From: Candidatus Nitrosopumilus sp.
Lineage (GTDB): Archaea; Thermoproteota; Nitrososphaeria; Nitrososphaerales; Nitrosopumilaceae
Length of the DNA stretch: 57,585 nt
Assembly: GCA_003702495.1 (NCBI GenBank)
Contig: REGH01000001.1
Location: 44,016-101,600, forward strand
Direction: 5' to 3'
Under the pieces are notes generated by a model that saw only the letters and a list, made by a program, of their open reading frames with translations, did no database searches and was not told the origin of the DNA. Shown here in pieces: positions 1-57,585 of this stretch; within the stretch, counting starts at the first letter, position 1, and every line of letters starts with the position of its first letter. Position numbers and translations under genes: made by a program.

Positions 1-1018
1 TGGTCTTTGGTCTGATTCCTTTTGCATCCAAATCATCATAGTATCTTGTAATGAGTTCGGTGTTTGGTTTTCCTTTATTCCATCTTAATTCCTCTCCTTC
101 GAATTTACCATTGTACAAATCTGATAGTGTACTTGCACCTTCAGAATTAATCACTGCAATTCTTGGAATTTTTTTAATCCAACCCCACTCGTATAATTCC
201 ATTAATGCTTTTCCGCAACTAGATGTATTTCCTAATGCTCCCCCAGGATAAACAATCCAATCTGGAGCTTCCCAATTCAAATATTCTAATGCTCTAAATG
301 GAATTGTTTTTTGTCCTTCAATTCTAAATGGGTTTACAGAGTTTACAGTATATCCATCATGGTTTTGTGCATCATCTAATGATTGTTTTAATGCATCATC
401 AAAGTTTCCATCAATTTCTAAAATTTGAGCTCCAAACTGATATGCTTGACTTAGCTTTCCTGGAGCAATTTGTCCTGCTGGAATGTAAACATCACAATTT
501 ATTCCCTCATTAGCCGCAAACATCCCAGCAGATGCTGAAGTGTTACCTGTTGATGCACAAACAATCTTTTTTGCACCTACCATCTTTGCATGAGTTACAG
601 CAGTTGCCATACCATTGTCTTTGAAAGAACCGCTTGGATTGTAGCCTTCAGGCTGTAACCATAAATTATCATTTGAAATACCTACAAATTCTGAAGCTTT
701 TGCCATGTGGTAAGGCTTTGAAAGTCTTCCTTCTGCACCATCAAGTGAAACCAAAAATTTTGAACATTCTTCAATACTCTCAGTATCTACTTGGCAAAAG
801 TTTAGTAATTCTCTAAATCTCCATACCCCACTTTCGTTGAAAATGTTTCCTTGAGAGTTTCGTCTATCGTAAAAAACTTCTTTTAGATTTTCTGAGGGAG
901 TGTGTTTATATTTTACATCAAGTAAATGTCCTTTCTCACATTGGACATTTGTACTCTCAATTGGATATTCCATTCCACAATCTGGATCAATACATTTTAG
1001 AAATGCGTCTCCCTGCAT
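1..1018 (-). CDS. thrC: threonine synthase, C-terminus cut by the window edge
   Basis: Minus-strand frame reads MQGDAFLKCIDPDCGMEYPIES...LQPEGYNPSGSFKDNGMATAVTHAK...VCASTGNTSASAGMFAANEG; PLP-lysine motif NPSGSFKDNGM and N-terminal zinc-ribbon-like CxxxxC. Confidence 0.9.
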   Translation of the reverse strand, partial: MQGDAFLKCIDPDCGMEYPIESTNVQCEKGHLLDVKYKHTPSENLKEVFYDRRNSQGNIFNESGVWRFRELLNFCQVDTESIEECSKFLVSLDGAEGRLSKPYHMAKASEFVGISNDNLWLQPEGYNPSGSFKDNGMATAVTHAKMVGAKKIVCASTGNTSASAGMFAANEGINCDVYIPAGQIAPGKLSQAYQFGAQILEIDGNFDDALKQSLDDAQNHDGYTVNSVNPFRIEGQKTIPFRALEYLNWEAPDWIVYPGGALGNTSSCGKALMELYEWGWIKKIPRIAVINSEGASTLSDLYNGKFEGEELRWNKGKPNTELITRYYDDLDAKGIRPKT

Positions 1019-1120
1019 ACCCCTTACAAAAAATTCTGATAATTTAAAGCAAAGGTGCAATTTTCTATAGTTGAAGCTATTTTTCCTAAACTTTAGATTA
1101 GATGGGTTTGAAAATGGATT

Positions 1121-1495
1121 GTGGTTACATACATAGAATATCTCAAAAGTATTTTATTACAAATTCTTGAATCTTATGAAAACTTAAAAGAAATTCAAGA
1201 CAAACCTGGAGATCTAGAAATCATAAAAAAAGAATCACTCAAAATTAATGGGTTTTTCAAGGTTATTTCAAATAAAGTTGAAGATACCAAAATACCTCAC
1301 TCAGATTTCAAACCATTAAAATCAAAATTTAAAAATTATTTGGAAAATTATTACTTTGAACAAGAAATTGAGACTATGAGCCCGCTTTATGAAAATGACG
1401 TGCACAGAGTAAAAAATATGCGGTTAAAGATCCTCGAATCCTTTGACGAGAACAAAATTATGGCTGACATCAAGGAGTTTATTGATAAGATTTGA
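1121..1495 (+). CDS. hypothetical protein
   Basis: 124-aa ORF, no recognisable domain. Confidence 0.6.
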   Translation: MVTYIEYLKSILLQILESYENLKEIQDKPGDLEIIKKESLKINGFFKVISNKVEDTKIPHSDFKPLKSKFKNYLENYYFEQEIETMSPLYENDVHRVKNMRLKILESFDENKIMADIKEFIDKI

Positions 1496-1596
1496 GTGAA
1501 AAAAAATGCGTATTGTGTGGGTGCAAAGATCATAAATTGTTCGGATGTAATAGGCACATGTCCAAAAAATGTAGTTGTTTCAAAGAAGAAAACTGA
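1492..1596 (+). CDS. Cys-rich microprotein (34 aa)
   Basis: TTG start overlapping previous stop; (M)SEKKCVLCGCKDHKLFGCNRHMSKKCSCFKEEN. Confidence 0.5.
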   Translation: MSEKKCVLCGCKDHKLFGCNRHMSKKCSCFKEEN

Positions 1597-1606
1597 TTTT
1601 TAGAAA

Positions 1607-1723
1607 TTATTTTCGTTTAGGTCCGGATCTTTCATGAAAATTCAAGCAACATTTGCATTCTTTCTCAAGACATTCTGATTCAGAATGATGGCCACAAATT
1701 CCACATTCACAACTTCCGGACAT
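1607..1723 (-). CDS. Cys-rich microprotein (38 aa)
   Basis: MSGSCECGICGHHSESECLEKECKCCLNFHERSGPKRK; metal-binding-like Cys/His spacing. Confidence 0.55.
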   Translation of the reverse strand: MSGSCECGICGHHSESECLEKECKCCLNFHERSGPKRK

Positions 1724-1791
1724 GATACTAGTTATCTTAATTGGAATATAATTTATCCCCCAAATTTTTATGAGTTTGAGGTCAAATGAGA

Positions 1792-2109
1792 TTATTTTTT
1801 AGATTTTGATTTTTTTCCAGAAGATTCTTTTCCTTCCAGTTCCTTCTCAATTTCTTCAGCTTTTGTATCTACTGCCTTGATAACTTCTTGAATTAATCCA
1901 TCAAGATCACTATCTTCTACTTCGGGTTCTACAGTAGATGCAATTTCATTAATAGTGTTTGAAATTTCAGCACTCACATCTTCAAAACTTTCCGGATCTT
2001 CATATGTTGAATTGTAGAGGTTTTTGAGGTTGTTTACATGACCTACAATTTGATCTGTTATCACAATCTTATAATCAGTCCCGTTCACGTCAAATTCTTT
2101 TGAACTCAT
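1792..2109 (-). CDS. hypothetical charged protein
   Basis: 105-aa ORF with acidic body and lysine-rich C-terminus. Confidence 0.65.
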   Translation of the reverse strand: MSSKEFDVNGTDYKIVITDQIVGHVNNLKNLYNSTYEDPESFEDVSAEISNTINEIASTVEPEVEDSDLDGLIQEVIKAVDTKAEEIEKELEGKESSGKKSKSKK

Positions 2110-2164
2110 AACATTTTTCGAAATCTTATGTTTATAATGTTTTTGAGTGGAAAATGATGGACTA

Positions 2165-2758
2165 TTAGAAGACTATGTAATCAAGTGCTGATGCATCACT
2201 AATTAATCTAGTATGTTTTGAACCTACTACATATCCATTTTTGATATCTTCTGCAGGAATCCATCTGTTTGTTGATGTATAATGTCTTTTTTCTTGTAAT
2301 TCTCTTTCGATTGCTTCTACATCAAATTCGCCTTCTTCTACTTCTTGTGTAGCAAGGTGCTTGATTGTTACAAGAATTTTGGTAACTTTTACCCTGTCTC
2401 CAAATTTCCATTTCATGGGAGGGTTTTCATCTGACACTTCTAACACTTTGATTTTCATTTGTTTATTACCAAATGCATCATGACTGATGAGCGTTTTTTC
2501 ATCTGTAAATTCTTCAAAAGTAATTCTGGAGTTCACCTCTGCATCTGATACTGTTTCTAGCAGCGCGGCTGAATTGAATTCTGTATTTGGTTTTTCATCA
2601 TAACTTGTTTGAATACTAATTTCTGGTAACTGTGATTCTTCTGGTTCAGGAGTTGGTTCTGCAACTACTTCTGGTTCAGGATTTTTAATTTTTTCAATTC
2701 TTTTAACTTCATTATCCCATTGTAGTTGGGCATCTTCATCTTTGTTCACTTCAGACAT
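2165..2758 (-). CDS. hypothetical protein
   Basis: 197-aa ORF, Pro/Glu-rich N-terminus. Confidence 0.7.
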   Translation of the reverse strand: MSEVNKDEDAQLQWDNEVKRIEKIKNPEPEVVAEPTPEPEESQLPEISIQTSYDEKPNTEFNSAALLETVSDAEVNSRITFEEFTDEKTLISHDAFGNKQMKIKVLEVSDENPPMKWKFGDRVKVTKILVTIKHLATQEVEEGEFDVEAIERELQEKRHYTSTNRWIPAEDIKNGYVVGSKHTRLISDASALDYIVF

Positions 2759-2815
2759 ATGATTGATTCTTGTTTATTCTTTAAAAACAATTTGTAGATT
2801 TTTTAAAATTTGGCA

Positions 2816-3364
2816 CTATTTGGGTTGTTTTGTTTTAAAGGGCATCTTACATTCTTTTAGATGGATCTCTTTTCGTGAACCGTCTACTTTTGCATATATT
2901 TTTCCTTCATATGTACAAACACAATCAGTGATCTCTAATTTTTCATCCCAAATTTTGTAAAACTCTCTTAGTTCCCGACTTTCATATTTTCCTACTCCCA
3001 ATCTTTTCTTGGATAGGAACTTGAATGCTAACAACACATGTCTTTTTTTGTAGATATCAAATGTCTTAATCCACTCTAAACATCTTTCAATCTGATCATA
3101 TGGAACTGGAAGCGAAGTGCTTGTTCCAGATTTTGCTTCAATAGTAAAAATAGTACTGTCTTCAGTATTTACAGCTAAAACATCTGGTAATGCAATGCTT
3201 GGAGATCCTAATCTAAATGCCTTCCAATCTGATGATGTATTGAATCGTTTTACCAATGTATCTTCCCATTGATATCCACGCTGTCTACGGGTTTTTGCAG
3301 CTTTTTGATTATTGGTAATTGTTTTTTTGGATAATTTTGAGATGGTTAATGTTCGTGAGCGCAT
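2816..3364 (-). CDS. Hjc-like Holliday-junction resolvase family nuclease (putative)
   Basis: GYQWEDTLVKRF, RLGSPSIALPDVLAV, TIEAKSGT and YDQIERCLEWI match the order of Hjc-type nuclease motifs (E, PD, ExK, Q). Confidence 0.6.
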   Translation of the reverse strand: MRSRTLTISKLSKKTITNNQKAAKTRRQRGYQWEDTLVKRFNTSSDWKAFRLGSPSIALPDVLAVNTEDSTIFTIEAKSGTSTSLPVPYDQIERCLEWIKTFDIYKKRHVLLAFKFLSKKRLGVGKYESRELREFYKIWDEKLEITDCVCTYEGKIYAKVDGSRKEIHLKECKMPFKTKQPK

Positions 3365-3512
3365 ACTATTCTTCCTCTTTTAAGATATAGTAAGGTGGGT
3401 AATTACATAATACCCGTTAAAATTGATTGAGTAGTTCGTTTCTTATTTGTGATAGAACCAAAACCTAAATGAATTCGGTAAAACAATAATACTCTAAAGA
3501 ATTACCTGATTT

Positions 3513-3611
3513 GTGGCAAAAAAGAAAAAGGAACTAAAACAACGCCAAAATCTTCAATGTCATTGGCACTGTCCTTGCGAAGATTGCCGAAATGATGATG
3601 TCTCATACTGA
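3513..3611 (+). CDS. Cys/His-rich microprotein (32 aa)
   Basis: GTG start; MAKKKKELKQRQNLQCHWHCPCEDCRNDDVSY. Confidence 0.45.
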   Translation: MAKKKKELKQRQNLQCHWHCPCEDCRNDDVSY

Positions 3612-3673
3612 AATATGACAAATTTTTAGTTGTCTAACAATTTGCCTAAATAGGACGTGATTTCAAATAACTT

Positions 3674-3874
3674 GTGTCTGAAATTATAATTGAAAAATTA
3701 CTTGAACAAAGAGATTTTTATTTAAACACACTAAAACAACTAGAATTTCAATTGGCAATTGAACCCACAGAAAATGAACTACGAGATATTGAGAAATTAC
3801 AAACAACTACTGTTGAACAATTAAAAAAAGTAGAACAAGAAATTGCTTATCTTAATTCTAAAAAATCCTCCTGA
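3674..3874 (+). CDS. hypothetical coiled-coil protein
   Basis: 66-aa ORF with heptad-like charged sequence. Confidence 0.55.
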   Translation: MSEIIIEKLLEQRDFYLNTLKQLEFQLAIEPTENELRDIEKLQTTTVEQLKKVEQEIAYLNSKKSS

Positions 3875-3914
3875 ATTACAATGAGTTTATCAAACCCCTG
3901 TTTTTACAAAATCC

Positions 3915-4742
3915 ATGTTTGATGAAATAATTCAGAATTTTGTTTCTATAAAACAGGATTTTGCCAAAAATTACTCTGGAAATGCCCATATTCAAGAGGT
4001 AATTCCTGCATTAAATTCTGAAAAATTCCCTTTTGACCAAGAACATTTGAACTCTATTCATGAATTTGCAAAAAAAAATCCAATTTACTATAATTCCTAT
4101 GATGAAAAAATTTTGGAAACGGATTGCGTGGTTTATGAAGGTGATATTAATGATCATTGGTTAAACAGTATCAAACATGGTTCAAGCTGTCAACCATTCT
4201 ATCCGACATGGATGGTTTCAGCATATTTGATGGTATCAATTGCAAAAAATCTGGGATATACCGAATTAATCGATATTGGTTCTGGAGATGGACGAATTGC
4301 ATTTTGTGGAAAGATTTCTGGATTTACAACTCATAGTATTGAAATTGATGATGGTTTAGTTGCATTACAAAAATTGATCTGTTCCAACACTGAACAAAAT
4401 TTTGATCCTCACTGTGAAGATGCATTGGAGTTTGACTATTCTAAATTTCAGTTAACAAACCCTGTATTTTTCATTGGAGGGTTACCGCAAATGGGTGGAG
4501 ATGTGTTAGCAACTAGTATTATTGATAAAATTAATTGTATTGATCAACTAAAAAATTCTACAGGAATTGTATTTGCAGGAACCCATACCAAACGTCAATT
4601 ATCTGGAAATTTATCTAATGGTGGATGGAGTTCGTTAATTAAAGAACATAACTTACAAGTATCAGAAACCGTTTCGCTTCCTACTGTTTGGACATTTGAT
4701 CAAACTACTGAAACACCATACATCTATACAAAATTTAACTGA
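3915..4742 (+). CDS. class I SAM-dependent methyltransferase-like protein
   Basis: ELIDIGSGDGRIAFCGKISGFTTHSIEID resembles SAM-binding motif I and the acidic post-II strand. Confidence 0.6.
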   Translation: MFDEIIQNFVSIKQDFAKNYSGNAHIQEVIPALNSEKFPFDQEHLNSIHEFAKKNPIYYNSYDEKILETDCVVYEGDINDHWLNSIKHGSSCQPFYPTWMVSAYLMVSIAKNLGYTELIDIGSGDGRIAFCGKISGFTTHSIEIDDGLVALQKLICSNTEQNFDPHCEDALEFDYSKFQLTNPVFFIGGLPQMGGDVLATSIIDKINCIDQLKNSTGIVFAGTHTKRQLSGNLSNGGWSSLIKEHNLQVSETVSLPTVWTFDQTTETPYIYTKFN

Positions 4743-5043
4743 CTTCAAAAAAATAATTGCCTTCATTAATTCCACATTTTGAAATTTTTACGTATTGATC
4801 AATTTGTGGTTCATTAGTCATTTTTGCTATGATTCTAAAAGAACTCTCCATTTCTACAATACAAAAATAATCATCATTTTGCTTTGAAAATTCTATGATT
4901 TTACCTTGAAAATTTCCTTCTTTGAGCCTGGTTTTGCCCATACAATCATCACAAAATTCGGTAGGGGGCCACACCAATTTTTTACAAACGGTGCATTCTG
5001 GAATCAAAAAACTCCCTTTAGACAATTCTTCCTCAAAACTCAT
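4735..5043 (-). CDS. DUF35-type zinc-ribbon/OB-fold protein, thiolase partner
   Basis: CTVCKKLVWPPTEFCDDC zinc ribbon followed by an OB-like segment; overlaps the thiolase gene. Confidence 0.8.
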   Translation of the reverse strand: MSFEEELSKGSFLIPECTVCKKLVWPPTEFCDDCMGKTRLKEGNFQGKIIEFSKQNDDYFCIVEMESSFRIIAKMTNEPQIDQYVKISKCGINEGNYFFEVS

Positions 5044-6149
5044 TTTTCTAACACCAAAATAGTTGAAGATGTTGCAGCTGCAGACATGTTGTGAACTAGA
5101 CCTACACTTGCGTTTTCAACCTGTCTTTTTTGTGCATTATTTTGTAATTGTTGTGTAATTTCAATTGTTTGTGCGATACCTGTAGCGCCCAAAGGATGAC
5201 CACAACCTATCAAACCACCACGAGGGTTAATTTTGAGGTTTTTTGTTTCATAAAAATTTTTAACAAGATTGGTTCCCTCCCCTGGTTTTGCCATACCTAT
5301 AGCTTCTAATGCCATTGGCTCACATACGGAAAATGCATCATGAACTTCTACAACATCAACATCTTCTATTTTTTTCTGTGCCATTTGTAATGCTGTTTTA
5401 GTTGCATATTTTGTAGATTCCATTGAATGGAATGATTGATTTTTTGTAAATCCTGCTGAAATTGTTTTTTGTCCTACCCCCGAAATCCATATTGGCTGAT
5501 CAGTGATTTTTTTGAGTACCTTCTCTGATGCTAAAACAATTGAAGCACTTCCAGTACAAGATCTTGAGCAATCAAGTAGTCGGATATCTTCCGTAATTTT
5601 TTTAGATTCCATTACATCTTGTATGGTGTATGTTTTTTTAGAAAGTGCATTTGGGTTGTTTTGAGCTTGGCTGTGATTTTTTACTGAAACCATTGCTAAT
5701 TGCTCATCTGTAGTTGAGAATTTTCTTTTGTATGAACTAGTAAAAATTGATGCCCAAAATATTGGATGTTTAAACTCTCCACGAGAATTATCCCAATCAA
5801 GAATCTGACCGGGACTATCATATCTTTCCGCACCGCTTACTAACACCACATCTGCAAGACCTGATGCGATGTAAGAATAGGCTGAAACTATGGAATTTGT
5901 GCCTGAATTACACAGATTTTCTATAGAGTGGGCTGTTTTTGGTTGAATTCCAAGGGTTTCAGACAAGATTGGGGCAAGGTATTTTGAATTATTGTTAGTA
6001 GATACCAAAACTGCATCAATTTGGTTTTTTTCTATTTTTGAATTATTTTCAAAAATACTTTTTGCAGATTCAAAAAGAATAGATTCTATTTTTTTATCAT
6101 CTGTGGTAAAGGGTGTTATTCCATATGCTGCAATTCCTACTTTGATCAT
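5040..6149 (-). CDS. thiolase / acetyl-CoA acetyltransferase (SCPx-like)
   Basis: MIKVGIAAYG...ENLCNSGTNSIVSAYSYIASGLADVVLVSGAERY...NPRGGLIGCGHPLGATGIAQ; start placed at internal ATG 6147-6149. Confidence 0.85.
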   Translation of the reverse strand: MIKVGIAAYGITPFTTDDKKIESILFESAKSIFENNSKIEKNQIDAVLVSTNNNSKYLAPILSETLGIQPKTAHSIENLCNSGTNSIVSAYSYIASGLADVVLVSGAERYDSPGQILDWDNSRGEFKHPIFWASIFTSSYKRKFSTTDEQLAMVSVKNHSQAQNNPNALSKKTYTIQDVMESKKITEDIRLLDCSRSCTGSASIVLASEKVLKKITDQPIWISGVGQKTISAGFTKNQSFHSMESTKYATKTALQMAQKKIEDVDVVEVHDAFSVCEPMALEAIGMAKPGEGTNLVKNFYETKNLKINPRGGLIGCGHPLGATGIAQTIEITQQLQNNAQKRQVENASVGLVHNMSAAATSSTILVLEK

Positions 6150-6150
6150 A

Positions 6151-7116
6151 TCATTCATCCAAAAATGTTTTTTGTAGCAATCCAAATGACGTTCTGACAT
6201 CACCCACTGGATTGAATTGTAATATTGGTAAATCAATTCCTGTTTGGTTAAATTCCTCAAGTTGTTTTTTGGATTCCTCAGGTGTACCAGCTACTACAAG
6301 TTCTTTTAACATTGAATTTGTAACTAATTCATAATTAGATGAAAAACCCGTTTTTTTAAACTCTTCAAAAATATTTGATGTTTCCTTTTCAAACCCATTT
6401 TTTGCCAAAAACTCCCTATAGATTTTTCCAACAGATACATAAAACGCCAATGTTTTTTTTGCACGGGTAATCGCTTCTTCAGAATTTTCTGAAATACATG
6501 TAATTATTTGACATGTTACGTCTATCTTTCTTTCTGATTGCATTTTTTGAATTGTTTCTTTCATTTCGTTTTTAGGTCTAAGATAAAAAATCACTCCATC
6601 TCCAACATCCCATGTCAGATTCACCATTTTTTCATTTATTGCTGCAATGTATATTGGAATTGATTCTCTTTGTGGTTTAATCAATAATGTGAAATTCTTC
6701 AAATTAAAAATTTCCCCTGAATATGTAATTGGTTTTCCAGAAGAAATCAATTTGATAATTTCTACATATTCTTTCATTCTTTGCAAGGGTTTATCAAAAC
6801 TATATCCATGAAAAGTCTCCACAATGGGCAAACTACTAGTTCCAAGACCAAGAATCACCCTGCCTTTTGATATGGTATCTACAGTTACTGCTCCCATGGC
6901 AATTGTCGCAGGACTGCGTGAGTAGATGTTGATAATTGATGATCCTAACTTTTGAGTAGATGTTTTCCCTGCTACAGCACTTAACATTGAAAAATTCTCC
7001 ATACCCCATGTTTCAGGTACCCAAATTGTGTCTGTATGGGTTTTAGATATCATTTCAGCACAGTTTAGAACCTCATTTACAGATAACATTGAGCCTAAAC
7101 TGCATGCAATACGCAT
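6151..7116 (-). CDS. LLM-class flavin/F420-dependent oxidoreductase
   Basis: IWVPETWG, SRSPATIAMGAVTVDTISKGRVILGLGTSS, MKEYVEIIKLISSGKPITYSGE. Confidence 0.82.
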   Translation of the reverse strand: MRIACSLGSMLSVNEVLNCAEMISKTHTDTIWVPETWGMENFSMLSAVAGKTSTQKLGSSIINIYSRSPATIAMGAVTVDTISKGRVILGLGTSSLPIVETFHGYSFDKPLQRMKEYVEIIKLISSGKPITYSGEIFNLKNFTLLIKPQRESIPIYIAAINEKMVNLTWDVGDGVIFYLRPKNEMKETIQKMQSERKIDVTCQIITCISENSEEAITRAKKTLAFYVSVGKIYREFLAKNGFEKETSNIFEEFKKTGFSSNYELVTNSMLKELVVAGTPEESKKQLEEFNQTGIDLPILQFNPVGDVRTSFGLLQKTFLDE

Positions 7117-7218
7117 GAAATACCTGTGACTGACTGTATATTCTAGTGTTCTGTTTTAGCATTGGGTTAATTTTGATTGAGGTGCCGTATTATTGGAAAA
7201 TCTGTATATCAGTAACTG

Positions 7219-7365
7219 TTGAGCCAAGAAACATTTGCAGAAAAAACCCATCAAGAATCCAATTTTTGGAATAACGCCACCAAATATGCTTCAGCGAGCA
7301 AAGATGAGTCATTTGTGGAAGAGGTTGCATACATGATGGTCACATTGCACAGAACTGGTGCATAA
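7219..7365 (+). CDS. hypothetical microprotein (48 aa)
   Basis: TTG start; (M)SQETFAEKTHQESNFWNNATKYASASKDESFVEEVAYMMVTLHRTGA. Confidence 0.4.
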   Translation: MSQETFAEKTHQESNFWNNATKYASASKDESFVEEVAYMMVTLHRTGA

Positions 7366-7375
7366 ATCAAAAAAA

Positions 7376-8044
7376 CTATTTTATTATTTTCTCTATTTCC
7401 AATGCACATTCCTCCATATCTTTGAAGGAATCTACAGAATACCATTTAGAATTTTTATATTTTATTGTATTTAGAATTCCTTTTTTTGCATATTTAGGAA
7501 ATACTGTTTTTTCAATATCGCCTCTATCTGGAAGTTCTTTTAAAACTGCTTTTTCTAAATGATATATTCCAGCATTCATCCAAGTATCTGAAATTTCTTT
7601 TTTCTCTTTGAAATTTAAAATCTTATCATCCTCAGTTTCCAAAATACCATATTTTGTTCTCAGTTCAATAGCAGCAATTGCATTTTTCTTTTTTTGTAAT
7701 TTTTTTAAATCAATATCTGTAATCGTATCTCCGTTCAAAACAAAAAATGATTTTTCATTAATCATTTTTCCTGCTTTTTTAATTGCCCCACCAGTACCTA
7801 ATGGTGTTTTTTCAATTGAGAATTTTATTTTTATTCCAATATCTTTCATGTTCAAATGATTTTCAATCATTTCTGTTTTGTATCCTGTACAAATGATGAT
7901 CTCTTTGATTCCAAATTTTTTAAGATATCTAATTTGCCATTCAATAATGGGTATGTTCTTTATTGGAACAAGAGGTTTTGGAACATAATCTGTTACTGGT
8001 TTTAGTCTTTTTCCTCGACCTCCAGCCAGAATGATTGCTTTCAT
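7376..8044 (-). CDS. sugar-phosphate nucleotidyltransferase family protein
   Basis: MKAIILAGGRGKRLKPVTDYVPKPLVPIKNIPIIEWQI, FFVLNGDTITDID. Confidence 0.88.
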   Translation of the reverse strand: MKAIILAGGRGKRLKPVTDYVPKPLVPIKNIPIIEWQIRYLKKFGIKEIIICTGYKTEMIENHLNMKDIGIKIKFSIEKTPLGTGGAIKKAGKMINEKSFFVLNGDTITDIDLKKLQKKKNAIAAIELRTKYGILETEDDKILNFKEKKEISDTWMNAGIYHLEKAVLKELPDRGDIEKTVFPKYAKKGILNTIKYKNSKWYSVDSFKDMEECALEIEKIIK

Positions 8045-8080
8045 TAATTTTGTCTAATTTTTAGAGTATATCAAAATTTT

Positions 8081-8356
8081 CTATTTTGATTCTTTGGTTT
8101 TCATACCAACACTATCTTTATTTTTTAATTCTGAATCATCAACTATTTGTTCCATCTTTTCTGCAAATTCCTTGTAAATTTTCTCTAATTCCTTTAGAGG
8201 GAGTTCAATCCCCAACAACTTCATAGTTTTATTCCAAGATTCTATGTATTTCTCATCATCAAGACCCTTACCCAAAGTCTCTGCTATAGAATGAACCCCT
8301 TCCGTTTTTCCTAGAGCATAGATGGCTATTTCACGTTCAGTTAGCATTATTTTCAC
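8081..8356 (-). CDS. hypothetical protein
   Basis: 91-aa ORF. Confidence 0.6.
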   Translation of the reverse strand: MKIMLTEREIAIYALGKTEGVHSIAETLGKGLDDEKYIESWNKTMKLLGIELPLKELEKIYKEFAEKMEQIVDDSELKNKDSVGMKTKESK

Positions 8357-8474
8357 TTTCTGTCATGTAGTAGTGTAATTCAGTATAGCACTCGACACAG
8401 TATTCTTCAAAATTTGTATGATCACAATCATAGACTTTTTTTACATCATTACTGCATTTTGCACAAATTGGCAT
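8337..8474 (-). CDS. zinc-finger-like microprotein (45 aa)
   Basis: MPICAKCSNDVKKVYDCDHTNFEEYCVECYTELHYYMTESENNAN; overlaps the downstream ORF start. Confidence 0.55.
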   Translation of the reverse strand: MPICAKCSNDVKKVYDCDHTNFEEYCVECYTELHYYMTESENNAN

Positions 8475-8481
8475 GATGATC

Positions 8482-8874
8482 TTATTTTGATTTTGCTATT
8501 TTGATTCCACCCAATGCAAGTTGAATTACAGCTGGAATAAGCATCATAGCCATAGATGCCATTGGATCTCTTTCTGAAGTTTCAGATGATGGTGATGGGT
8601 TGACCATAATTGCAATTCCTCCAATAATGATCAAAATACCTGTAATTATGATCATTACCCCTAATCCTTTGGATGGCTCTTTTAGTGATATGAAGAATGC
8701 TATAATTGGTAAAATTAATGCAGGTGCTCCTAGACCTATGCCTCTTTGCATATGATCAAGTGGTAAAAATCCATAATCGCCATCTGAAGACATTGCAACA
8801 GCTACATCTGCAGCATAAATTAGAAGCAAACCTATTGCAATTCCTGTTATAACTAATGCCGCAGTTAGTGCCAT
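8482..8874 (-). CDS. hypothetical membrane protein
   Basis: Several predicted transmembrane stretches. Confidence 0.65.
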   Translation of the reverse strand: MALTAALVITGIAIGLLLIYAADVAVAMSSDGDYGFLPLDHMQRGIGLGAPALILPIIAFFISLKEPSKGLGVMIIITGILIIIGGIAIMVNPSPSSETSERDPMASMAMMLIPAVIQLALGGIKIAKSK

Positions 8875-8908
8875 GATGATTTTTTCCCCTCACAATTATT
8901 AAACCTAA

Positions 8909-10051
8909 TCATACAGATTGAACTACTGCCCTAGGTTTTATGGAATCTAGTTTCTTTAACAAATCCTCTACTGATTCATTATTTGTCGAAATGAGGTTGA
9001 AATGACCTAATTTCCTCATTGGTTTTGAAATCTTTTTTCCATACATTTTAAGAAATAAGTTCTCATCAGGAATTTCTAATGGCTTGTATTCACCTTCAAA
9101 TGTTTTTGTTCCCAAAATGTTGTACATTATTGTGGGACGTAAAAGTTTGGTACTGCCAAGTTCTAATCCCAAAATAGCACGCAAATGCTGTTCAAACTGA
9201 GACGTTTCACTAGATTCCAAAGTATGATGTCCCGAATTGTGAACTCTTGGAGCTATTTCATTAATTACAATCTGATCATCTTGAGTGACAAACATCTCAA
9301 TTCCAAACACACCTGCACCTTTTAGTACATTCATAGTTTGACTTGCAATTTTCTCAGCATTTTTTGTTATTTCTTCAGAAACTCTGGCAGGAGCAATTGT
9401 TTCACGCAAAATATTTTCTTCATGAATATTCTCTACAAGCGGAAATGTTTTGATTTCACCCTTAGTATTTCTAGCAGCAATTACCGATACTTCCATTTTG
9501 AAGGGTACAAATTTTTCTAACATTAATTTTTGACCTTTGAAATAATCATATGCTGTTTGGACCATGTCTTCGGAATCAACCTTAAAGTTTCCTCTACCAT
9601 CATATGCATCCCGTCTTGCCTTGAGTAATGCCGGATAACCAAATTTTTTCAATCCTTCTTTGACATCATTAATGTTTGAAATCTTTATGAATTCTGGAAC
9701 AGGAATATTGTGTTCTTTAAGAAAAGTTTTTTGTAAAAATTTATCTTGAATTGTATGTAATGTCTCAGGAGATGGATTAATTTCTGCATTTTTTTCAACT
9801 GATTTTAAAACTTCACTATCTCCAGATTCAATTTCATATGTTATGATGTCTGATTTTTCTGAGAGTTCAATTATAGCATCTTTATTTTTAAAATCGGCAA
9901 CAATTTGCTCTGCTCCGACTTGTGCGGCCGGACAATTTTCAGTAGGATCTAGTACTATGATTTTTGAAACATTTTCAGGCATCTTTTTGGCAGCTTCTGC
10001 AATCATCATACCAAGTTGTCCTCCTCCTATGATCCCTAGAATTTTGGCCAT
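8909..10051 (-). CDS. purK: 5-(carboxyamino)imidazole ribonucleotide synthase (PurK)
   Basis: MAKILGIIGGGQLGMMIAEAAKKM, FEGEYKPL..., ATP-grasp motifs EIAPRVHNSGHHTLE; start trimmed from the ORF track. Confidence 0.93.
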   Translation of the reverse strand: MAKILGIIGGGQLGMMIAEAAKKMPENVSKIIVLDPTENCPAAQVGAEQIVADFKNKDAIIELSEKSDIITYEIESGDSEVLKSVEKNAEINPSPETLHTIQDKFLQKTFLKEHNIPVPEFIKISNINDVKEGLKKFGYPALLKARRDAYDGRGNFKVDSEDMVQTAYDYFKGQKLMLEKFVPFKMEVSVIAARNTKGEIKTFPLVENIHEENILRETIAPARVSEEITKNAEKIASQTMNVLKGAGVFGIEMFVTQDDQIVINEIAPRVHNSGHHTLESSETSQFEQHLRAILGLELGSTKLLRPTIMYNILGTKTFEGEYKPLEIPDENLFLKMYGKKISKPMRKLGHFNLISTNNESVEDLLKKLDSIKPRAVVQSV

Positions 10052-10150
10052 ATTATGCTCAATATCTTTGGAATAAAAATAGCTAATGTTGTATATTCTT
10101 GAAAAAACTAAATCGTTATCATTAATTACTAACAAGTTTTTTCTAATATC

Positions 10151-10726
10151 GTGTCATATTCAAAAAAACCTCTTGTTGGAATCATAATGGGATCTAGTTC
10201 AGATTCTAGAATTATGAAAGGAGCTGCAGAAATTCTTGATGAGTTTAAAGTAAAACATGAAGATCAGATTATTTCTGCACACAGAACACCAGCTAGATTG
10301 ACAGAATATGCGCAACATGCAGAAAAAATGGGTTTTGACATAATCATTGCAGGTGCCGGAGGGGCTGCACATCTTCCAGGTATGATTGCATCTCACACTG
10401 TAATTCCTGTTATCGGAGTACCAATTTTGGTCTATAATGACAAACATCACAAAAAAACAGACACTGAAAAATTTTCAGCGTTTGGAGGATTGGATTCATT
10501 GTTATCCATTACTGAAATGCCATCAGGTTCCCCTGTGGTTGCAGTTGGAGTAAACAAAGCAGGTAATGCCGGAATTTACGCAATGAAAATTTTGGCAAAC
10601 AAATTTCCAGAACTCAAAAAGAAGTTAAAACAGCACAAGTCTGATCAACACAAATCAGTTGTTAAAGAATCCGAGATGATGAAGAAACAAGGATTGTCTT
10701 CTTTTGCTAAAAAGAAATTCAAATAA
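10151..10726 (+). CDS. purE: 5-(carboxyamino)imidazole ribonucleotide mutase (PurE)
   Basis: VGIIMGSSSDSRIMKGAAEIL, ISAHRTPARL, AGAGGAAHLPGMIASHTVIPVIGVP. Confidence 0.95.
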   Translation: MSYSKKPLVGIIMGSSSDSRIMKGAAEILDEFKVKHEDQIISAHRTPARLTEYAQHAEKMGFDIIIAGAGGAAHLPGMIASHTVIPVIGVPILVYNDKHHKKTDTEKFSAFGGLDSLLSITEMPSGSPVVAVGVNKAGNAGIYAMKILANKFPELKKKLKQHKSDQHKSVVKESEMMKKQGLSSFAKKKFK

Positions 10727-11935
10727 TTATGTCAACAATGTGAATTGAACATCTTTCTTACGTAATGCTTCAATTAATGCATCTGCCTGTTCTTTTCCTT
10801 GGGTTTCTAAATTCATAGTAACCGCAGCAGAACCTGCATTAACATTTGAACTTAATCTATCATGTACAACTTCTACAATATTTGCATTGGCAAGAGTGAT
10901 TTCATCAACAATGTCTTTGAAAGCCCCCGGTCTATCAGGTAGCAATATTGATAATTTGAGTAATCTGCCCATGGCAACTAGACCTTTGTCTACTATCTGA
11001 CCTAGCAAATACATGTCAACATTTCCGCCAGCCAATACTGCAACAACTTTTTTTCCAGGAGCCGGTTTTTTTGAAATCAGGTAAGCTAAACTGACCGCAC
11101 CAGCTGGCTCTACAACAAACTTCATTCTTTCCATTAGCAAAAACATAGCTTTTGTGATCTCAGTATCGTCAACTAGAACAATCTCATCTATCAATTCATT
11201 GATTACACTAAATGTTAATTGTCCTGGAACTTTTACAGATATTCCATCTGCGATTGTCCTCGCACCGCCACTTGCAGTGATTGCTCCTTCTTTAACTGAT
11301 TCGTACATTGATGGGAATGATCTTGATTGTACACCAATAACTCTGATGTTTGGATTTTTTTCTTTTATTGCAATTAGTGTACCTGCTGCTAATCCACCAC
11401 CCCCTATTGGAAGATAGACTTCTTCAACATCTGGTAAATCCTCTAGTATTTCTAAACCCATGACTCCTTGTGCTGCAATAATTTGAGGATCATCAAATGC
11501 ATGTATCATGGTAGCACCCGTCTCTCTTGCAATCTCCTTTGCTTTGGCAGATGATTCATCATAGTTTACACCTTCCAAGACAACATTTGCACCATATCCT
11601 TTTGTCGCAGCAACTTTCGCAGGAGATGCATTTTTTGGCATTACGATAGTGCAAGGAATTTCTTCTAGGGCTGATGCCAATGCAACACCTTGTGCATGAT
11701 TCCCTGCAGATGCTGCAACTACACCATTTTTCTTTTCTTCATTTGATAACGATTTAATTTTGTAATAAGCTCCGCGAATTTTAAATGAACCAGTCTTTTG
11801 TCTGAATTCGGCTTTAAGATAGACATCAGATTTTGTAAGCTCACTAAAAGTAGGTGAATGAATTAAAGGAGTTTTCTTTATTTCATTTCCTCGCATAGAG
11901 TTTGCTTTTACTACCTCTTCATAAGATGGATTCAT
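10727..11935 (-). CDS. ilvA: threonine dehydratase with C-terminal ACT domain
   Basis: KTGSFKIRGAYYKI, AASAGNHAQGVALA, PIGGGGLAAGTL, C-terminal LLPDRPGAFKDIVDEI. Confidence 0.9.
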   Translation of the reverse strand: MNPSYEEVVKANSMRGNEIKKTPLIHSPTFSELTKSDVYLKAEFRQKTGSFKIRGAYYKIKSLSNEEKKNGVVAASAGNHAQGVALASALEEIPCTIVMPKNASPAKVAATKGYGANVVLEGVNYDESSAKAKEIARETGATMIHAFDDPQIIAAQGVMGLEILEDLPDVEEVYLPIGGGGLAAGTLIAIKEKNPNIRVIGVQSRSFPSMYESVKEGAITASGGARTIADGISVKVPGQLTFSVINELIDEIVLVDDTEITKAMFLLMERMKFVVEPAGAVSLAYLISKKPAPGKKVVAVLAGGNVDMYLLGQIVDKGLVAMGRLLKLSILLPDRPGAFKDIVDEITLANANIVEVVHDRLSSNVNAGSAAVTMNLETQGKEQADALIEALRKKDVQFTLLT

Positions 11936-12116
11936 TGGAAATGTTGCTAAGAAAACGATGTATTTGACTTCTTCTATACAAAAATTATTTTTTTAGTCAA
12001 ATTTTATGCGTAAATTTCAAGGAATGGCTAAATAGCCAACAAATTGATTTTAAATCATATCAAGGAATCAGAATTTCCCCATTTGAGAATTATCTCTTTT
12101 TCTGGTTCCTTGGTCT

Positions 12117-12965
12117 TTAGTTAATTATACTTGCAAATTCATTTAATCGTTTAACTATGCCCTCTTTTGCAGATTCAGACATTTTTCTAGGATCGAACAA
12201 TCCTTCTCTAGTGTTATTTTTCACAAATTCCAAGTCAAATGTACATAAACTCCCCTCTTCACCCGTTACAAGTTTTGAATCATCAATTAGTGCTGGAGTG
12301 ATTTGGTATGTTTCAACTAGTAGAGAATCTAATTCGTTAAACAGTTGTGTTTTTTTTTCTGATAATTTTTGAAAATCTACTCCTGACTGTTCTTCAATTT
12401 CTGCAAAAACTTTTTCTCTAAATTCATCATTTTCATAAAATACTTCAAAGAGTTTTTGATGATCGAAATCCTTGTACCCCATTTCTTTTAATTTGTCTAA
12501 AACATATTGATCACTGTTGTTTGATAGTTCCTCTTCTTTGTTTTTTGTCGTATCGATAATTTCAGAGAGTTCTTTTTGACAATCAATTACTCTTTGGTCA
12601 GGTTTGTAATACAACAAGACATGGAATTGAATCGAAACATGTCCTGAAATTAAATAATTACCTTCCATAATTTCAAATTTTAAGAAAATTCTTCTAAGGT
12701 CTTCGTTGTTGGATATTGTTACATCTTGAATAGACCAATCTTTTAGATTTTTACTAATGTTCTGAAAAAAATCCATTACTATTTTTGGGTCAAATGTTTT
12801 TTGTTGAGAAACGGTTGCATCTCCCAACATAACTTTGACATCAATCATTTTTGTCATGTCTGAAATTTTGGATAGAAATGATTCTTGGATAAGATCATTT
12901 TTTTCATTCAATAGTTGCATAAACTCATTTGGAGATCTTGTTCCTAAACGCACAAGATTTAGCAA
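12117..12965 (-). CDS. hypothetical protein
   Basis: 282-aa ORF; no confident domain. Confidence 0.65.
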   Translation of the reverse strand: MLNLVRLGTRSPNEFMQLLNEKNDLIQESFLSKISDMTKMIDVKVMLGDATVSQQKTFDPKIVMDFFQNISKNLKDWSIQDVTISNNEDLRRIFLKFEIMEGNYLISGHVSIQFHVLLYYKPDQRVIDCQKELSEIIDTTKNKEEELSNNSDQYVLDKLKEMGYKDFDHQKLFEVFYENDEFREKVFAEIEEQSGVDFQKLSEKKTQLFNELDSLLVETYQITPALIDDSKLVTGEEGSLCTFDLEFVKNNTREGLFDPRKMSESAKEGIVKRLNEFASIIN

Positions 12966-13025
12966 ATTATTGCTCGCCTTAAACCTTTTATCAATATCTA
13001 AATATGTAATTGAGCCATTATAGGC

Positions 13026-13148
13026 ATGGAAAATTCAGGTTTTGCCTGTAATGACTGTGATGGTGAAATTGAAGAATATTACCATGATGGGTATAGAGGT
13101 AAAAGAGGAAAATGTGCGCAGTGTGGGCATGAATTTCCTTTAGAATAG
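13026..13148 (+). CDS. zinc-ribbon microprotein (40 aa)
   Basis: MENSGFACNDCDGEIEEYYHDGYRGKRGKCAQCGHEFPLE; two CxxC pairs. Confidence 0.6.
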   Translation: MENSGFACNDCDGEIEEYYHDGYRGKRGKCAQCGHEFPLE

Positions 13149-13157
13149 GAGATAGAC

Positions 13158-13949
13158 ATGAATGATAGTAATGTAGAAAAAGAATCTGAATTTAGTCAAG
13201 ACAAAGTTGTAGATATGCTACTTAGTTCGACATCAGAAAAAACACTTGATTCTGAATCGATGATTTTAGAAACCCAAAAACGAGTATGGGGGGCATTAAA
13301 GAAAGGATATCAATATTCTGGAATTGTTGATGAATCTGATCAATATTTGAGAAAAAATGTATTCTCAAAATTGGATTTAGTTGTACTTTATGTTGATTTG
13401 GTTGGTTCAACCACTATGGCATTAGAGATGCCTGAAGAGAAAATTGCAATCATAATTAGTTCATTTGCACAAGAGATGGCAGCAGTGATTCGGCAATTCG
13501 AAGGTTATGTCTTAAAATTTGTTGGCGATGCAGTAATCGGATACTTTGATGCACAAAACAACGGATTACTTGCATCTGACAATGCAGTAAATTGTGCAAA
13601 ATCCATGATTTCTGTTATTCAAAAAGGAATCAATCCTATCTTAAACCAATATGATTATCCAGACTTGATGGTAAAGATTGGGGTAGATTTTGGTAAAAAT
13701 ATTGTTGTAAGATATGGTTCAGATGAACGACAATCTCATGTGGATATCATGGGCCCTGCAATGAATATTGCAGCTAAAATCCAAAACATGGCAAAACCCA
13801 ATCAAATTTTGATTGGGCAAGATGTCTATCAAAGATTGCATCCTAATTTTCAAAGAGAGTTTGTGGAAGTTGTGTGGAGACAGGATGAATGGAGATATCG
13901 CTCTAGAGTTACTGGTGAAATTTACAAAGTTTATGAGTTTAAAGGATAA
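13158..13949 (+). CDS. class III adenylate/guanylate cyclase domain protein
   Basis: VVLYVDLVGSTTMALEMPEEK, FEGYVLKFVGDAVIGYF, VDIMGPAMNIAAKIQNMAKPNQILIG. Confidence 0.88.
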   Translation: MNDSNVEKESEFSQDKVVDMLLSSTSEKTLDSESMILETQKRVWGALKKGYQYSGIVDESDQYLRKNVFSKLDLVVLYVDLVGSTTMALEMPEEKIAIIISSFAQEMAAVIRQFEGYVLKFVGDAVIGYFDAQNNGLLASDNAVNCAKSMISVIQKGINPILNQYDYPDLMVKIGVDFGKNIVVRYGSDERQSHVDIMGPAMNIAAKIQNMAKPNQILIGQDVYQRLHPNFQREFVEVVWRQDEWRYRSRVTGEIYKVYEFKG

Positions 13950-13962
13950 GTTAGATTTTTAC

Positions 13963-14109
13963 TCAAACGGTAAATTTACCTGGACATTCTACGTGTTCGT
14001 AATGATGTTCAGTGAATTTTTCTTGAACAACATAAATTACAATCTTGTGCAGATCTTGCTCTTCAATGTCATTTTTGCATCTTAGACATGTCTTTTTTGT
14101 TTCGGCCAT
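13963..14109 (-). CDS. hypothetical microprotein with CxxC (48 aa)
   Basis: MAETKKTCLRCKNDIEEQDLHKIVIYVVQEKFTEHHYEHVECPGKFTV. Confidence 0.55.
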   Translation of the reverse strand: MAETKKTCLRCKNDIEEQDLHKIVIYVVQEKFTEHHYEHVECPGKFTV

Positions 14110-14247
14110 GCGTATATGCGATCAAAATCTGGGGTTAGATAAGGATCTGCGATCAGCTCAAATTGAGCAAAAATGACTCGAATTTTACTAAACGGTATAT
14201 CAAATGCCTAAAGCAAGCCACAAATATAGCAAAATCTGACCAATTTT

Positions 14248-14619
14248 GTGGAAACCGGAGTATACAAGCACCTACAAGACCTTTATGGATTGAATCCAAA
14301 CATCCCTCACATGGCACTGCAATTTCCTAGATTGCCACCAGGATTAACTCATCCAATGTTTAACATTCACAAAAACCCTGTAAAAGAACAATTTTCACGA
14401 GATGCTGAAACAATCAATCAAAAACTACAAGGATTCCAACACATGTATCAACAATATGCCTCCGGATTACTAACTGGAAACCAAGTGATTCCTCCTAGTC
14501 ATCCATTATACACTAAACAAAATTCTCTACAAACACTAAAAGCAGAAAATGACAAACTGCTAAAAGAAAATGCAGAACTCAAGAAAAAATTAGAAAAACA
14601 ATCTAAAAAACAAGATTAA
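14248..14619 (+). CDS. hypothetical protein with C-terminal coiled coil
   Basis: 123-aa ORF ending LKAENDKLLKENAELKKKLEKQSKK. Confidence 0.65.
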   Translation: METGVYKHLQDLYGLNPNIPHMALQFPRLPPGLTHPMFNIHKNPVKEQFSRDAETINQKLQGFQHMYQQYASGLLTGNQVIPPSHPLYTKQNSLQTLKAENDKLLKENAELKKKLEKQSKKQD

Positions 14620-14675
14620 CAATTATTCATCATTCTAGAATAATCCTTATTAGTTGCAAATCCAGTTTTTAGTAC

Positions 14676-15062
14676 ATGGTTAAAACCCCTGCAGACAAAT
14701 GGAAAGATTCTATTGTAAAATACAGAAAGCAATGCCAAAAAATTCTTGAGGCATCAAAGAGTGTAAGATATGCAGGTGTGATTAACATCTACGGAAGAAC
14801 CTTGGCAGGTATCGTTCAACCAAATCTGAAACCTATGTTGAAATCCGAACAAGTAAAAAATGAATTTTTCATAATTTCAACATTAATGTCTTTGAGAAAA
14901 GATACTGCAAGCACCGTTGGGAAATTGGAACATGTTATACTCCAACATCAAAAAGTAACAATTGTCCTTTTACAAAAAAATGACATTATATATTATGTTT
15001 CAATTGATAGAAAAGAAAAAGGCTTAGAGAAAATCATTTCTTCAATAAAGAAGATTGTCTAA
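14676..15062 (+). CDS. conserved hypothetical protein (thaumarchaeal type)
   Basis: 128-aa ORF. Confidence 0.65.
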   Translation: MVKTPADKWKDSIVKYRKQCQKILEASKSVRYAGVINIYGRTLAGIVQPNLKPMLKSEQVKNEFFIISTLMSLRKDTASTVGKLEHVILQHQKVTIVLLQKNDIIYYVSIDRKEKGLEKIISSIKKIV

Positions 15063-15469
15063 GCAGGTGTAAATCCATGATATCCGCTAGTTTGTTCAGC
15101 TTTATCTGAGAAACTAGGTTCGAATAAAGAAATCAAATAACCATCAGGATCTGAGATTACAGCATTTTTACCTGCATCTTTTTCAACAATGTCTCGATGA
15201 ATATTGACTCCTTTCTCCTTCATTTCGTCTACTGCGGATTGTACATCGCCAACTAGAAAACCTATTGTGATTCCACTCTCAAGAGCATTTCCTTGTTGTT
15301 CAGTTAATGATGCTGGATGAAGGCTCAATAAAGCTCCAGAAGTACCCAAATCTACCCAAGTTCTTCTCTGATTTTTTATTGGTAATCCAATAATTTCATT
15401 GTAGAACTGAATTGATTTGTCTAGGTCTTTTACAGCCAGAATCACATTTCCGACTTTTTTGATATTCAC
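15059..15469 (-). CDS. VOC/glyoxalase-family protein
   Basis: VGNVILAVKDLDKSIQFYNEIIGLPIK...VISDPDGYLISLFEP. Confidence 0.85.
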   Translation of the reverse strand: MNIKKVGNVILAVKDLDKSIQFYNEIIGLPIKNQRRTWVDLGTSGALLSLHPASLTEQQGNALESGITIGFLVGDVQSAVDEMKEKGVNIHRDIVEKDAGKNAVISDPDGYLISLFEPSFSDKAEQTSGYHGFTPA

Positions 15470-15537
15470 AGAAGATCTACCTCTAAGTTCCTTAAATTAA
15501 TTGTCATTGAACTTCAACGAAAGGGGGGCTTCTCTTT

Positions 15538-15756
15538 TTATTGAACTTCAACCATGGTTTCAGTTCGTTCTACACCATTGATTTTTTGAATTTGATTGGC
15601 AACTTCTTTAATTTGGCCAAGTTCTTCAACATCTATGATGGCCACTGCATCAAATTGACCACTAGTAGGAAAAGAGTCAGATACCGAGTTAACTTTTCTC
15701 AATCTTGCGGCAATCAATTTTTTTGGGGATTTAACTAAAATTATTGCTCTTACCAA
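15538..15756 (-). CDS. stand-alone Lrp/AsnC ligand-binding (RAM) domain protein
   Basis: PTSGQFDAVAIIDVEELGQIKEVANQIQKINGVERTETMVEV. Confidence 0.75.
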   Translation of the reverse strand: MVRAIILVKSPKKLIAARLRKVNSVSDSFPTSGQFDAVAIIDVEELGQIKEVANQIQKINGVERTETMVEVQ

Positions 15757-15989
15757 CCCAGATTTACCTCCACTTCAATCAAAGTTTCTGTAGTGACAAT
15801 TTCTTTAATTTTCTTAAAATCAATCACCATGTTATTGATTTCATCAAATCCTCCTTGTAAAAGAACGCTAATGTCTGCTCTTCCAGTAACCACCATGACC
15901 TGTTTTACAACTTTACGTTTTTTCTTTAAAATTTGAACTACTGAATCTACCTTCCCTGGTTTTACAGTAATTAGACATAAAGCACGCAT
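15750..15989 (-). CDS. stand-alone Lrp/AsnC ligand-binding (RAM) domain protein
   Basis: ALCLITVKPGKVDSVVQILKKKRKVVKQVMVVTGRADISVLLQGG. Confidence 0.75.
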   Translation of the reverse strand: MRALCLITVKPGKVDSVVQILKKKRKVVKQVMVVTGRADISVLLQGGFDEINNMVIDFKKIKEIVTTETLIEVEVNLGW

Positions 15990-16023
15990 ACAAGTACTAC
16001 GTCATCGAGTCGAATAAAGATTC

Positions 16024-16335
16024 CTAGTCAAATGCTTCCTGAGACCTAGCCTCTTCAAGATAGGCTCGTCTTTCTTCATTAACTTTTTCTTGATCAATCT
16101 CAATATCATCGTCTACTATGACTATGCCCATATCCCCAACAGGTTCTTCTTTTTTGTTTTTAGATTTACTGGTAGCCTTTGATTTTGTTGTTTTTGTTTT
16201 GGAAGTGGCCTTTGGTTTGGTTTCTTTAGCCTTTGATTTTGTTGTTTTTGCTTTGGAAGTGGCCTTTGATTTGGTTTCTTTAGCTTTAGTATCTTTTGAT
16301 TTGGTTGCTTTCTTTGTAGATTTTTTTTCAGCCAT
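16024..16335 (-). CDS. lysine-rich low-complexity protein with 18-aa repeats
   Basis: MAEKKSTKKATKSKDTKAKETKSKATSKAKTTKSKAKETKPKATSKTKTTKSK...; start trimmed to MAEKK. Confidence 0.65.
   Translation of the reverse strand: MAEKKSTKKATKSKDTKAKETKSKATSKAKTTKSKAKETKPKATSKTKTTKSKATSKSKNKKEEPVGDMGIVIVDDDIEIDQEKVNEERRAYLEEARSQEAFD
16174..16281. repeat. two tandem near-identical 54-nt units inside the lysine-rich gene
   Basis: agcctttgattttgttgtttttg(t/c)tttggaagtggcctttg(g/a)tttggtttcttt at 16174 and 16228. Confidence 0.8.
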
Positions 16336-16577
16336 GAAAGTCGAAAATCTAGAGGTTGCCTTGTTTTTAAATATTTTGTAGGATTGGTTTTTCAGAAGAT
16401 ATGCTCCCAGAAATCCGATCAAACAATTATTTCTTGACAATGGATCAAGGTAGCCATCAGAGTCAGGAATTTACTCAAAGTTGAATTTATCAAAAAACAA
16501 GTCTTTGATAATCTGTTGGGAGGTGAAAGAAAATAGCAACATTAGCAGATTATGCAACAGTAGGCGATTCAGTCAGT

Positions 16578-16865
16578 TTGGCAAAAATTGGAGATAAAGC
16601 ATTTACAATTACATTCATTGAGGATTCAGATTACACTCAAGGAGATCAAATCACAAAAGGGGTAAAAATTACAACGAAAGAAACTTTTGAGATTGAAGGA
16701 AATTTTGTAAACAAATTCCATACAACCAGGGTGGCAATTGTAAAGAAATTCAGCAATGAAAAATTACGTTCTGATGTGAATAAGGGTAATTCCTTAGGGC
16801 CAGTAAAGTGTGTCTCTGAGAAATCCGCCTCTGGAAAAAGTTTCTACAATTTAGTAGATGCTTAA
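16578..16865 (+). CDS. hypothetical protein
   Basis: 95-aa ORF from TTG; reading frame stays open slightly upstream. Confidence 0.55.
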   Translation: MAKIGDKAFTITFIEDSDYTQGDQITKGVKITTKETFEIEGNFVNKFHTTRVAIVKKFSNEKLRSDVNKGNSLGPVKCVSEKSASGKSFYNLVDA

Positions 16866-16998
16866 TCAAATTTTTGAGAAATAAACTCAAAAAAAACATC
16901 CATTTTTTTAAAAATAAGATCAAGGCGAATTCTCGTTGAAAGTATCTTGCAGTTCCTTTAGAATAAGCTTTATCAACTGTTTTTTAAACATACTAAAT

Positions 16999-17418
16999 AT
17001 GGCAATTCGTCAATTTGACACATTAAGCAAGGAAGTCCTACAAGAAGTTAAATTGTTAAACGCCATTAATGATGTGGTTCAACAAAAAGCATCCACCACA
17101 GGTTCTGGATGGGTTCACTTGAATGACCCAAAAAAAATTTCCGATATTCTTGAAACGTTAGGAGATCCGCTAACCCGAAAAATTTTGATTGAGTTGAACA
17201 AAGCAGAATTAACTGCTTTAGATTTAAAAAATGCAATTCCAAATGCTCCCAAAACAACATTGTATAGGAAGTTAAATGAATTGCATGATAGAGGAATTGT
17301 CAAAATCAAGGCATTTGTTTCTAAAGATACAAAAAAAGTTGCCATTTACCAATCAACTTTATCTGGAATTCAAATTAACATGCAGAATGATATTGATCTC
17401 TTGATAAATTTAAGGTGA
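16999..17418 (+). CDS. winged-helix transcriptional regulator
   Basis: ISDILETLGDPLTRKILIELNKAELTALDLKNAIPNAPKTTLYRKLNELHDRGIVKI. Confidence 0.8.
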   Translation: MAIRQFDTLSKEVLQEVKLLNAINDVVQQKASTTGSGWVHLNDPKKISDILETLGDPLTRKILIELNKAELTALDLKNAIPNAPKTTLYRKLNELHDRGIVKIKAFVSKDTKKVAIYQSTLSGIQINMQNDIDLLINLR

Positions 17419-17522
17419 TTTTTTAGTTTTAAGAATCAGTACTAAAAATCGGGATTCAGATATTGTTTTTATCTATACTATTTTTATGACACGTGTAAAA
17501 ATTTCAAATTCATAGACGATAG

Positions 17523-17537
17523 TTCCAATTATTGGGA
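17523..17537. promoter_or_regulatory. inverted repeat ttCCAATtATTGGga upstream of receiver gene
   Basis: CCAAT-ATTGG dyad just upstream of AT-rich TATA-like sequence and the 17563 start. Confidence 0.5.
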
Positions 17538-17562
17538 TTCACATATTAACTTTTTATGTGAA

Positions 17563-17937
17563 GTGATTATGGATGAGTTAATGACTAAAAATGTGTTATT
17601 GATTGACGACAATCAAAAGATCAGAGAACTGTTCACAAGTTATTTGCAATTAAAGGGATACCAAGTCAAAGTTCTAGAAAGCGGAGTGGGAGCAGTAGAT
17701 GAAGTGGCTTCAAAGACATATGATGTTATAATTTTGGATTTGGCCATGCCCGAAGTGAGTGGATTTGAAGTTTTAGATGAAATGGTAATGAAAAAACTCT
17801 CTACAGAAAATGTGATTGTTTTAACAGCAGCTGATTTGTCAGAGAAGGAACAAGAGAAGATAAAGGCTTACAAAATTAAAGCATTTTTGGAAAAGCCAGC
17901 AGAACTTTCCACCATAATGGCATTGATTTCATGTTAG
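17563..17937 (+). CDS. stand-alone response regulator receiver
   Basis: VLLIDDNQKIRELF...DVIILDLAMPEVSGFEVLDEM...VIVLTAADLS...AFLEKPAEL. Confidence 0.92.
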   Translation: MIMDELMTKNVLLIDDNQKIRELFTSYLQLKGYQVKVLESGVGAVDEVASKTYDVIILDLAMPEVSGFEVLDEMVMKKLSTENVIVLTAADLSEKEQEKIKAYKIKAFLEKPAELSTIMALISC

Positions 17938-17969
17938 AATTGCAATATCTTGGATTTGGTGGAATTTAA

Positions 17970-19766
17970 TTGAATTTATTTTGGGGTATTGGAATTACTT
18001 CAGGTTTACTTCTTTTAGTATGGTTTGTTGGTTATGTAATCCCAAACGATTTTTCAGATGAACTCATTTCAAATGCATCGTACAATGTTGGAACTATGAG
18101 AATTGCAGATGACCCTATGAGTCCTTTAGAAGATCCCATACCAATTAGATTTGTTTGGACAAAATACATAGAAAATTCAGATGGGTATACTTTTGATGTA
18201 TCGACTAATTATCGGTACTCCGATATTCTTACTGGTGAGGTACTTTGGGAGATGTCCTTTGATGAAAGTTTTACATCTGGTTCTAAAGAATATGTTGATA
18301 AAGATGGACATTTTATGTTCCCACCCAATCTTCAACAAAAATCATATTCTGTATATGATGTCGGAGGGAGTATCCTAGAGAATGATTTTGTAAAAGAACA
18401 TGAAATGGATGGATTGACAGTATACGAGTTTTTTGGTGAAACTGTTTTAGATGTAACTGACCTTTATCCCGATTATGGGGTGCCTGTATTTGAGGAATAT
18501 GGAGCCAGAACTTTTGTTGAACAAAAGACGGGAGTTGAAATTAAATTTGAAGAGTCCTTTAGAGATTATGTCATATTAGATGAAAAGAAAATAATCCTAT
18601 TAGAAGCAGACACCAGCACTACAGAGAAGGCATCACAAATTACAATAAATCTTGTAAAAGAATATTTGAACTATGAATTTGAGTCATATATTTTGATTCC
18701 AGGAATTATAATTTCAAGTGCAGCGGCTTTTTCAATCTCAATTCATCTTAGAAATTCGTTTTCAAGTAATATTCAAAGTTGGGTAATACTGTTACCATCA
18801 ATAATTATTGTGATATTTGCGGCTTCTGTAATTGTAGATGAACCAGAAACCATCACCATAGGATTATCTGATTGGCCGGGATATTATACATTATTTGTCG
18901 CGGAGGACAAAGGATTCTTTAAAGAAAATGGCGTGGATGTTGAACTAGTATATTTACCTGATTATGATGATTCAATATCAAAATTCAAGAGCCACTATGT
19001 GGATGGGGTGATGATTGTCACCTCAGATATATTAGGACATCGAGACGAAGGTATTTTTTCGGAGGTGGTATGGGTGTCAAATATCTCCTTAGAAGGTGAT
19101 GCAGTTCTTGTAAAAGACGAAGCCTCAGTTGAAAAATTGAAAAGCGCAAACTGTTCTGAAACAAATTTTCAAACTTGTGAATATGTTGTTGGGGTGGTTT
19201 CGATAGACTCATTTTCCCACCTACTGATACTTGATTACCTTAGTTCCATCAATGTGAATCCAAATGATGTATTGATTAAAACTGTAGTCAATACAGAAAC
19301 AACTAGTGCACTTGAATCTGGGGATATTCTGTTAGGACATACATGGGAACCTTATGTGAAAGAATCAACTGATTTGAATCATCAGATTGTTTTCACTCCT
19401 GCAATGTCTGATTATTCAATTGTTGATGGGCTGATTTTTGAATCCGATTTTATGATAAATAACTCACATGATGTGAGAAAAATTGTAAAATCTTTGAATC
19501 AAGCACTAGATTTCGTAGATGAGAACCCACAAGAGGCTTTTGAAATCATGTCAAAATATTCAAAAGTTCCTGCAGACGACTTGAGAATATTTTATGAATC
19601 AATCAAAATTCCAACATCACGTGAACAGATGGAATCATTAGAAGCATCAGAAAATTCTTTGGCAATAGCACATCTTTTATACGATGAACAATTTTATTTT
19701 GAACGTACTCATGATTATACTAAACTCATTCAATTCGTGAACTATAATTTTGGAGCATTAAAATGA
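17970..19766 (+). CDS. membrane protein: DUF3068/PorA-like module plus NMT1/SsuA-like periplasmic-binding domain
   Basis: N-terminal TM, 'FPPNLQQKSYSVYD...MDGLTVYEF' module, internal TMs, then ITIGLSDWPGYYTLFVAEDKGFFKENGVDVELVYLPDYDDSISKF typical of NMT1/SsuA-type binding proteins. Confidence 0.75.
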   Translation: MNLFWGIGITSGLLLLVWFVGYVIPNDFSDELISNASYNVGTMRIADDPMSPLEDPIPIRFVWTKYIENSDGYTFDVSTNYRYSDILTGEVLWEMSFDESFTSGSKEYVDKDGHFMFPPNLQQKSYSVYDVGGSILENDFVKEHEMDGLTVYEFFGETVLDVTDLYPDYGVPVFEEYGARTFVEQKTGVEIKFEESFRDYVILDEKKIILLEADTSTTEKASQITINLVKEYLNYEFESYILIPGIIISSAAAFSISIHLRNSFSSNIQSWVILLPSIIIVIFAASVIVDEPETITIGLSDWPGYYTLFVAEDKGFFKENGVDVELVYLPDYDDSISKFKSHYVDGVMIVTSDILGHRDEGIFSEVVWVSNISLEGDAVLVKDEASVEKLKSANCSETNFQTCEYVVGVVSIDSFSHLLILDYLSSINVNPNDVLIKTVVNTETTSALESGDILLGHTWEPYVKESTDLNHQIVFTPAMSDYSIVDGLIFESDFMINNSHDVRKIVKSLNQALDFVDENPQEAFEIMSKYSKVPADDLRIFYESIKIPTSREQMESLEASENSLAIAHLLYDEQFYFERTHDYTKLIQFVNYNFGALK

Positions 19767-21403
19767 AATTTGATAAATTTCTTCAAGGAGTAATTTTTTT
19801 GATAATTTCAATTACCAGCGTCTCCATAATCGTAATTTCAAGTGTATTATTTGATATTGATGATAGAGCAGAATTAGATTCCACAATGAATGCCTATGCC
19901 CAACAAAAAACCAAAATACTGGTAGAGGAAATTTTTCAAACCAATCTTGAATTATACTTAATTGCTCAGTATGTCTCGCAAAATCTTTCAGATGATACAG
20001 TAAGCCATAATAATCTGAATATTTTGTATAATGAATCGGTTATTTTATTATTAGAAAAATTTGCCGCGACCCATGGAGTAGATAATATCATTATTTTTGT
20101 AGATGGAGTACCCCTTCAAACTTATAAAAATGTGCAATATCTAGATTATAACGAAATTGATTTTTCAAAAAAATTCCAACTTTTTAAAAATGGGGAAATA
20201 TTAGTTTCAAATGTAGAAATTGACTCAAAATTTGGACAAAAAATCAATGTTGTAGCGATTGAAAAGACACATTCCCTATTTCATGAACAAAACCGAGCTG
20301 ATGATATACTAATTTCAGGTCATCTTGATGGAGTTTTTTTCGGCAATATTCCTGAAGATGATTTTACAACATACAGGTACATTATTCCGATATATCCGAA
20401 TGAGGAAATTCAAGAACATTTTCAATTTGAATTCCATATAGAGAATGTGAATGAAACTGGATTTACGCAATGGGTTTCATTATTGATATCCATATCAATT
20501 CCACTCTCATTTGCTCCTCTAATTGCTGCATTGGTTTCAAGAAAATTCTCATCAAACATAGAGTCATTACTACAAATATCAAAAAGAGAAAAAACAAAAA
20601 GCAAATTCATATTTGATGAGCTAGACAAGGTAGCTAACGAGATTAAGGACGATCGGTTTAATCTTGAGTTAGCAAACAAAACACTAAATGAGCAAATATT
20701 ACAATTAAACAACATCAATTCTCAAAAAGAACTTTTCAACAGTGCTATTTCCCACTCCATGAAGACTTCACTTGTAACTATACAAGGATATAGTGAAATT
20801 CTTCTTGAAACCGAAACAAATCCTTCACAAAGAAAAATTTTAGAAAATATTGTAGATTCCAGTCAAAAACTAAAAATTCAGATCAATAACATATTGCAGT
20901 CTTTTAAAGATGAACAAAGTTTCAATTTACAAGGAGTAGCAATAGAAGATACAGATATTGAGCGAATTTCTTCAATTATCAAAAACACATATTCCAACAT
21001 GTTTAGACTGAACGATGTTGATTTTAAAATAATAACAAAAACAAAAAATTTGAAATTTGGAACACACAAAACAGTTCTGATTCAAATTCTTGGCAATCTC
21101 TTTACAAATGCCATTGAATTTTCAAAGGTAGAGAAAACTGTATCTTTGGAAATAAATTCTGATGACTCTAAAATCTATTTTATAGTATCAGATAAAGGAC
21201 AGGGAATACAAAAGGAATATCAAAATAGCTTGTTTTCCAAGTACTCTAACACATCATTGAATCTAAACAGAATGTATGGTGGAGCCGGTTTGGGACTTTA
21301 TATCTCAAAACAACTTGCAAAAGGTCTAGGAGGGGATTTGTATCTTGTAAAGTCTGAAATCAATAAGGGAAGTATATTTACTTTGGAGATTCCTAATAAT
21401 TAA
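19763..21403 (+). CDS. sensor histidine kinase with divergent H-box
   Basis: Two TMs; AISHSMKTSLVTIQGYSEIL; ILGNLFTNAIEFS; VSDKGQGI; GGAGLGLYISKQLAKGLGG. Confidence 0.87.
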   Translation: MKFDKFLQGVIFLIISITSVSIIVISSVLFDIDDRAELDSTMNAYAQQKTKILVEEIFQTNLELYLIAQYVSQNLSDDTVSHNNLNILYNESVILLLEKFAATHGVDNIIIFVDGVPLQTYKNVQYLDYNEIDFSKKFQLFKNGEILVSNVEIDSKFGQKINVVAIEKTHSLFHEQNRADDILISGHLDGVFFGNIPEDDFTTYRYIIPIYPNEEIQEHFQFEFHIENVNETGFTQWVSLLISISIPLSFAPLIAALVSRKFSSNIESLLQISKREKTKSKFIFDELDKVANEIKDDRFNLELANKTLNEQILQLNNINSQKELFNSAISHSMKTSLVTIQGYSEILLETETNPSQRKILENIVDSSQKLKIQINNILQSFKDEQSFNLQGVAIEDTDIERISSIIKNTYSNMFRLNDVDFKIITKTKNLKFGTHKTVLIQILGNLFTNAIEFSKVEKTVSLEINSDDSKIYFIVSDKGQGIQKEYQNSLFSKYSNTSLNLNRMYGGAGLGLYISKQLAKGLGGDLYLVKSEINKGSIFTLEIPNN

Positions 21404-22950
21404 TGCCCAGAAACTCATCAAAGATAATTTTAGTAATCGTTTCAGTTTTTGTCATAGTTAATGTTTATTGGTTTTCTTCATTTATTCCCGAACAATATGC
21501 ACTTAGTGCAGATTATTCACGAGGTACCGAATTTTTTGGAAGAGATAAAATAGTTAGTGGGTATGGAGAGGATTTTTTGGAGGAAACCAAACACCAAAGA
21601 AATTCAATTGAAAGAGTAATTCAAAGAGATGGAGATATTTTGAAGATTGAGGCAGAAATCATTTCAAAGCATGTACTGACTGAAAAAGTGGTTTTTAATG
21701 CATTTGATAGTTATGAGATTAACAGAATTACAAAAAAGCATGTTGATTCTGATTTGTATTATGCATTTCCTTCAAACGTTCAAAAAACCAGTTATGACTT
21801 CCTGCACCCAGTAATTCACAGACCAACAACATTTGAGTATGTCTCAAACGAAATGATAGATGGCTTGGAAGTATATCTTTTTGAGTGCAAGCCTTCTGTA
21901 AATGATAATACTGCAGCCTTTTCTCAATTTGAAGGAAAGACAATCAATGTGGAATACTCTTGTTCATTGTGGATAGAGCCAATCACTGGAAGGTTGATTA
22001 ACATGGACATTGGATGGGACAATTATTTTGTAGAAGATGGGCAGAGAGTTTTCCCAACACAAAAAGGTGGAAGTGGTGCATCAGAGCTTTTTGTTTTTGA
22101 TGCTGTATCGTTGGCTAAATTTAATTTAGAAATCCTGAACATTTATCAAAACATCATCCCAATCATCTTTGCCATAATTACTGGGTTGATGATCTTAGTT
22201 GTTTTATTTTTGGATAGATTAAACTCTGCAACAAGGAAAAAAATTCAAACTGAACTTGAAATTCAAAAGCAAACTAACGAATTCACAAATATGATTTCAC
22301 ATGAGTTAAAGACTCCCTTGACACCCATAAAGGGGTACTGTGAAATGCTAAAAGACCCCCAGTTACTGGGACCGCTGGATTCCAATCAAAATGATGCCGT
22401 CGATAAGATTGAGCGAGAAAGCAATCATCTCTTGGAACTAATTGAAAGCGTACTTTTGGTAAGAAAAATGGATAATGAAATTTTTGATATTAGTACTTCT
22501 GAGGTGTATCTAGATGAAATGGTAGAGGAATTTTGTGATAAATACACTCAGGAATTTAATAACCGCAGTATAGATTTTGTTGTAGAAGAGTCACCACACA
22601 TAAAAATCAAAGTTGACAAAAAACTCATGGGCAGGGTCTTTGCAAATATTTTGAGTAATTCGTTAGATTTTACCCCCAAACACACAGGAAAAGTAACAGT
22701 TAGTTCCAGTATTGATTCGGATCAAGTAACTTTTTACATTAGAAATAATGGTCCTGAAATTCCACAGAATGAACTAGAAAATCTATTCAAGAAATTCTAT
22801 CAATTAGACACTACATTAACTAGGCCTCATGAAGGTTCTGGACTCGGACTTGCAATTTGTAAAGGAATCATAGAATCACATAAAGGAAAGATTTGGGCAG
22901 AAAGTAACAGCAAGGAAACATCTTTTATATTCAGATTTCCTAAATCCTAA
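21403..22950 (+). CDS. sensor histidine kinase with DUF3068/PorA-like extracytoplasmic domain
   Basis: FPSNVQKTSYDF...MIDGLEVYLF...SLWIEPITGRLINMDIGWD; MISHELKTPLTPIKGYCEML; GSGLGLAICKGIIESHKGKIWAESNSKETSFIF. Confidence 0.87.
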   Translation: MPRNSSKIILVIVSVFVIVNVYWFSSFIPEQYALSADYSRGTEFFGRDKIVSGYGEDFLEETKHQRNSIERVIQRDGDILKIEAEIISKHVLTEKVVFNAFDSYEINRITKKHVDSDLYYAFPSNVQKTSYDFLHPVIHRPTTFEYVSNEMIDGLEVYLFECKPSVNDNTAAFSQFEGKTINVEYSCSLWIEPITGRLINMDIGWDNYFVEDGQRVFPTQKGGSGASELFVFDAVSLAKFNLEILNIYQNIIPIIFAIITGLMILVVLFLDRLNSATRKKIQTELEIQKQTNEFTNMISHELKTPLTPIKGYCEMLKDPQLLGPLDSNQNDAVDKIERESNHLLELIESVLLVRKMDNEIFDISTSEVYLDEMVEEFCDKYTQEFNNRSIDFVVEESPHIKIKVDKKLMGRVFANILSNSLDFTPKHTGKVTVSSSIDSDQVTFYIRNNGPEIPQNELENLFKKFYQLDTTLTRPHEGSGLGLAICKGIIESHKGKIWAESNSKETSFIFRFPKS

Positions 22951-22953
22951 AAA

Positions 22954-24654
22954 TTGGAAAGAACAACCTATTCAGCTATTGGTCTATTTACCATAGGGAT
23001 AATAATCACCATTGCGACATGGTTCACTATTTTTGATATAATTGAAGATAGTTATCTAGCATCATTTCAAGATGAAAGTCAATCTAAGATAAACAAAATT
23101 GAATCTCGTTTGCAGATTTATAATGGAATTTTGTTAGGTTCCGTAGGACTATTTGCTGCATCAGAAGAGGTAACCAATAATGAATGGAATACTTTCATCA
23201 GTTCAACAAGAGTCATTGATACATTTCCTGGAATTCAAGGAATTGGATTTAACAAATACATTATCAGTGAATCCGAAAAAGCAGAATTGGTAAACACTAT
23301 GAGAGATTACGGGATGGAGGATTTTGAGGTAAAACCTCCTGGTGAAAGAAGCGAATATTTTCCGGTAGTCTATTTGTTTCCAGATAACGAAGCCAACAAA
23401 CGAGCAATTGGGTATGATATTAACTCTGAACCAATTCGGTCAGAAGCAATAACTAAACTAAAGACAAGCCAAGAATTGACAATTACTGGAAAAATCATAT
23501 TAGTTCAAGAATCTGGACAAAACATTCAAAATGGTTTTTTGATGTTGTTGCCAGTATTTGATAAAAGTGGAGACAAGTTGATTGGCTTAATCTCTGCTGT
23601 TTTCAGAATGAATGATTTGATGGAACCAATTATTGAAAATGAATTTATTGAAAAAAACAATATTCGACTTTACGATTCTGAAGAAATTCCAGACAATATT
23701 TTATATGATTCAAATGAATTTGTCGAAGTAACAAATATTCAAGAAGAATATTTGTTTAGAGATTCAATCAATTTTGGAAATCGAGAATGGATTTTTGTGA
23801 TTCAATCTGGTCCTCCTGAATTAACTGATTCTGATAGAAACGTGTTGATTGCAATTCCACTTGTAGGTTTAGGAATTACTATAATGGGATTAGTTGCATT
23901 TTTGAATTTCAACAAAACTGTTGTTGCAAAACAAATCCAAAAAAGACGTGATGAATTTGATTCCATGATTTCTCACGAGTTAAAGACTCCTTTGGTTCCT
24001 ATTATCGGATATTGTGATATGTTACTTTCTCCAGATTTGTTAGGAAAACTTAATCATGATCAGTTGGAGGCAGTAAAAAAAATTCTTAGTAATACGGATC
24101 ACATGAAATCATTAATTCAAACAATTTTAGATATACAGAAAATAGATTTAGACAAACTTAAACTAGATTTCTCTATTGTTGATTTGAGAGAATTTATTTC
24201 AGAGATTATACATTCCCACCAATCAATTATGGTTGAAAAAAATATCCAATTGACAATGAATTCAATTCCGTCATTAAATGTTAGAATAGATAAAGAAAGG
24301 ATCAAAGAGGTAATAACAAATATCATTCAGAATGCAGTTGATTTTGTACCCAAAAATAATGGAACAATAAATGTGGAGGGTCAAGATTTGGGCAATAAAT
24401 TTAGAATTACTATTTCAAACAACGGTAAGCAAATTCCACATGATCAATTACAACAAATTTTCAAAAAATTTCATCAAGTTGATACCGGAGAGACAAGAGT
24501 GCATGGAGGTTCTGGGCTCGGACTGGCAATTTGCAAAGGAATCCTAGAATTGCATGGAGGAAAGATTTGGGCAGAAAGTAACAGCAAGGAAACGTCCTTC
24601 ATATTTGAGATACCATCAAAAATTAATAGTGGTAAAGGGGAAGACAAATCATGA
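22954..24654 (+). CDS. CHASE-domain sensor histidine kinase
   Basis: FPGIQGIGFNKYI...FPVVYLFPDNEANKRAIGYDINSEPIRSEAI (CHASE-like); MISHELKTPLVPIIGYCDML; GSGLGLAICKGILELHGGKIWAESNSKETSFIF. Confidence 0.9.
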   Translation: MERTTYSAIGLFTIGIIITIATWFTIFDIIEDSYLASFQDESQSKINKIESRLQIYNGILLGSVGLFAASEEVTNNEWNTFISSTRVIDTFPGIQGIGFNKYIISESEKAELVNTMRDYGMEDFEVKPPGERSEYFPVVYLFPDNEANKRAIGYDINSEPIRSEAITKLKTSQELTITGKIILVQESGQNIQNGFLMLLPVFDKSGDKLIGLISAVFRMNDLMEPIIENEFIEKNNIRLYDSEEIPDNILYDSNEFVEVTNIQEEYLFRDSINFGNREWIFVIQSGPPELTDSDRNVLIAIPLVGLGITIMGLVAFLNFNKTVVAKQIQKRRDEFDSMISHELKTPLVPIIGYCDMLLSPDLLGKLNHDQLEAVKKILSNTDHMKSLIQTILDIQKIDLDKLKLDFSIVDLREFISEIIHSHQSIMVEKNIQLTMNSIPSLNVRIDKERIKEVITNIIQNAVDFVPKNNGTINVEGQDLGNKFRITISNNGKQIPHDQLQQIFKKFHQVDTGETRVHGGSGLGLAICKGILELHGGKIWAESNSKETSFIFEIPSKINSGKGEDKS

Positions 24655-25007
24655 AAATACTAATTGTTGATGATTCTTTTGAAATTAGAGAAATGTTGAG
24701 TTCTTTTTTAAAACTAAAGGGAGATACCCCAGATACTGCAGGTGATGGTTTAGAAGCAGTAAAAAAAATTCAAGACAATGACTATGATGTTATTCTTTTG
24801 GATCTGGCTATGCCAAAATCCAGTGGTTTTGACGCATTAGCAGAACTAAAAAACAAAAACATCTTAAATTCTGAAAAAATCTTTGTGTTAACTGCAATGA
24901 ACATTACAAAGACCGAAAGAGAAAAAATTGAAAAGTTTGGAGTGAAAAATTTAATTTTAAAACCCATGAAGATTCAAGAATTATACTCTAAAATTTCTTT
25001 GATGTAA
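24651..25007 (+). CDS. stand-alone response regulator receiver
   Basis: ILIVDDSFEIREML...DVILLDLAMPKSSGFDAL...FVLTAMN...LILKPMK. Confidence 0.92.
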   Translation: MKILIVDDSFEIREMLSSFLKLKGDTPDTAGDGLEAVKKIQDNDYDVILLDLAMPKSSGFDALAELKNKNILNSEKIFVLTAMNITKTEREKIEKFGVKNLILKPMKIQELYSKISLM

Positions 25008-25096
25008 TTTTTACAATTACTACTTCCCTTTCATTAAATTTTGGCAGATATCATATCATGCCTAGGTCATAAACGGTATTTACTCAAAATGTTCAA

Positions 25097-25170
25097 TGCC
25101 GGGGGCGGGATTTGAACGCGCGACAGCCCGGTCTTCAGCCGAGTGCTCTCCCAGGCTGAGCTACCCCGGC
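25097..25170 (-). tRNA. tRNA-Phe(GAA)
   Basis: Minus strand GCCGGGGTAGCTCAGCCTGGGAGAGCACTCGGCTGAAGACCGGGCTGTCGCGCGTTCAAATCCCGCCCCCGGCA; cloverleaf with anticodon loop CTGAAGA. Confidence 0.95.
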
Positions 25171-25212
25171 ACTCAAAAAATGTCCCTAGTTGAGGAATTA
25201 AAGTGTGTCTTT

Positions 25213-25749
25213 TTACGTTTTCCAAAGAATGTCATCTTTGCCAGTTCTTTTGTTGATTAATCTGCCCATGACAAAAAATAGATCAGATAGTCGGTTTAGG
25301 TAAATTATGCAATTTGAATTAATTTCATCTTTTTCTGCTAGTTGAACAGTCAATGTTTCGGCTCTACGTACAACAGTTCTTGCAAAATGCAATTGAGATG
25401 CAGGAAGAGATCCACCTGGCAAAATGAAATTAGTTAAGAGAGGAAGTTCAGATTCAAATTTATCAATACTTTTTTCCAACTCTTCAATCATCTCTAAGGA
25501 TACTCTGTTTTTCAGATAATCAAGATTGGGGTTTGACAAATCAGAGCCTACAACAAATAAATCATTTTGAATTTTTTGGAGTACCTTGAAAATATCTTCG
25601 TCTAAGGAATTTGCCAAAACCATGCCCAAAGCTGCATTTGCCTCATCTACTGCTCCATATGCAAATATTCTTGGATGGGATTTTGAAATACGTAACTGTC
25701 CTTGAAGTTCAGTATTTCCATCATCTCCGGTTTTGGTGTAAATCTTCAT
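25213..25749 (-). CDS. cob(I)alamin adenosyltransferase (PduO-type)
   Basis: MKIYTKTGDDGNTELQGQLRISKSHPRIFAYGAVDEANAALG...RRAETLTVQL...YLNRLSDLFFVMGR. Confidence 0.92.
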   Translation of the reverse strand: MKIYTKTGDDGNTELQGQLRISKSHPRIFAYGAVDEANAALGMVLANSLDEDIFKVLQKIQNDLFVVGSDLSNPNLDYLKNRVSLEMIEELEKSIDKFESELPLLTNFILPGGSLPASQLHFARTVVRRAETLTVQLAEKDEINSNCIIYLNRLSDLFFVMGRLINKRTGKDDILWKT

Positions 25750-25825
25750 AAAATTACAAGATAACTTTCAACTATTATGTGATTCTAAAACATCAAAACT
25801 CTTTAGGAGATTAGATGTTTTCAAT

Positions 25826-26359
25826 ATGATGATTGAAGATTTTTTTAAATATGCTGCAAATCTAAAAAGTATTTCACGTCAAGGGTGGGTGGACAAACTA
25901 TCCCTAGAGAATCCTGAATCGGTAGCAGATCATACATTTTCTATGGCTGTAATCGGAATGATAATTTCTGATTTGGGAAATTTAAACTCTGAAAAAATCA
26001 TCAAGATGATTTTACTGCATGATTTAGCCGAGTCAAAAGTTGGAGATATTGTTCCAGATAAAATGTCCATTGAAGAAAAAGAGAAATTAGAAAACCATGC
26101 ATTTAATGAAATAATCAAGACATTACCTGAATCAATTATTCCAAACTATATGGGAATTTGGAAAGACTATCAGGAAAATAATTCCAAGGAAAGTCAGATT
26201 GTTCATCAAATTGATAAATTAGAGATGGTCCTACAAGCAAAAATTTACCAGTCACAAGGACATTCAAAAGAAAAATTAGAGCCATTCTTTGAATCTGCAA
26301 AATCAAGTATTACTCATCCAAAATTAAAAGAATTATTTACAAAGATTATCGATGAGTAG
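25826..26359 (+). CDS. HD-domain phosphohydrolase (YfbR/HDDC2-like)
   Basis: PESVADHTFSMAVIGMII...ILLHDLAESKVGDIVP. Confidence 0.88.
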   Translation: MMIEDFFKYAANLKSISRQGWVDKLSLENPESVADHTFSMAVIGMIISDLGNLNSEKIIKMILLHDLAESKVGDIVPDKMSIEEKEKLENHAFNEIIKTLPESIIPNYMGIWKDYQENNSKESQIVHQIDKLEMVLQAKIYQSQGHSKEKLEPFFESAKSSITHPKLKELFTKIIDE

Positions 26360-26361
26360 TA

Positions 26362-26586
26362 ATGTCTGAATCAGAAAAAGATGAGTTAATTGATGCACAA
26401 AAACAGGTAATTGGAATATTATTTGAGGTAATCAAAAGACTTCAGGCTAACAGCGATTTGGATGAGGAATATTTTGAAATTGTTACAAAAGAGGAAAGTG
26501 ATGAAACTAGATTAAATGAGATACTCAGTGAAAGACAAGAGAATGCCAAAATCGTGGGCAGATTGCTAGAACAGTTAGAAGTTTAG
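26362..26586 (+). CDS. hypothetical protein
   Basis: 74-aa acidic ORF. Confidence 0.55.
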   Translation: MSESEKDELIDAQKQVIGILFEVIKRLQANSDLDEEYFEIVTKEESDETRLNEILSERQENAKIVGRLLEQLEV

Positions 26587-26882
26587 TGTCCGCAACTACA
26601 ATCATCATCAGACATTATTCTTAGATGAGCTGTCTGTTGATGTTTATCTTGTACATAGTTTGAAAGATTTGCAATTCTAATTATTGGTTCTCGAGTTTTC
26701 CAACTACCTTCATTCTCAAACCAAAATTCAATTTCGTCAACATCGTATCTTTCACCACCTTTTACAAGTTCTTTGAAAATTGCTTTTATGTCATCAACGT
26801 CAGATTCAGAAAGTTTAGATTTGTCTTCAACCATTGTAGTAATCTCATTTAATTTGATTATGACATTGTTTGTAAGAGGCAT
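26583..26882 (-). CDS. hypothetical protein
   Basis: Start trimmed to MPLTNNVIIKLNE; C-terminal CSCGH. Confidence 0.55.
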   Translation of the reverse strand: MPLTNNVIIKLNEITTMVEDKSKLSESDVDDIKAIFKELVKGGERYDVDEIEFWFENEGSWKTREPIIRIANLSNYVQDKHQQTAHLRIMSDDDCSCGH

Positions 26883-26950
26883 GAATTTTTTAGAAAAACA
26901 TTCTATAACTATCTTTTGAGGCAATATTGTTTTTATAACAATCAAATATT

Positions 26951-27307
26951 TTGAAAGACATGCAATATTTTCAAGCATTAAAACTAGGTCAAAAAAGAGT
27001 AGCTGATGCTAGAGAATATCTCAACAAATTAACCGATGGAAAGGCAATGCCGGCATTAGCATTAACAGATACAAAATCAAATGTATGGAAACCAGTTGGG
27101 GAGGAGAATCTTTATGCATTTGTTGATGAATCTGCAGGTTTTGTTTTGACAGACAATAGTGGATACATTTTAGCTCTGGTTGATAACAGCGGTGCGTCAA
27201 AAACAATTGTTCAGGGAGTAACCAAAGAGCAAAAGGAGAAATTAGAAAAAGCATTTGAATCAGACAATATTCCCAAGTTTGAAGGCAAAGTAATTCTTCC
27301 AGTATAA
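26951..27307 (+). CDS. hypothetical protein
   Basis: 118-aa ORF. Confidence 0.6.
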   Translation: MKDMQYFQALKLGQKRVADAREYLNKLTDGKAMPALALTDTKSNVWKPVGEENLYAFVDESAGFVLTDNSGYILALVDNSGASKTIVQGVTKEQKEKLEKAFESDNIPKFEGKVILPV

Positions 27308-27362
27308 TTTAGCCTCAAAAAAAACGTAAAGCTTTAGTTATGATTGTGTAGAGAGTAGTAAA

Positions 27363-28586
27363 ATGAGTAAATTTTCTCAAGAGATCGAAGTTAACGGACA
27401 CCTAATTGATTCATTGATCCTAACCAAAATATTTGATAAGATTATGGATTTGCAAGGAGAGTTTCAAGTAGAAGAAATCAATATTGGTAAAAAGAAAAAA
27501 GACCAGTCATATGCTAGATTATTAGTTAAAGGTAAAAATCAAAAACATCTCGATGAAATTTTACAAACCATTTACAGAGAAGGTGCAGTATCCAAAATTC
27601 AAAAACAAATCACTCTGAAAAAAGCTCCAAAGAATTTTGTGATGCCAGATAATTTTTACAGTACAACCAACAACCATACCCAAGTTTTTCACAAAGGCAA
27701 ATGGATTCAAGTGGAAAACATGATGATGGACAAGTGTATTGTCGTAAAAGGAAATAGGGCATTTTGTGTTCCTATAAGAGATGTCAAAAAAGATGATCAA
27801 ATAATTGTTGGTGAAGGCGGAGTCAAAATTAATCCGCCTGAAAGGCCAAGAGAAGGCTCCAACGTATTTCAATTTATGGGAAGCTCAAGTTCCAGTGAGA
27901 GACCAACTCAACATATTGCAAAAAAAGTAGCTGACGATATTTACAATACCAAAAAGAAAGGTGGAAAAATTGTGATTGTGGGAGGTCCTGCAATTGTTCA
28001 CACAGGTGCCTCAGATGCAGTTTCAGAACTTATCAGATCAGGGTATATTGACGGAGTTTTGGCAGGTAATGCATTAGCAGTTCACGATATAGAGTATGCC
28101 ACAATAGGAACATCATTAGGAATGAATGTTCATGACGCAACTTTGGCATATCACGGGCATAGAAACCACATGGATGCAATCAATTCGGTATTCAAGGCAG
28201 GTTCTATTGCAAACATGGTAAAAACCAAGAAACTTACAAAGGGAATCATGTATGAATGTGTGAAGAATAAAGTACCATTTGTTTTGGCAGGTTCCATTAG
28301 AGATGATGGTCCATTACCCGACGTAATTACGGATGTTGCACAAGCTCAAAGAGAGTACAAAAAAGTACTAAAAGATGCAAAGATGGTCATAATGATTTCA
28401 ACTATGCTTCATTCCATTGCAACAGGTAATATGTTACCTGCAAATGTCAAAGTGATCGTTGTAGATATTAATCAACCAACAGTGACAAAACTTATGGATA
28501 GAGGTACGTGGCAAGCATTAGGCATTGTTTCTGATGTAGGTGCATTCTTGCCAATGGTTGCACAGCAAATTAGAAAAAAGAAATGA
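27363..28586 (+). CDS. LOR/SDH-domain protein (archaeal ornithine cyclodeaminase-like, TIGR00300-type)
   Basis: MSKFSQEIEVNGHLIDSLILTKIFDKIMDLQGEFQVEEINIGKKKKDQSYARLLVKG...GGPAIVHTGASDAVSELIRSGYIDGVLAGNALAVHDIE. Confidence 0.8.
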   Translation: MSKFSQEIEVNGHLIDSLILTKIFDKIMDLQGEFQVEEINIGKKKKDQSYARLLVKGKNQKHLDEILQTIYREGAVSKIQKQITLKKAPKNFVMPDNFYSTTNNHTQVFHKGKWIQVENMMMDKCIVVKGNRAFCVPIRDVKKDDQIIVGEGGVKINPPERPREGSNVFQFMGSSSSSERPTQHIAKKVADDIYNTKKKGGKIVIVGGPAIVHTGASDAVSELIRSGYIDGVLAGNALAVHDIEYATIGTSLGMNVHDATLAYHGHRNHMDAINSVFKAGSIANMVKTKKLTKGIMYECVKNKVPFVLAGSIRDDGPLPDVITDVAQAQREYKKVLKDAKMVIMISTMLHSIATGNMLPANVKVIVVDINQPTVTKLMDRGTWQALGIVSDVGAFLPMVAQQIRKKK

Positions 28587-28771
28587 ACAAGATCAAATCT
28601 GTCAAAAAATTAAAATTTCTTTAGTATTTTTATCAATAGTTAATGAATATGTTTAATGCAGACATAATTTTTTCACACATTTTAAATTTCTAATTCTAAT
28701 AAGATTTACTATTTTTTAATATGAAAAAATGGTACGCGTGTTTTAAATCCAAAAATTACAAATAATTTTCG

Positions 28772-29338
28772 TTGGTAAAAGTAATACAAGTTGCAATAGT
28801 GTTTGGAATTTTATCATCAGGTCTGGTTACAATAAATGATTATGCATTTGCAGATATACATCTGGCAAATTTTGTAGATCCTGATAAAAATCCACATCAT
28901 TATTTGGATAGATACTATAATGAACCAACATACAAGTCCTGGTTTGATAGAAATTATCCAAACATTACCATTGAACAAGCAGTAGGAATTATCAATGATG
29001 ATTCAGTAATCAATTCAATTCTCAAAAAAGAAATCATGCCAGAAGCTGACGCAACACAAGTTTCTCAAGAAACAACACGGGTAAATAATTCTGAAACTGC
29101 ACATATGATTTTAGCAATTGGTGGATTGGGAATATTGTTTGGAGCAGTATATGGAATTAAAAGAAAAGTGAATGACAATACAAGGCAAATTTCAATTAAC
29201 AAGAACTCTATCAAAAATAAGATTATCAAACCAATAACAAGAACAACTCCAATAGAGATTCTTCAAACTAGATTGGCAAAAGGGGAGATTTCATTTGAAG
29301 AGTTTGAAAGACTAGAAAAGAAATTACATCCTAATTAG
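28772..29338 (+). CDS. secreted/membrane protein with C-terminal SHOCT-like motif
   Basis: Signal-like N-terminus, one TM, TPIEILQTRLAKGEISFEEFERLEKKL. Confidence 0.65.
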   Translation: MVKVIQVAIVFGILSSGLVTINDYAFADIHLANFVDPDKNPHHYLDRYYNEPTYKSWFDRNYPNITIEQAVGIINDDSVINSILKKEIMPEADATQVSQETTRVNNSETAHMILAIGGLGILFGAVYGIKRKVNDNTRQISINKNSIKNKIIKPITRTTPIEILQTRLAKGEISFEEFERLEKKLHPN

Positions 29339-30689
29339 GGATTTTTACATTATTTTTCATTAACATCAATTCATTAACTGCGTCTTTTTTAAGGGCGCCA
29401 AAGAATTTCTCAATCATTCCCAAGCCTGCTACTATTTTGGGGGCATTTTCATTCACAAATTGGGTTCTCTCTGAATGGGTTTTAGGTCTATTTTCACGAT
29501 ATTTTTTGTAGACCTCGCCACCATCATAATCAACATAAGCAATTCTTGCACTAAAATCAGTTCTTTCTAAAACTAGACTATCCCCACCCACTATTGCAGT
29601 ATGGTATGGATGAACTATGAATGATTCAGATAATTTTTGTGAAGTTCTTATCCTAGCTTTTTGTAATTCTGGAGCATATGCATTAAAATCTGCCAATAGA
29701 TAGAATGTTGCTTCAGGTTTAGTTGCTTTGATTCCATCAATTGATGTTAATCTATGATAGGTGTACTCTCCCATTATTTTGTGTATGTTTCTTGTTATCT
29801 CAAAATATTCATCCATTTCTTGACTAATTTCAAATCCAGCTACTGCTGCATGTTGAATTGGTGTTGAAACTGCAGTATATTCAGTTGCAAGAATTTTTTT
29901 GAATTGTGCTCTAAGTTCTGTTGCATGTTGTGGGAAAATTACATATCCCAGTCTATATCCACCTGCAGCATGGGATTTTGACAAGCCATTTGTGACAAAT
30001 GTTCCCTCAGGATAGATTTTTCCCATACTGACAAATTTTGAAAAATCATATGTGGTTTGTGCATAGATTTCGTCTGAAATCACAGTAATGTTTAGTTCTC
30101 TACAAACATCAGCAATCTCTTCTAATTCTAATCGATTGTAAAGTAATCCTGTTGGATTGTGGGGGTTGTTTAGTATGAGGATTTTTTGTCTGTCTTGTAG
30201 TCTTAATGCTAGTCGTCTAAGATCATTTGGTGCAATCTTTTTGTTTGCACGGGTTGGTAACATGTGGTAGTTTTTCTTTAGGAATCTGATTTGTGGAAGG
30301 TATCCTAGCCATGCAGGGGTAGGTAGGATTACTGTTCCATGTAAAATTTCTAATAAATTAAAAATTAGTTCTTTTGTTCCAGGGCCAACATAGATTCTGT
30401 CGGGAGATACATCCATTCCAAAGTAATGTTTATTGTATTTTGAAATTGCATTTCTTAATTCAGGAATACCAGGAACTGCAGCATATTCCCCTTTGTGAAC
30501 ATTTTTGATTAATGCTTCTTGAATTAATCTAGGCACAGGGAAAGGAGATTGTCCAAATGCAAAGCCATAAAATCCAAAACCACATTCTGGATGAGTACAA
30601 TCAGAATGAAATTCTTGCAAAAATGTGTTTAATTTGAGATTTTCAGGCATCTCAATGTCTTCAACTTGTTGGTCAACTACAAATTTCAA
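29331..30689 (-). CDS. class I/II PLP-dependent aminotransferase
   Basis: LILNNPHNPTGLLYNRLELEEIADVCRELNITVISDEIYAQTTYD...TNGLSKSHAAGGYRLGY. Confidence 0.88.
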   Translation of the reverse strand: MKFVVDQQVEDIEMPENLKLNTFLQEFHSDCTHPECGFGFYGFAFGQSPFPVPRLIQEALIKNVHKGEYAAVPGIPELRNAISKYNKHYFGMDVSPDRIYVGPGTKELIFNLLEILHGTVILPTPAWLGYLPQIRFLKKNYHMLPTRANKKIAPNDLRRLALRLQDRQKILILNNPHNPTGLLYNRLELEEIADVCRELNITVISDEIYAQTTYDFSKFVSMGKIYPEGTFVTNGLSKSHAAGGYRLGYVIFPQHATELRAQFKKILATEYTAVSTPIQHAAVAGFEISQEMDEYFEITRNIHKIMGEYTYHRLTSIDGIKATKPEATFYLLADFNAYAPELQKARIRTSQKLSESFIVHPYHTAIVGGDSLVLERTDFSARIAYVDYDGGEVYKKYRENRPKTHSERTQFVNENAPKIVAGLGMIEKFFGALKKDAVNELMLMKNNVKIPN

Positions 30690-30758
30690 TGCTCAATATC
30701 AGCCATTTTGATTATTAGATAAAACGTGAATTAGAAAATATCAAAAAGTTAGTAATTA

Positions 30759-32684
30759 TTAACCAATTTTTGGAACCTCATCTAATATCTGAGGATTTTC
30801 TAGAGAGGATAAATCGCCTAGTTCTTTTCCAAGCAATTTTGATTTTAATAGTCTCCGCATAATTTTACCAGTTCTAGTTTTTGGCAAATCAGTTAATTGA
30901 AAAACAAATTTTGGTTTTGCAACTTTGCCAATTTTTTCTGAGATAAAATCAGAAACTGCTGATTCCAATTCAGAATCATCTTTGTTATCTGCAACAAAGA
31001 AAACGACAATTGCTTCACCAGTAAGATCATCAGGAATTGAAATTGACGCAGCATCAGAAATTTTTTCATGAGAAATTACAGTATGCTCGATTTCAGCAGT
31101 ACTCATTCTATGTCCTGAAACGTTAATCACATCATCTGTTCTTCCACGCATGTACCAAAGATCATCTTCATCAACAAAGACATAATCACCATGAAACCAA
31201 ATATTGTCAAAACGAGACCAATAGGTTTCAATGAATCGGTCGTTATCGTTTAGTAACCCTCTAGTCATTCCTGGCCAAGCAGATCTTATGATTAAATAAC
31301 CATTTTTGTTTTTTACAGAATTCCCATCATCATCTACGACATCAAGATTCATTCCAGGAACTGGAATTCCAACAGTGGATGGTTTTAGTTTCATTCCTGG
31401 AAAAACAGACAACATCGCACCACCAATTTCAGTTCCGCCAGATAAATTCATGATAGGTATTTTCTTATTTCCAACTTTTTCAAATAACCACCACCAAGAA
31501 TCTTCATCAAGGGGTTCTCCTGTAGTGGGAATATTCTTGATTTTGTCTAGGGAGAATTTTTTTAGTGGTTCTTCATTATTTTTCTTGAATAATCTTGTTG
31601 CAGTAGGAGAGATTCCAAATATTGTAGCATTATACTCTGAAAGAATTTGCCAGACCCTATCTGATTTTGGAAAATCCAATGCCCCATCATAAATTACTGA
31701 ACTAGCCCCCATGATCAACAATCCATAGACATTCCATACTAGACCGGTAATCCAACCAATGTCTGCAGGCCAAAACAACACATCTTGCGCCTGCAAATCT
31801 ATCAAATATGCTGCCTGGTGCCCGGCAAATACGGAAAAACCACCATGAACGTGTACAACACCCTTTGGTTTTCCAGTAGTACCTGAAGTATACAAGATAA
31901 AGAGAGGATCCTCTGAATCCATTATCTCAGTTGCACAACTAGAATTTTGAATTTCGACAAGTTCATCATAAAAAACAATGTTTTCTGAATTTTCATACGT
32001 GTCCACTCCTTTGTATTTTACAATAATGGTTTTTTCAACATGTGTGTCTTGAATAGCTTTTTGAATAGTTTCTTTTTGGGATATTGATTTTCCCTTTCTG
32101 CAAAATCCATCTGAAACAAAAAGAACTTTGGCATGACAATCTTGTAATCGTATGTGAAGTGATTCAGTACTATATCCTGAAAAGATCACAGTTTGTACTG
32201 CACCAATTTTAGCAGATGCAAGTATTGCCAAAATGGCTTCTTGTATCATTGGAAGATAAATTGCCACAACATCCCCTTTTTTAACACCAAGTGATTTTAG
32301 ACCATTTGCAAGTTTTGATACTTTATTGTCCAATTCTCGATATGTGAGTTTAGATGTTGTCCCATCTTCTGAAACAAAGTGGTATGCAATTTTATCTGGA
32401 GTTAATTTTACAAACTTTTCAACGGTAGATTTGTAGATATTTGTTTTACCATCTACAAACCAATTAGAATATGCGGTTCCATTTGAGGAATCTAGTATTT
32501 GTGAATAGGGTGAATCCCAAACTATCCCAATGTCTTTATCTACTTCTTGCCAAAACCATTCGGTTTCATCTTTTGCCTTTTTTGACAATTCAGATAATGA
32601 AGATAATCCATGTTTTTGCATAAAACGAAAGATGTTGGATTCTTCAACTTGGTTTTGTGTTGGAACAAACTCAAAATTTGACAA
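30759..32684 (-). CDS. AMP-forming acetyl-/acyl-CoA synthetase
   Basis: FILYTSGTTGKPKGVVHVHGG, GDYVFVDEDDLWYMRGRTDDVINVSGHRMSTAEIE, PKTRTGKIMRRLLK. Confidence 0.92.
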   Translation of the reverse strand: MSNFEFVPTQNQVEESNIFRFMQKHGLSSLSELSKKAKDETEWFWQEVDKDIGIVWDSPYSQILDSSNGTAYSNWFVDGKTNIYKSTVEKFVKLTPDKIAYHFVSEDGTTSKLTYRELDNKVSKLANGLKSLGVKKGDVVAIYLPMIQEAILAILASAKIGAVQTVIFSGYSTESLHIRLQDCHAKVLFVSDGFCRKGKSISQKETIQKAIQDTHVEKTIIVKYKGVDTYENSENIVFYDELVEIQNSSCATEIMDSEDPLFILYTSGTTGKPKGVVHVHGGFSVFAGHQAAYLIDLQAQDVLFWPADIGWITGLVWNVYGLLIMGASSVIYDGALDFPKSDRVWQILSEYNATIFGISPTATRLFKKNNEEPLKKFSLDKIKNIPTTGEPLDEDSWWWLFEKVGNKKIPIMNLSGGTEIGGAMLSVFPGMKLKPSTVGIPVPGMNLDVVDDDGNSVKNKNGYLIIRSAWPGMTRGLLNDNDRFIETYWSRFDNIWFHGDYVFVDEDDLWYMRGRTDDVINVSGHRMSTAEIEHTVISHEKISDAASISIPDDLTGEAIVVFFVADNKDDSELESAVSDFISEKIGKVAKPKFVFQLTDLPKTRTGKIMRRLLKSKLLGKELGDLSSLENPQILDEVPKIG

Positions 32685-32727
32685 GATTTAATTTGTAAAG
32701 TCAGATGGAATCTAAAAAGATTTTAGA

Positions 32728-32991
32728 TTAAGATATGTCAATTCCAAGACGGCGTGCACATGCAATTGCTGCCTTACCATGATCCTCAGTGATTCCTGCT
32801 TTTTCAAATTCCTTTATTCGTTTTGAACCCGAAAATGTTGTATTTTCATGATAATATTCCCTCAAAATCACGCCTATTTGATCATCTAATCTTTTTCTTG
32901 TAGCATCATTCATGCCTGCCTGAAGCACAGTAGCGTCAGAAGTTGCTAAAATTTTGATAAATTCTATATCCTCAAGAGATAGTTCAGACAT
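32728..32991 (-). CDS. hypothetical protein downstream of gatB
   Basis: 87-aa ORF. Confidence 0.6.
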   Translation of the reverse strand: MSELSLEDIEFIKILATSDATVLQAGMNDATRKRLDDQIGVILREYYHENTTFSGSKRIKEFEKAGITEDHGKAAIACARRLGIDIS

Positions 32992-32994
32992 TTC

Positions 32995-34398
32995 TCATTC
33001 AATTTGTTTTTTGAGTAAATCTAGGGTAAGTTTAGGATCTGCCTTGCCTTTGGTTTTTTGCATGACCTTACCTACAAGATAGTTTATGGTTTGAGGATTT
33101 GATTTTGCTTGTTGTACTGCTTGAGGTTCTTCTGAAATCACATCTTTGATTATAGTGAGCAATTCTGATTCATCAGATACATTACCTAAATCAAGATCAG
33201 ACATTACTTGAGATAGATCTTTTCCAGTTTTCACAATCTCATACAATGCATTTTTGGCAGAGTTTCTTGAAATCTTTCCTGCTTGAATTGCATTAGCCAA
33301 ATCTCTCAAATGTGTGGAAGTTATCTTTGAGGCCTCACGTTTTTCTCGAGTATCAACCAACCCCATCAAATCAGTTGTTATAATATTTGCAATTTCTTTT
33401 GCATTTGATTCTGTATGAGAATCCTCAAATAAATCAGAATAAAATTTGTCAGATGACAAAACATCTGCAACCTGATTTGGAATATTGTATTTTGAAACAT
33501 ATCTTTCTTTTTTGGAACTAATACTTTCAGGCATTTGAGATTTTAATTTTTCTTGAATTGTTGGATCGATTGTAACCCATGGTATGTCTCCCTCCAAGAA
33601 ATAACGATAATCTAGTGCTTCTTCTTTGGAACGAGATGAGATAGTTATTTTTCTTTTATCATCCCAATGACGTGTCTCTTGTGCAATTTCAATCGCTCTA
33701 GAATGCAAACTCTCTTGTCGAGTAATTTCAAAGTGAACTGCTTTTTCTAAATCGTGGAATGAGCCTATATTTTTTATCTCAACTTTCTTTCCGCCTTCAA
33801 TGGAAACATTAGCATCTGCTCTCATCGCACCTTCCAAACTAGGATCAGATACCCCCAGATTCTCTAGTAAATCAGACAAGATGTTGAGAAACTCTCGTAC
33901 TTGTTTTGGACTCTCAAAATCTGGCTCAGTTACTATCTCAACTAGAGGTGTACCAGCACGGTTGTAATCAACAAGAGTGATTTGATTTTTAGAAGAACTT
34001 CCCTCATAAATGAGCCTACCAGGATCTTCTTCAAGTTGAATTCTGGTAATTCTAATTTTCTTATCTCCAACCATGATTGAGCCAGTTCCACCCACACTAG
34101 TATCTCCATAGATGTTTAGTTGGGTGATTTGGAAATTTTTTGGCAAATCAGGATAAAAATAGTTTTTTCTAAAAAATGCAATTTTTTCAGGAGTAGAGCA
34201 GTTTAGTGCCATTGCAATCATTGTTGCTTTTTTTACAGCATCTTGATTTAGTCGAGGTAAACTTCCAGGTAATCCCATGCAAACAGGACAAATGTTTTCA
34301 TTAATTTCAAATTGACGATAATTTGCTTTACATGAACAGAACAATTTACTTTCAAGGTTTGTTAATTGACAGTGAATTTCTAAACCAATCTTGGTCAT
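32995..34398 (-). CDS. gatB: Asp/Glu-tRNA amidotransferase subunit B
   Basis: MTKIGLEIHCQLTNLESKLFCSC...CPVCMGLPGSLPRLN...VDYNRAGTPLVEIVTEPD. Confidence 0.96.
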   Translation of the reverse strand: MTKIGLEIHCQLTNLESKLFCSCKANYRQFEINENICPVCMGLPGSLPRLNQDAVKKATMIAMALNCSTPEKIAFFRKNYFYPDLPKNFQITQLNIYGDTSVGGTGSIMVGDKKIRITRIQLEEDPGRLIYEGSSSKNQITLVDYNRAGTPLVEIVTEPDFESPKQVREFLNILSDLLENLGVSDPSLEGAMRADANVSIEGGKKVEIKNIGSFHDLEKAVHFEITRQESLHSRAIEIAQETRHWDDKRKITISSRSKEEALDYRYFLEGDIPWVTIDPTIQEKLKSQMPESISSKKERYVSKYNIPNQVADVLSSDKFYSDLFEDSHTESNAKEIANIITTDLMGLVDTREKREASKITSTHLRDLANAIQAGKISRNSAKNALYEIVKTGKDLSQVMSDLDLGNVSDESELLTIIKDVISEEPQAVQQAKSNPQTINYLVGKVMQKTKGKADPKLTLDLLKKQIE

Positions 34399-35840
34399 AT
34401 TGGAACCTCCGGTAGTTTTACAGTTTGCTCCAATGCATTTGCAGCTTGAAGTAAAATTTTATCATTATTAGAATCTGCCAGTAATTGAATTCCAATTGGC
34501 AGTCCATTTGAAACAGCAAAAGGGACTGAGATTGCTGGTTTTCCCGTGAGGTTTGCAGTTACAGTGTTAATATCAACTAGGAACAATGCAACAGGATCAT
34601 CAATTTTTTCCCCAAGTTTGAATGGCAGGATTGGAACAGTTGGGGCAATTAACAAATCATATTTTTTGAACGCATCATTGATCTCTTTAGTAAGTTTACT
34701 TTTTACTTTGAGTGCTTTGAGAAAATATTTACCTGCATGTCCTGCGGATGGAACAAATCCACCAATAATCATTCTTCTTGTAACTTCAGGTCCAAAGTTC
34801 TTTCTTGCTTTTTGAATGTAAGAGTTAAACTCGTATCCTTCAAGTGAGAAATCATATCCATATCTCAAGTTATCATATCTAGCCAAGTTACTACCCGCCT
34901 CAGTTGCAGTAATGGTATAGTATGCAGCAACAGAGTATTTCACCATGTCAAGTGATACTTCTTCGCATATTGCACCTAATCCTTCAAGTTTTGATATTGC
35001 ATCATTTGTCGCAGATACGACTGCAGGATCAGTTCCTTCAGCCATCATCTCTTTGATAATGCCTATTTTCTTACCTTCAACACCAGAATCTATGCCTAAA
35101 AGATAGTCCTCGTTTTTGTTATCAACCGTTGTATTATCATTAGGATCTAATCCCGTAATCATATTTAGTAAAAATGCAGTATCTTTGACAGTTCTAGTAA
35201 CAGGTCCAATCTGCTCAATACTGTTTGCGTATGAAATTAGACCATATCTACTAATCAAACCATATGTGGGTTTGTAGCCTACCGTAGAACAAAAGCTTGC
35301 AGGGTTTCTAACAGAACCCCCAGTATCAGAACCAAGGGATGCCACACATTCAAATGCGCTTACAGAAACAGCGCTACCGCCAGATGAACCACCAGGGGTG
35401 TAATCCACATTCCAGGGATTTTTGCTTGGACCATATGCACTAAATTCAGTTGTCAAGCCCATTGCAAATTCATCCATGTTTGCTTTTCCGATAAAAATTG
35501 CATCTTGTTCTTTCAGTTTTGAAATCACAGTTGCATCATATGGGGCAACAAAATTCTCAAGCATTTTTGAGGCACATGTTGTCTTACTGTCTTTGATACA
35601 CATGTTGTCTTTAATTGAAATTGGCATTCCAAAACATGCACCGACTTTTTTCCCCGATTTTATTTTTTTATCGATATCTCTTGCCTGATTAATTGCGTTA
35701 TCATTTACAGACAAAAATGCATGCAGTTTTTCATCAATATTGTGAATGTGTTCTAAAGTTGCTGCAGTAAAATCTTCAGCAGAGATGTTTCCATTTTGTA
35801 CTTCTTGTACATAGCTTAAAGCAGAAATTTTGAGATTCAT
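34395..35840 (-). CDS. gatA: Asp/Glu-tRNA amidotransferase subunit A
   Basis: MPISIKDNMC, PGGSSGGSAVSVSAFECVASLGSDTGGSVRNPASFC. Confidence 0.96.
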   Translation of the reverse strand: MNLKISALSYVQEVQNGNISAEDFTAATLEHIHNIDEKLHAFLSVNDNAINQARDIDKKIKSGKKVGACFGMPISIKDNMCIKDSKTTCASKMLENFVAPYDATVISKLKEQDAIFIGKANMDEFAMGLTTEFSAYGPSKNPWNVDYTPGGSSGGSAVSVSAFECVASLGSDTGGSVRNPASFCSTVGYKPTYGLISRYGLISYANSIEQIGPVTRTVKDTAFLLNMITGLDPNDNTTVDNKNEDYLLGIDSGVEGKKIGIIKEMMAEGTDPAVVSATNDAISKLEGLGAICEEVSLDMVKYSVAAYYTITATEAGSNLARYDNLRYGYDFSLEGYEFNSYIQKARKNFGPEVTRRMIIGGFVPSAGHAGKYFLKALKVKSKLTKEINDAFKKYDLLIAPTVPILPFKLGEKIDDPVALFLVDINTVTANLTGKPAISVPFAVSNGLPIGIQLLADSNNDKILLQAANALEQTVKLPEVPI

Positions 35841-36106
35841 TATGACATCTTTGGAGCTCGAACATAGGTTCCTTTGTAGTGATTTAGTTTTTCAATGAGT
35901 TTTTCATCAAATGGAATGTGTTTATCTTCACGTAGAGCAGTAATAGGAATTTCCTGCATAAATATTTCTTCATCTTCAACTCCAGCAGAATCCAAAATGT
36001 CAAAATAATCAATCATGGCATGTACCTTGTCTACATACTCTTTATGATCATCTACTTCTATTTTCATTAATTTTGCTACTTTTTCAATCTCTTCTTCTGT
36101 AACCAT
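35840..36106 (-). CDS. gatC: Asp/Glu-tRNA amidotransferase subunit C
   Basis: MVTEEEIEKVAKLMKIEV...MIDYFDILDSAGVE... and position next to gatA. Confidence 0.88.
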   Translation of the reverse strand: MVTEEEIEKVAKLMKIEVDDHKEYVDKVHAMIDYFDILDSAGVEDEEIFMQEIPITALREDKHIPFDEKLIEKLNHYKGTYVRAPKMS

Positions 36107-36116
36107 TTTACCACAC

Positions 36117-37427
36117 CTATGGTGTTAGTCTATCAACATCTCTTGGATAAAATGTTACATCACGAATGTTTTCTGTGCCTGTCAAAGCCATAATTAGCCT
36201 CTCAAGACCAATACCGCATCCAGCATGAGGAGGAACTCCATAATCAAATGCACCGAGATGGTACTCAAATGCATCAGTGTTCATACCTTTGTTTTTCATT
36301 CTCTCAGCTAGTTCATCGCGTTTTTCAATTCTTGTACTGCCAGAAGATAATTCCAAATCGCCAAACATCAAATCAAATGATTCAGAAATTTTCGGGTTAG
36401 ATTTACTATCTTTAACATAGAAGGGTTTTGGAGCTAATGGCCAATCTTTGATAAAGTAAAATCCTTCAAGACCTATTTTTTTGAGGTTTGATGGATATAG
36501 GTCATCACCCCATTCTGTTTTTGCACCGGCCTTTTGCATTTTATCAACCAGTTCATCGTAGGAATATTGAGGTATTGAATCAGGAGTTTCTGGAATTGTA
36601 AATTCGGTGTCAGGATTTTCTTTTGCATAATCAGTTACTGTTTTAATTGAAATTTTGATAATTTCTTCAATTCTATTCATCACATCATTGTAATCGACAA
36701 ATGCTTCTTCCAAATCAATAGATATTGCTTCGGCAAGATGACGATTAGTTCTTGATGGTTCTGCTCTAAAGATAGGGGCAATCTCAAATACTTTTTCAAA
36801 ACTCATTGTGAGTTGTTCTTTGTACAATTGCGGACTCTGAGCTAAGAATGCTTCTTTGTTATAGTAAAATATTGGAAATAGTGCAGCACCACCTTCAGTA
36901 GCTGTTGCAATCATTTTTGGGGTATTGATTTCAACAAAATTTTGATCATTAAAGTAGCTACGAATTGATTTTAAAACCAGGCTTCTTGTGTTGAAGATAT
37001 GTTGTAGTACTTTTCGTCTAAGATCAATTGGTCTTACCTCTAATCTTGTATCAATGTTTTTGACAGTCTTGGCTATGGGTTCAAAGGGAGGAATTTTTTC
37101 AACCTCGGAAAATACTCTGAGTTCAGTTGGAACTATTTCATAACCGCTAGGCGCTTTTTCAGAGGATTTCACATTTCCAGTAATCGCAATTGAAGAATGT
37201 GCTTTTAAGGAGGATATTTTTTCACGTACATCATCAGGACAATCTCCTTTCTTTGCAACAATAGAGACATCACCATTTTTGTCTCGAATGGTAGCAAAAC
37301 TGATGTTTCCATGTCCCCTGACAGTCAGAACCCATCCCATGACAGTAACTTGTGTACCATCCATTGATGAGTTAAGTTCATCTGAATAATGAGATCTACG
37401 TAAATTTCCAAGCTCAGTTTCTATCAA
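36117..37427 (-). CDS. aspS: aspartyl-tRNA synthetase
   Basis: VTVMGWVLTVRGHGNISFATIRD, FVEINTPKMIATATEGGAALF, FLAQSPQLYKEQL, IFRAEPSRTNRHLAE, GCGIGLERLIMALTG. Confidence 0.94.
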   Translation of the reverse strand: MIETELGNLRRSHYSDELNSSMDGTQVTVMGWVLTVRGHGNISFATIRDKNGDVSIVAKKGDCPDDVREKISSLKAHSSIAITGNVKSSEKAPSGYEIVPTELRVFSEVEKIPPFEPIAKTVKNIDTRLEVRPIDLRRKVLQHIFNTRSLVLKSIRSYFNDQNFVEINTPKMIATATEGGAALFPIFYYNKEAFLAQSPQLYKEQLTMSFEKVFEIAPIFRAEPSRTNRHLAEAISIDLEEAFVDYNDVMNRIEEIIKISIKTVTDYAKENPDTEFTIPETPDSIPQYSYDELVDKMQKAGAKTEWGDDLYPSNLKKIGLEGFYFIKDWPLAPKPFYVKDSKSNPKISESFDLMFGDLELSSGSTRIEKRDELAERMKNKGMNTDAFEYHLGAFDYGVPPHAGCGIGLERLIMALTGTENIRDVTFYPRDVDRLTP

Positions 37428-37471
37428 ATTACTCTATTCCATATTTCATGGTGTAATTAATTTTTATATTC

Positions 37472-37494
37472 AAAATTGGTAAATGTCCAATTTT
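37472..37494. promoter_or_regulatory. inverted repeat AAAATTGG-N7-CCAATTTT
   Basis: Perfect 8-bp arms upstream of the 37536 ORF. Confidence 0.5.
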
Positions 37495-37535
37495 CATAAT
37501 GCTTATAGCCAGTACCAATTCCACACCAAAACAAG

Positions 37536-37721
37536 ATGGACGTACTAATGGCAATTGTTATTGGTTTTATCATCGTAGTAGCAGGATATGTTGGATATCA
37601 TGCATCGCAAGCACCACCTGAAGCTGGTGGACATGATATATCACCTGAATTAGAGGTCTTTAATACAGAGACTAAATCTATGCAGTCATTTAATCAAGTA
37701 ACGATAAAGTCGGTATCTTGA
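37536..37721 (+). CDS. small membrane-anchored hypothetical protein
   Basis: 61 aa with an N-terminal TM. Confidence 0.65.
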   Translation: MDVLMAIVIGFIIVVAGYVGYHASQAPPEAGGHDISPELEVFNTETKSMQSFNQVTIKSVS

Positions 37722-37769
37722 GATCAACAATAAATTTACATTAATTTACCAGTAATCTACATAATTTTC

Positions 37770-37979
37770 ATGACCCTTTCAAATAAAGAAAAACTAGTAG
37801 CAGTAATTTCAAATGGAATAGCAGTGTTTTCTTTATTGCAAGAAAGAGAAGAACTTCCAAAAAACACAACAATGTATGATTTTGTATTAAAGGTAATTCC
37901 CGAAGATCTCAAATCAGAACTCAGTGTGGAGTTAATAGATGAAGTTTTCCAATATGTTACATCCGCACATAGTTCATAA
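37770..37979 (+). CDS. hypothetical protein
   Basis: 69-aa ORF. Confidence 0.55.
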   Translation: MTLSNKEKLVAVISNGIAVFSLLQEREELPKNTTMYDFVLKVIPEDLKSELSVELIDEVFQYVTSAHSS

Positions 37980-38006
37980 AGTACAGAATTCTAGAGTAGT
38001 CATAAT

Positions 38007-39032
38007 ATGACCTCAATTGCAACATTAGGTTCTCACTGTTCATTGCAAGTTCTCAAAGGTGCAAAAGATGAAGGGTTGAAAACAATTCTAGTTTGTGAGA
38101 AAAAGCGTGAAAAATTATACCGTAGATTTCCATTTATTGATGAATTAATCATAGTAGACAAATTCAGAGAAGTCCTTGATGAAAAAGTCCAGGCAACTCT
38201 AGAGAAAAATGATGCAGTGTTAATTCCCCATGGAACATTGATTGCTCAGATGAGTTCTGATGAAATTGAATCTATCAAAACTCCAATCTTTGGTAACAAA
38301 TGGATTCTCAGGTGGGAGTCAGACAGAGAGATGAAAGAAAAACTCATGAGAGAAGCTACTCTTCCAATGCCAAAACCAGTTACAAATCCTAGTGAGATTG
38401 AAAAATTATCAATAGTAAAAAGACAAGGCGCAGCTGGAGGTAAAGGATATTTCATGGCAGCAAATGAGGATGATTACAATACAAAAAGAAATCAATTGAT
38501 TTCAGAAGGAGTTATTTCTAAAGATGAAACACTATACATTCAAGAATATGCTGCAGGTGTTTTAGCATACTTGACATTTTTCTATTCTCCACTAAAAGAA
38601 GAGTTAGAATTCTATGGAGTTGATCAAAGACACGAATCAGATATTGAGGGTTTGGGAAGAATCCCAGCTGAGCAACAAATGAAATCAAACAAAGTTCCAT
38701 CATTCAATGTAATTGGAAATAGCCCTCTAGTTTTACGTGAATCATTACTAGATGAAGTATACACGATGGGTGAGAATTTTGTTGAAGCATCAAAAAGAAT
38801 AGTGGCACCTGGTATGAACGGTCCATTTTGTATAGAAGGAGTATATGATGAGAATGCACAATTCACATCATTTGAGTTCTCAGCAAGAATTGTTGCAGGT
38901 TCTAACATCTACATGGATGGTTCTCCATACTACAATCTGCTATTCAATGAAACCATGAGTATGGGGAAAAGAATAGCAAGGGAAGTAAAGACAGCAACAG
39001 AAACAAATCAGTTAGATAAAGTTACAACCTAA
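38007..39032 (+). CDS. purP: formate-dependent FAICAR synthetase (PurP-like)
   Basis: IATLGSHCSLQVLKGAKDEGLKTILVCEKKREKLYRRFPFIDELIIVD...ATP-grasp; FSARIVAGSNIYMDGSPY. Confidence 0.9.
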   Translation: MTSIATLGSHCSLQVLKGAKDEGLKTILVCEKKREKLYRRFPFIDELIIVDKFREVLDEKVQATLEKNDAVLIPHGTLIAQMSSDEIESIKTPIFGNKWILRWESDREMKEKLMREATLPMPKPVTNPSEIEKLSIVKRQGAAGGKGYFMAANEDDYNTKRNQLISEGVISKDETLYIQEYAAGVLAYLTFFYSPLKEELEFYGVDQRHESDIEGLGRIPAEQQMKSNKVPSFNVIGNSPLVLRESLLDEVYTMGENFVEASKRIVAPGMNGPFCIEGVYDENAQFTSFEFSARIVAGSNIYMDGSPYYNLLFNETMSMGKRIAREVKTATETNQLDKVTT

Positions 39033-39034
39033 AA

Positions 39035-39832
39035 TCAATTATTTTTTGCAGTAACTTCCATTCCATGTTGAGACTTTATGATATACTTGTCTCTAATTTT
39101 GACACTAACCCAGTCAATTATCAATACTGCTGCCAAAACTACCAACATAAAGACGGCAGCTTTTCCATATTCAAAGAACTTGATGTAATTGATAATGTAA
39201 AATCCAATTCCACCTGCGCCGACTAGTCCCAGAATACTTGTTTGACGCACATTGTAGTCAAACATGTAAAGCATCTGACTCAATAAATGAGATGCAGATT
39301 CAGGAATCACAACATATCTGATTAACTGCCATTTTGAGACACCGATTGAACTTACTGCATCCATAGGATCTGAATCAATTGTTTCAATTGCCTCATACTG
39401 CAATTTTGCGACAAATCCTATCGTATACATGATAATTGCTAGAACCCCTGCAAATGGTCCCAATCCAACCATAATTACAAACAAAATTGCCCAAAGAATT
39501 GATGGAAATGTACGGATTGCTGCCAACAATGCACGAATTGGAGCATAAACATACTTGCTGTTGAGATTTCTTGCTGCAAGCATACTCAATGGTAATGCAA
39601 TTGCAACACCAACAATTGTTCCAATAAAGGCCATCTGAATAGTTTCAAACATTGCCCAAAGAGCAGTAGGAATGTATTTTGATTCAACTTCGAGCATCTC
39701 TTCAGCTACAATTCCAAGATTTGGCAACCCTTGAACAAAGTCAACAGGATTGGCATCTATGTTGTAAGAGGCTGCAACAAGTAACGCAATGATAATTCCG
39801 ATGACGATGTTATTTTTTGGTGTCATCAGCAT
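39035..39832 (-). CDS. phnE: phosphonate ABC transporter permease
   Basis: Multi-TM permease; RALLAAIRTFPSILWAILFVIMVGLGPFAGVLA; YNVRQTSILGLVGAGGIGFYI. Confidence 0.92.
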   Translation of the reverse strand: MLMTPKNNIVIGIIIALLVAASYNIDANPVDFVQGLPNLGIVAEEMLEVESKYIPTALWAMFETIQMAFIGTIVGVAIALPLSMLAARNLNSKYVYAPIRALLAAIRTFPSILWAILFVIMVGLGPFAGVLAIIMYTIGFVAKLQYEAIETIDSDPMDAVSSIGVSKWQLIRYVVIPESASHLLSQMLYMFDYNVRQTSILGLVGAGGIGFYIINYIKFFEYGKAAVFMLVVLAAVLIIDWVSVKIRDKYIIKSQHGMEVTAKNN

Positions 39833-40640
39833 ACATCTCCATAATTTCTTCAGTGTTCATATCACCAGTCTGAAAATCAACAATAGTATCACCCTCAACA
39901 CCAATCTCAAGAATTTTTTGCCCTTCTTTGATAACTGCAACACGATTGGCATATTCTAATGCAAGTTGCATGTCGTGATGAACCATTATTGCAGTAAGAT
40001 TCATACTCTTTTGAGCATCTGCAATCAAATCCATAATTTCACGAGCTGTTACATGATCTAATTCTGATACAATTTCATCAGCAAGAAGGATTGTTGGATG
40101 TTGCATTAATGCTCTAGCAATTGCAACCCTTCTCTTTTCACCACCACTTAGCATGTAGGCTTTTCTTTCTTCTTTTCCAGAAAGACCAACTTGTGAAATA
40201 ATTTTTTTAGCTTCTGTAACTTCATTTTCAGGAAATTTTTTGAAAAAAGATTGAACTTTTCCTAATCTTGGGAGTGCACCAATCAGAATATTTTCTAGAA
40301 CAGTACTATTTTTCACCAATCCGAGATTTTGAGGAATGTAGCCAATAGTATGCATCATTTTTTTGAATTTTTTATCATTCATGTTTGGAGTGATGTAATC
40401 AATTTTGATGGTACCTTTACTAGGAATCATCATTCCATTCATTAGTTTTAGCAAAGTAGATTTCCCTGAACCAGATTGTCCAACTATGGCATAATTTGTA
40501 CCTCTGTCAATAGACATGTTAATTCCTTCTAGTGCAAAGCTTTTCGAATCATATGATGTCCAGACATCATTCATTTGGATAATTTTCTTTGTTGCAATTG
40601 AAGAAAAAGAAAGATTTGCGGTCATCTGAATTTGTTTCAT
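39810..40640 (-). CDS. phnC: phosphonate ABC transporter ATP-binding protein
   Basis: IVGQSGSGKSTLLKLMNG, MLSGGEKRRVAIARALMQHPTILLADEIVSELD. Confidence 0.9.
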   Translation of the reverse strand: MKQIQMTANLSFSSIATKKIIQMNDVWTSYDSKSFALEGINMSIDRGTNYAIVGQSGSGKSTLLKLMNGMMIPSKGTIKIDYITPNMNDKKFKKMMHTIGYIPQNLGLVKNSTVLENILIGALPRLGKVQSFFKKFPENEVTEAKKIISQVGLSGKEERKAYMLSGGEKRRVAIARALMQHPTILLADEIVSELDHVTAREIMDLIADAQKSMNLTAIMVHHDMQLALEYANRVAVIKEGQKILEIGVEGDTIVDFQTGDMNTEEIMEMYADDTKK

Positions 40641-40658
40641 TTTTCAGAATTCCTGTTT

Positions 40659-41747
40659 TTATTTGCTCTTGTCGTATTTGTCAAGTATCTTCTGATCAAG
40701 TCCTGTTAATGCGTTGATAAATTCACCGAATTCACCTATGTGCATTGTAGTGGTAGTTGGAACTAGTGCTTCAGCACCATACAAGTCTGTCAAGATTGAA
40801 TTGTGTTCATCATAGTTTAGTTTGATTAGACTGTCTACTAGTGCATTTTTGGTAGAGTCTGATATATCAGCGCTTACCATAAACACATGAGATGGCACTG
40901 GTCCAATAGTTGTAACTGGACGTAACTTCTTTTGATCCTCTAACTCAAGATACTTTGCAGGTGCGATATCAGAACCAAAGGCGACATCAACTTTTTCTTC
41001 TAGAAGCAAGGTTAATGCTGCTTTGTAACCACCAGCAAAGGTGTAACTTTCAAAGTTGTTTGCTAATGCAGATTCGAGTGCAACGATATCGTCACCCTCA
41101 ATGGTTATGTGGCCTTCTGTAACTAGAGTTCCCATTGGTCTAACAAAACCAGAGGAGCCAGTCATGCTGGTAAATGCAACTTTCTTGCCAACAGTATCTT
41201 CGATTGATTGAAGAGAATCATTTTCTGCCAGTGTCCAAACTGTTGCCTGGTAATTCACTTTGCCTTTGACAAGTTCTGCCAATACAGCTTCTGCACCAGT
41301 TCTTTCATGGGTAATCCATGCAGGTCCAGTATCCATAAATGCAGCATCAATGTGACCAAATCTCATTCCTTCAATAATGGTCTCATAATTTGTTGGAATT
41401 ACTACCTCAACATCAACACCCAATTCATTTTCTAGGAATTCTTCTAGTGCTTGGGCTTTAGGAGTTAACTCGTCGGCCTTTTCAACTGGAATAAATCCAA
41501 TGGTTAGAGTGTCAACATCTACAGATTTTGAATCAGATGAAACATTGATGATTCCGTTTTCAATTAGGAATGTTATCCCATTTAGAAAAGTTTCATCATC
41601 TACAGCGCCTTCTGCCCACCAACCGGCATTGTTCTTAATCCAATCAGGAATAGAACTCTGTGCTTGTGCGGTTTGGCTCAAAGGAATTGTTGCGATGCCA
41701 ATAGCTACAAATGCAACAATAATCGCCATGGTTGTTTTTTGTTTCAT
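40659..41747 (-). CDS. phnD: phosphonate ABC transporter substrate-binding protein with N-terminal WWA module
   Basis: TLTIGFIPVEKADELTPKAQALEEFLENELGVDVEVVIPTNYETIIEGMRFGHIDAAFMDTGPAW; IPDWIKNNAGWWAEGAVDDETFLNGITFLIENGIINV after signal peptide. Confidence 0.92.
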   Translation of the reverse strand: MKQKTTMAIIVAFVAIGIATIPLSQTAQAQSSIPDWIKNNAGWWAEGAVDDETFLNGITFLIENGIINVSSDSKSVDVDTLTIGFIPVEKADELTPKAQALEEFLENELGVDVEVVIPTNYETIIEGMRFGHIDAAFMDTGPAWITHERTGAEAVLAELVKGKVNYQATVWTLAENDSLQSIEDTVGKKVAFTSMTGSSGFVRPMGTLVTEGHITIEGDDIVALESALANNFESYTFAGGYKAALTLLLEEKVDVAFGSDIAPAKYLELEDQKKLRPVTTIGPVPSHVFMVSADISDSTKNALVDSLIKLNYDEHNSILTDLYGAEALVPTTTTMHIGEFGEFINALTGLDQKILDKYDKSK

Positions 41748-41834
41748 GATTTCTAAAAAAATTAGGATGAGCTAAATTATTTAAACTGGATTTTCATTCC
41801 AAAGAGTGATTCTAAGTCTATATAATGAGAATAA

Positions 41835-42185
41835 CTATAGGCTAGATTTTGGGTTATCTGTGTTAGGATACAAATTCAAACTAGGCTCAAGATTATCAAC
41901 AGTAATCTCAACTTTACCAATTCTACTTCTGTATTGTTTGATCTTTTTCCCTTCTGGAGAGATTATGTATTTGTCCACTTCAGCTAATGCAAGATCCTCA
42001 AGATTTGAGAGTGTTTTGTAAACTGTTGAAAGTGAAATTTTGAGTTCTTCAGCAATCTGTGTTGCGTCCTTTGATTCATTTTTGACTGAAAACAATACTG
42101 CTCTAGTACAAACATTGCTCAGAGATTCAATGATTTTCTGAGTGATATCAAATTCAGATAATTGGATAATGTTTGGTTTTGACAT
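41835..42185 (-). CDS. winged-helix regulator (paralogue of next gene)
   Basis: FDITQKIIESLSNVCTRAVLFSV...ISLSTVYKTLSNLEDLALAEVDKYIISPEGKKIKQYRSRIGKVEI; start trimmed to MSKPN. Confidence 0.78.
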   Translation of the reverse strand: MSKPNIIQLSEFDITQKIIESLSNVCTRAVLFSVKNESKDATQIAEELKISLSTVYKTLSNLEDLALAEVDKYIISPEGKKIKQYRSRIGKVEITVDNLEPSLNLYPNTDNPKSSL

Positions 42186-42189
42186 AGAA

Positions 42190-42522
42190 TCACTTGTTTG
42201 GTAACAGAGTAAGCACAGGTTCAGGTTTTTTGATTGAGATATCTGCTTTACTAATTCTACTTCTGTAGACCTTGTATTTTCTACCTTTATCAGACAACAT
42301 CCATTTTTCAACTTCGATGAGTGTGAGTTCTTCAAGATCTGCTAGTTTTTTGTATACTGAACTAAGAGGGATTTTTAGTTTTACAGATAGTTCTGCAGCA
42401 GTATTTCCTTTTCGAATTATTGAGAATAATATGGCACGGGATTCAGAATCGGCTAATGCTTCAATTACTTTTTGAGTAATGTCGTATTTTTTGAGTTGAG
42501 GTAATGTCAGTTTTCGGGACAT
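42190..42522 (-). CDS. winged-helix regulator
   Basis: YDITQKVIEALADSESRAILFSI...IPLSSVYKKLADLEELTLIEVEKWMLSDKGRKYKVYRSRISKADI. Confidence 0.8.
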   Translation of the reverse strand: MSRKLTLPQLKKYDITQKVIEALADSESRAILFSIIRKGNTAAELSVKLKIPLSSVYKKLADLEELTLIEVEKWMLSDKGRKYKVYRSRISKADISIKKPEPVLTLLPNK

Positions 42523-42589
42523 GTAAATTCAAAAATATCCTAGATGTATTTAAACAAAATGTTTTTGTTCTCATTCTATAGATTTAGAA

Positions 42590-43315
42590 TTAGCTGTAGT
42601 CAATCTCTTTTTGTGAAGACAGTTTCCTCCAAAACAAACCAAGGATGATTCCAATAGATGCCCAAAATGAGGTCACTCCAAGAACAGACATGAATCGGAA
42701 TTCATAAACCAAATCCATAGGGGCAGTTATTTCATCAGGGTTTTCTGGCATTACAAAAAATACTGCAGAAATGAATACACCATAACCTACAAGGGCCAAA
42801 AGTTTTTTGTTGTTTTTGAGTTTCTTAGATAATTGATAAAACCCAATTGCACTAATCCCAGAAATGGCAATAAATGACAAATATAGAATTGATCTTAATA
42901 CAACAGTCTCACCATCTCCAACTGTTGGAGGATTTGCAGGGTATTTCAAAAATGGAATGATGTATAGTGTAAGCCACATTACCCCTGCAAGAATTAATGA
43001 TTTCTTGACATCATTGTTTCCAGGTAAAGCATTTCTAGATAATGCAAAAACAATTCCAAATAGTGCACCAACGGAAGTACCCAAAATCACACCTGCAAGA
43101 ATCTGTCCACTTTTTTGCCAAGTTCTGTATCCCTCATACTCTACCCAAAATTCGGGTGAATCTTCTTCTGCACCAGATTCAAACAGGTTTTGGTTTTCAA
43201 TCCCTATTGCTTGATCAAGATATGGTTCAACAATTGCAAAGTTTACTGTTCCATGAATCAATCCAGCAAACGCACCTGAAAGTAGAACAATTACGATAAA
43301 AAGAGACGATTTCAT
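42590..43315 (-). CDS. cbtA: cobalt transporter subunit CbtA-like membrane protein
   Basis: GAFAGLIHGTVNFAIVEPYLDQAI...GTSVGALFGIVFALSRNALPGNN...PFLKYPANPPTVGDGETV. Confidence 0.85.
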   Translation of the reverse strand: MKSSLFIVIVLLSGAFAGLIHGTVNFAIVEPYLDQAIGIENQNLFESGAEEDSPEFWVEYEGYRTWQKSGQILAGVILGTSVGALFGIVFALSRNALPGNNDVKKSLILAGVMWLTLYIIPFLKYPANPPTVGDGETVVLRSILYLSFIAISGISAIGFYQLSKKLKNNKKLLALVGYGVFISAVFFVMPENPDEITAPMDLVYEFRFMSVLGVTSFWASIGIILGLFWRKLSSQKEIDYS

Positions 43316-43327
43316 GATAAGGAATTT

Positions 43328-43543
43328 CTAATGGCATGGAAAGCCAGCTGCATGTCTCATATCATGAGTGAGTTCATGGAGATACATTTCAGTGAATGCT
43401 TGTTCACCATAAACCAGACTGAAAACATGTCCTTGATCAAATCCTACAACAAATAATCCTGCTGCAAAGATGATACCTAATGCAATAATTGCTAATTTTG
43501 GTACTTGTGATTTAGACACATTAATTTGCCTTGTTTCATACAT
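43328..43543 (-). CDS. cbtB: cobalt transporter subunit CbtB-like
   Basis: One TM and His-rich C-terminus YLHELTHDMRHAAGFPCH; adjacent to cbtA. Confidence 0.85.
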   Translation of the reverse strand: MYETRQINVSKSQVPKLAIIALGIIFAAGLFVVGFDQGHVFSLVYGEQAFTEMYLHELTHDMRHAAGFPCH

Positions 43544-43575
43544 GACGATAGCACCAGCTGAATGTATTTAAGCTC

Positions 43576-43592
43576 TTGGATGATTTATCCAA
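43576..43592. promoter_or_regulatory. operator-like dyad TTGGAT-gattt-ATCCAA in cbtB/regulator divergent promoter
   Basis: Perfect 6-bp arms with a 5-nt spacer, between TATA-like sequences on both sides. Confidence 0.55.
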
Positions 43593-43619
43593 TTAATAAA
43601 GAAACAGGTTTGACGATCA

Positions 43620-44249
43620 ATGAAAAAAAATATTCAGACATTACAAAATATTGTTTCAAGAAAAGGATCTAGCAAAATACTCACATTTAGTATTCCGCAT
43701 GTATTCAAAGCTCTTCAGTTGTTATCTGAAGAAAAATTTGTTAGTAGAGCCACATTGGGAAGGGAAATTCATTTGGGAGAAGGAGCAGTAAAGACCCTAA
43801 TTTCACACCTAAAGGAGGCAAAGATGATAGAATCAACCAGAGCAGGAAATTTTCTAACAGAAAATGGTAAAAAATTCACATCACAATTACAAAAAGTCAT
43901 TCCAAAAGAATGTAAAATTGAAAAAAATAACCTAACGCCTAGAAAAAATAATCATGCGATCATTCTGAAAAAATATTCATCTGCAATAAAAACAGGGTTG
44001 GAGCAAAGAGACTATGCAATAATGTATGGTTCATCAGGATGCACCACATTGGCATTCAAGAATAACAAATTTGTTTTTCCAGGAGAAGACAAAAATTGTT
44101 TAAGCAAAGATAAGAAAACTCAACAAGCCCTGATGGAAGGATTAGATCCTTCAGAAGGAGACATCATAATTATTTCATCATCAGATGATTCATTTGTAGC
44201 AGAAATATCAGCGAAGAATTCTGCCCTGTGGACTATTGCTGCAAATTAA
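43620..44249 (+). CDS. transcriptional regulator, HTH plus DUF4443-like C-terminal domain
   Basis: FVSRATLGREIHLGEGAVKTLISHLKEAKMIESTRAGNFLTENGKKF then IMYGSSGCTTLAFKNNKFVFPGEDKNC. Confidence 0.72.
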   Translation: MKKNIQTLQNIVSRKGSSKILTFSIPHVFKALQLLSEEKFVSRATLGREIHLGEGAVKTLISHLKEAKMIESTRAGNFLTENGKKFTSQLQKVIPKECKIEKNNLTPRKNNHAIILKKYSSAIKTGLEQRDYAIMYGSSGCTTLAFKNNKFVFPGEDKNCLSKDKKTQQALMEGLDPSEGDIIIISSSDDSFVAEISAKNSALWTIAAN

Positions 44250-44284
44250 AGAAGACTTTTACTTGCAATTAAAAAAAAGCCAAC

Positions 44285-44929
44285 ATGATCAAGTATTATC
44301 TTCTAGCTATACCAATTGCAATAGGGATTCTTGCAGGAGGTTTCTTGTCATTTTATCCCGAGTCTGAAAAAAATCCTACTAAACTCACATCATCAAAACT
44401 ACAAGAAGGTGGTTCTCCAATTTTAGGAGACGAAAATGCGCCAATTACAATTCTAGAATGGGGAGATTATCAATGTACTTTTTGTTACAAATTTCATCAA
44501 GACACACTAAATGTGATAAACGATGATTTTATCAAAACAGGCAAAGTTAAACTTGTTTTCAAAGATTTTCCACTTAACGGTCCAGATTCAATACTGGCGG
44601 CAGAGGCATCATATTGTGCTGAAGACCAAGGAAAGTACTGGGAATATCATGATGAACTTTACAAGAATTGGGGAGGGGAGAGAACAGGTTGGATTACCAG
44701 AGAATCATTACAATTTTTTGCATCAACGGTTGGTTTGGATTTAGAATTATTCAACACGTGTCTGGATGATCACAAATATCAAAACAAGATTGATGGATTG
44801 TATGAGTTTGGAAGAGAAATTGGAATCGATGCAACACCTTCATTTTTGGTATTCAACGATGAAAAAATTATCAAAATAAGGGGAAATCAACCATTAGAAG
44901 TATTTCTTAAAACAATTGATGAGTTGTGA
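44285..44929 (+). CDS. DsbA-family thiol oxidoreductase, membrane-anchored
   Basis: N-terminal TM; ITILEWGDYQCTFCYKFHQDTL; GIDATPSFLVFNDEKIIKIRGNQP. Confidence 0.9.
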   Translation: MIKYYLLAIPIAIGILAGGFLSFYPESEKNPTKLTSSKLQEGGSPILGDENAPITILEWGDYQCTFCYKFHQDTLNVINDDFIKTGKVKLVFKDFPLNGPDSILAAEASYCAEDQGKYWEYHDELYKNWGGERTGWITRESLQFFASTVGLDLELFNTCLDDHKYQNKIDGLYEFGREIGIDATPSFLVFNDEKIIKIRGNQPLEVFLKTIDEL

Positions 44930-44985
44930 TCATATGCAAAACAATCAATCAAAATTAATATCTGCACAGTTTGGAGAAATCACAA

Positions 44986-46266
44986 ATGGGTAAAATAGAC
45001 ATAGAAAAGCAAGATTCTGTTCAAATCTATAAAATCAGAAAAACGTTAGAGGAACTATCAAAAAAATCAGGTCGTGGGACTGAATTAATCACAGTATACA
45101 TCCCAAAAGGAAAACAACTCCATGAGATTATTGGTGCTCTTCAACAAGAACAGGGTACTGCAGATAATATCAAATCAGATCTAACCAGAACCCATGTTGT
45201 AGATTCTTTAGGGAAAGTAGTTCAGAGATTGAAACTATACAAAAAAACTCCTGAAAGAGGACTCGTGATGTTTTGTGGTGCATTGCCTCCAGAAGAAGGC
45301 GGACCACTAGGAAGTGAAGTTGTAAAAGTTTGGGAGATAGACCCTCCAAAAGATTTGAATCAATATCTTTACAGATGTGATGATCACTTCCACGTAGACA
45401 TTCTAAAAGATATGCTCAAAGACGACAACTTGATTGGATTCTTGGCAATTGATTCAAAGGACGCAGGATGGGGATTATTGCACGGAGACAAAATTGAAGT
45501 TTTGTCGCAAACAGGTTCAGGGGTTGCAGGAAAACACAGGCAGGGAGGACAGTCTGCAAAAAGATTCCAAAAACTCAGAGAGATGGAATTGACATATTAT
45601 TTTAACAGGGTTGCTCAAACAACAAGAGAGTATTTTATCGACATCTATCCCGTTAAAGGACTAGTCATTTCAGGTCCGGGTCCTACAAAAGAAGATTTCA
45701 TTAATGGGAATTATCTTGAATACAGATTACAAAATAATATTATTGCAACAATTGATTCATCATACTCTGGTGCAGAGGGGATTAGAGAAGCATTTGCAAA
45801 ATCATCAGACATTTTAGGAAACTTTAGACTAGTCGAAGAAAAGAAACTCGTAGAGGCACTATTTAGAGAAATTAATGGGAATACTGGAAAAGGCTCATAC
45901 GGATTACAGGAAGTAATTGAGTTTCTAAAAAACAACGTAGTAGAGACGCTGATTATTACAGACAATACAAACTTGAATAGAGTTGAGGGATTGTGTAAAA
46001 GATGTAATCATCTTCAAGAAGAGATTGTTGAAAGGCCAGATGTAATTCCAAAGAAAACAGAATACACTAGCAAACCATGTCCAGGATGTAATTCTATGGA
46101 AGTAGAAGCAAATGAACAAGACATCGTGGATTATTTAGAATTAATAGCATCAAAGACAGGCTCAAAATTAGAAGTGGTTTCTGGAAGTGCCGAACATGGA
46201 AACATGTTAGGAAGTCTTGGAAAAATTGGTGCGATTTTACGGTATAATCCAGGTCACACTAAATAG
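44986..46266 (+). CDS. prf1: peptide chain release factor aRF1
   Basis: ELITVYIPKGKQLHEIIGALQQEQGTADNIKSDLTRTHVVDSL; GQSAKRFQKLRE; GGQ-containing GVAGKHRQGGQSA; start trimmed to MGKID. Confidence 0.95.
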   Translation: MGKIDIEKQDSVQIYKIRKTLEELSKKSGRGTELITVYIPKGKQLHEIIGALQQEQGTADNIKSDLTRTHVVDSLGKVVQRLKLYKKTPERGLVMFCGALPPEEGGPLGSEVVKVWEIDPPKDLNQYLYRCDDHFHVDILKDMLKDDNLIGFLAIDSKDAGWGLLHGDKIEVLSQTGSGVAGKHRQGGQSAKRFQKLREMELTYYFNRVAQTTREYFIDIYPVKGLVISGPGPTKEDFINGNYLEYRLQNNIIATIDSSYSGAEGIREAFAKSSDILGNFRLVEEKKLVEALFREINGNTGKGSYGLQEVIEFLKNNVVETLIITDNTNLNRVEGLCKRCNHLQEEIVERPDVIPKKTEYTSKPCPGCNSMEVEANEQDIVDYLELIASKTGSKLEVVSGSAEHGNMLGSLGKIGAILRYNPGHTK

Positions 46267-46663
46267 AGCTACGAATTTTTTTTGCCAATTCTTCAAGCTC
46301 AGAATCAGTTGAAATTTGTCGTTTTGTCCAAATGGTTCCTTTACTGTTGTATCTTGGAATAATGTGAATATGCACATGTGGAATAATCTGTTTTGCCGCA
46401 CGGCCATTATTTTGAGCGATGCTAAATGCATCAGCTTTTGTCCCAACCAGTATCCCCTTGGCAATTTTTGGAACAAGTGAAAATAATTTTCCTACGTTTT
46501 CAGGGGTCATCTCAGTTATTCTTTCATGGTGTTGACGAGGAATTACCAAACTGTGACCTACATCAATTGGGTATCTATCTAAAAATGCAATATGAGAGAA
46601 ATCCTCATACAGAATATGACCCTCTCTTTTACCATCTAGGATATCACAAAAGATGCAACTCAT
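46259..46663 (-). CDS. HIT-family hydrolase
   Basis: CIFCDILDGKREGHILYEDFSHIAFLDRYPIDVGHSLVIPRQHH; HVHIHIIPR. Confidence 0.93.
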   Translation of the reverse strand: MSCIFCDILDGKREGHILYEDFSHIAFLDRYPIDVGHSLVIPRQHHERITEMTPENVGKLFSLVPKIAKGILVGTKADAFSIAQNNGRAAKQIIPHVHIHIIPRYNSKGTIWTKRQISTDSELEELAKKIRSSI

Positions 46664-46708
46664 AACTTTCTTTATTAGACTGGATTTTATTTAATTTTTT
46701 TCGAAAAA

Positions 46709-46722
46709 TTCCAAAATTGGAA
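46709..46722. promoter_or_regulatory. perfect 14-bp palindrome TTCCAAAATTGGAA in divergent promoter
   Basis: Between HIT gene start (46663) and 46773 ORF; adjoins near-palindrome AATTTTTTTCGAAAAATT at 46693-46710. Confidence 0.5.
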
Positions 46723-46772
46723 CCGGTTTATCGAATGGTTAATTAGGGCAAATTTTAGAGTTTGAACATCCT

Positions 46773-47372
46773 ATGGGCCGAAAAGAGAGAAGAGAGCGTG
46801 AGCAAAAACGTGAAAACTATGCTACAAAACATTCAGCACAGCAAAGAAAGAATACACTCATTGCAGTTGGTGTTTTGGCAATCATCGGAGTAATCGTAGC
46901 ATACGCAGGTTATCTTTTCATAAACATGGATCAAAGTACTGCCCCAGGAGGACCTGAAAATGCAGGTGCATTAGGCAGTGATCACGCACATGCTGCAGTC
47001 GCAGTAAGAATATTTGGAGATACTTTTGACTTTTCAGCACCAGCATACCAAATCAAATCAAGTTGGATTCACTTTGAAGGAAGAGACGGCTCCACAATTC
47101 ACAAGCATGCAACAGGAGTTACGTTAGGATATCTCTTTGAGACACTATCATTAGGTCTTGATGACCAATGTTTCGTGTTCCAAGATGGCAGAGAATTCTG
47201 TACTAATGATGACTATTCTCTAAAGTTCTACTATAATGGAAATCAAGTAGATGATATTAGAGATATTGAAATTATGGAAGATGATAGAGTTTTGATTTCC
47301 TATGGTGGAGAAACTCCAGAAGAGATTGAAGGTCAACTAATAGAATTAGAAAACCAAATAATTGTCAAATAG
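46773..47372 (+). CDS. membrane-anchored conserved hypothetical protein
   Basis: Charged N-terminus, one TM, extracytoplasmic domain. Confidence 0.75.
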   Translation: MGRKERREREQKRENYATKHSAQQRKNTLIAVGVLAIIGVIVAYAGYLFINMDQSTAPGGPENAGALGSDHAHAAVAVRIFGDTFDFSAPAYQIKSSWIHFEGRDGSTIHKHATGVTLGYLFETLSLGLDDQCFVFQDGREFCTNDDYSLKFYYNGNQVDDIRDIEIMEDDRVLISYGGETPEEIEGQLIELENQIIVK

Positions 47373-47376
47373 ACTT

Positions 47377-47571
47377 TTAGGATTCTTTTGTTGTAAATTG
47401 TGCCATTTTATCAAAGAACATGTAATATCCACAACGAGAACATCTAAGAACAGTTAATTCTGTTGTAAGAAATTCTTTATCTTCAAATCTTCCGCTTAAT
47501 TTAACATTCTCACCTGCGATTTCAGCTTTGTTGCTTTTACAAACAGGACATTCGAGTGCTTTTTGTTCCAT
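47377..47571 (-). CDS. small zinc-ribbon protein
   Basis: MEQKALECPVCKSNKAEIAGEN...LTVLRCSRCGYYMFFD; start trimmed. Confidence 0.75.
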   Translation of the reverse strand: MEQKALECPVCKSNKAEIAGENVKLSGRFEDKEFLTTELTVLRCSRCGYYMFFDKMAQFTTKES

Positions 47572-47663
47572 AAGAATCAGCACAGCGGTTAGAATTTAAA
47601 CTCAATGAATAATGATACGAATTTCGAAAAATCAGATTTGTTCTAATATGGCAAAAAATTAGA

Positions 47664-49265
47664 TTGTTTATGAAATTTTTAATTTTTAGTATTGCATTTT
47701 TAGTTTTATTTGCAGTTCCTACAGCATTTGCACAACATCATGGAGGAGAACAAGCACCGCCAGTCTCATTTGGAGATGGGGAATTAACCATAGGTACAAC
47801 AATATTTCCAATCGATTACACAGTTGGAAAAGATTCCAGTCTGGATTTGAATATCCGATTGTTTGATACGGCCTCAAATATGAATATCGAAAGTGTGACT
47901 TACAGAGTCCAAATTCTTCAAGGCACTCAACTAGTAGCGAATCAAATGTTTTATGATCAAGATGGAGAATTGAATCTAAAGATCAAACCAAAATCAGGCT
48001 GTGAAGAAAAAGAGTTATGGAAATGCACTAAATATTTTGGTGAAAATGATCCTATTGTTCCAAACGCCCTTGTTTCCTCAGCATCAAGTACACCAGTGAT
48101 TTCAGGTCCAGTTTTTCACGAGAGTGGAGAATACGTAGTTAAGACATCCATAATTGGGGCAAAGAATCCAAAAACTCAGACATCTGAAGACATTGAATTT
48201 GAAACAAGATTATTCATTCCATCTGAGAAAATTTTTACAGTTTTAATAAATCAAAATGAATACAAAATTCCTGTAAAAAATTATCAAGAACCAATAACAG
48301 ATATGATTTTTGATTCAGATACAAAAAAATTATCATTTGAAATGCCTATTGATTGGAATCATTTAGAGCATACACATCATTTGAAAAACTCATTCGAGTT
48401 CCCAAAATCATTTCTAGGTTTTGAAGAAGTGTATGGTTTCACAGCTATTGTAAATGATGATTTTGTCATACCTAATGCCCTACATTATGATACGATATCA
48501 AAAAAGAATTCCAATGTCATTCATTTTATGATTGATCAAGAAAATCTAAAGAAGGTTAAAAATAATTCAGAAAGTCTTAAAATTTCTATTTTGCCAGGCA
48601 ATGATTCAACTTTTGTAAAAAAAGAAATTCAGTTTGATAATAGTTTTTCAGCATTAATCCAATACGATTCAGTTTTTTCTCAACAAAAAGAGTTGACGCT
48701 CAGTCTAGCATTTTTTGAAAATGGAGAATATATTGAAAATGTTAGATATGGATATTCAATTACCCATCCTAATGGAATTAAAGAACTAAACACAGGTGGG
48801 AATCAAAATGTCTTGGGAATTACATTACCTCAAGGAAATGAAATTAGAGAATTTGGAAGTTCGCAAGAAGGAAAATATAAGATTCAGCTTGTTTTGATTG
48901 GCAAAGATTCTCAAGATTTACCAAGTTATCTATATTCTGAATTTGACTTGGAATTAATAGAAAACACAGAAAAAATTCAAGACCCAACCATACCAAAAGA
49001 GATTCCTGCATGGGTAAAGAACAACGCAAAATGGTGGGCAGAAGGTTCCATAGATGATGGCTCCTTTGTTCAAGGAATCCAGTTCTTAATCAAAGAGAAA
49101 ATTATGAATGTTCATTCAGTTGTAGAGACAGGTGATTCTTCAAAAGAGATTCCTGCATGGGTAAAGAACAACGCAAAATGGTGGGCAGAAGGTTCCATAG
49201 ATGAGAGTTCTTTTGTTTTGGGCATAGAATTTCTAATAAAGCAAGGAATTGTTCAAGTAGAGTAG
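47664..49265 (+). CDS. secreted surface protein with two C-terminal WWA modules
   Basis: Signal peptide; two copies of EIPAWVKNNAKWWAEGSIDxxSFVxGIxFLIKxxI. Confidence 0.82.
   Translation: MFMKFLIFSIAFLVLFAVPTAFAQHHGGEQAPPVSFGDGELTIGTTIFPIDYTVGKDSSLDLNIRLFDTASNMNIESVTYRVQILQGTQLVANQMFYDQDGELNLKIKPKSGCEEKELWKCTKYFGENDPIVPNALVSSASSTPVISGPVFHESGEYVVKTSIIGAKNPKTQTSEDIEFETRLFIPSEKIFTVLINQNEYKIPVKNYQEPITDMIFDSDTKKLSFEMPIDWNHLEHTHHLKNSFEFPKSFLGFEEVYGFTAIVNDDFVIPNALHYDTISKKNSNVIHFMIDQENLKKVKNNSESLKISILPGNDSTFVKKEIQFDNSFSALIQYDSVFSQQKELTLSLAFFENGEYIENVRYGYSITHPNGIKELNTGGNQNVLGITLPQGNEIREFGSSQEGKYKIQLVLIGKDSQDLPSYLYSEFDLELIENTEKIQDPTIPKEIPAWVKNNAKWWAEGSIDDGSFVQGIQFLIKEKIMNVHSVVETGDSSKEIPAWVKNNAKWWAEGSIDESSFVLGIEFLIKQGIVQVE
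48994..49057 (+). repeat. 64-nt exact direct repeat, copy 1
   Basis: caaaagagattcctgcatgggtaaagaacaacgcaaaatggtgggcagaaggttccatagatga. Confidence 0.95.
49141..49204 (+). repeat. 64-nt exact direct repeat, copy 2
   Basis: Identical to 48994-49057, offset 147 nt (49 codons). Confidence 0.95.
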
Positions 49266-49378
49266 AAATTTTTGCAAATGGTCACCCAATAATTCTTATT
49301 TTGAATTTCAAATAAAATTAAATTTGAAGATTTGATTTTAAAACAAAGTCTAAATTATAGCAATCAAGAATTTCATCT

Positions 49379-51055
49379 ATGGAAGGAATATCTAGTAGGA
49401 ATGTTGTAGAAGGCACTTCTCGTGCACCACAAAGAGCCATGTACAAAGCTATGGGATTAGACGATAGTGATTTATCAAAACAAATGATTGGAGTGTGTCA
49501 TACAGGAAATGAAGCAACTCCATGTAACATTCACCTTCCAAGATTAGCATTAAAAGCAAAAGAGGGGGTTGCAGATACAGGTGCAACACCTAGAGAATTT
49601 TCAACAATTGCAGTAAGTGATGGAATTGCAATGGGACACGAGGGTATGAAATCATCATTGATTTCTAGAGAGGTAATTGCAGATTCTATTGAATTAATGG
49701 TCAGGGCACATCAATATGATGCACTAGTAGGAATTGCAGGATGTGACAAGAGTCTTCCAGGAACAATGATGGCAATGGCTAGATTGAATGTCCCATCAGT
49801 ATTTGTGTATGGAGGAACAATTATGCCAGGAATGTTAAATGGTGAAGAACTAACAGTTGTAGATGTTTACGAAGCAGTAGGAGCATATGATGCAGGACAA
49901 TTGTCATTAGAAGGTCTAAAAAATATTGAGAACACTGCATGTCCAAATGAAGGATCATGTGGAGGAATGTTTACAGCAAATACAATGGCGTCAATTTCAG
50001 AAGCTATTGGTCTTTCATTACCCGGTAGTGCTAGTCCTCCTGCTGAAGACGATAGAAGAGAGAAGATGGTATATGACACAGGAGTAGCAGCTGCAAAAGC
50101 ATTGCAGATGGATATCAGACCAAGAGAGGTTCTTACTTTTGAGGCATTTGAAAATGCAATTACTATGTTGAATTCTGTTGGAGGTTCGACAAATGGAATT
50201 TTACATTTGTTAGCACTTGCAAATGAAGTAAATATCAAATTAACATATGATGATTTTGAAAGAGTACGAAAAAAGACACCACATATAGCAGATATGAAAC
50301 CTGGTGGAAACTATGTCATGAATTCTCTTGATAAAATTGGAGGAATTCCATTTGTTCTAAAGAAATTGCTTGACAAGGGATTACTAAATGAAAATTGTCT
50401 TACAATTACTGGTAAAACTATCAAAGAGAACTTGAATTCAATGACTTTACCTGAAGCAGAACAGCAAATAATCAGACCTTTGGAAAATCCAATTCACAAT
50501 GTGGGAACAGCAGTTATTCTCAAAGGGTCCCTAGCACCAGACGGTGCAGTAATCAAAACTGCAGGTGTAGAAATGACAAAATTCACAGGGAAGGCTCGTG
50601 TCTTTGATAGGGAGGAACTAGCATTTGAGGCAGTAAAAAGAGGGGAGATTGACGAAGGTCATGTCGTAGTAATTAGATACGAAGGCCCAAAAGGAGGTCC
50701 AGGAATGAGAGAGATGTTAGCAACAACAGCAGCACTAGTAGGTCAAGGGTTAGGAAAGAAAGTTGCAATGGTCACAGATGGAAGATTCTCAGGAGGAACA
50801 AGAGGATTCATGGTAGGACATGTGGCTCCAGAAGCATATGTTGGAGGACCCATAGCACTCGTGAAAAATGATGATGAAATTACAATAGATACTGAAACTA
50901 ACATAATTGATCTTCATGTTTCATCTGAAGAATTAGAAAATAGAAGAAAAGAATGGAGTCCACCAAAACCAAACTACACATCAGGAGCTTTGGCAAAATT
51001 TGCAACTTTAGTAGGTTCTGCTGCAGAAGGCGCAATCACAAAACCTAATCTATAG
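49379..51055 (+). CDS. ilvD: dihydroxy-acid dehydratase
   Basis: [66 protein letters not shown]. Confidence 0.97.
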
Positions 51056-51620
51056 AAATTTTCTCAAAGTCTAATTTTTGTTGTTCTTTAACATAGATTT
51101 TTAGCAACTCCATCCATGCCTTTTGAAAATCGGTTGTAAATTTTTTAAATCCAGATGGAGAAGATAGTGAAATTTTAGCTTTTGGATTGTAAGATACTTC
51201 ATTCAAAGATATGCAATGAACTGTATCATTTCTTACTTCAAACAATCTAGACATATCTCGTGTAAATTCAGGGACAAATACTTTCCAATCAAGAAAGGTT
51301 CTGATTTTTCTATTAATTGGGACTAGGTTAAGGAGATAGAGTAGTTCTGCACTATCACCCTCATTTGAATACTGCACAATTCTTAATCTTATAATTTCAT
51401 CAAATAGAAATGCCATTTTTGAAAAGGCAGATAGGACACTATCTCTATTCTTCGAGATAGTCAGTTTGGAGTTGAATCCATTTTTGACAATTCCGTCATT
51501 TATGAAATAATGTTTGTCTTTATCAATAACGTATAATCTAATTTTAGGTGAAATTTTTTTACTTTTTTTGACATTTGTTAAAAATTTTGAAATGCCCATG
51601 AAGCAAGAAAATCTCATCAA
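51045..51620 (-). CDS. hypothetical protein
   Basis: 191-aa ORF, C-terminus overlapping ilvD end. Confidence 0.65.
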
Positions 51621-51788
51621 TCAATTAAGGATTTGGAAGATTTTCAGAGAATGTGATCAATTTGCTCACAAAGTTTATAGATCAGCGATCAGAATCAATA
51701 TTAGAGATAGCAGGTACAAAAATAGATTATTCTTATCAAATTTCTGTTATCTACTAAAGGTAAAATTTGTGCCAATCGTTAGGCATGA

Positions 51789-51908
51789 TTATGCCGAATT
51801 TACGTAATTTAATAAGATTTTAAAATGAAATTCTGTTTTATTTTCACTTTCCTCTACCAAAAAACTACCATAGTGTTCCTCAATTATCTTTTTTATGATG
51901 GGATTCAT
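51789..51908 (-). pseudogene. possible histidine-kinase HATPase C-terminal remnant
   Basis: MNPIIKKIIEEHYGSFLVEESENKTEFHFKILLNYVNSA resembles the end of HATPase_c (KkIIeeHgGsiwveSe-nKgteFhF-LPl); N and G boxes absent. Confidence 0.4.
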
Positions 51909-52045
51909 CTGTCAAATTAATTTCAGTTGAAAATGATGGAGTAATTTTGCAAGTTCAAAAAAAAATATCTTTCATATTCAGAAGCAAGAAAAGCCCTTTG
52001 AGAGTATTCAATATTGTTAAAAATAATGCAGGTTAGATTGTAATA

Positions 52046-52204
52046 ATGAAATCCATATTCATATTTGCCATTCTAGTTGGGATGATTATTCTTGCAATTC
52101 TTGTAGCGCTAATTCTTTTAGCCACTATTGGAACAGGGGATAGATTAGATGGTAATTTGCAGCCACTGTCAGAAAGAATTGTTGCGATGGCCCTTAGATT
52201 CTAA
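52046..52204 (+). CDS. membrane microprotein (52 aa)
   Basis: MKSIFIFAILVGMIILAILVALILLATIGTGDRLDGNLQPLSERIVAMALRF. Confidence 0.5.
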   Translation: MKSIFIFAILVGMIILAILVALILLATIGTGDRLDGNLQPLSERIVAMALRF

Positions 52205-52219
52205 ACTCTTTGAGAATAA
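52194..52219. repeat. AGATTCTAAACTCTTTGAGAAT element (copy 1)
   Basis: ttagattctaaactctttgagaataa overlapping the stop of the 52046 microprotein. Confidence 0.6.
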
Positions 52220-52400
52220 CCTACGTCTTTTATCAAAAGATCAATCAATAGGAAAGTCTGACGTCAAGTATTCCACCAAAGATTTGCAGAAAGAATGAAT
52301 TGAGAAAAGGCAGATGGGTTTGGCAATTTCAAACTATCGAGATCCAAGAAATTACACATTTTATTGATTTTAACGCCTTAACAGAGTTAGAAAAATTGAT

Positions 52401-52412
52401 CCTGGTACCAGG
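52401..52412. promoter_or_regulatory. perfect palindrome CCTGGTACCAGG
   Basis: Immediately upstream of TATA-like ggtatatttttaaaat. Confidence 0.5.
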
Positions 52413-52434
52413 TATATTTTTAAAATCAGTGTGA

Positions 52435-52839
52435 TTGTTATATTGCAAATTCCCACATCAGGGTATGATTGCTAGAACCATGACCTGCACTAGTTGCAAT
52501 AATGAAATTCTTGAAAGATTCACAAACGAAGAGTATTCAGAATTCTTGCAAAGCAAGAAACGTGCAGAAAGACAAGGAATTGAGATAGGCTGGTTTTGTG
52601 TGAATTGTTCAGATAAAATGTGTATAATGTGCAGAAATGGTGTTGTTGTAAACTACATTCCTGCTCAAGAACAAGGGGAAATTAGAAAAAAAATTCCCAC
52701 ATGTCAAGATTGCTTTGATAAATTTAAGAAACAATTGAATAATCCTGATGAAATTGATCCAGAAAAGCTTGAACATCTGCCCAATGTAACTCATGAAGAA
52801 TGGCAAAAATTTATTGAAAAAATAAATCATAAAGATTAG
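52435..52839 (+). CDS. zinc-finger-like hypothetical protein
   Basis: MTCTSCNNEI...WFCVNCSDKMCIMCRNG...CQDCFDKF; real start may be an internal ATG. Confidence 0.65.
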   Translation: MLYCKFPHQGMIARTMTCTSCNNEILERFTNEEYSEFLQSKKRAERQGIEIGWFCVNCSDKMCIMCRNGVVVNYIPAQEQGEIRKKIPTCQDCFDKFKKQLNNPDEIDPEKLEHLPNVTHEEWQKFIEKINHKD

Positions 52840-52911
52840 AGATTTTTCTAAATTTACCACTAGAAATTCAATATAGGTCTTTGATAAATATAGAAAAATA
52901 CAACTAAAGGT

Positions 52912-53058
52912 ATGAAAAGAATCTGTATTAATTGCAGTAAAGCATTCCATTCAACAAGACATTCAACATGTTCCAGGGAATGTAAATTTTCTTTTGTGGG
53001 CCATCTTTTAGGCTGTAACAAATTGGAAAAGCAAGATATCTTGGCTATGTTACCATAG
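52912..53058 (+). CDS. Cys-rich microprotein (48 aa)
   Basis: MKRICINCSKAFHSTRHSTCSRECKFSFVGHLLGCNKLEKQDILAMLP. Confidence 0.55.
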   Translation: MKRICINCSKAFHSTRHSTCSRECKFSFVGHLLGCNKLEKQDILAMLP

Positions 53059-53111
53059 ATATCTCATTTCTTTACAATACCATTACATTAACAAAAAATT
53101 TCTATTTACAA

Positions 53112-55034
53112 CTAGGATACATTTTCAATGCCCAAAACATCATGATATGCTTTGGGGATAATTTTTTGGGTTTTATTGACCAATTCATGAATCTTAGAAT
53201 CAATCACATATGTAATTGCCCAATCATCATTACTTCTAATTGATCTTCCAAATCCTTGCAAAATAGTCATAATTGTTTGTGAATCATACCATAATGGGAA
53301 TTTTTTCATTTTCTCTCGAACCCGTGGATCTCCTAATGATTTGTATGGTACTTTAGCAATTATTTGAAATCTAGAATCTTCGTCTTTAAGATCAACACCT
53401 TCCCATAATGATGAGGATAATAATACACTCGCCCGGTTCTTTCGATGTTCATCAATTATATCATCTTGAGTTTTTCCATCGTTATTTGTAGAATGACATA
53501 TACGAATTCTTTTTTTGTTTTCAGGAGATAGTCCCCTAAGAATTTCCCAGCATCTAGATTTTGATTGAGTTAAAATCAACCCTCGTTCATCCGCATGTTT
53601 TGTTAGTAATTCATCGATTCTTCTAATTGCACCTGATTCTACTTCCGGTGGCGATTTTGCACTCAGAATACCCATATCTAAAAATTCTACTTGTCTATGT
53701 TCATAGGGAAAAGGGGATTTTGGGGTATCAATAAATGCAATTTCAGATTCATCAAATCCCATTGTTTCGCAAAAACTCTTTTTATCAATTGTTGCAGACA
53801 TGAAAATTTGATATTCTGTTTTAAAGAAATCTTCAACATAATTTGATATCCTTAAGGGCTTGATTGAAACAGATACCGAATTAGCATAATCATTTGTAGA
53901 ATCTTGAATAATGAAATTTCCAGGATCATTATTTATTTCATTAATTGCATTTGCAAAATTCTTAAAATTACTTTCAAATCTTCCCAATAACTTTACATCC
54001 ACTTTTTCTTTATCTACCTCCATTCTTTTTTCCAATTCTGCAATTTGTGTACCATAAAATTGCCTCATGATATTTAGAACTTCAAGTAATTCATCAATTT
54101 CTAAAATATCATATTTCCCAATATCTATTTGACATTCATCTAATTGATTTTTTGAAATATTTATTCCAATAAACTGGATTATTTGATCTTCAATTCCATG
54201 TGCCTCATCAAAAATTGAAACTTTTTTTTGCAAGTGTTCTTTAAAAACAGATTCATTTTGCATTAATTGAAAAAATGCAGAATAATTCCACACAGAGAAA
54301 CTAGATACTAGTCCATAATATTTTTGAAAATAATAGCTACAATCATCCACATTCTGCGTATCGGTAGAAGTTACATTACTAAGAGGTCTTTTGAATCTGC
54401 AAAACACGGTAACATCTTTACCATTTTCATTTTTTTCTGTTCCTTCAACACAATCTCCTTTTTCACAAGTGTAACCTAACTCCTTTGCTAAGATTGGGTC
54501 ATCAACTTTTTGCTTTTCCATAATTTTTAAGCATTCAAAATTTGATTTTCCTTTTACCGGTCGCAAAAACGAATAATCTCTAGTATATTGATCCTGTAAA
54601 CTCTTTGATTTTGTGATAAAAAATCCATCTTTGAAGTATTTTGCAATTGCAACTCCCACAGCAGATTTGCCAACTCCTGTAGGAGCTGAAATCACTATTT
54701 TTTTAAATCCTGATTTTATGCTGGTTTCAATCTCTTTGAGAATTTGTTTTTGAATGTCTCTGGGAACAATGTTTGTTGGAAAATATTCCTCAATTTTTGA
54801 AATCGGTATATTTTGAGGAGTGCTTTTAGAAACAGGTTCGGTTTTAATTGTAGATGGTTGAACGGAAGGTTTTGAATTTCTAAATAATTTACGTATATAG
54901 GATTCTCTTGCATCATCATCATTTCCAGAATCTGTGAAATATCGTGCTTTTTGACAATTACATTTTGCTTCAACTGTGTGTGTGCCAAATTTGGATATTT
55001 TGATCTCAGATTTGCATTTAGGACAGGTTTTCAT
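53112..55034 (-). CDS. XPD/DinG-like superfamily 2 helicase with N-terminal zinc ribbon
   Basis: CPKCKSEI...KCNC; VISAPTGVGKSAVGVAIAKYF; VSIFDEAHGIED; LLSSSLWEGVDLKDEDSRFQIIAKVPY; QGFGRSIRS; interspersed cysteines FEC/YTC/GDC/FC/DDC. Confidence 0.9.
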   Translation of the reverse strand: MKTCPKCKSEIKISKFGTHTVEAKCNCQKARYFTDSGNDDDARESYIRKLFRNSKPSVQPSTIKTEPVSKSTPQNIPISKIEEYFPTNIVPRDIQKQILKEIETSIKSGFKKIVISAPTGVGKSAVGVAIAKYFKDGFFITKSKSLQDQYTRDYSFLRPVKGKSNFECLKIMEKQKVDDPILAKELGYTCEKGDCVEGTEKNENGKDVTVFCRFKRPLSNVTSTDTQNVDDCSYYFQKYYGLVSSFSVWNYSAFFQLMQNESVFKEHLQKKVSIFDEAHGIEDQIIQFIGINISKNQLDECQIDIGKYDILEIDELLEVLNIMRQFYGTQIAELEKRMEVDKEKVDVKLLGRFESNFKNFANAINEINNDPGNFIIQDSTNDYANSVSVSIKPLRISNYVEDFFKTEYQIFMSATIDKKSFCETMGFDESEIAFIDTPKSPFPYEHRQVEFLDMGILSAKSPPEVESGAIRRIDELLTKHADERGLILTQSKSRCWEILRGLSPENKKRIRICHSTNNDGKTQDDIIDEHRKNRASVLLSSSLWEGVDLKDEDSRFQIIAKVPYKSLGDPRVREKMKKFPLWYDSQTIMTILQGFGRSIRSNDDWAITYVIDSKIHELVNKTQKIIPKAYHDVLGIENVS

Positions 55035-55094
55035 TTTCTAGGGATTTTTTTGATAATATTTTCTTATTTATGATATTCTAATTTTGATTTTTAT

Positions 55095-55106
55095 GTAATG
55101 CATTAC
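55095..55106. promoter_or_regulatory. perfect palindrome GTAATGCATTAC upstream of helicase gene
   Basis: 60-72 nt upstream of the 55034 start codon. Confidence 0.4.
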
Positions 55107-55298
55107 TGTTTTTCATTTCTAGATTATGAAATCTATGAAAAAATAAGCAATGTGCTTATCAACATCAATCTTGGTTTTGATCGAAAATAACATAACCATT
55201 TAACCATTATGAGATTTGATGAAGAAAAGAGAAACTAGTTTAATGTATTGAAAACTTTTTCTATTATCTAAACTCAGTTTTCTTAAAAATTTGAGTTA

Positions 55299-55652
55299 TC
55301 AACAAATTAAGGACATTAGTGTTGGAAGTTCTGTTGGTTTTTCCAAAAATGCTTTAATTTTGTAGGATTTTAACTTGGCTCTTTCTTCATCTGAAACATC
55401 AGCTGCTGTTAAAACTACCACATTTTCTCTAGAAACATTATTCTTTTCCATAATGTCTAAAACTTCAAATCCGCTAACTTCGGGCATTGCCAAATCTAAA
55501 AGAATAATATCGTAATTATTAGAGGATAATTCTTCTATTATATTTAATCCGTTTTCAAGAGTTTTCACCTGAAGTCCCTTTAATTCCATATAAGATGCGA
55601 ACAGTTCTCTTATCTTTTGATTATCATCAATTACTAATACTTGCTTACTCAT
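55299..55652 (-). CDS. stand-alone response regulator receiver
   Basis: VLVIDDNQKIRELFASYMELKGLQVKTLENG...DIILLDLAMPEVSGFEVLDIM...VVVLTAADVS...AFLEKPTEL. Confidence 0.92.
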   Translation of the reverse strand: MSKQVLVIDDNQKIRELFASYMELKGLQVKTLENGLNIIEELSSNNYDIILLDLAMPEVSGFEVLDIMEKNNVSRENVVVLTAADVSDEERAKLKSYKIKAFLEKPTELPTLMSLIC

Positions 55653-55694
55653 AGATTTCCAAATACATATTTCTGAATATAAGTAAATATTAAA

Positions 55695-55711
55695 TTCCCA
55701 ATTTTTGGGAA
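55695..55711. promoter_or_regulatory. inverted repeat TTCCCAA-ttt-TTGGGAA upstream of receiver gene
   Basis: Perfect 7-bp arms just upstream of TATA-like TTTAATATTTACTTATA (minus strand). Confidence 0.55.
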
Positions 55712-56350
55712 TGAGATTTTATTAATTTAAAAAATTAGATCTGTGAAGAATGCTTGAAAACGGATTTAGTATCGGTAAGTGTCATAGTGGATCGCCATTT
55801 GATGTAGAGAATAGAATTGCTTGATATGTAATTTCTTCATCATAGTCTTTATTTCGACCAGTGATGTTCATTCACTTTTAATAAATTCAAATTCTGCAAG
55901 ATGCTTTTGATGATGGTAAATCTTTGTTTAAAAATTATCAAAATTTTTTACATCTAATCGGGTAATTTACACGTCTTTTTCAGTTTATTACAAGAACAGA
56001 AATTAATTCAAGATAGAACAAACCAGAAACGTGTTATTTGTCATGTGTAAATAACTAAAATCTTGAGTCTTTAGGTGGATTAGCTAATCTCAAATCTTTT
56101 CTTTGAGTAGAATATTTTCTATGCTCAGACGGATTACAACATAGGTAATTGTGTAGATAATAGATACCCTTTATCAATTAAATAAAGAACAATTAGTTTT
56201 TTTATTGGGCATAATATCAAGGAGAATTTGTGATCGTGAAGTTTAACTCAATTTCATATCTGTTAATAAGGTTTTAGGATATTTTATGTCAAAAAGAAGA
56301 AACTTGTTTAATACCTAGATCAATTTTTTGTAACCTAGATCCTTTGTTTT

Positions 56351-56370
56351 TGAAGAGTTTAGAATCTAAT
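56351..56370. repeat. AGATTCTAAACTC element (copy 2)
   Basis: tgaagagtttagaatctaat. Confidence 0.55.
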
Positions 56371-56384
56371 CGTCTTTCTGATCT

Positions 56385-56477
56385 TCAATGTATTTTTTTA
56401 AATTCTTCTTGTTTTAGTCCTTCTTCAAGTATTCTTACCTGTTCTTTTTGTCTGAATTCTTCTTGTTCGTCAGGCAT
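56385..56477 (-). CDS. charged microprotein (30 aa)
   Basis: MPDEQEEFRQKEQVRILEEGLKQEEFKKIH; A7 run before the stop. Confidence 0.35.
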   Translation of the reverse strand: MPDEQEEFRQKEQVRILEEGLKQEEFKKIH

Positions 56478-56720
56478 AGTGTATTTTGTCTCTAATTGTA
56501 TATAACAAGTGATAAATTATTTTCCTAGTGCTAAAAATCATCATTTATTGAGAAGAAAAAAATGATCTTTTTCCTCTAGTGTCATTTCACAGGGCGGATT
56601 GAGTTTTTTTAGAATCTAATCTTCAAAATTGTGACTTTTGGGAATTGGAGGAATGTGGTCATCAATACCCTAGTTCTATGAAGATACCACGCTGTAGTAA
56701 ATGTGGAAAGTATGCTAATT

Positions 56721-56735
56721 GAGTTTAGAATCTAA
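56721..56735. repeat. AGATTCTAAACTC element (partial copy)
   Basis: gagtttagaatctaa. Confidence 0.5.
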
Positions 56736-56793
56736 AAATAAGATTGAATATCTTTGGAAAATATATATCCAGATTTAATTTTAGATTAGATAA

Positions 56794-57147
56794 ATGGATA
56801 GAATTGCATTAATTGATGGATTTGAACAAGACAAGGTCAGAAAGACACTTGATGTAATGCTTCGAGATAAAGAGAATGAATTTCGAGAACTTGCAAAAAC
56901 ACTAAAAATTCCAACAAATACTGATGATTGGCAAGTGATTGTTTTGAAATTCTGTTTAGACTTTGAGGAATGTCTGACTATTTGGACAGATTCTGTTGAA
57001 CCAAACTCTATCAAAAATGCAAAATGTATGACAATAATGCGAGAACTTGCAAAGGGTAAGGAAAATTTCTCTGAAATTATCAACATGCAAAACGTGGCTC
57101 AAACCCTATTCTCAGAGTTTCATGAAACATACAAGAGATTGTCCTAA
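56794..57147 (+). CDS. hypothetical protein
   Basis: 117-aa ORF with TATA-like aaaatatatatcc upstream. Confidence 0.65.
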   Translation: MDRIALIDGFEQDKVRKTLDVMLRDKENEFRELAKTLKIPTNTDDWQVIVLKFCLDFEECLTIWTDSVEPNSIKNAKCMTIMRELAKGKENFSEIINMQNVAQTLFSEFHETYKRLS

Positions 57148-57158
57148 GGATAATTCCT

Positions 57159-57182
57159 ATTCTCAAAAGAGTTTAGAATCTA
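57159..57182. repeat. AGATTCTAAACTCTTTGAGAAT element (copy)
   Basis: tattctcaaaagagtttagaatct, just downstream of the 56794 ORF. Confidence 0.6.
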
Positions 57183-57360
57183 GACTAGATAGTATGATAA
57201 TATTATATTGTTAAGATTATATGCCAATTAGAAAATTTGCAATTTGAGATACAATGACTAATGCTAAGAGAGGCGAAGAAATACTGGCACATCTAGAAAC
57301 TATCTTCCTAGATGTTGAACATTATGCAGTTAAACTATTATCATCTGTTTCTCCTAGTTG

Positions 57361-57384
57361 ATTCTCAAAGAGTTTAGAATCTAG
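57361..57384. repeat. AGATTCTAAACTCTTTGAGAAT element (copy)
   Basis: attctcaaagagtttagaatctag, directly downstream of the 57386 minus-strand stop. Confidence 0.6.
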
Positions 57385-57385
57385 T

Positions 57386-57585
57386 TTATTGACACCATTC
57401 TGCTTGAACAATACCATCTTTTACTTCTTGCATGCATAATGCATATTCGTATCCATAACACATTCCAGTATCTTCACTGTCAACCTCAGAGCCCTCTTTT
57501 GCTTGGCAGAAACTCTGACATTCAGAGGAATCACTGCATGTCATTTCTCCATCACTAGTTGGCATATTGCAAGACTTGTCAGCAT
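57386..57585 (-). CDS. Cys-rich, probably secreted protein, N-terminus cut by the window edge
   Basis: ...DKSCNMPTSDGEMTCSDSSECQSFCQAKEGSEVDSEDTGMCYGYEYALCMQEVKDGIVQAEWCQ. Confidence 0.55.
   Translation of the reverse strand, partial: ADKSCNMPTSDGEMTCSDSSECQSFCQAKEGSEVDSEDTGMCYGYEYALCMQEVKDGIVQAEWCQ

Follow-up and report, generated by a model that had tools for sequence, protein, structure and literature searches.

In bacteria, three-component systems such as LuxP-LuxQ, ChvE-VirA, XylFII-LytS and CuaD-CuaS-CuaR (PMC10384115) combine an extracytoplasmic binding protein used for signalling with a membrane sensor kinase encoded beside it. The open-licence literature searched yielded no paper on archaeal three-component systems, and nutrient sensing by ammonia-oxidising archaea, whose cells are some of the most numerous in the ocean, is almost unknown. 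Thaumarchaeal receivers mostly have neither output domains nor conserved neighbours, and pairs of a receiver with an ArsR-type HTH_20 protein have been described (Galperin 2018, PMC5847659). The DUF3068/PorA family, which includes PgfA/LmcA of actinobacteria (PMC8972800, PMC9678360), has been described as exclusive to that group (PMC9678360). We compared with these systems a cluster of seven genes (16999-25007) from a marine ammonia-oxidising, Nitrosopumilus-type archaeon. Positions refer to the window, the whole stretch of 57,585 nucleotides analysed. The seven genes, all on the + strand and all verified, are listed below with two associated features.

16999..17418, + strand: wHTH, putative HTH_20/HxlR/ArsR-like DNA-binding protein (Pfam)
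17438..17547, strand not applicable: two imperfect repeats, candidate operator/promoter of REC1 (sequence pattern)
17563 (GTG start) or 17572 to 17937, + strand: REC1, stand-alone receiver (Pfam Response_reg)
17970..19766, TTG start, + strand: PBP, NMT1 protein (Pfam, AF2, Foldseek)
19763..21403, + strand: HK1, membrane histidine kinase (Pfam HisKA+HATPase_c)
21403..22950, + strand: HK2, histidine kinase with a PorA/DUF3068 ectodomain (Pfam HisKA+HATPase_c, PorA)
22954..24654, TTG start, + strand: HK3, CHASE-domain histidine kinase (Pfam HisKA+HATPase_c, CHASE)
24651..25007, + strand: REC2, stand-alone receiver (Pfam Response_reg)
55299..55652, - strand: REC3, paralogue of REC1 (66% identical)

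All seven reading frames are intact. The three start/stop overlaps listed by an earlier, sequence-only reading were confirmed, like the genes themselves, when the coordinates were re-read (ATGA at 19763-19766 for PBP/HK1, TAATG at 21401-21405 for HK1/HK2 and ATGA at 24651-24654 for HK3/REC2); HK2 and HK3 are separated by 3 nt, REC1 and PBP by 32 nt, and wHTH and REC1 by 144 nt. Arrays of kinase genes are rarely seen in the genus: at least three same-strand HisKA genes within 10 kb were found twice in this genome, versus once across 39 other searched genomes. About 28 kb upstream, just outside the window, a second kinase/receiver cluster has the same plan, although its binding protein is unrelated. 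We interpret the locus, with a probability of about 0.6, as a modular multi-input sensory system, in which PBP and HK1 would form a three-component sensor, HK2 and HK3 would act in parallel, and all would converge on REC1 and REC2. This interpretation builds on what is directly observed, namely the gene set, its domains and anchoring, the conservation of set and site, and the clade-wide coupling of this type of binding protein to kinases.

PBP is a new fusion of a PorA/LmcA-fold ectodomain with an NMT1 binding domain. It comprises a transmembrane anchor, the DUF3068/PorA ectodomain, two transmembrane helices and an extracellular NMT1/SsuA/TauA-like domain (Pfam NMT1_2, 9.2e-13; PorA, 2.2e-8; AF2 model with a mean pLDDT of 87). 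The sequence-only reading had recognized a membrane protein with an NMT1/SsuA-like domain and had overlooked the PorA/DUF3068 domain of this protein and of HK2, as well as the repeats between wHTH and REC1, the receiver REC3 and the second kinase/receiver cluster. Foldseek searches with the model recovered TauA and LmcA; the nearest solved folds for the NMT1 domain were TauA and SsuA, and the PorA part matched the LmcA/CD36-like barrel of 7n3v/7shw with a TM score, by target, of 0.65-0.67. The solved relatives of the NMT1 domain bind nitrate, bicarbonate, taurine/sulfonates, pyrimidines, thiamin or PQQ, and no single best ligand stands out among these. Pfam and the AF2 topology, with sidedness predicted from sequence, gave no cytoplasmic domain for PBP, which could therefore signal only sideways. 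Among 250 genomes of the family, a full-length orthologue was present only in G172.

The PorA/DUF3068 domain (PF11271) is common to PBP and HK2, with scores of 34.2 and 48.9 bits against a cut-off of 29.5 bits, and the matches cover only the C-terminal half of the profile. In a set of 300 genomes from the phylum, such ectodomains occurred only in Nitrosopumilaceae. They resemble PgfA/LmcA in their above-cut-off PF11271 match and in the LmcA fold (TM score of 0.67 by target), but belong here to archaeal histidine kinases and to PBP; an actinobacterial lipid-handling domain family thus also serves as the ectodomain of archaeal kinases. The orphan PorA-kinases of four other genomes (G007, G032, G033 and G035) were rejected as relatives of PBP, as they share the PorA half alone. 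More tentatively, and at rather long odds, PBP might be a dual sensor and lateral integrator, its NMT1 domain reading a dissolved nutrient and its LmcA-like domain reading the envelope or a lipid and docking on HK1 and on the corresponding LmcA-like ectodomain of HK2, with one membrane complex combining several signals and feeding them to the stand-alone receivers. If true, this would be a multi-kinase sensor type, driven by a binding protein, that has not been described in archaea.

The locus consists of modules that occupy a single, fixed genomic site; its content is conserved and its order is not. In G172, all seven genes occupy the equivalent site, with PBP-HK1 divergent from wHTH-REC1-HK2-HK3-REC2, and in G159 the same site holds HK2-HK3-REC2 alone. 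Conservation of gene order, set beforehand as a check, therefore failed in G172 as to order and held as to content and position. The earlier proposal of one translationally coupled unit likewise survives as one signalling unit (the G172 set and the G159 core), but not as a single obligatory transcript, given the divergent arrangement in G172. Because seven genes recur in one relative and three in the other, at one site, the gene content reflects more than chance, and the solitary HK2-HK3-REC2 of G159 indicates that the core does not need PBP-HK1. Synonymous divergence between the window and G159 was higher for the operon (dS 1.4-2.0) than for most flanking genes (0.24-0.92), indicating allele replacement at the operon. 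These values, the presence or absence of modules and the atypical motifs of the kinases (the HK1 H-box and the HK2/HK3 G1 box) would also suit a recently assembled or decaying kinase island with no common function, shaped by cassette exchange and containing some impaired kinases. We consider this doubtful: the frames are intact, the catalytic oddities are kept across species at 41-70% identity, and the seven-gene set is kept at the G172 site.

The NMT1 domain of PBP falls within a clade of 23 sequences (SH-aLRT 94), in a tree built from an alignment of trimmed rows (A5), with the PorA-kinase parts kept apart, in which the PBPs of the window and G172 are long branches. Within this clade, a kinase gene adjoins the NMT1 gene in 18 cases and lies nearby on the other strand in two; neither applies in three (Nitrosocosmicus and two Pacearchaeota), and ABC genes adjoin none. 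The kinase gene is usually directly downstream, often with a receiver gene too, and in archaea the NMT1 and kinase genes overlap or lie a few bases apart. The hosts include Nitrosopumilaceae, Nitrospirota, Nitrospinota and Omnitrophota. More distant NMT1 relatives are mostly found in ABC-transport operons: 54 of the 55 ABC-linked sequences form a separate group (SH-aLRT 85), the remaining one being a long basal branch. Kinase-linked sequences outside the clade came from Scalindua, Neomarinimicrobiota and Anaerolinea. Since members of this lineage mostly precede a histidine kinase and never adjoin ABC permeases, PBP-HK1 looks like an archaeal three-component sensor, in which the gene for an anchored, externally exposed binding protein adjoins that of a transmembrane kinase; the suggestion that this protein belongs with a kinase is supported. 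PBP might instead be part of a transporter, an orphan SsuA/TauA-type binding protein placed by chance among kinase genes, as its match to ABC substrate-binding families and its closest solved folds would allow. This is improbable: no NMT1-type permease or ATPase gene lies beside PBP, the clade is linked to kinases, and the 4-nt PBP/HK1 overlap persists in G172 even though the pair is there on the opposite strand from the other genes.

The partner kinases tested in this clade have dCache-like ectodomains, mostly under the Pfam cut-off, and most have HAMP. The ectodomain of LuxQ is a double-PAS domain related to dCache, and most partner kinases of the clade resemble LuxQ in this respect; the gene arrangement is likewise that of the bacterial three-component systems. 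PBP differs from the bacterial binding proteins in being archaeal, of the NMT1/SsuA class, membrane-spanning and fused to DUF3068, and its locus in having receivers without DNA-binding output and no dedicated transporter adjoining. Other NMT1-HK(-REC) loci of the clade (including L045, L046, L049, L050, L066 and L071, from Nitrosopumilaceae and groundwater or marine bacteria) also have the kinase directly 3' and, in most, a receiver adjacent. Their NMT1 proteins are about 330-340 aa long, with a single transmembrane anchor or a lipobox, and their kinases have dCache-like domains, whereas the PBP locus has a PorA domain and three transmembrane helices, a divergent kinase ectodomain and two extra kinases. 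Kinase-coupled binding proteins point to little-noticed small-molecule sensing in archaea and bacteria, and this clade, shared by archaea and co-occurring bacteria, constitutes a defined sensor family with a ligand that can be screened for in vitro.

The three kinases do have different sensor regions, as proposed earlier: divergent in HK1, PorA in HK2 (7.5e-13) and CHASE in HK3 (4.2e-45). The HK1 ectodomain had no Pfam match and no recognisable dCache or HAMP, and its AF2 model (pLDDT 57.6) was too poor there to use. HK1 has intact ATP-binding boxes (DxGxG) and an atypical H-box, SHSMKTSL, identical in G172; the phospho-acceptor His is followed by Ser in both species, whereas 54 of the 58 kinases in which this His aligns have Glu/Asp there. 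Given these atypical features, HK1 may be mainly a phosphatase, or reliant on a partner. HK2 and HK3 (orthologues 68-70% and 62-63% identical, respectively, in both G172 and G159) have a typical H-box, HELKTPL, and a G1 box (NNGPEI and NNGKQI) in which NNG replaces DxG, departing from canonical HATPase_c; NNG was found in all three species and in another Nitrosopumilus kinase (L058).

The serial phosphorelay across three kinases to a receiver envisaged by the sequence-only reading would accord with translational coupling and with the adjacency of three kinases and two receivers, but is quite improbable, since Pfam detected, in the seven proteins, neither an Hpt domain nor a kinase of the hybrid type, fused to a receiver. 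Moreover, each kinase is a membrane sensor with its own ectodomain, and G159 retains two kinases and one receiver; several parallel sensors converging on two CheY-like receivers fit better. That HK1 might provide the ATP-binding function in trans to HK2/HK3, the apparent defects of these kinases being complementary in both species, is highly unlikely, because G159 has NNG-boxed HK2-HK3 without HK1, L058 also has NNG and the dimerisation domains are divergent.

In the favoured multi-input system, the extracellular NMT1 domain of PBP would bind a small solute, and PBP would relay its bound state laterally to HK1 through membrane or ectodomain contacts. HK2, possibly lipid- or envelope-sensing through its PorA/LmcA-like domain, and HK3 would provide parallel inputs, and all three kinases would target REC1 and REC2, the output of which would presumably be exerted by protein-protein contact.

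Both receivers consist of a REC domain only, as previously noted (Response_reg, 2.6e-22 and 2.3e-21), and keep the DD, D, T and K residues canonical for CheY-like stand-alone receivers. REC1 has an orthologue in G172 (63%), and REC2 has orthologues in G172 and G159. The assignment of wHTH to the set was upheld: an orthologue (54% identical) adjoins REC1 in G172, and both genes are absent from G159. The wHTH-REC1 arrangement resembles the thaumarchaeal REC/HTH_20 pairs (PMC5847659), but is co-directional rather than divergent and shares its locus with kinase and binding-protein genes. wHTH-like genes also adjoin NMT1-HK-REC genes in G155 and G156. Because the 144-nt gap has promoter-like and operator-like repeats of its own, wHTH is probably transcribed separately from REC1 onward. 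As part of the REC1 module, it would most likely use a palindromic site to control the REC1 promoter, or else be contacted by REC1. The two imperfect repeats contain GGGATTCA[GC]ATATT, and the second includes a near-palindrome, CCAATTATTGGGATT. A genome-wide search for the exact repeat pattern, which was itself defined from these sites, gave two occurrences, one upstream of REC1 and one upstream of REC3; the palindrome TTCCCAAAAATTGGGAA lies upstream of REC3, and candidate wHTH sites, CCAAWWATTGGGAWT, precede both genes.

The signaling genes of the 1.27 Mb Nitrosopumilus-type source genome (window, contig C14, bases 44016-101600) form a genuine locus with several sensors, modular and conserved in part, and probably a novel form of three-component system. 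The sequence-only reading had described a compact signaling operon with three kinases, and all its genes, coordinates and overlaps were borne out, in a parts list without errors that omitted the PorA/DUF3068 domain (PF11271) found in both the NMT1 membrane protein (PBP) and the second histidine kinase (HK2). The same flanking genes enclose the locus in Nitrosopumilus sp. SFB3 (G172), ordered HK1<-PBP<- divergent from wHTH->REC1->HK2->HK3->REC2 (REC, stand-alone receiver; 41-69% identity to the window), and enclose just HK2-HK3-REC2 in a third genome, G159. A 1725-aa secreted-looking protein lies between REC2 and the pduO side in G172 (L043:10140-15317), and is absent from the window and G159. 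The dS values between the window and G159 were 1.4-2.0 for HK2, HK3 and REC2, versus 0.24-0.92 for most flanking genes (exceptions, ~1.4-1.5: 27363-28586 and 29331-30689). The operon alleles would therefore be older than the flanks, suggesting exchange of alleles or cassettes at a constant site. The deoxyhypusine-synthase-like gene at 27363-28586 is 94% identical to that of G172 and 77% identical to that of the otherwise closer G159 (dS ~1.4), probably reflecting allele replacement in G159.

The HK1 H-box is SHSMKTSL in both the window and G172, Glu or Asp following the His in 54 of the 58 kinases with an aligned His. The G1 box of HK2 and HK3 is NNG rather than DxG in the window, G172 and G159, with an Asp present in 53 of 58 kinases. 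The atypical motifs are conserved oddities rather than random decay. Since G159 has HK2-HK3 but no HK1, the two kinases do not need HK1 to complement them.

The AlphaFold2 model of PBP (mean pLDDT 87) and its Pfam matches gave the following features, the transmembrane (TM) nature of helices being predicted from sequence:
Residues 2-23: TM helix (AlphaFold2)
Residues 36-217: beta-barrel ectodomain (AlphaFold2)
Residues 114-231: PorA (Pfam)
Residues 219-264: long helix containing a TM segment (AlphaFold2)
Residues 270-288: TM helix (AlphaFold2)
Residues 291-523: NMT1 (Pfam)
From residue 295: two-lobed binding domain (AlphaFold2)

In Foldseek, the binding domain matched TauA, SsuA and NrtA; the match of the barrel was mycobacterial LmcA, a CD36-like barrel for which lipid binding has been proposed (PMC8972800). 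The same protein, under the name PgfA, contacts a trehalose monomycolate analogue, and its PF11271 family was declared exclusive to actinobacteria (PMC9678360). Of 300 Nitrososphaerota genomes, 19 carried PF11271; all 19 belong to Nitrosopumilaceae, and the frames with the domain nearly always have the length of a kinase. Several of these frames were checked and carry kinase motifs. The cytoplasmic part of PBP is predicted to consist of short loops at most, so any signal would have to go to a partner.

Among 250 family genomes, a full-length PBP (42%) was found in G172 only, and separate NMT1 proteins, mostly ~330-340 aa, in nine more. Nearly all the separate genes lie directly 5' of a kinase gene, with a receiver close by in most; one genome (G175, L049:8751-16412) has two tandem NMT1-HK pairs plus receivers inside 8 kb. 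A scan of GTDB genomes also identified the NMT1-then-kinase arrangement in Nitrospirota, Nitrospinota, Omnitrophota, Riflebacteria and Magnetococcales. Of the 83 NMT1 domains placed in a tree, 23 rows fell into one clade (SH-aLRT 94): 18 kinase-linked, two near an opposite-strand kinase, three with neither and none ABC-linked. Members of this signaling clade from Nitrosocosmicus and Pacearchaeota (L075, L076 and L090) have no kinase or ABC genes nearby. A separate group (SH-aLRT 85) held 54 of the 55 ABC-linked rows, the other lying on a basal long branch. Kinase-linked Scalindua and Neomarinimicrobiota rows grouped with ABC-linked rows, and the kinase-linked Anaerolinea row stood apart from the other groups; such details are unsure because of long branches (win_PBP and L043_PBP, the window and G172 proteins, L061 and others). 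Outside the PBP-HK1 pair, all nine partner kinases scanned (eight with NMT1, one with Peripla_BP_6) had dCache-like ectodomains, mostly below the Pfam cut-off, and eight had a HAMP match. Bacterial three-component systems such as CuaDSR have this arrangement (PMC10384115); AatJ-AauS-AauR offers a further comparison (PMC7386598).

As first read, REC1 and REC2 lack an output domain; receivers of this type account for ~75% of the response regulators of thaumarchaea, and REC genes adjoining HTH_20 genes are a known arrangement (PMC5847659). Overlooked in that reading were a 144-nt gap between wHTH and REC1 and a third receiver, REC3:
55299-55652, minus strand: REC3, a 66% paralogue of REC1
55694-55712: TTCCCAAAAATTGGGAA, a palindrome just upstream of REC3, resembling the site before REC1

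Close REC1 relatives were found in the window and G172 only; wHTH and REC1 are both present in these two and both missing from G159. Genes resembling wHTH also lie beside NMT1-HK-REC genes in two other genomes (G155 and G156). A palindrome precedes REC1 in G172, as does a degenerate one in the window. The pattern CCAAWWATTGGGAWT has two exact matches genome-wide, 5' of REC1 and 5' of REC3, a count that is a lead rather than a test because the pattern was derived from these sites themselves.

A second kinase array lies upstream of the window's cluster, at a distance of ~28 kb:
L017:26-8867 (G000:C14:24041-32882), minus strand: second kinase array, outside the window on the same contig

Its order is REC, HK (two HisKA stretches), Peripla_BP_6 binding protein, dCache-HAMP-PAS-HK, CHASE-only membrane protein, HK, PAS-HK and REC, giving two terminal receivers, four kinases, one CHASE-only protein and one binding protein, with no transporter genes alongside the latter within the array. 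The two clusters contain seven of the 12 HisKA kinase genes of the genome. In G107 and G192, relatives of the second-array binding protein belong to binding protein-HK-REC sets, the paired kinase of G192 having a dCache-like ectodomain. Two unrelated classes of binding protein, NMT1 and Peripla_BP_6, thus appear to have been recruited to kinases in this family. PhnCDE-like phosphonate-type ABC genes are located at 39035-41747, and their binding protein shares the short segment IP(A/D)W(I/V)KNNA-WWAEG with the protein at 47664-49265.
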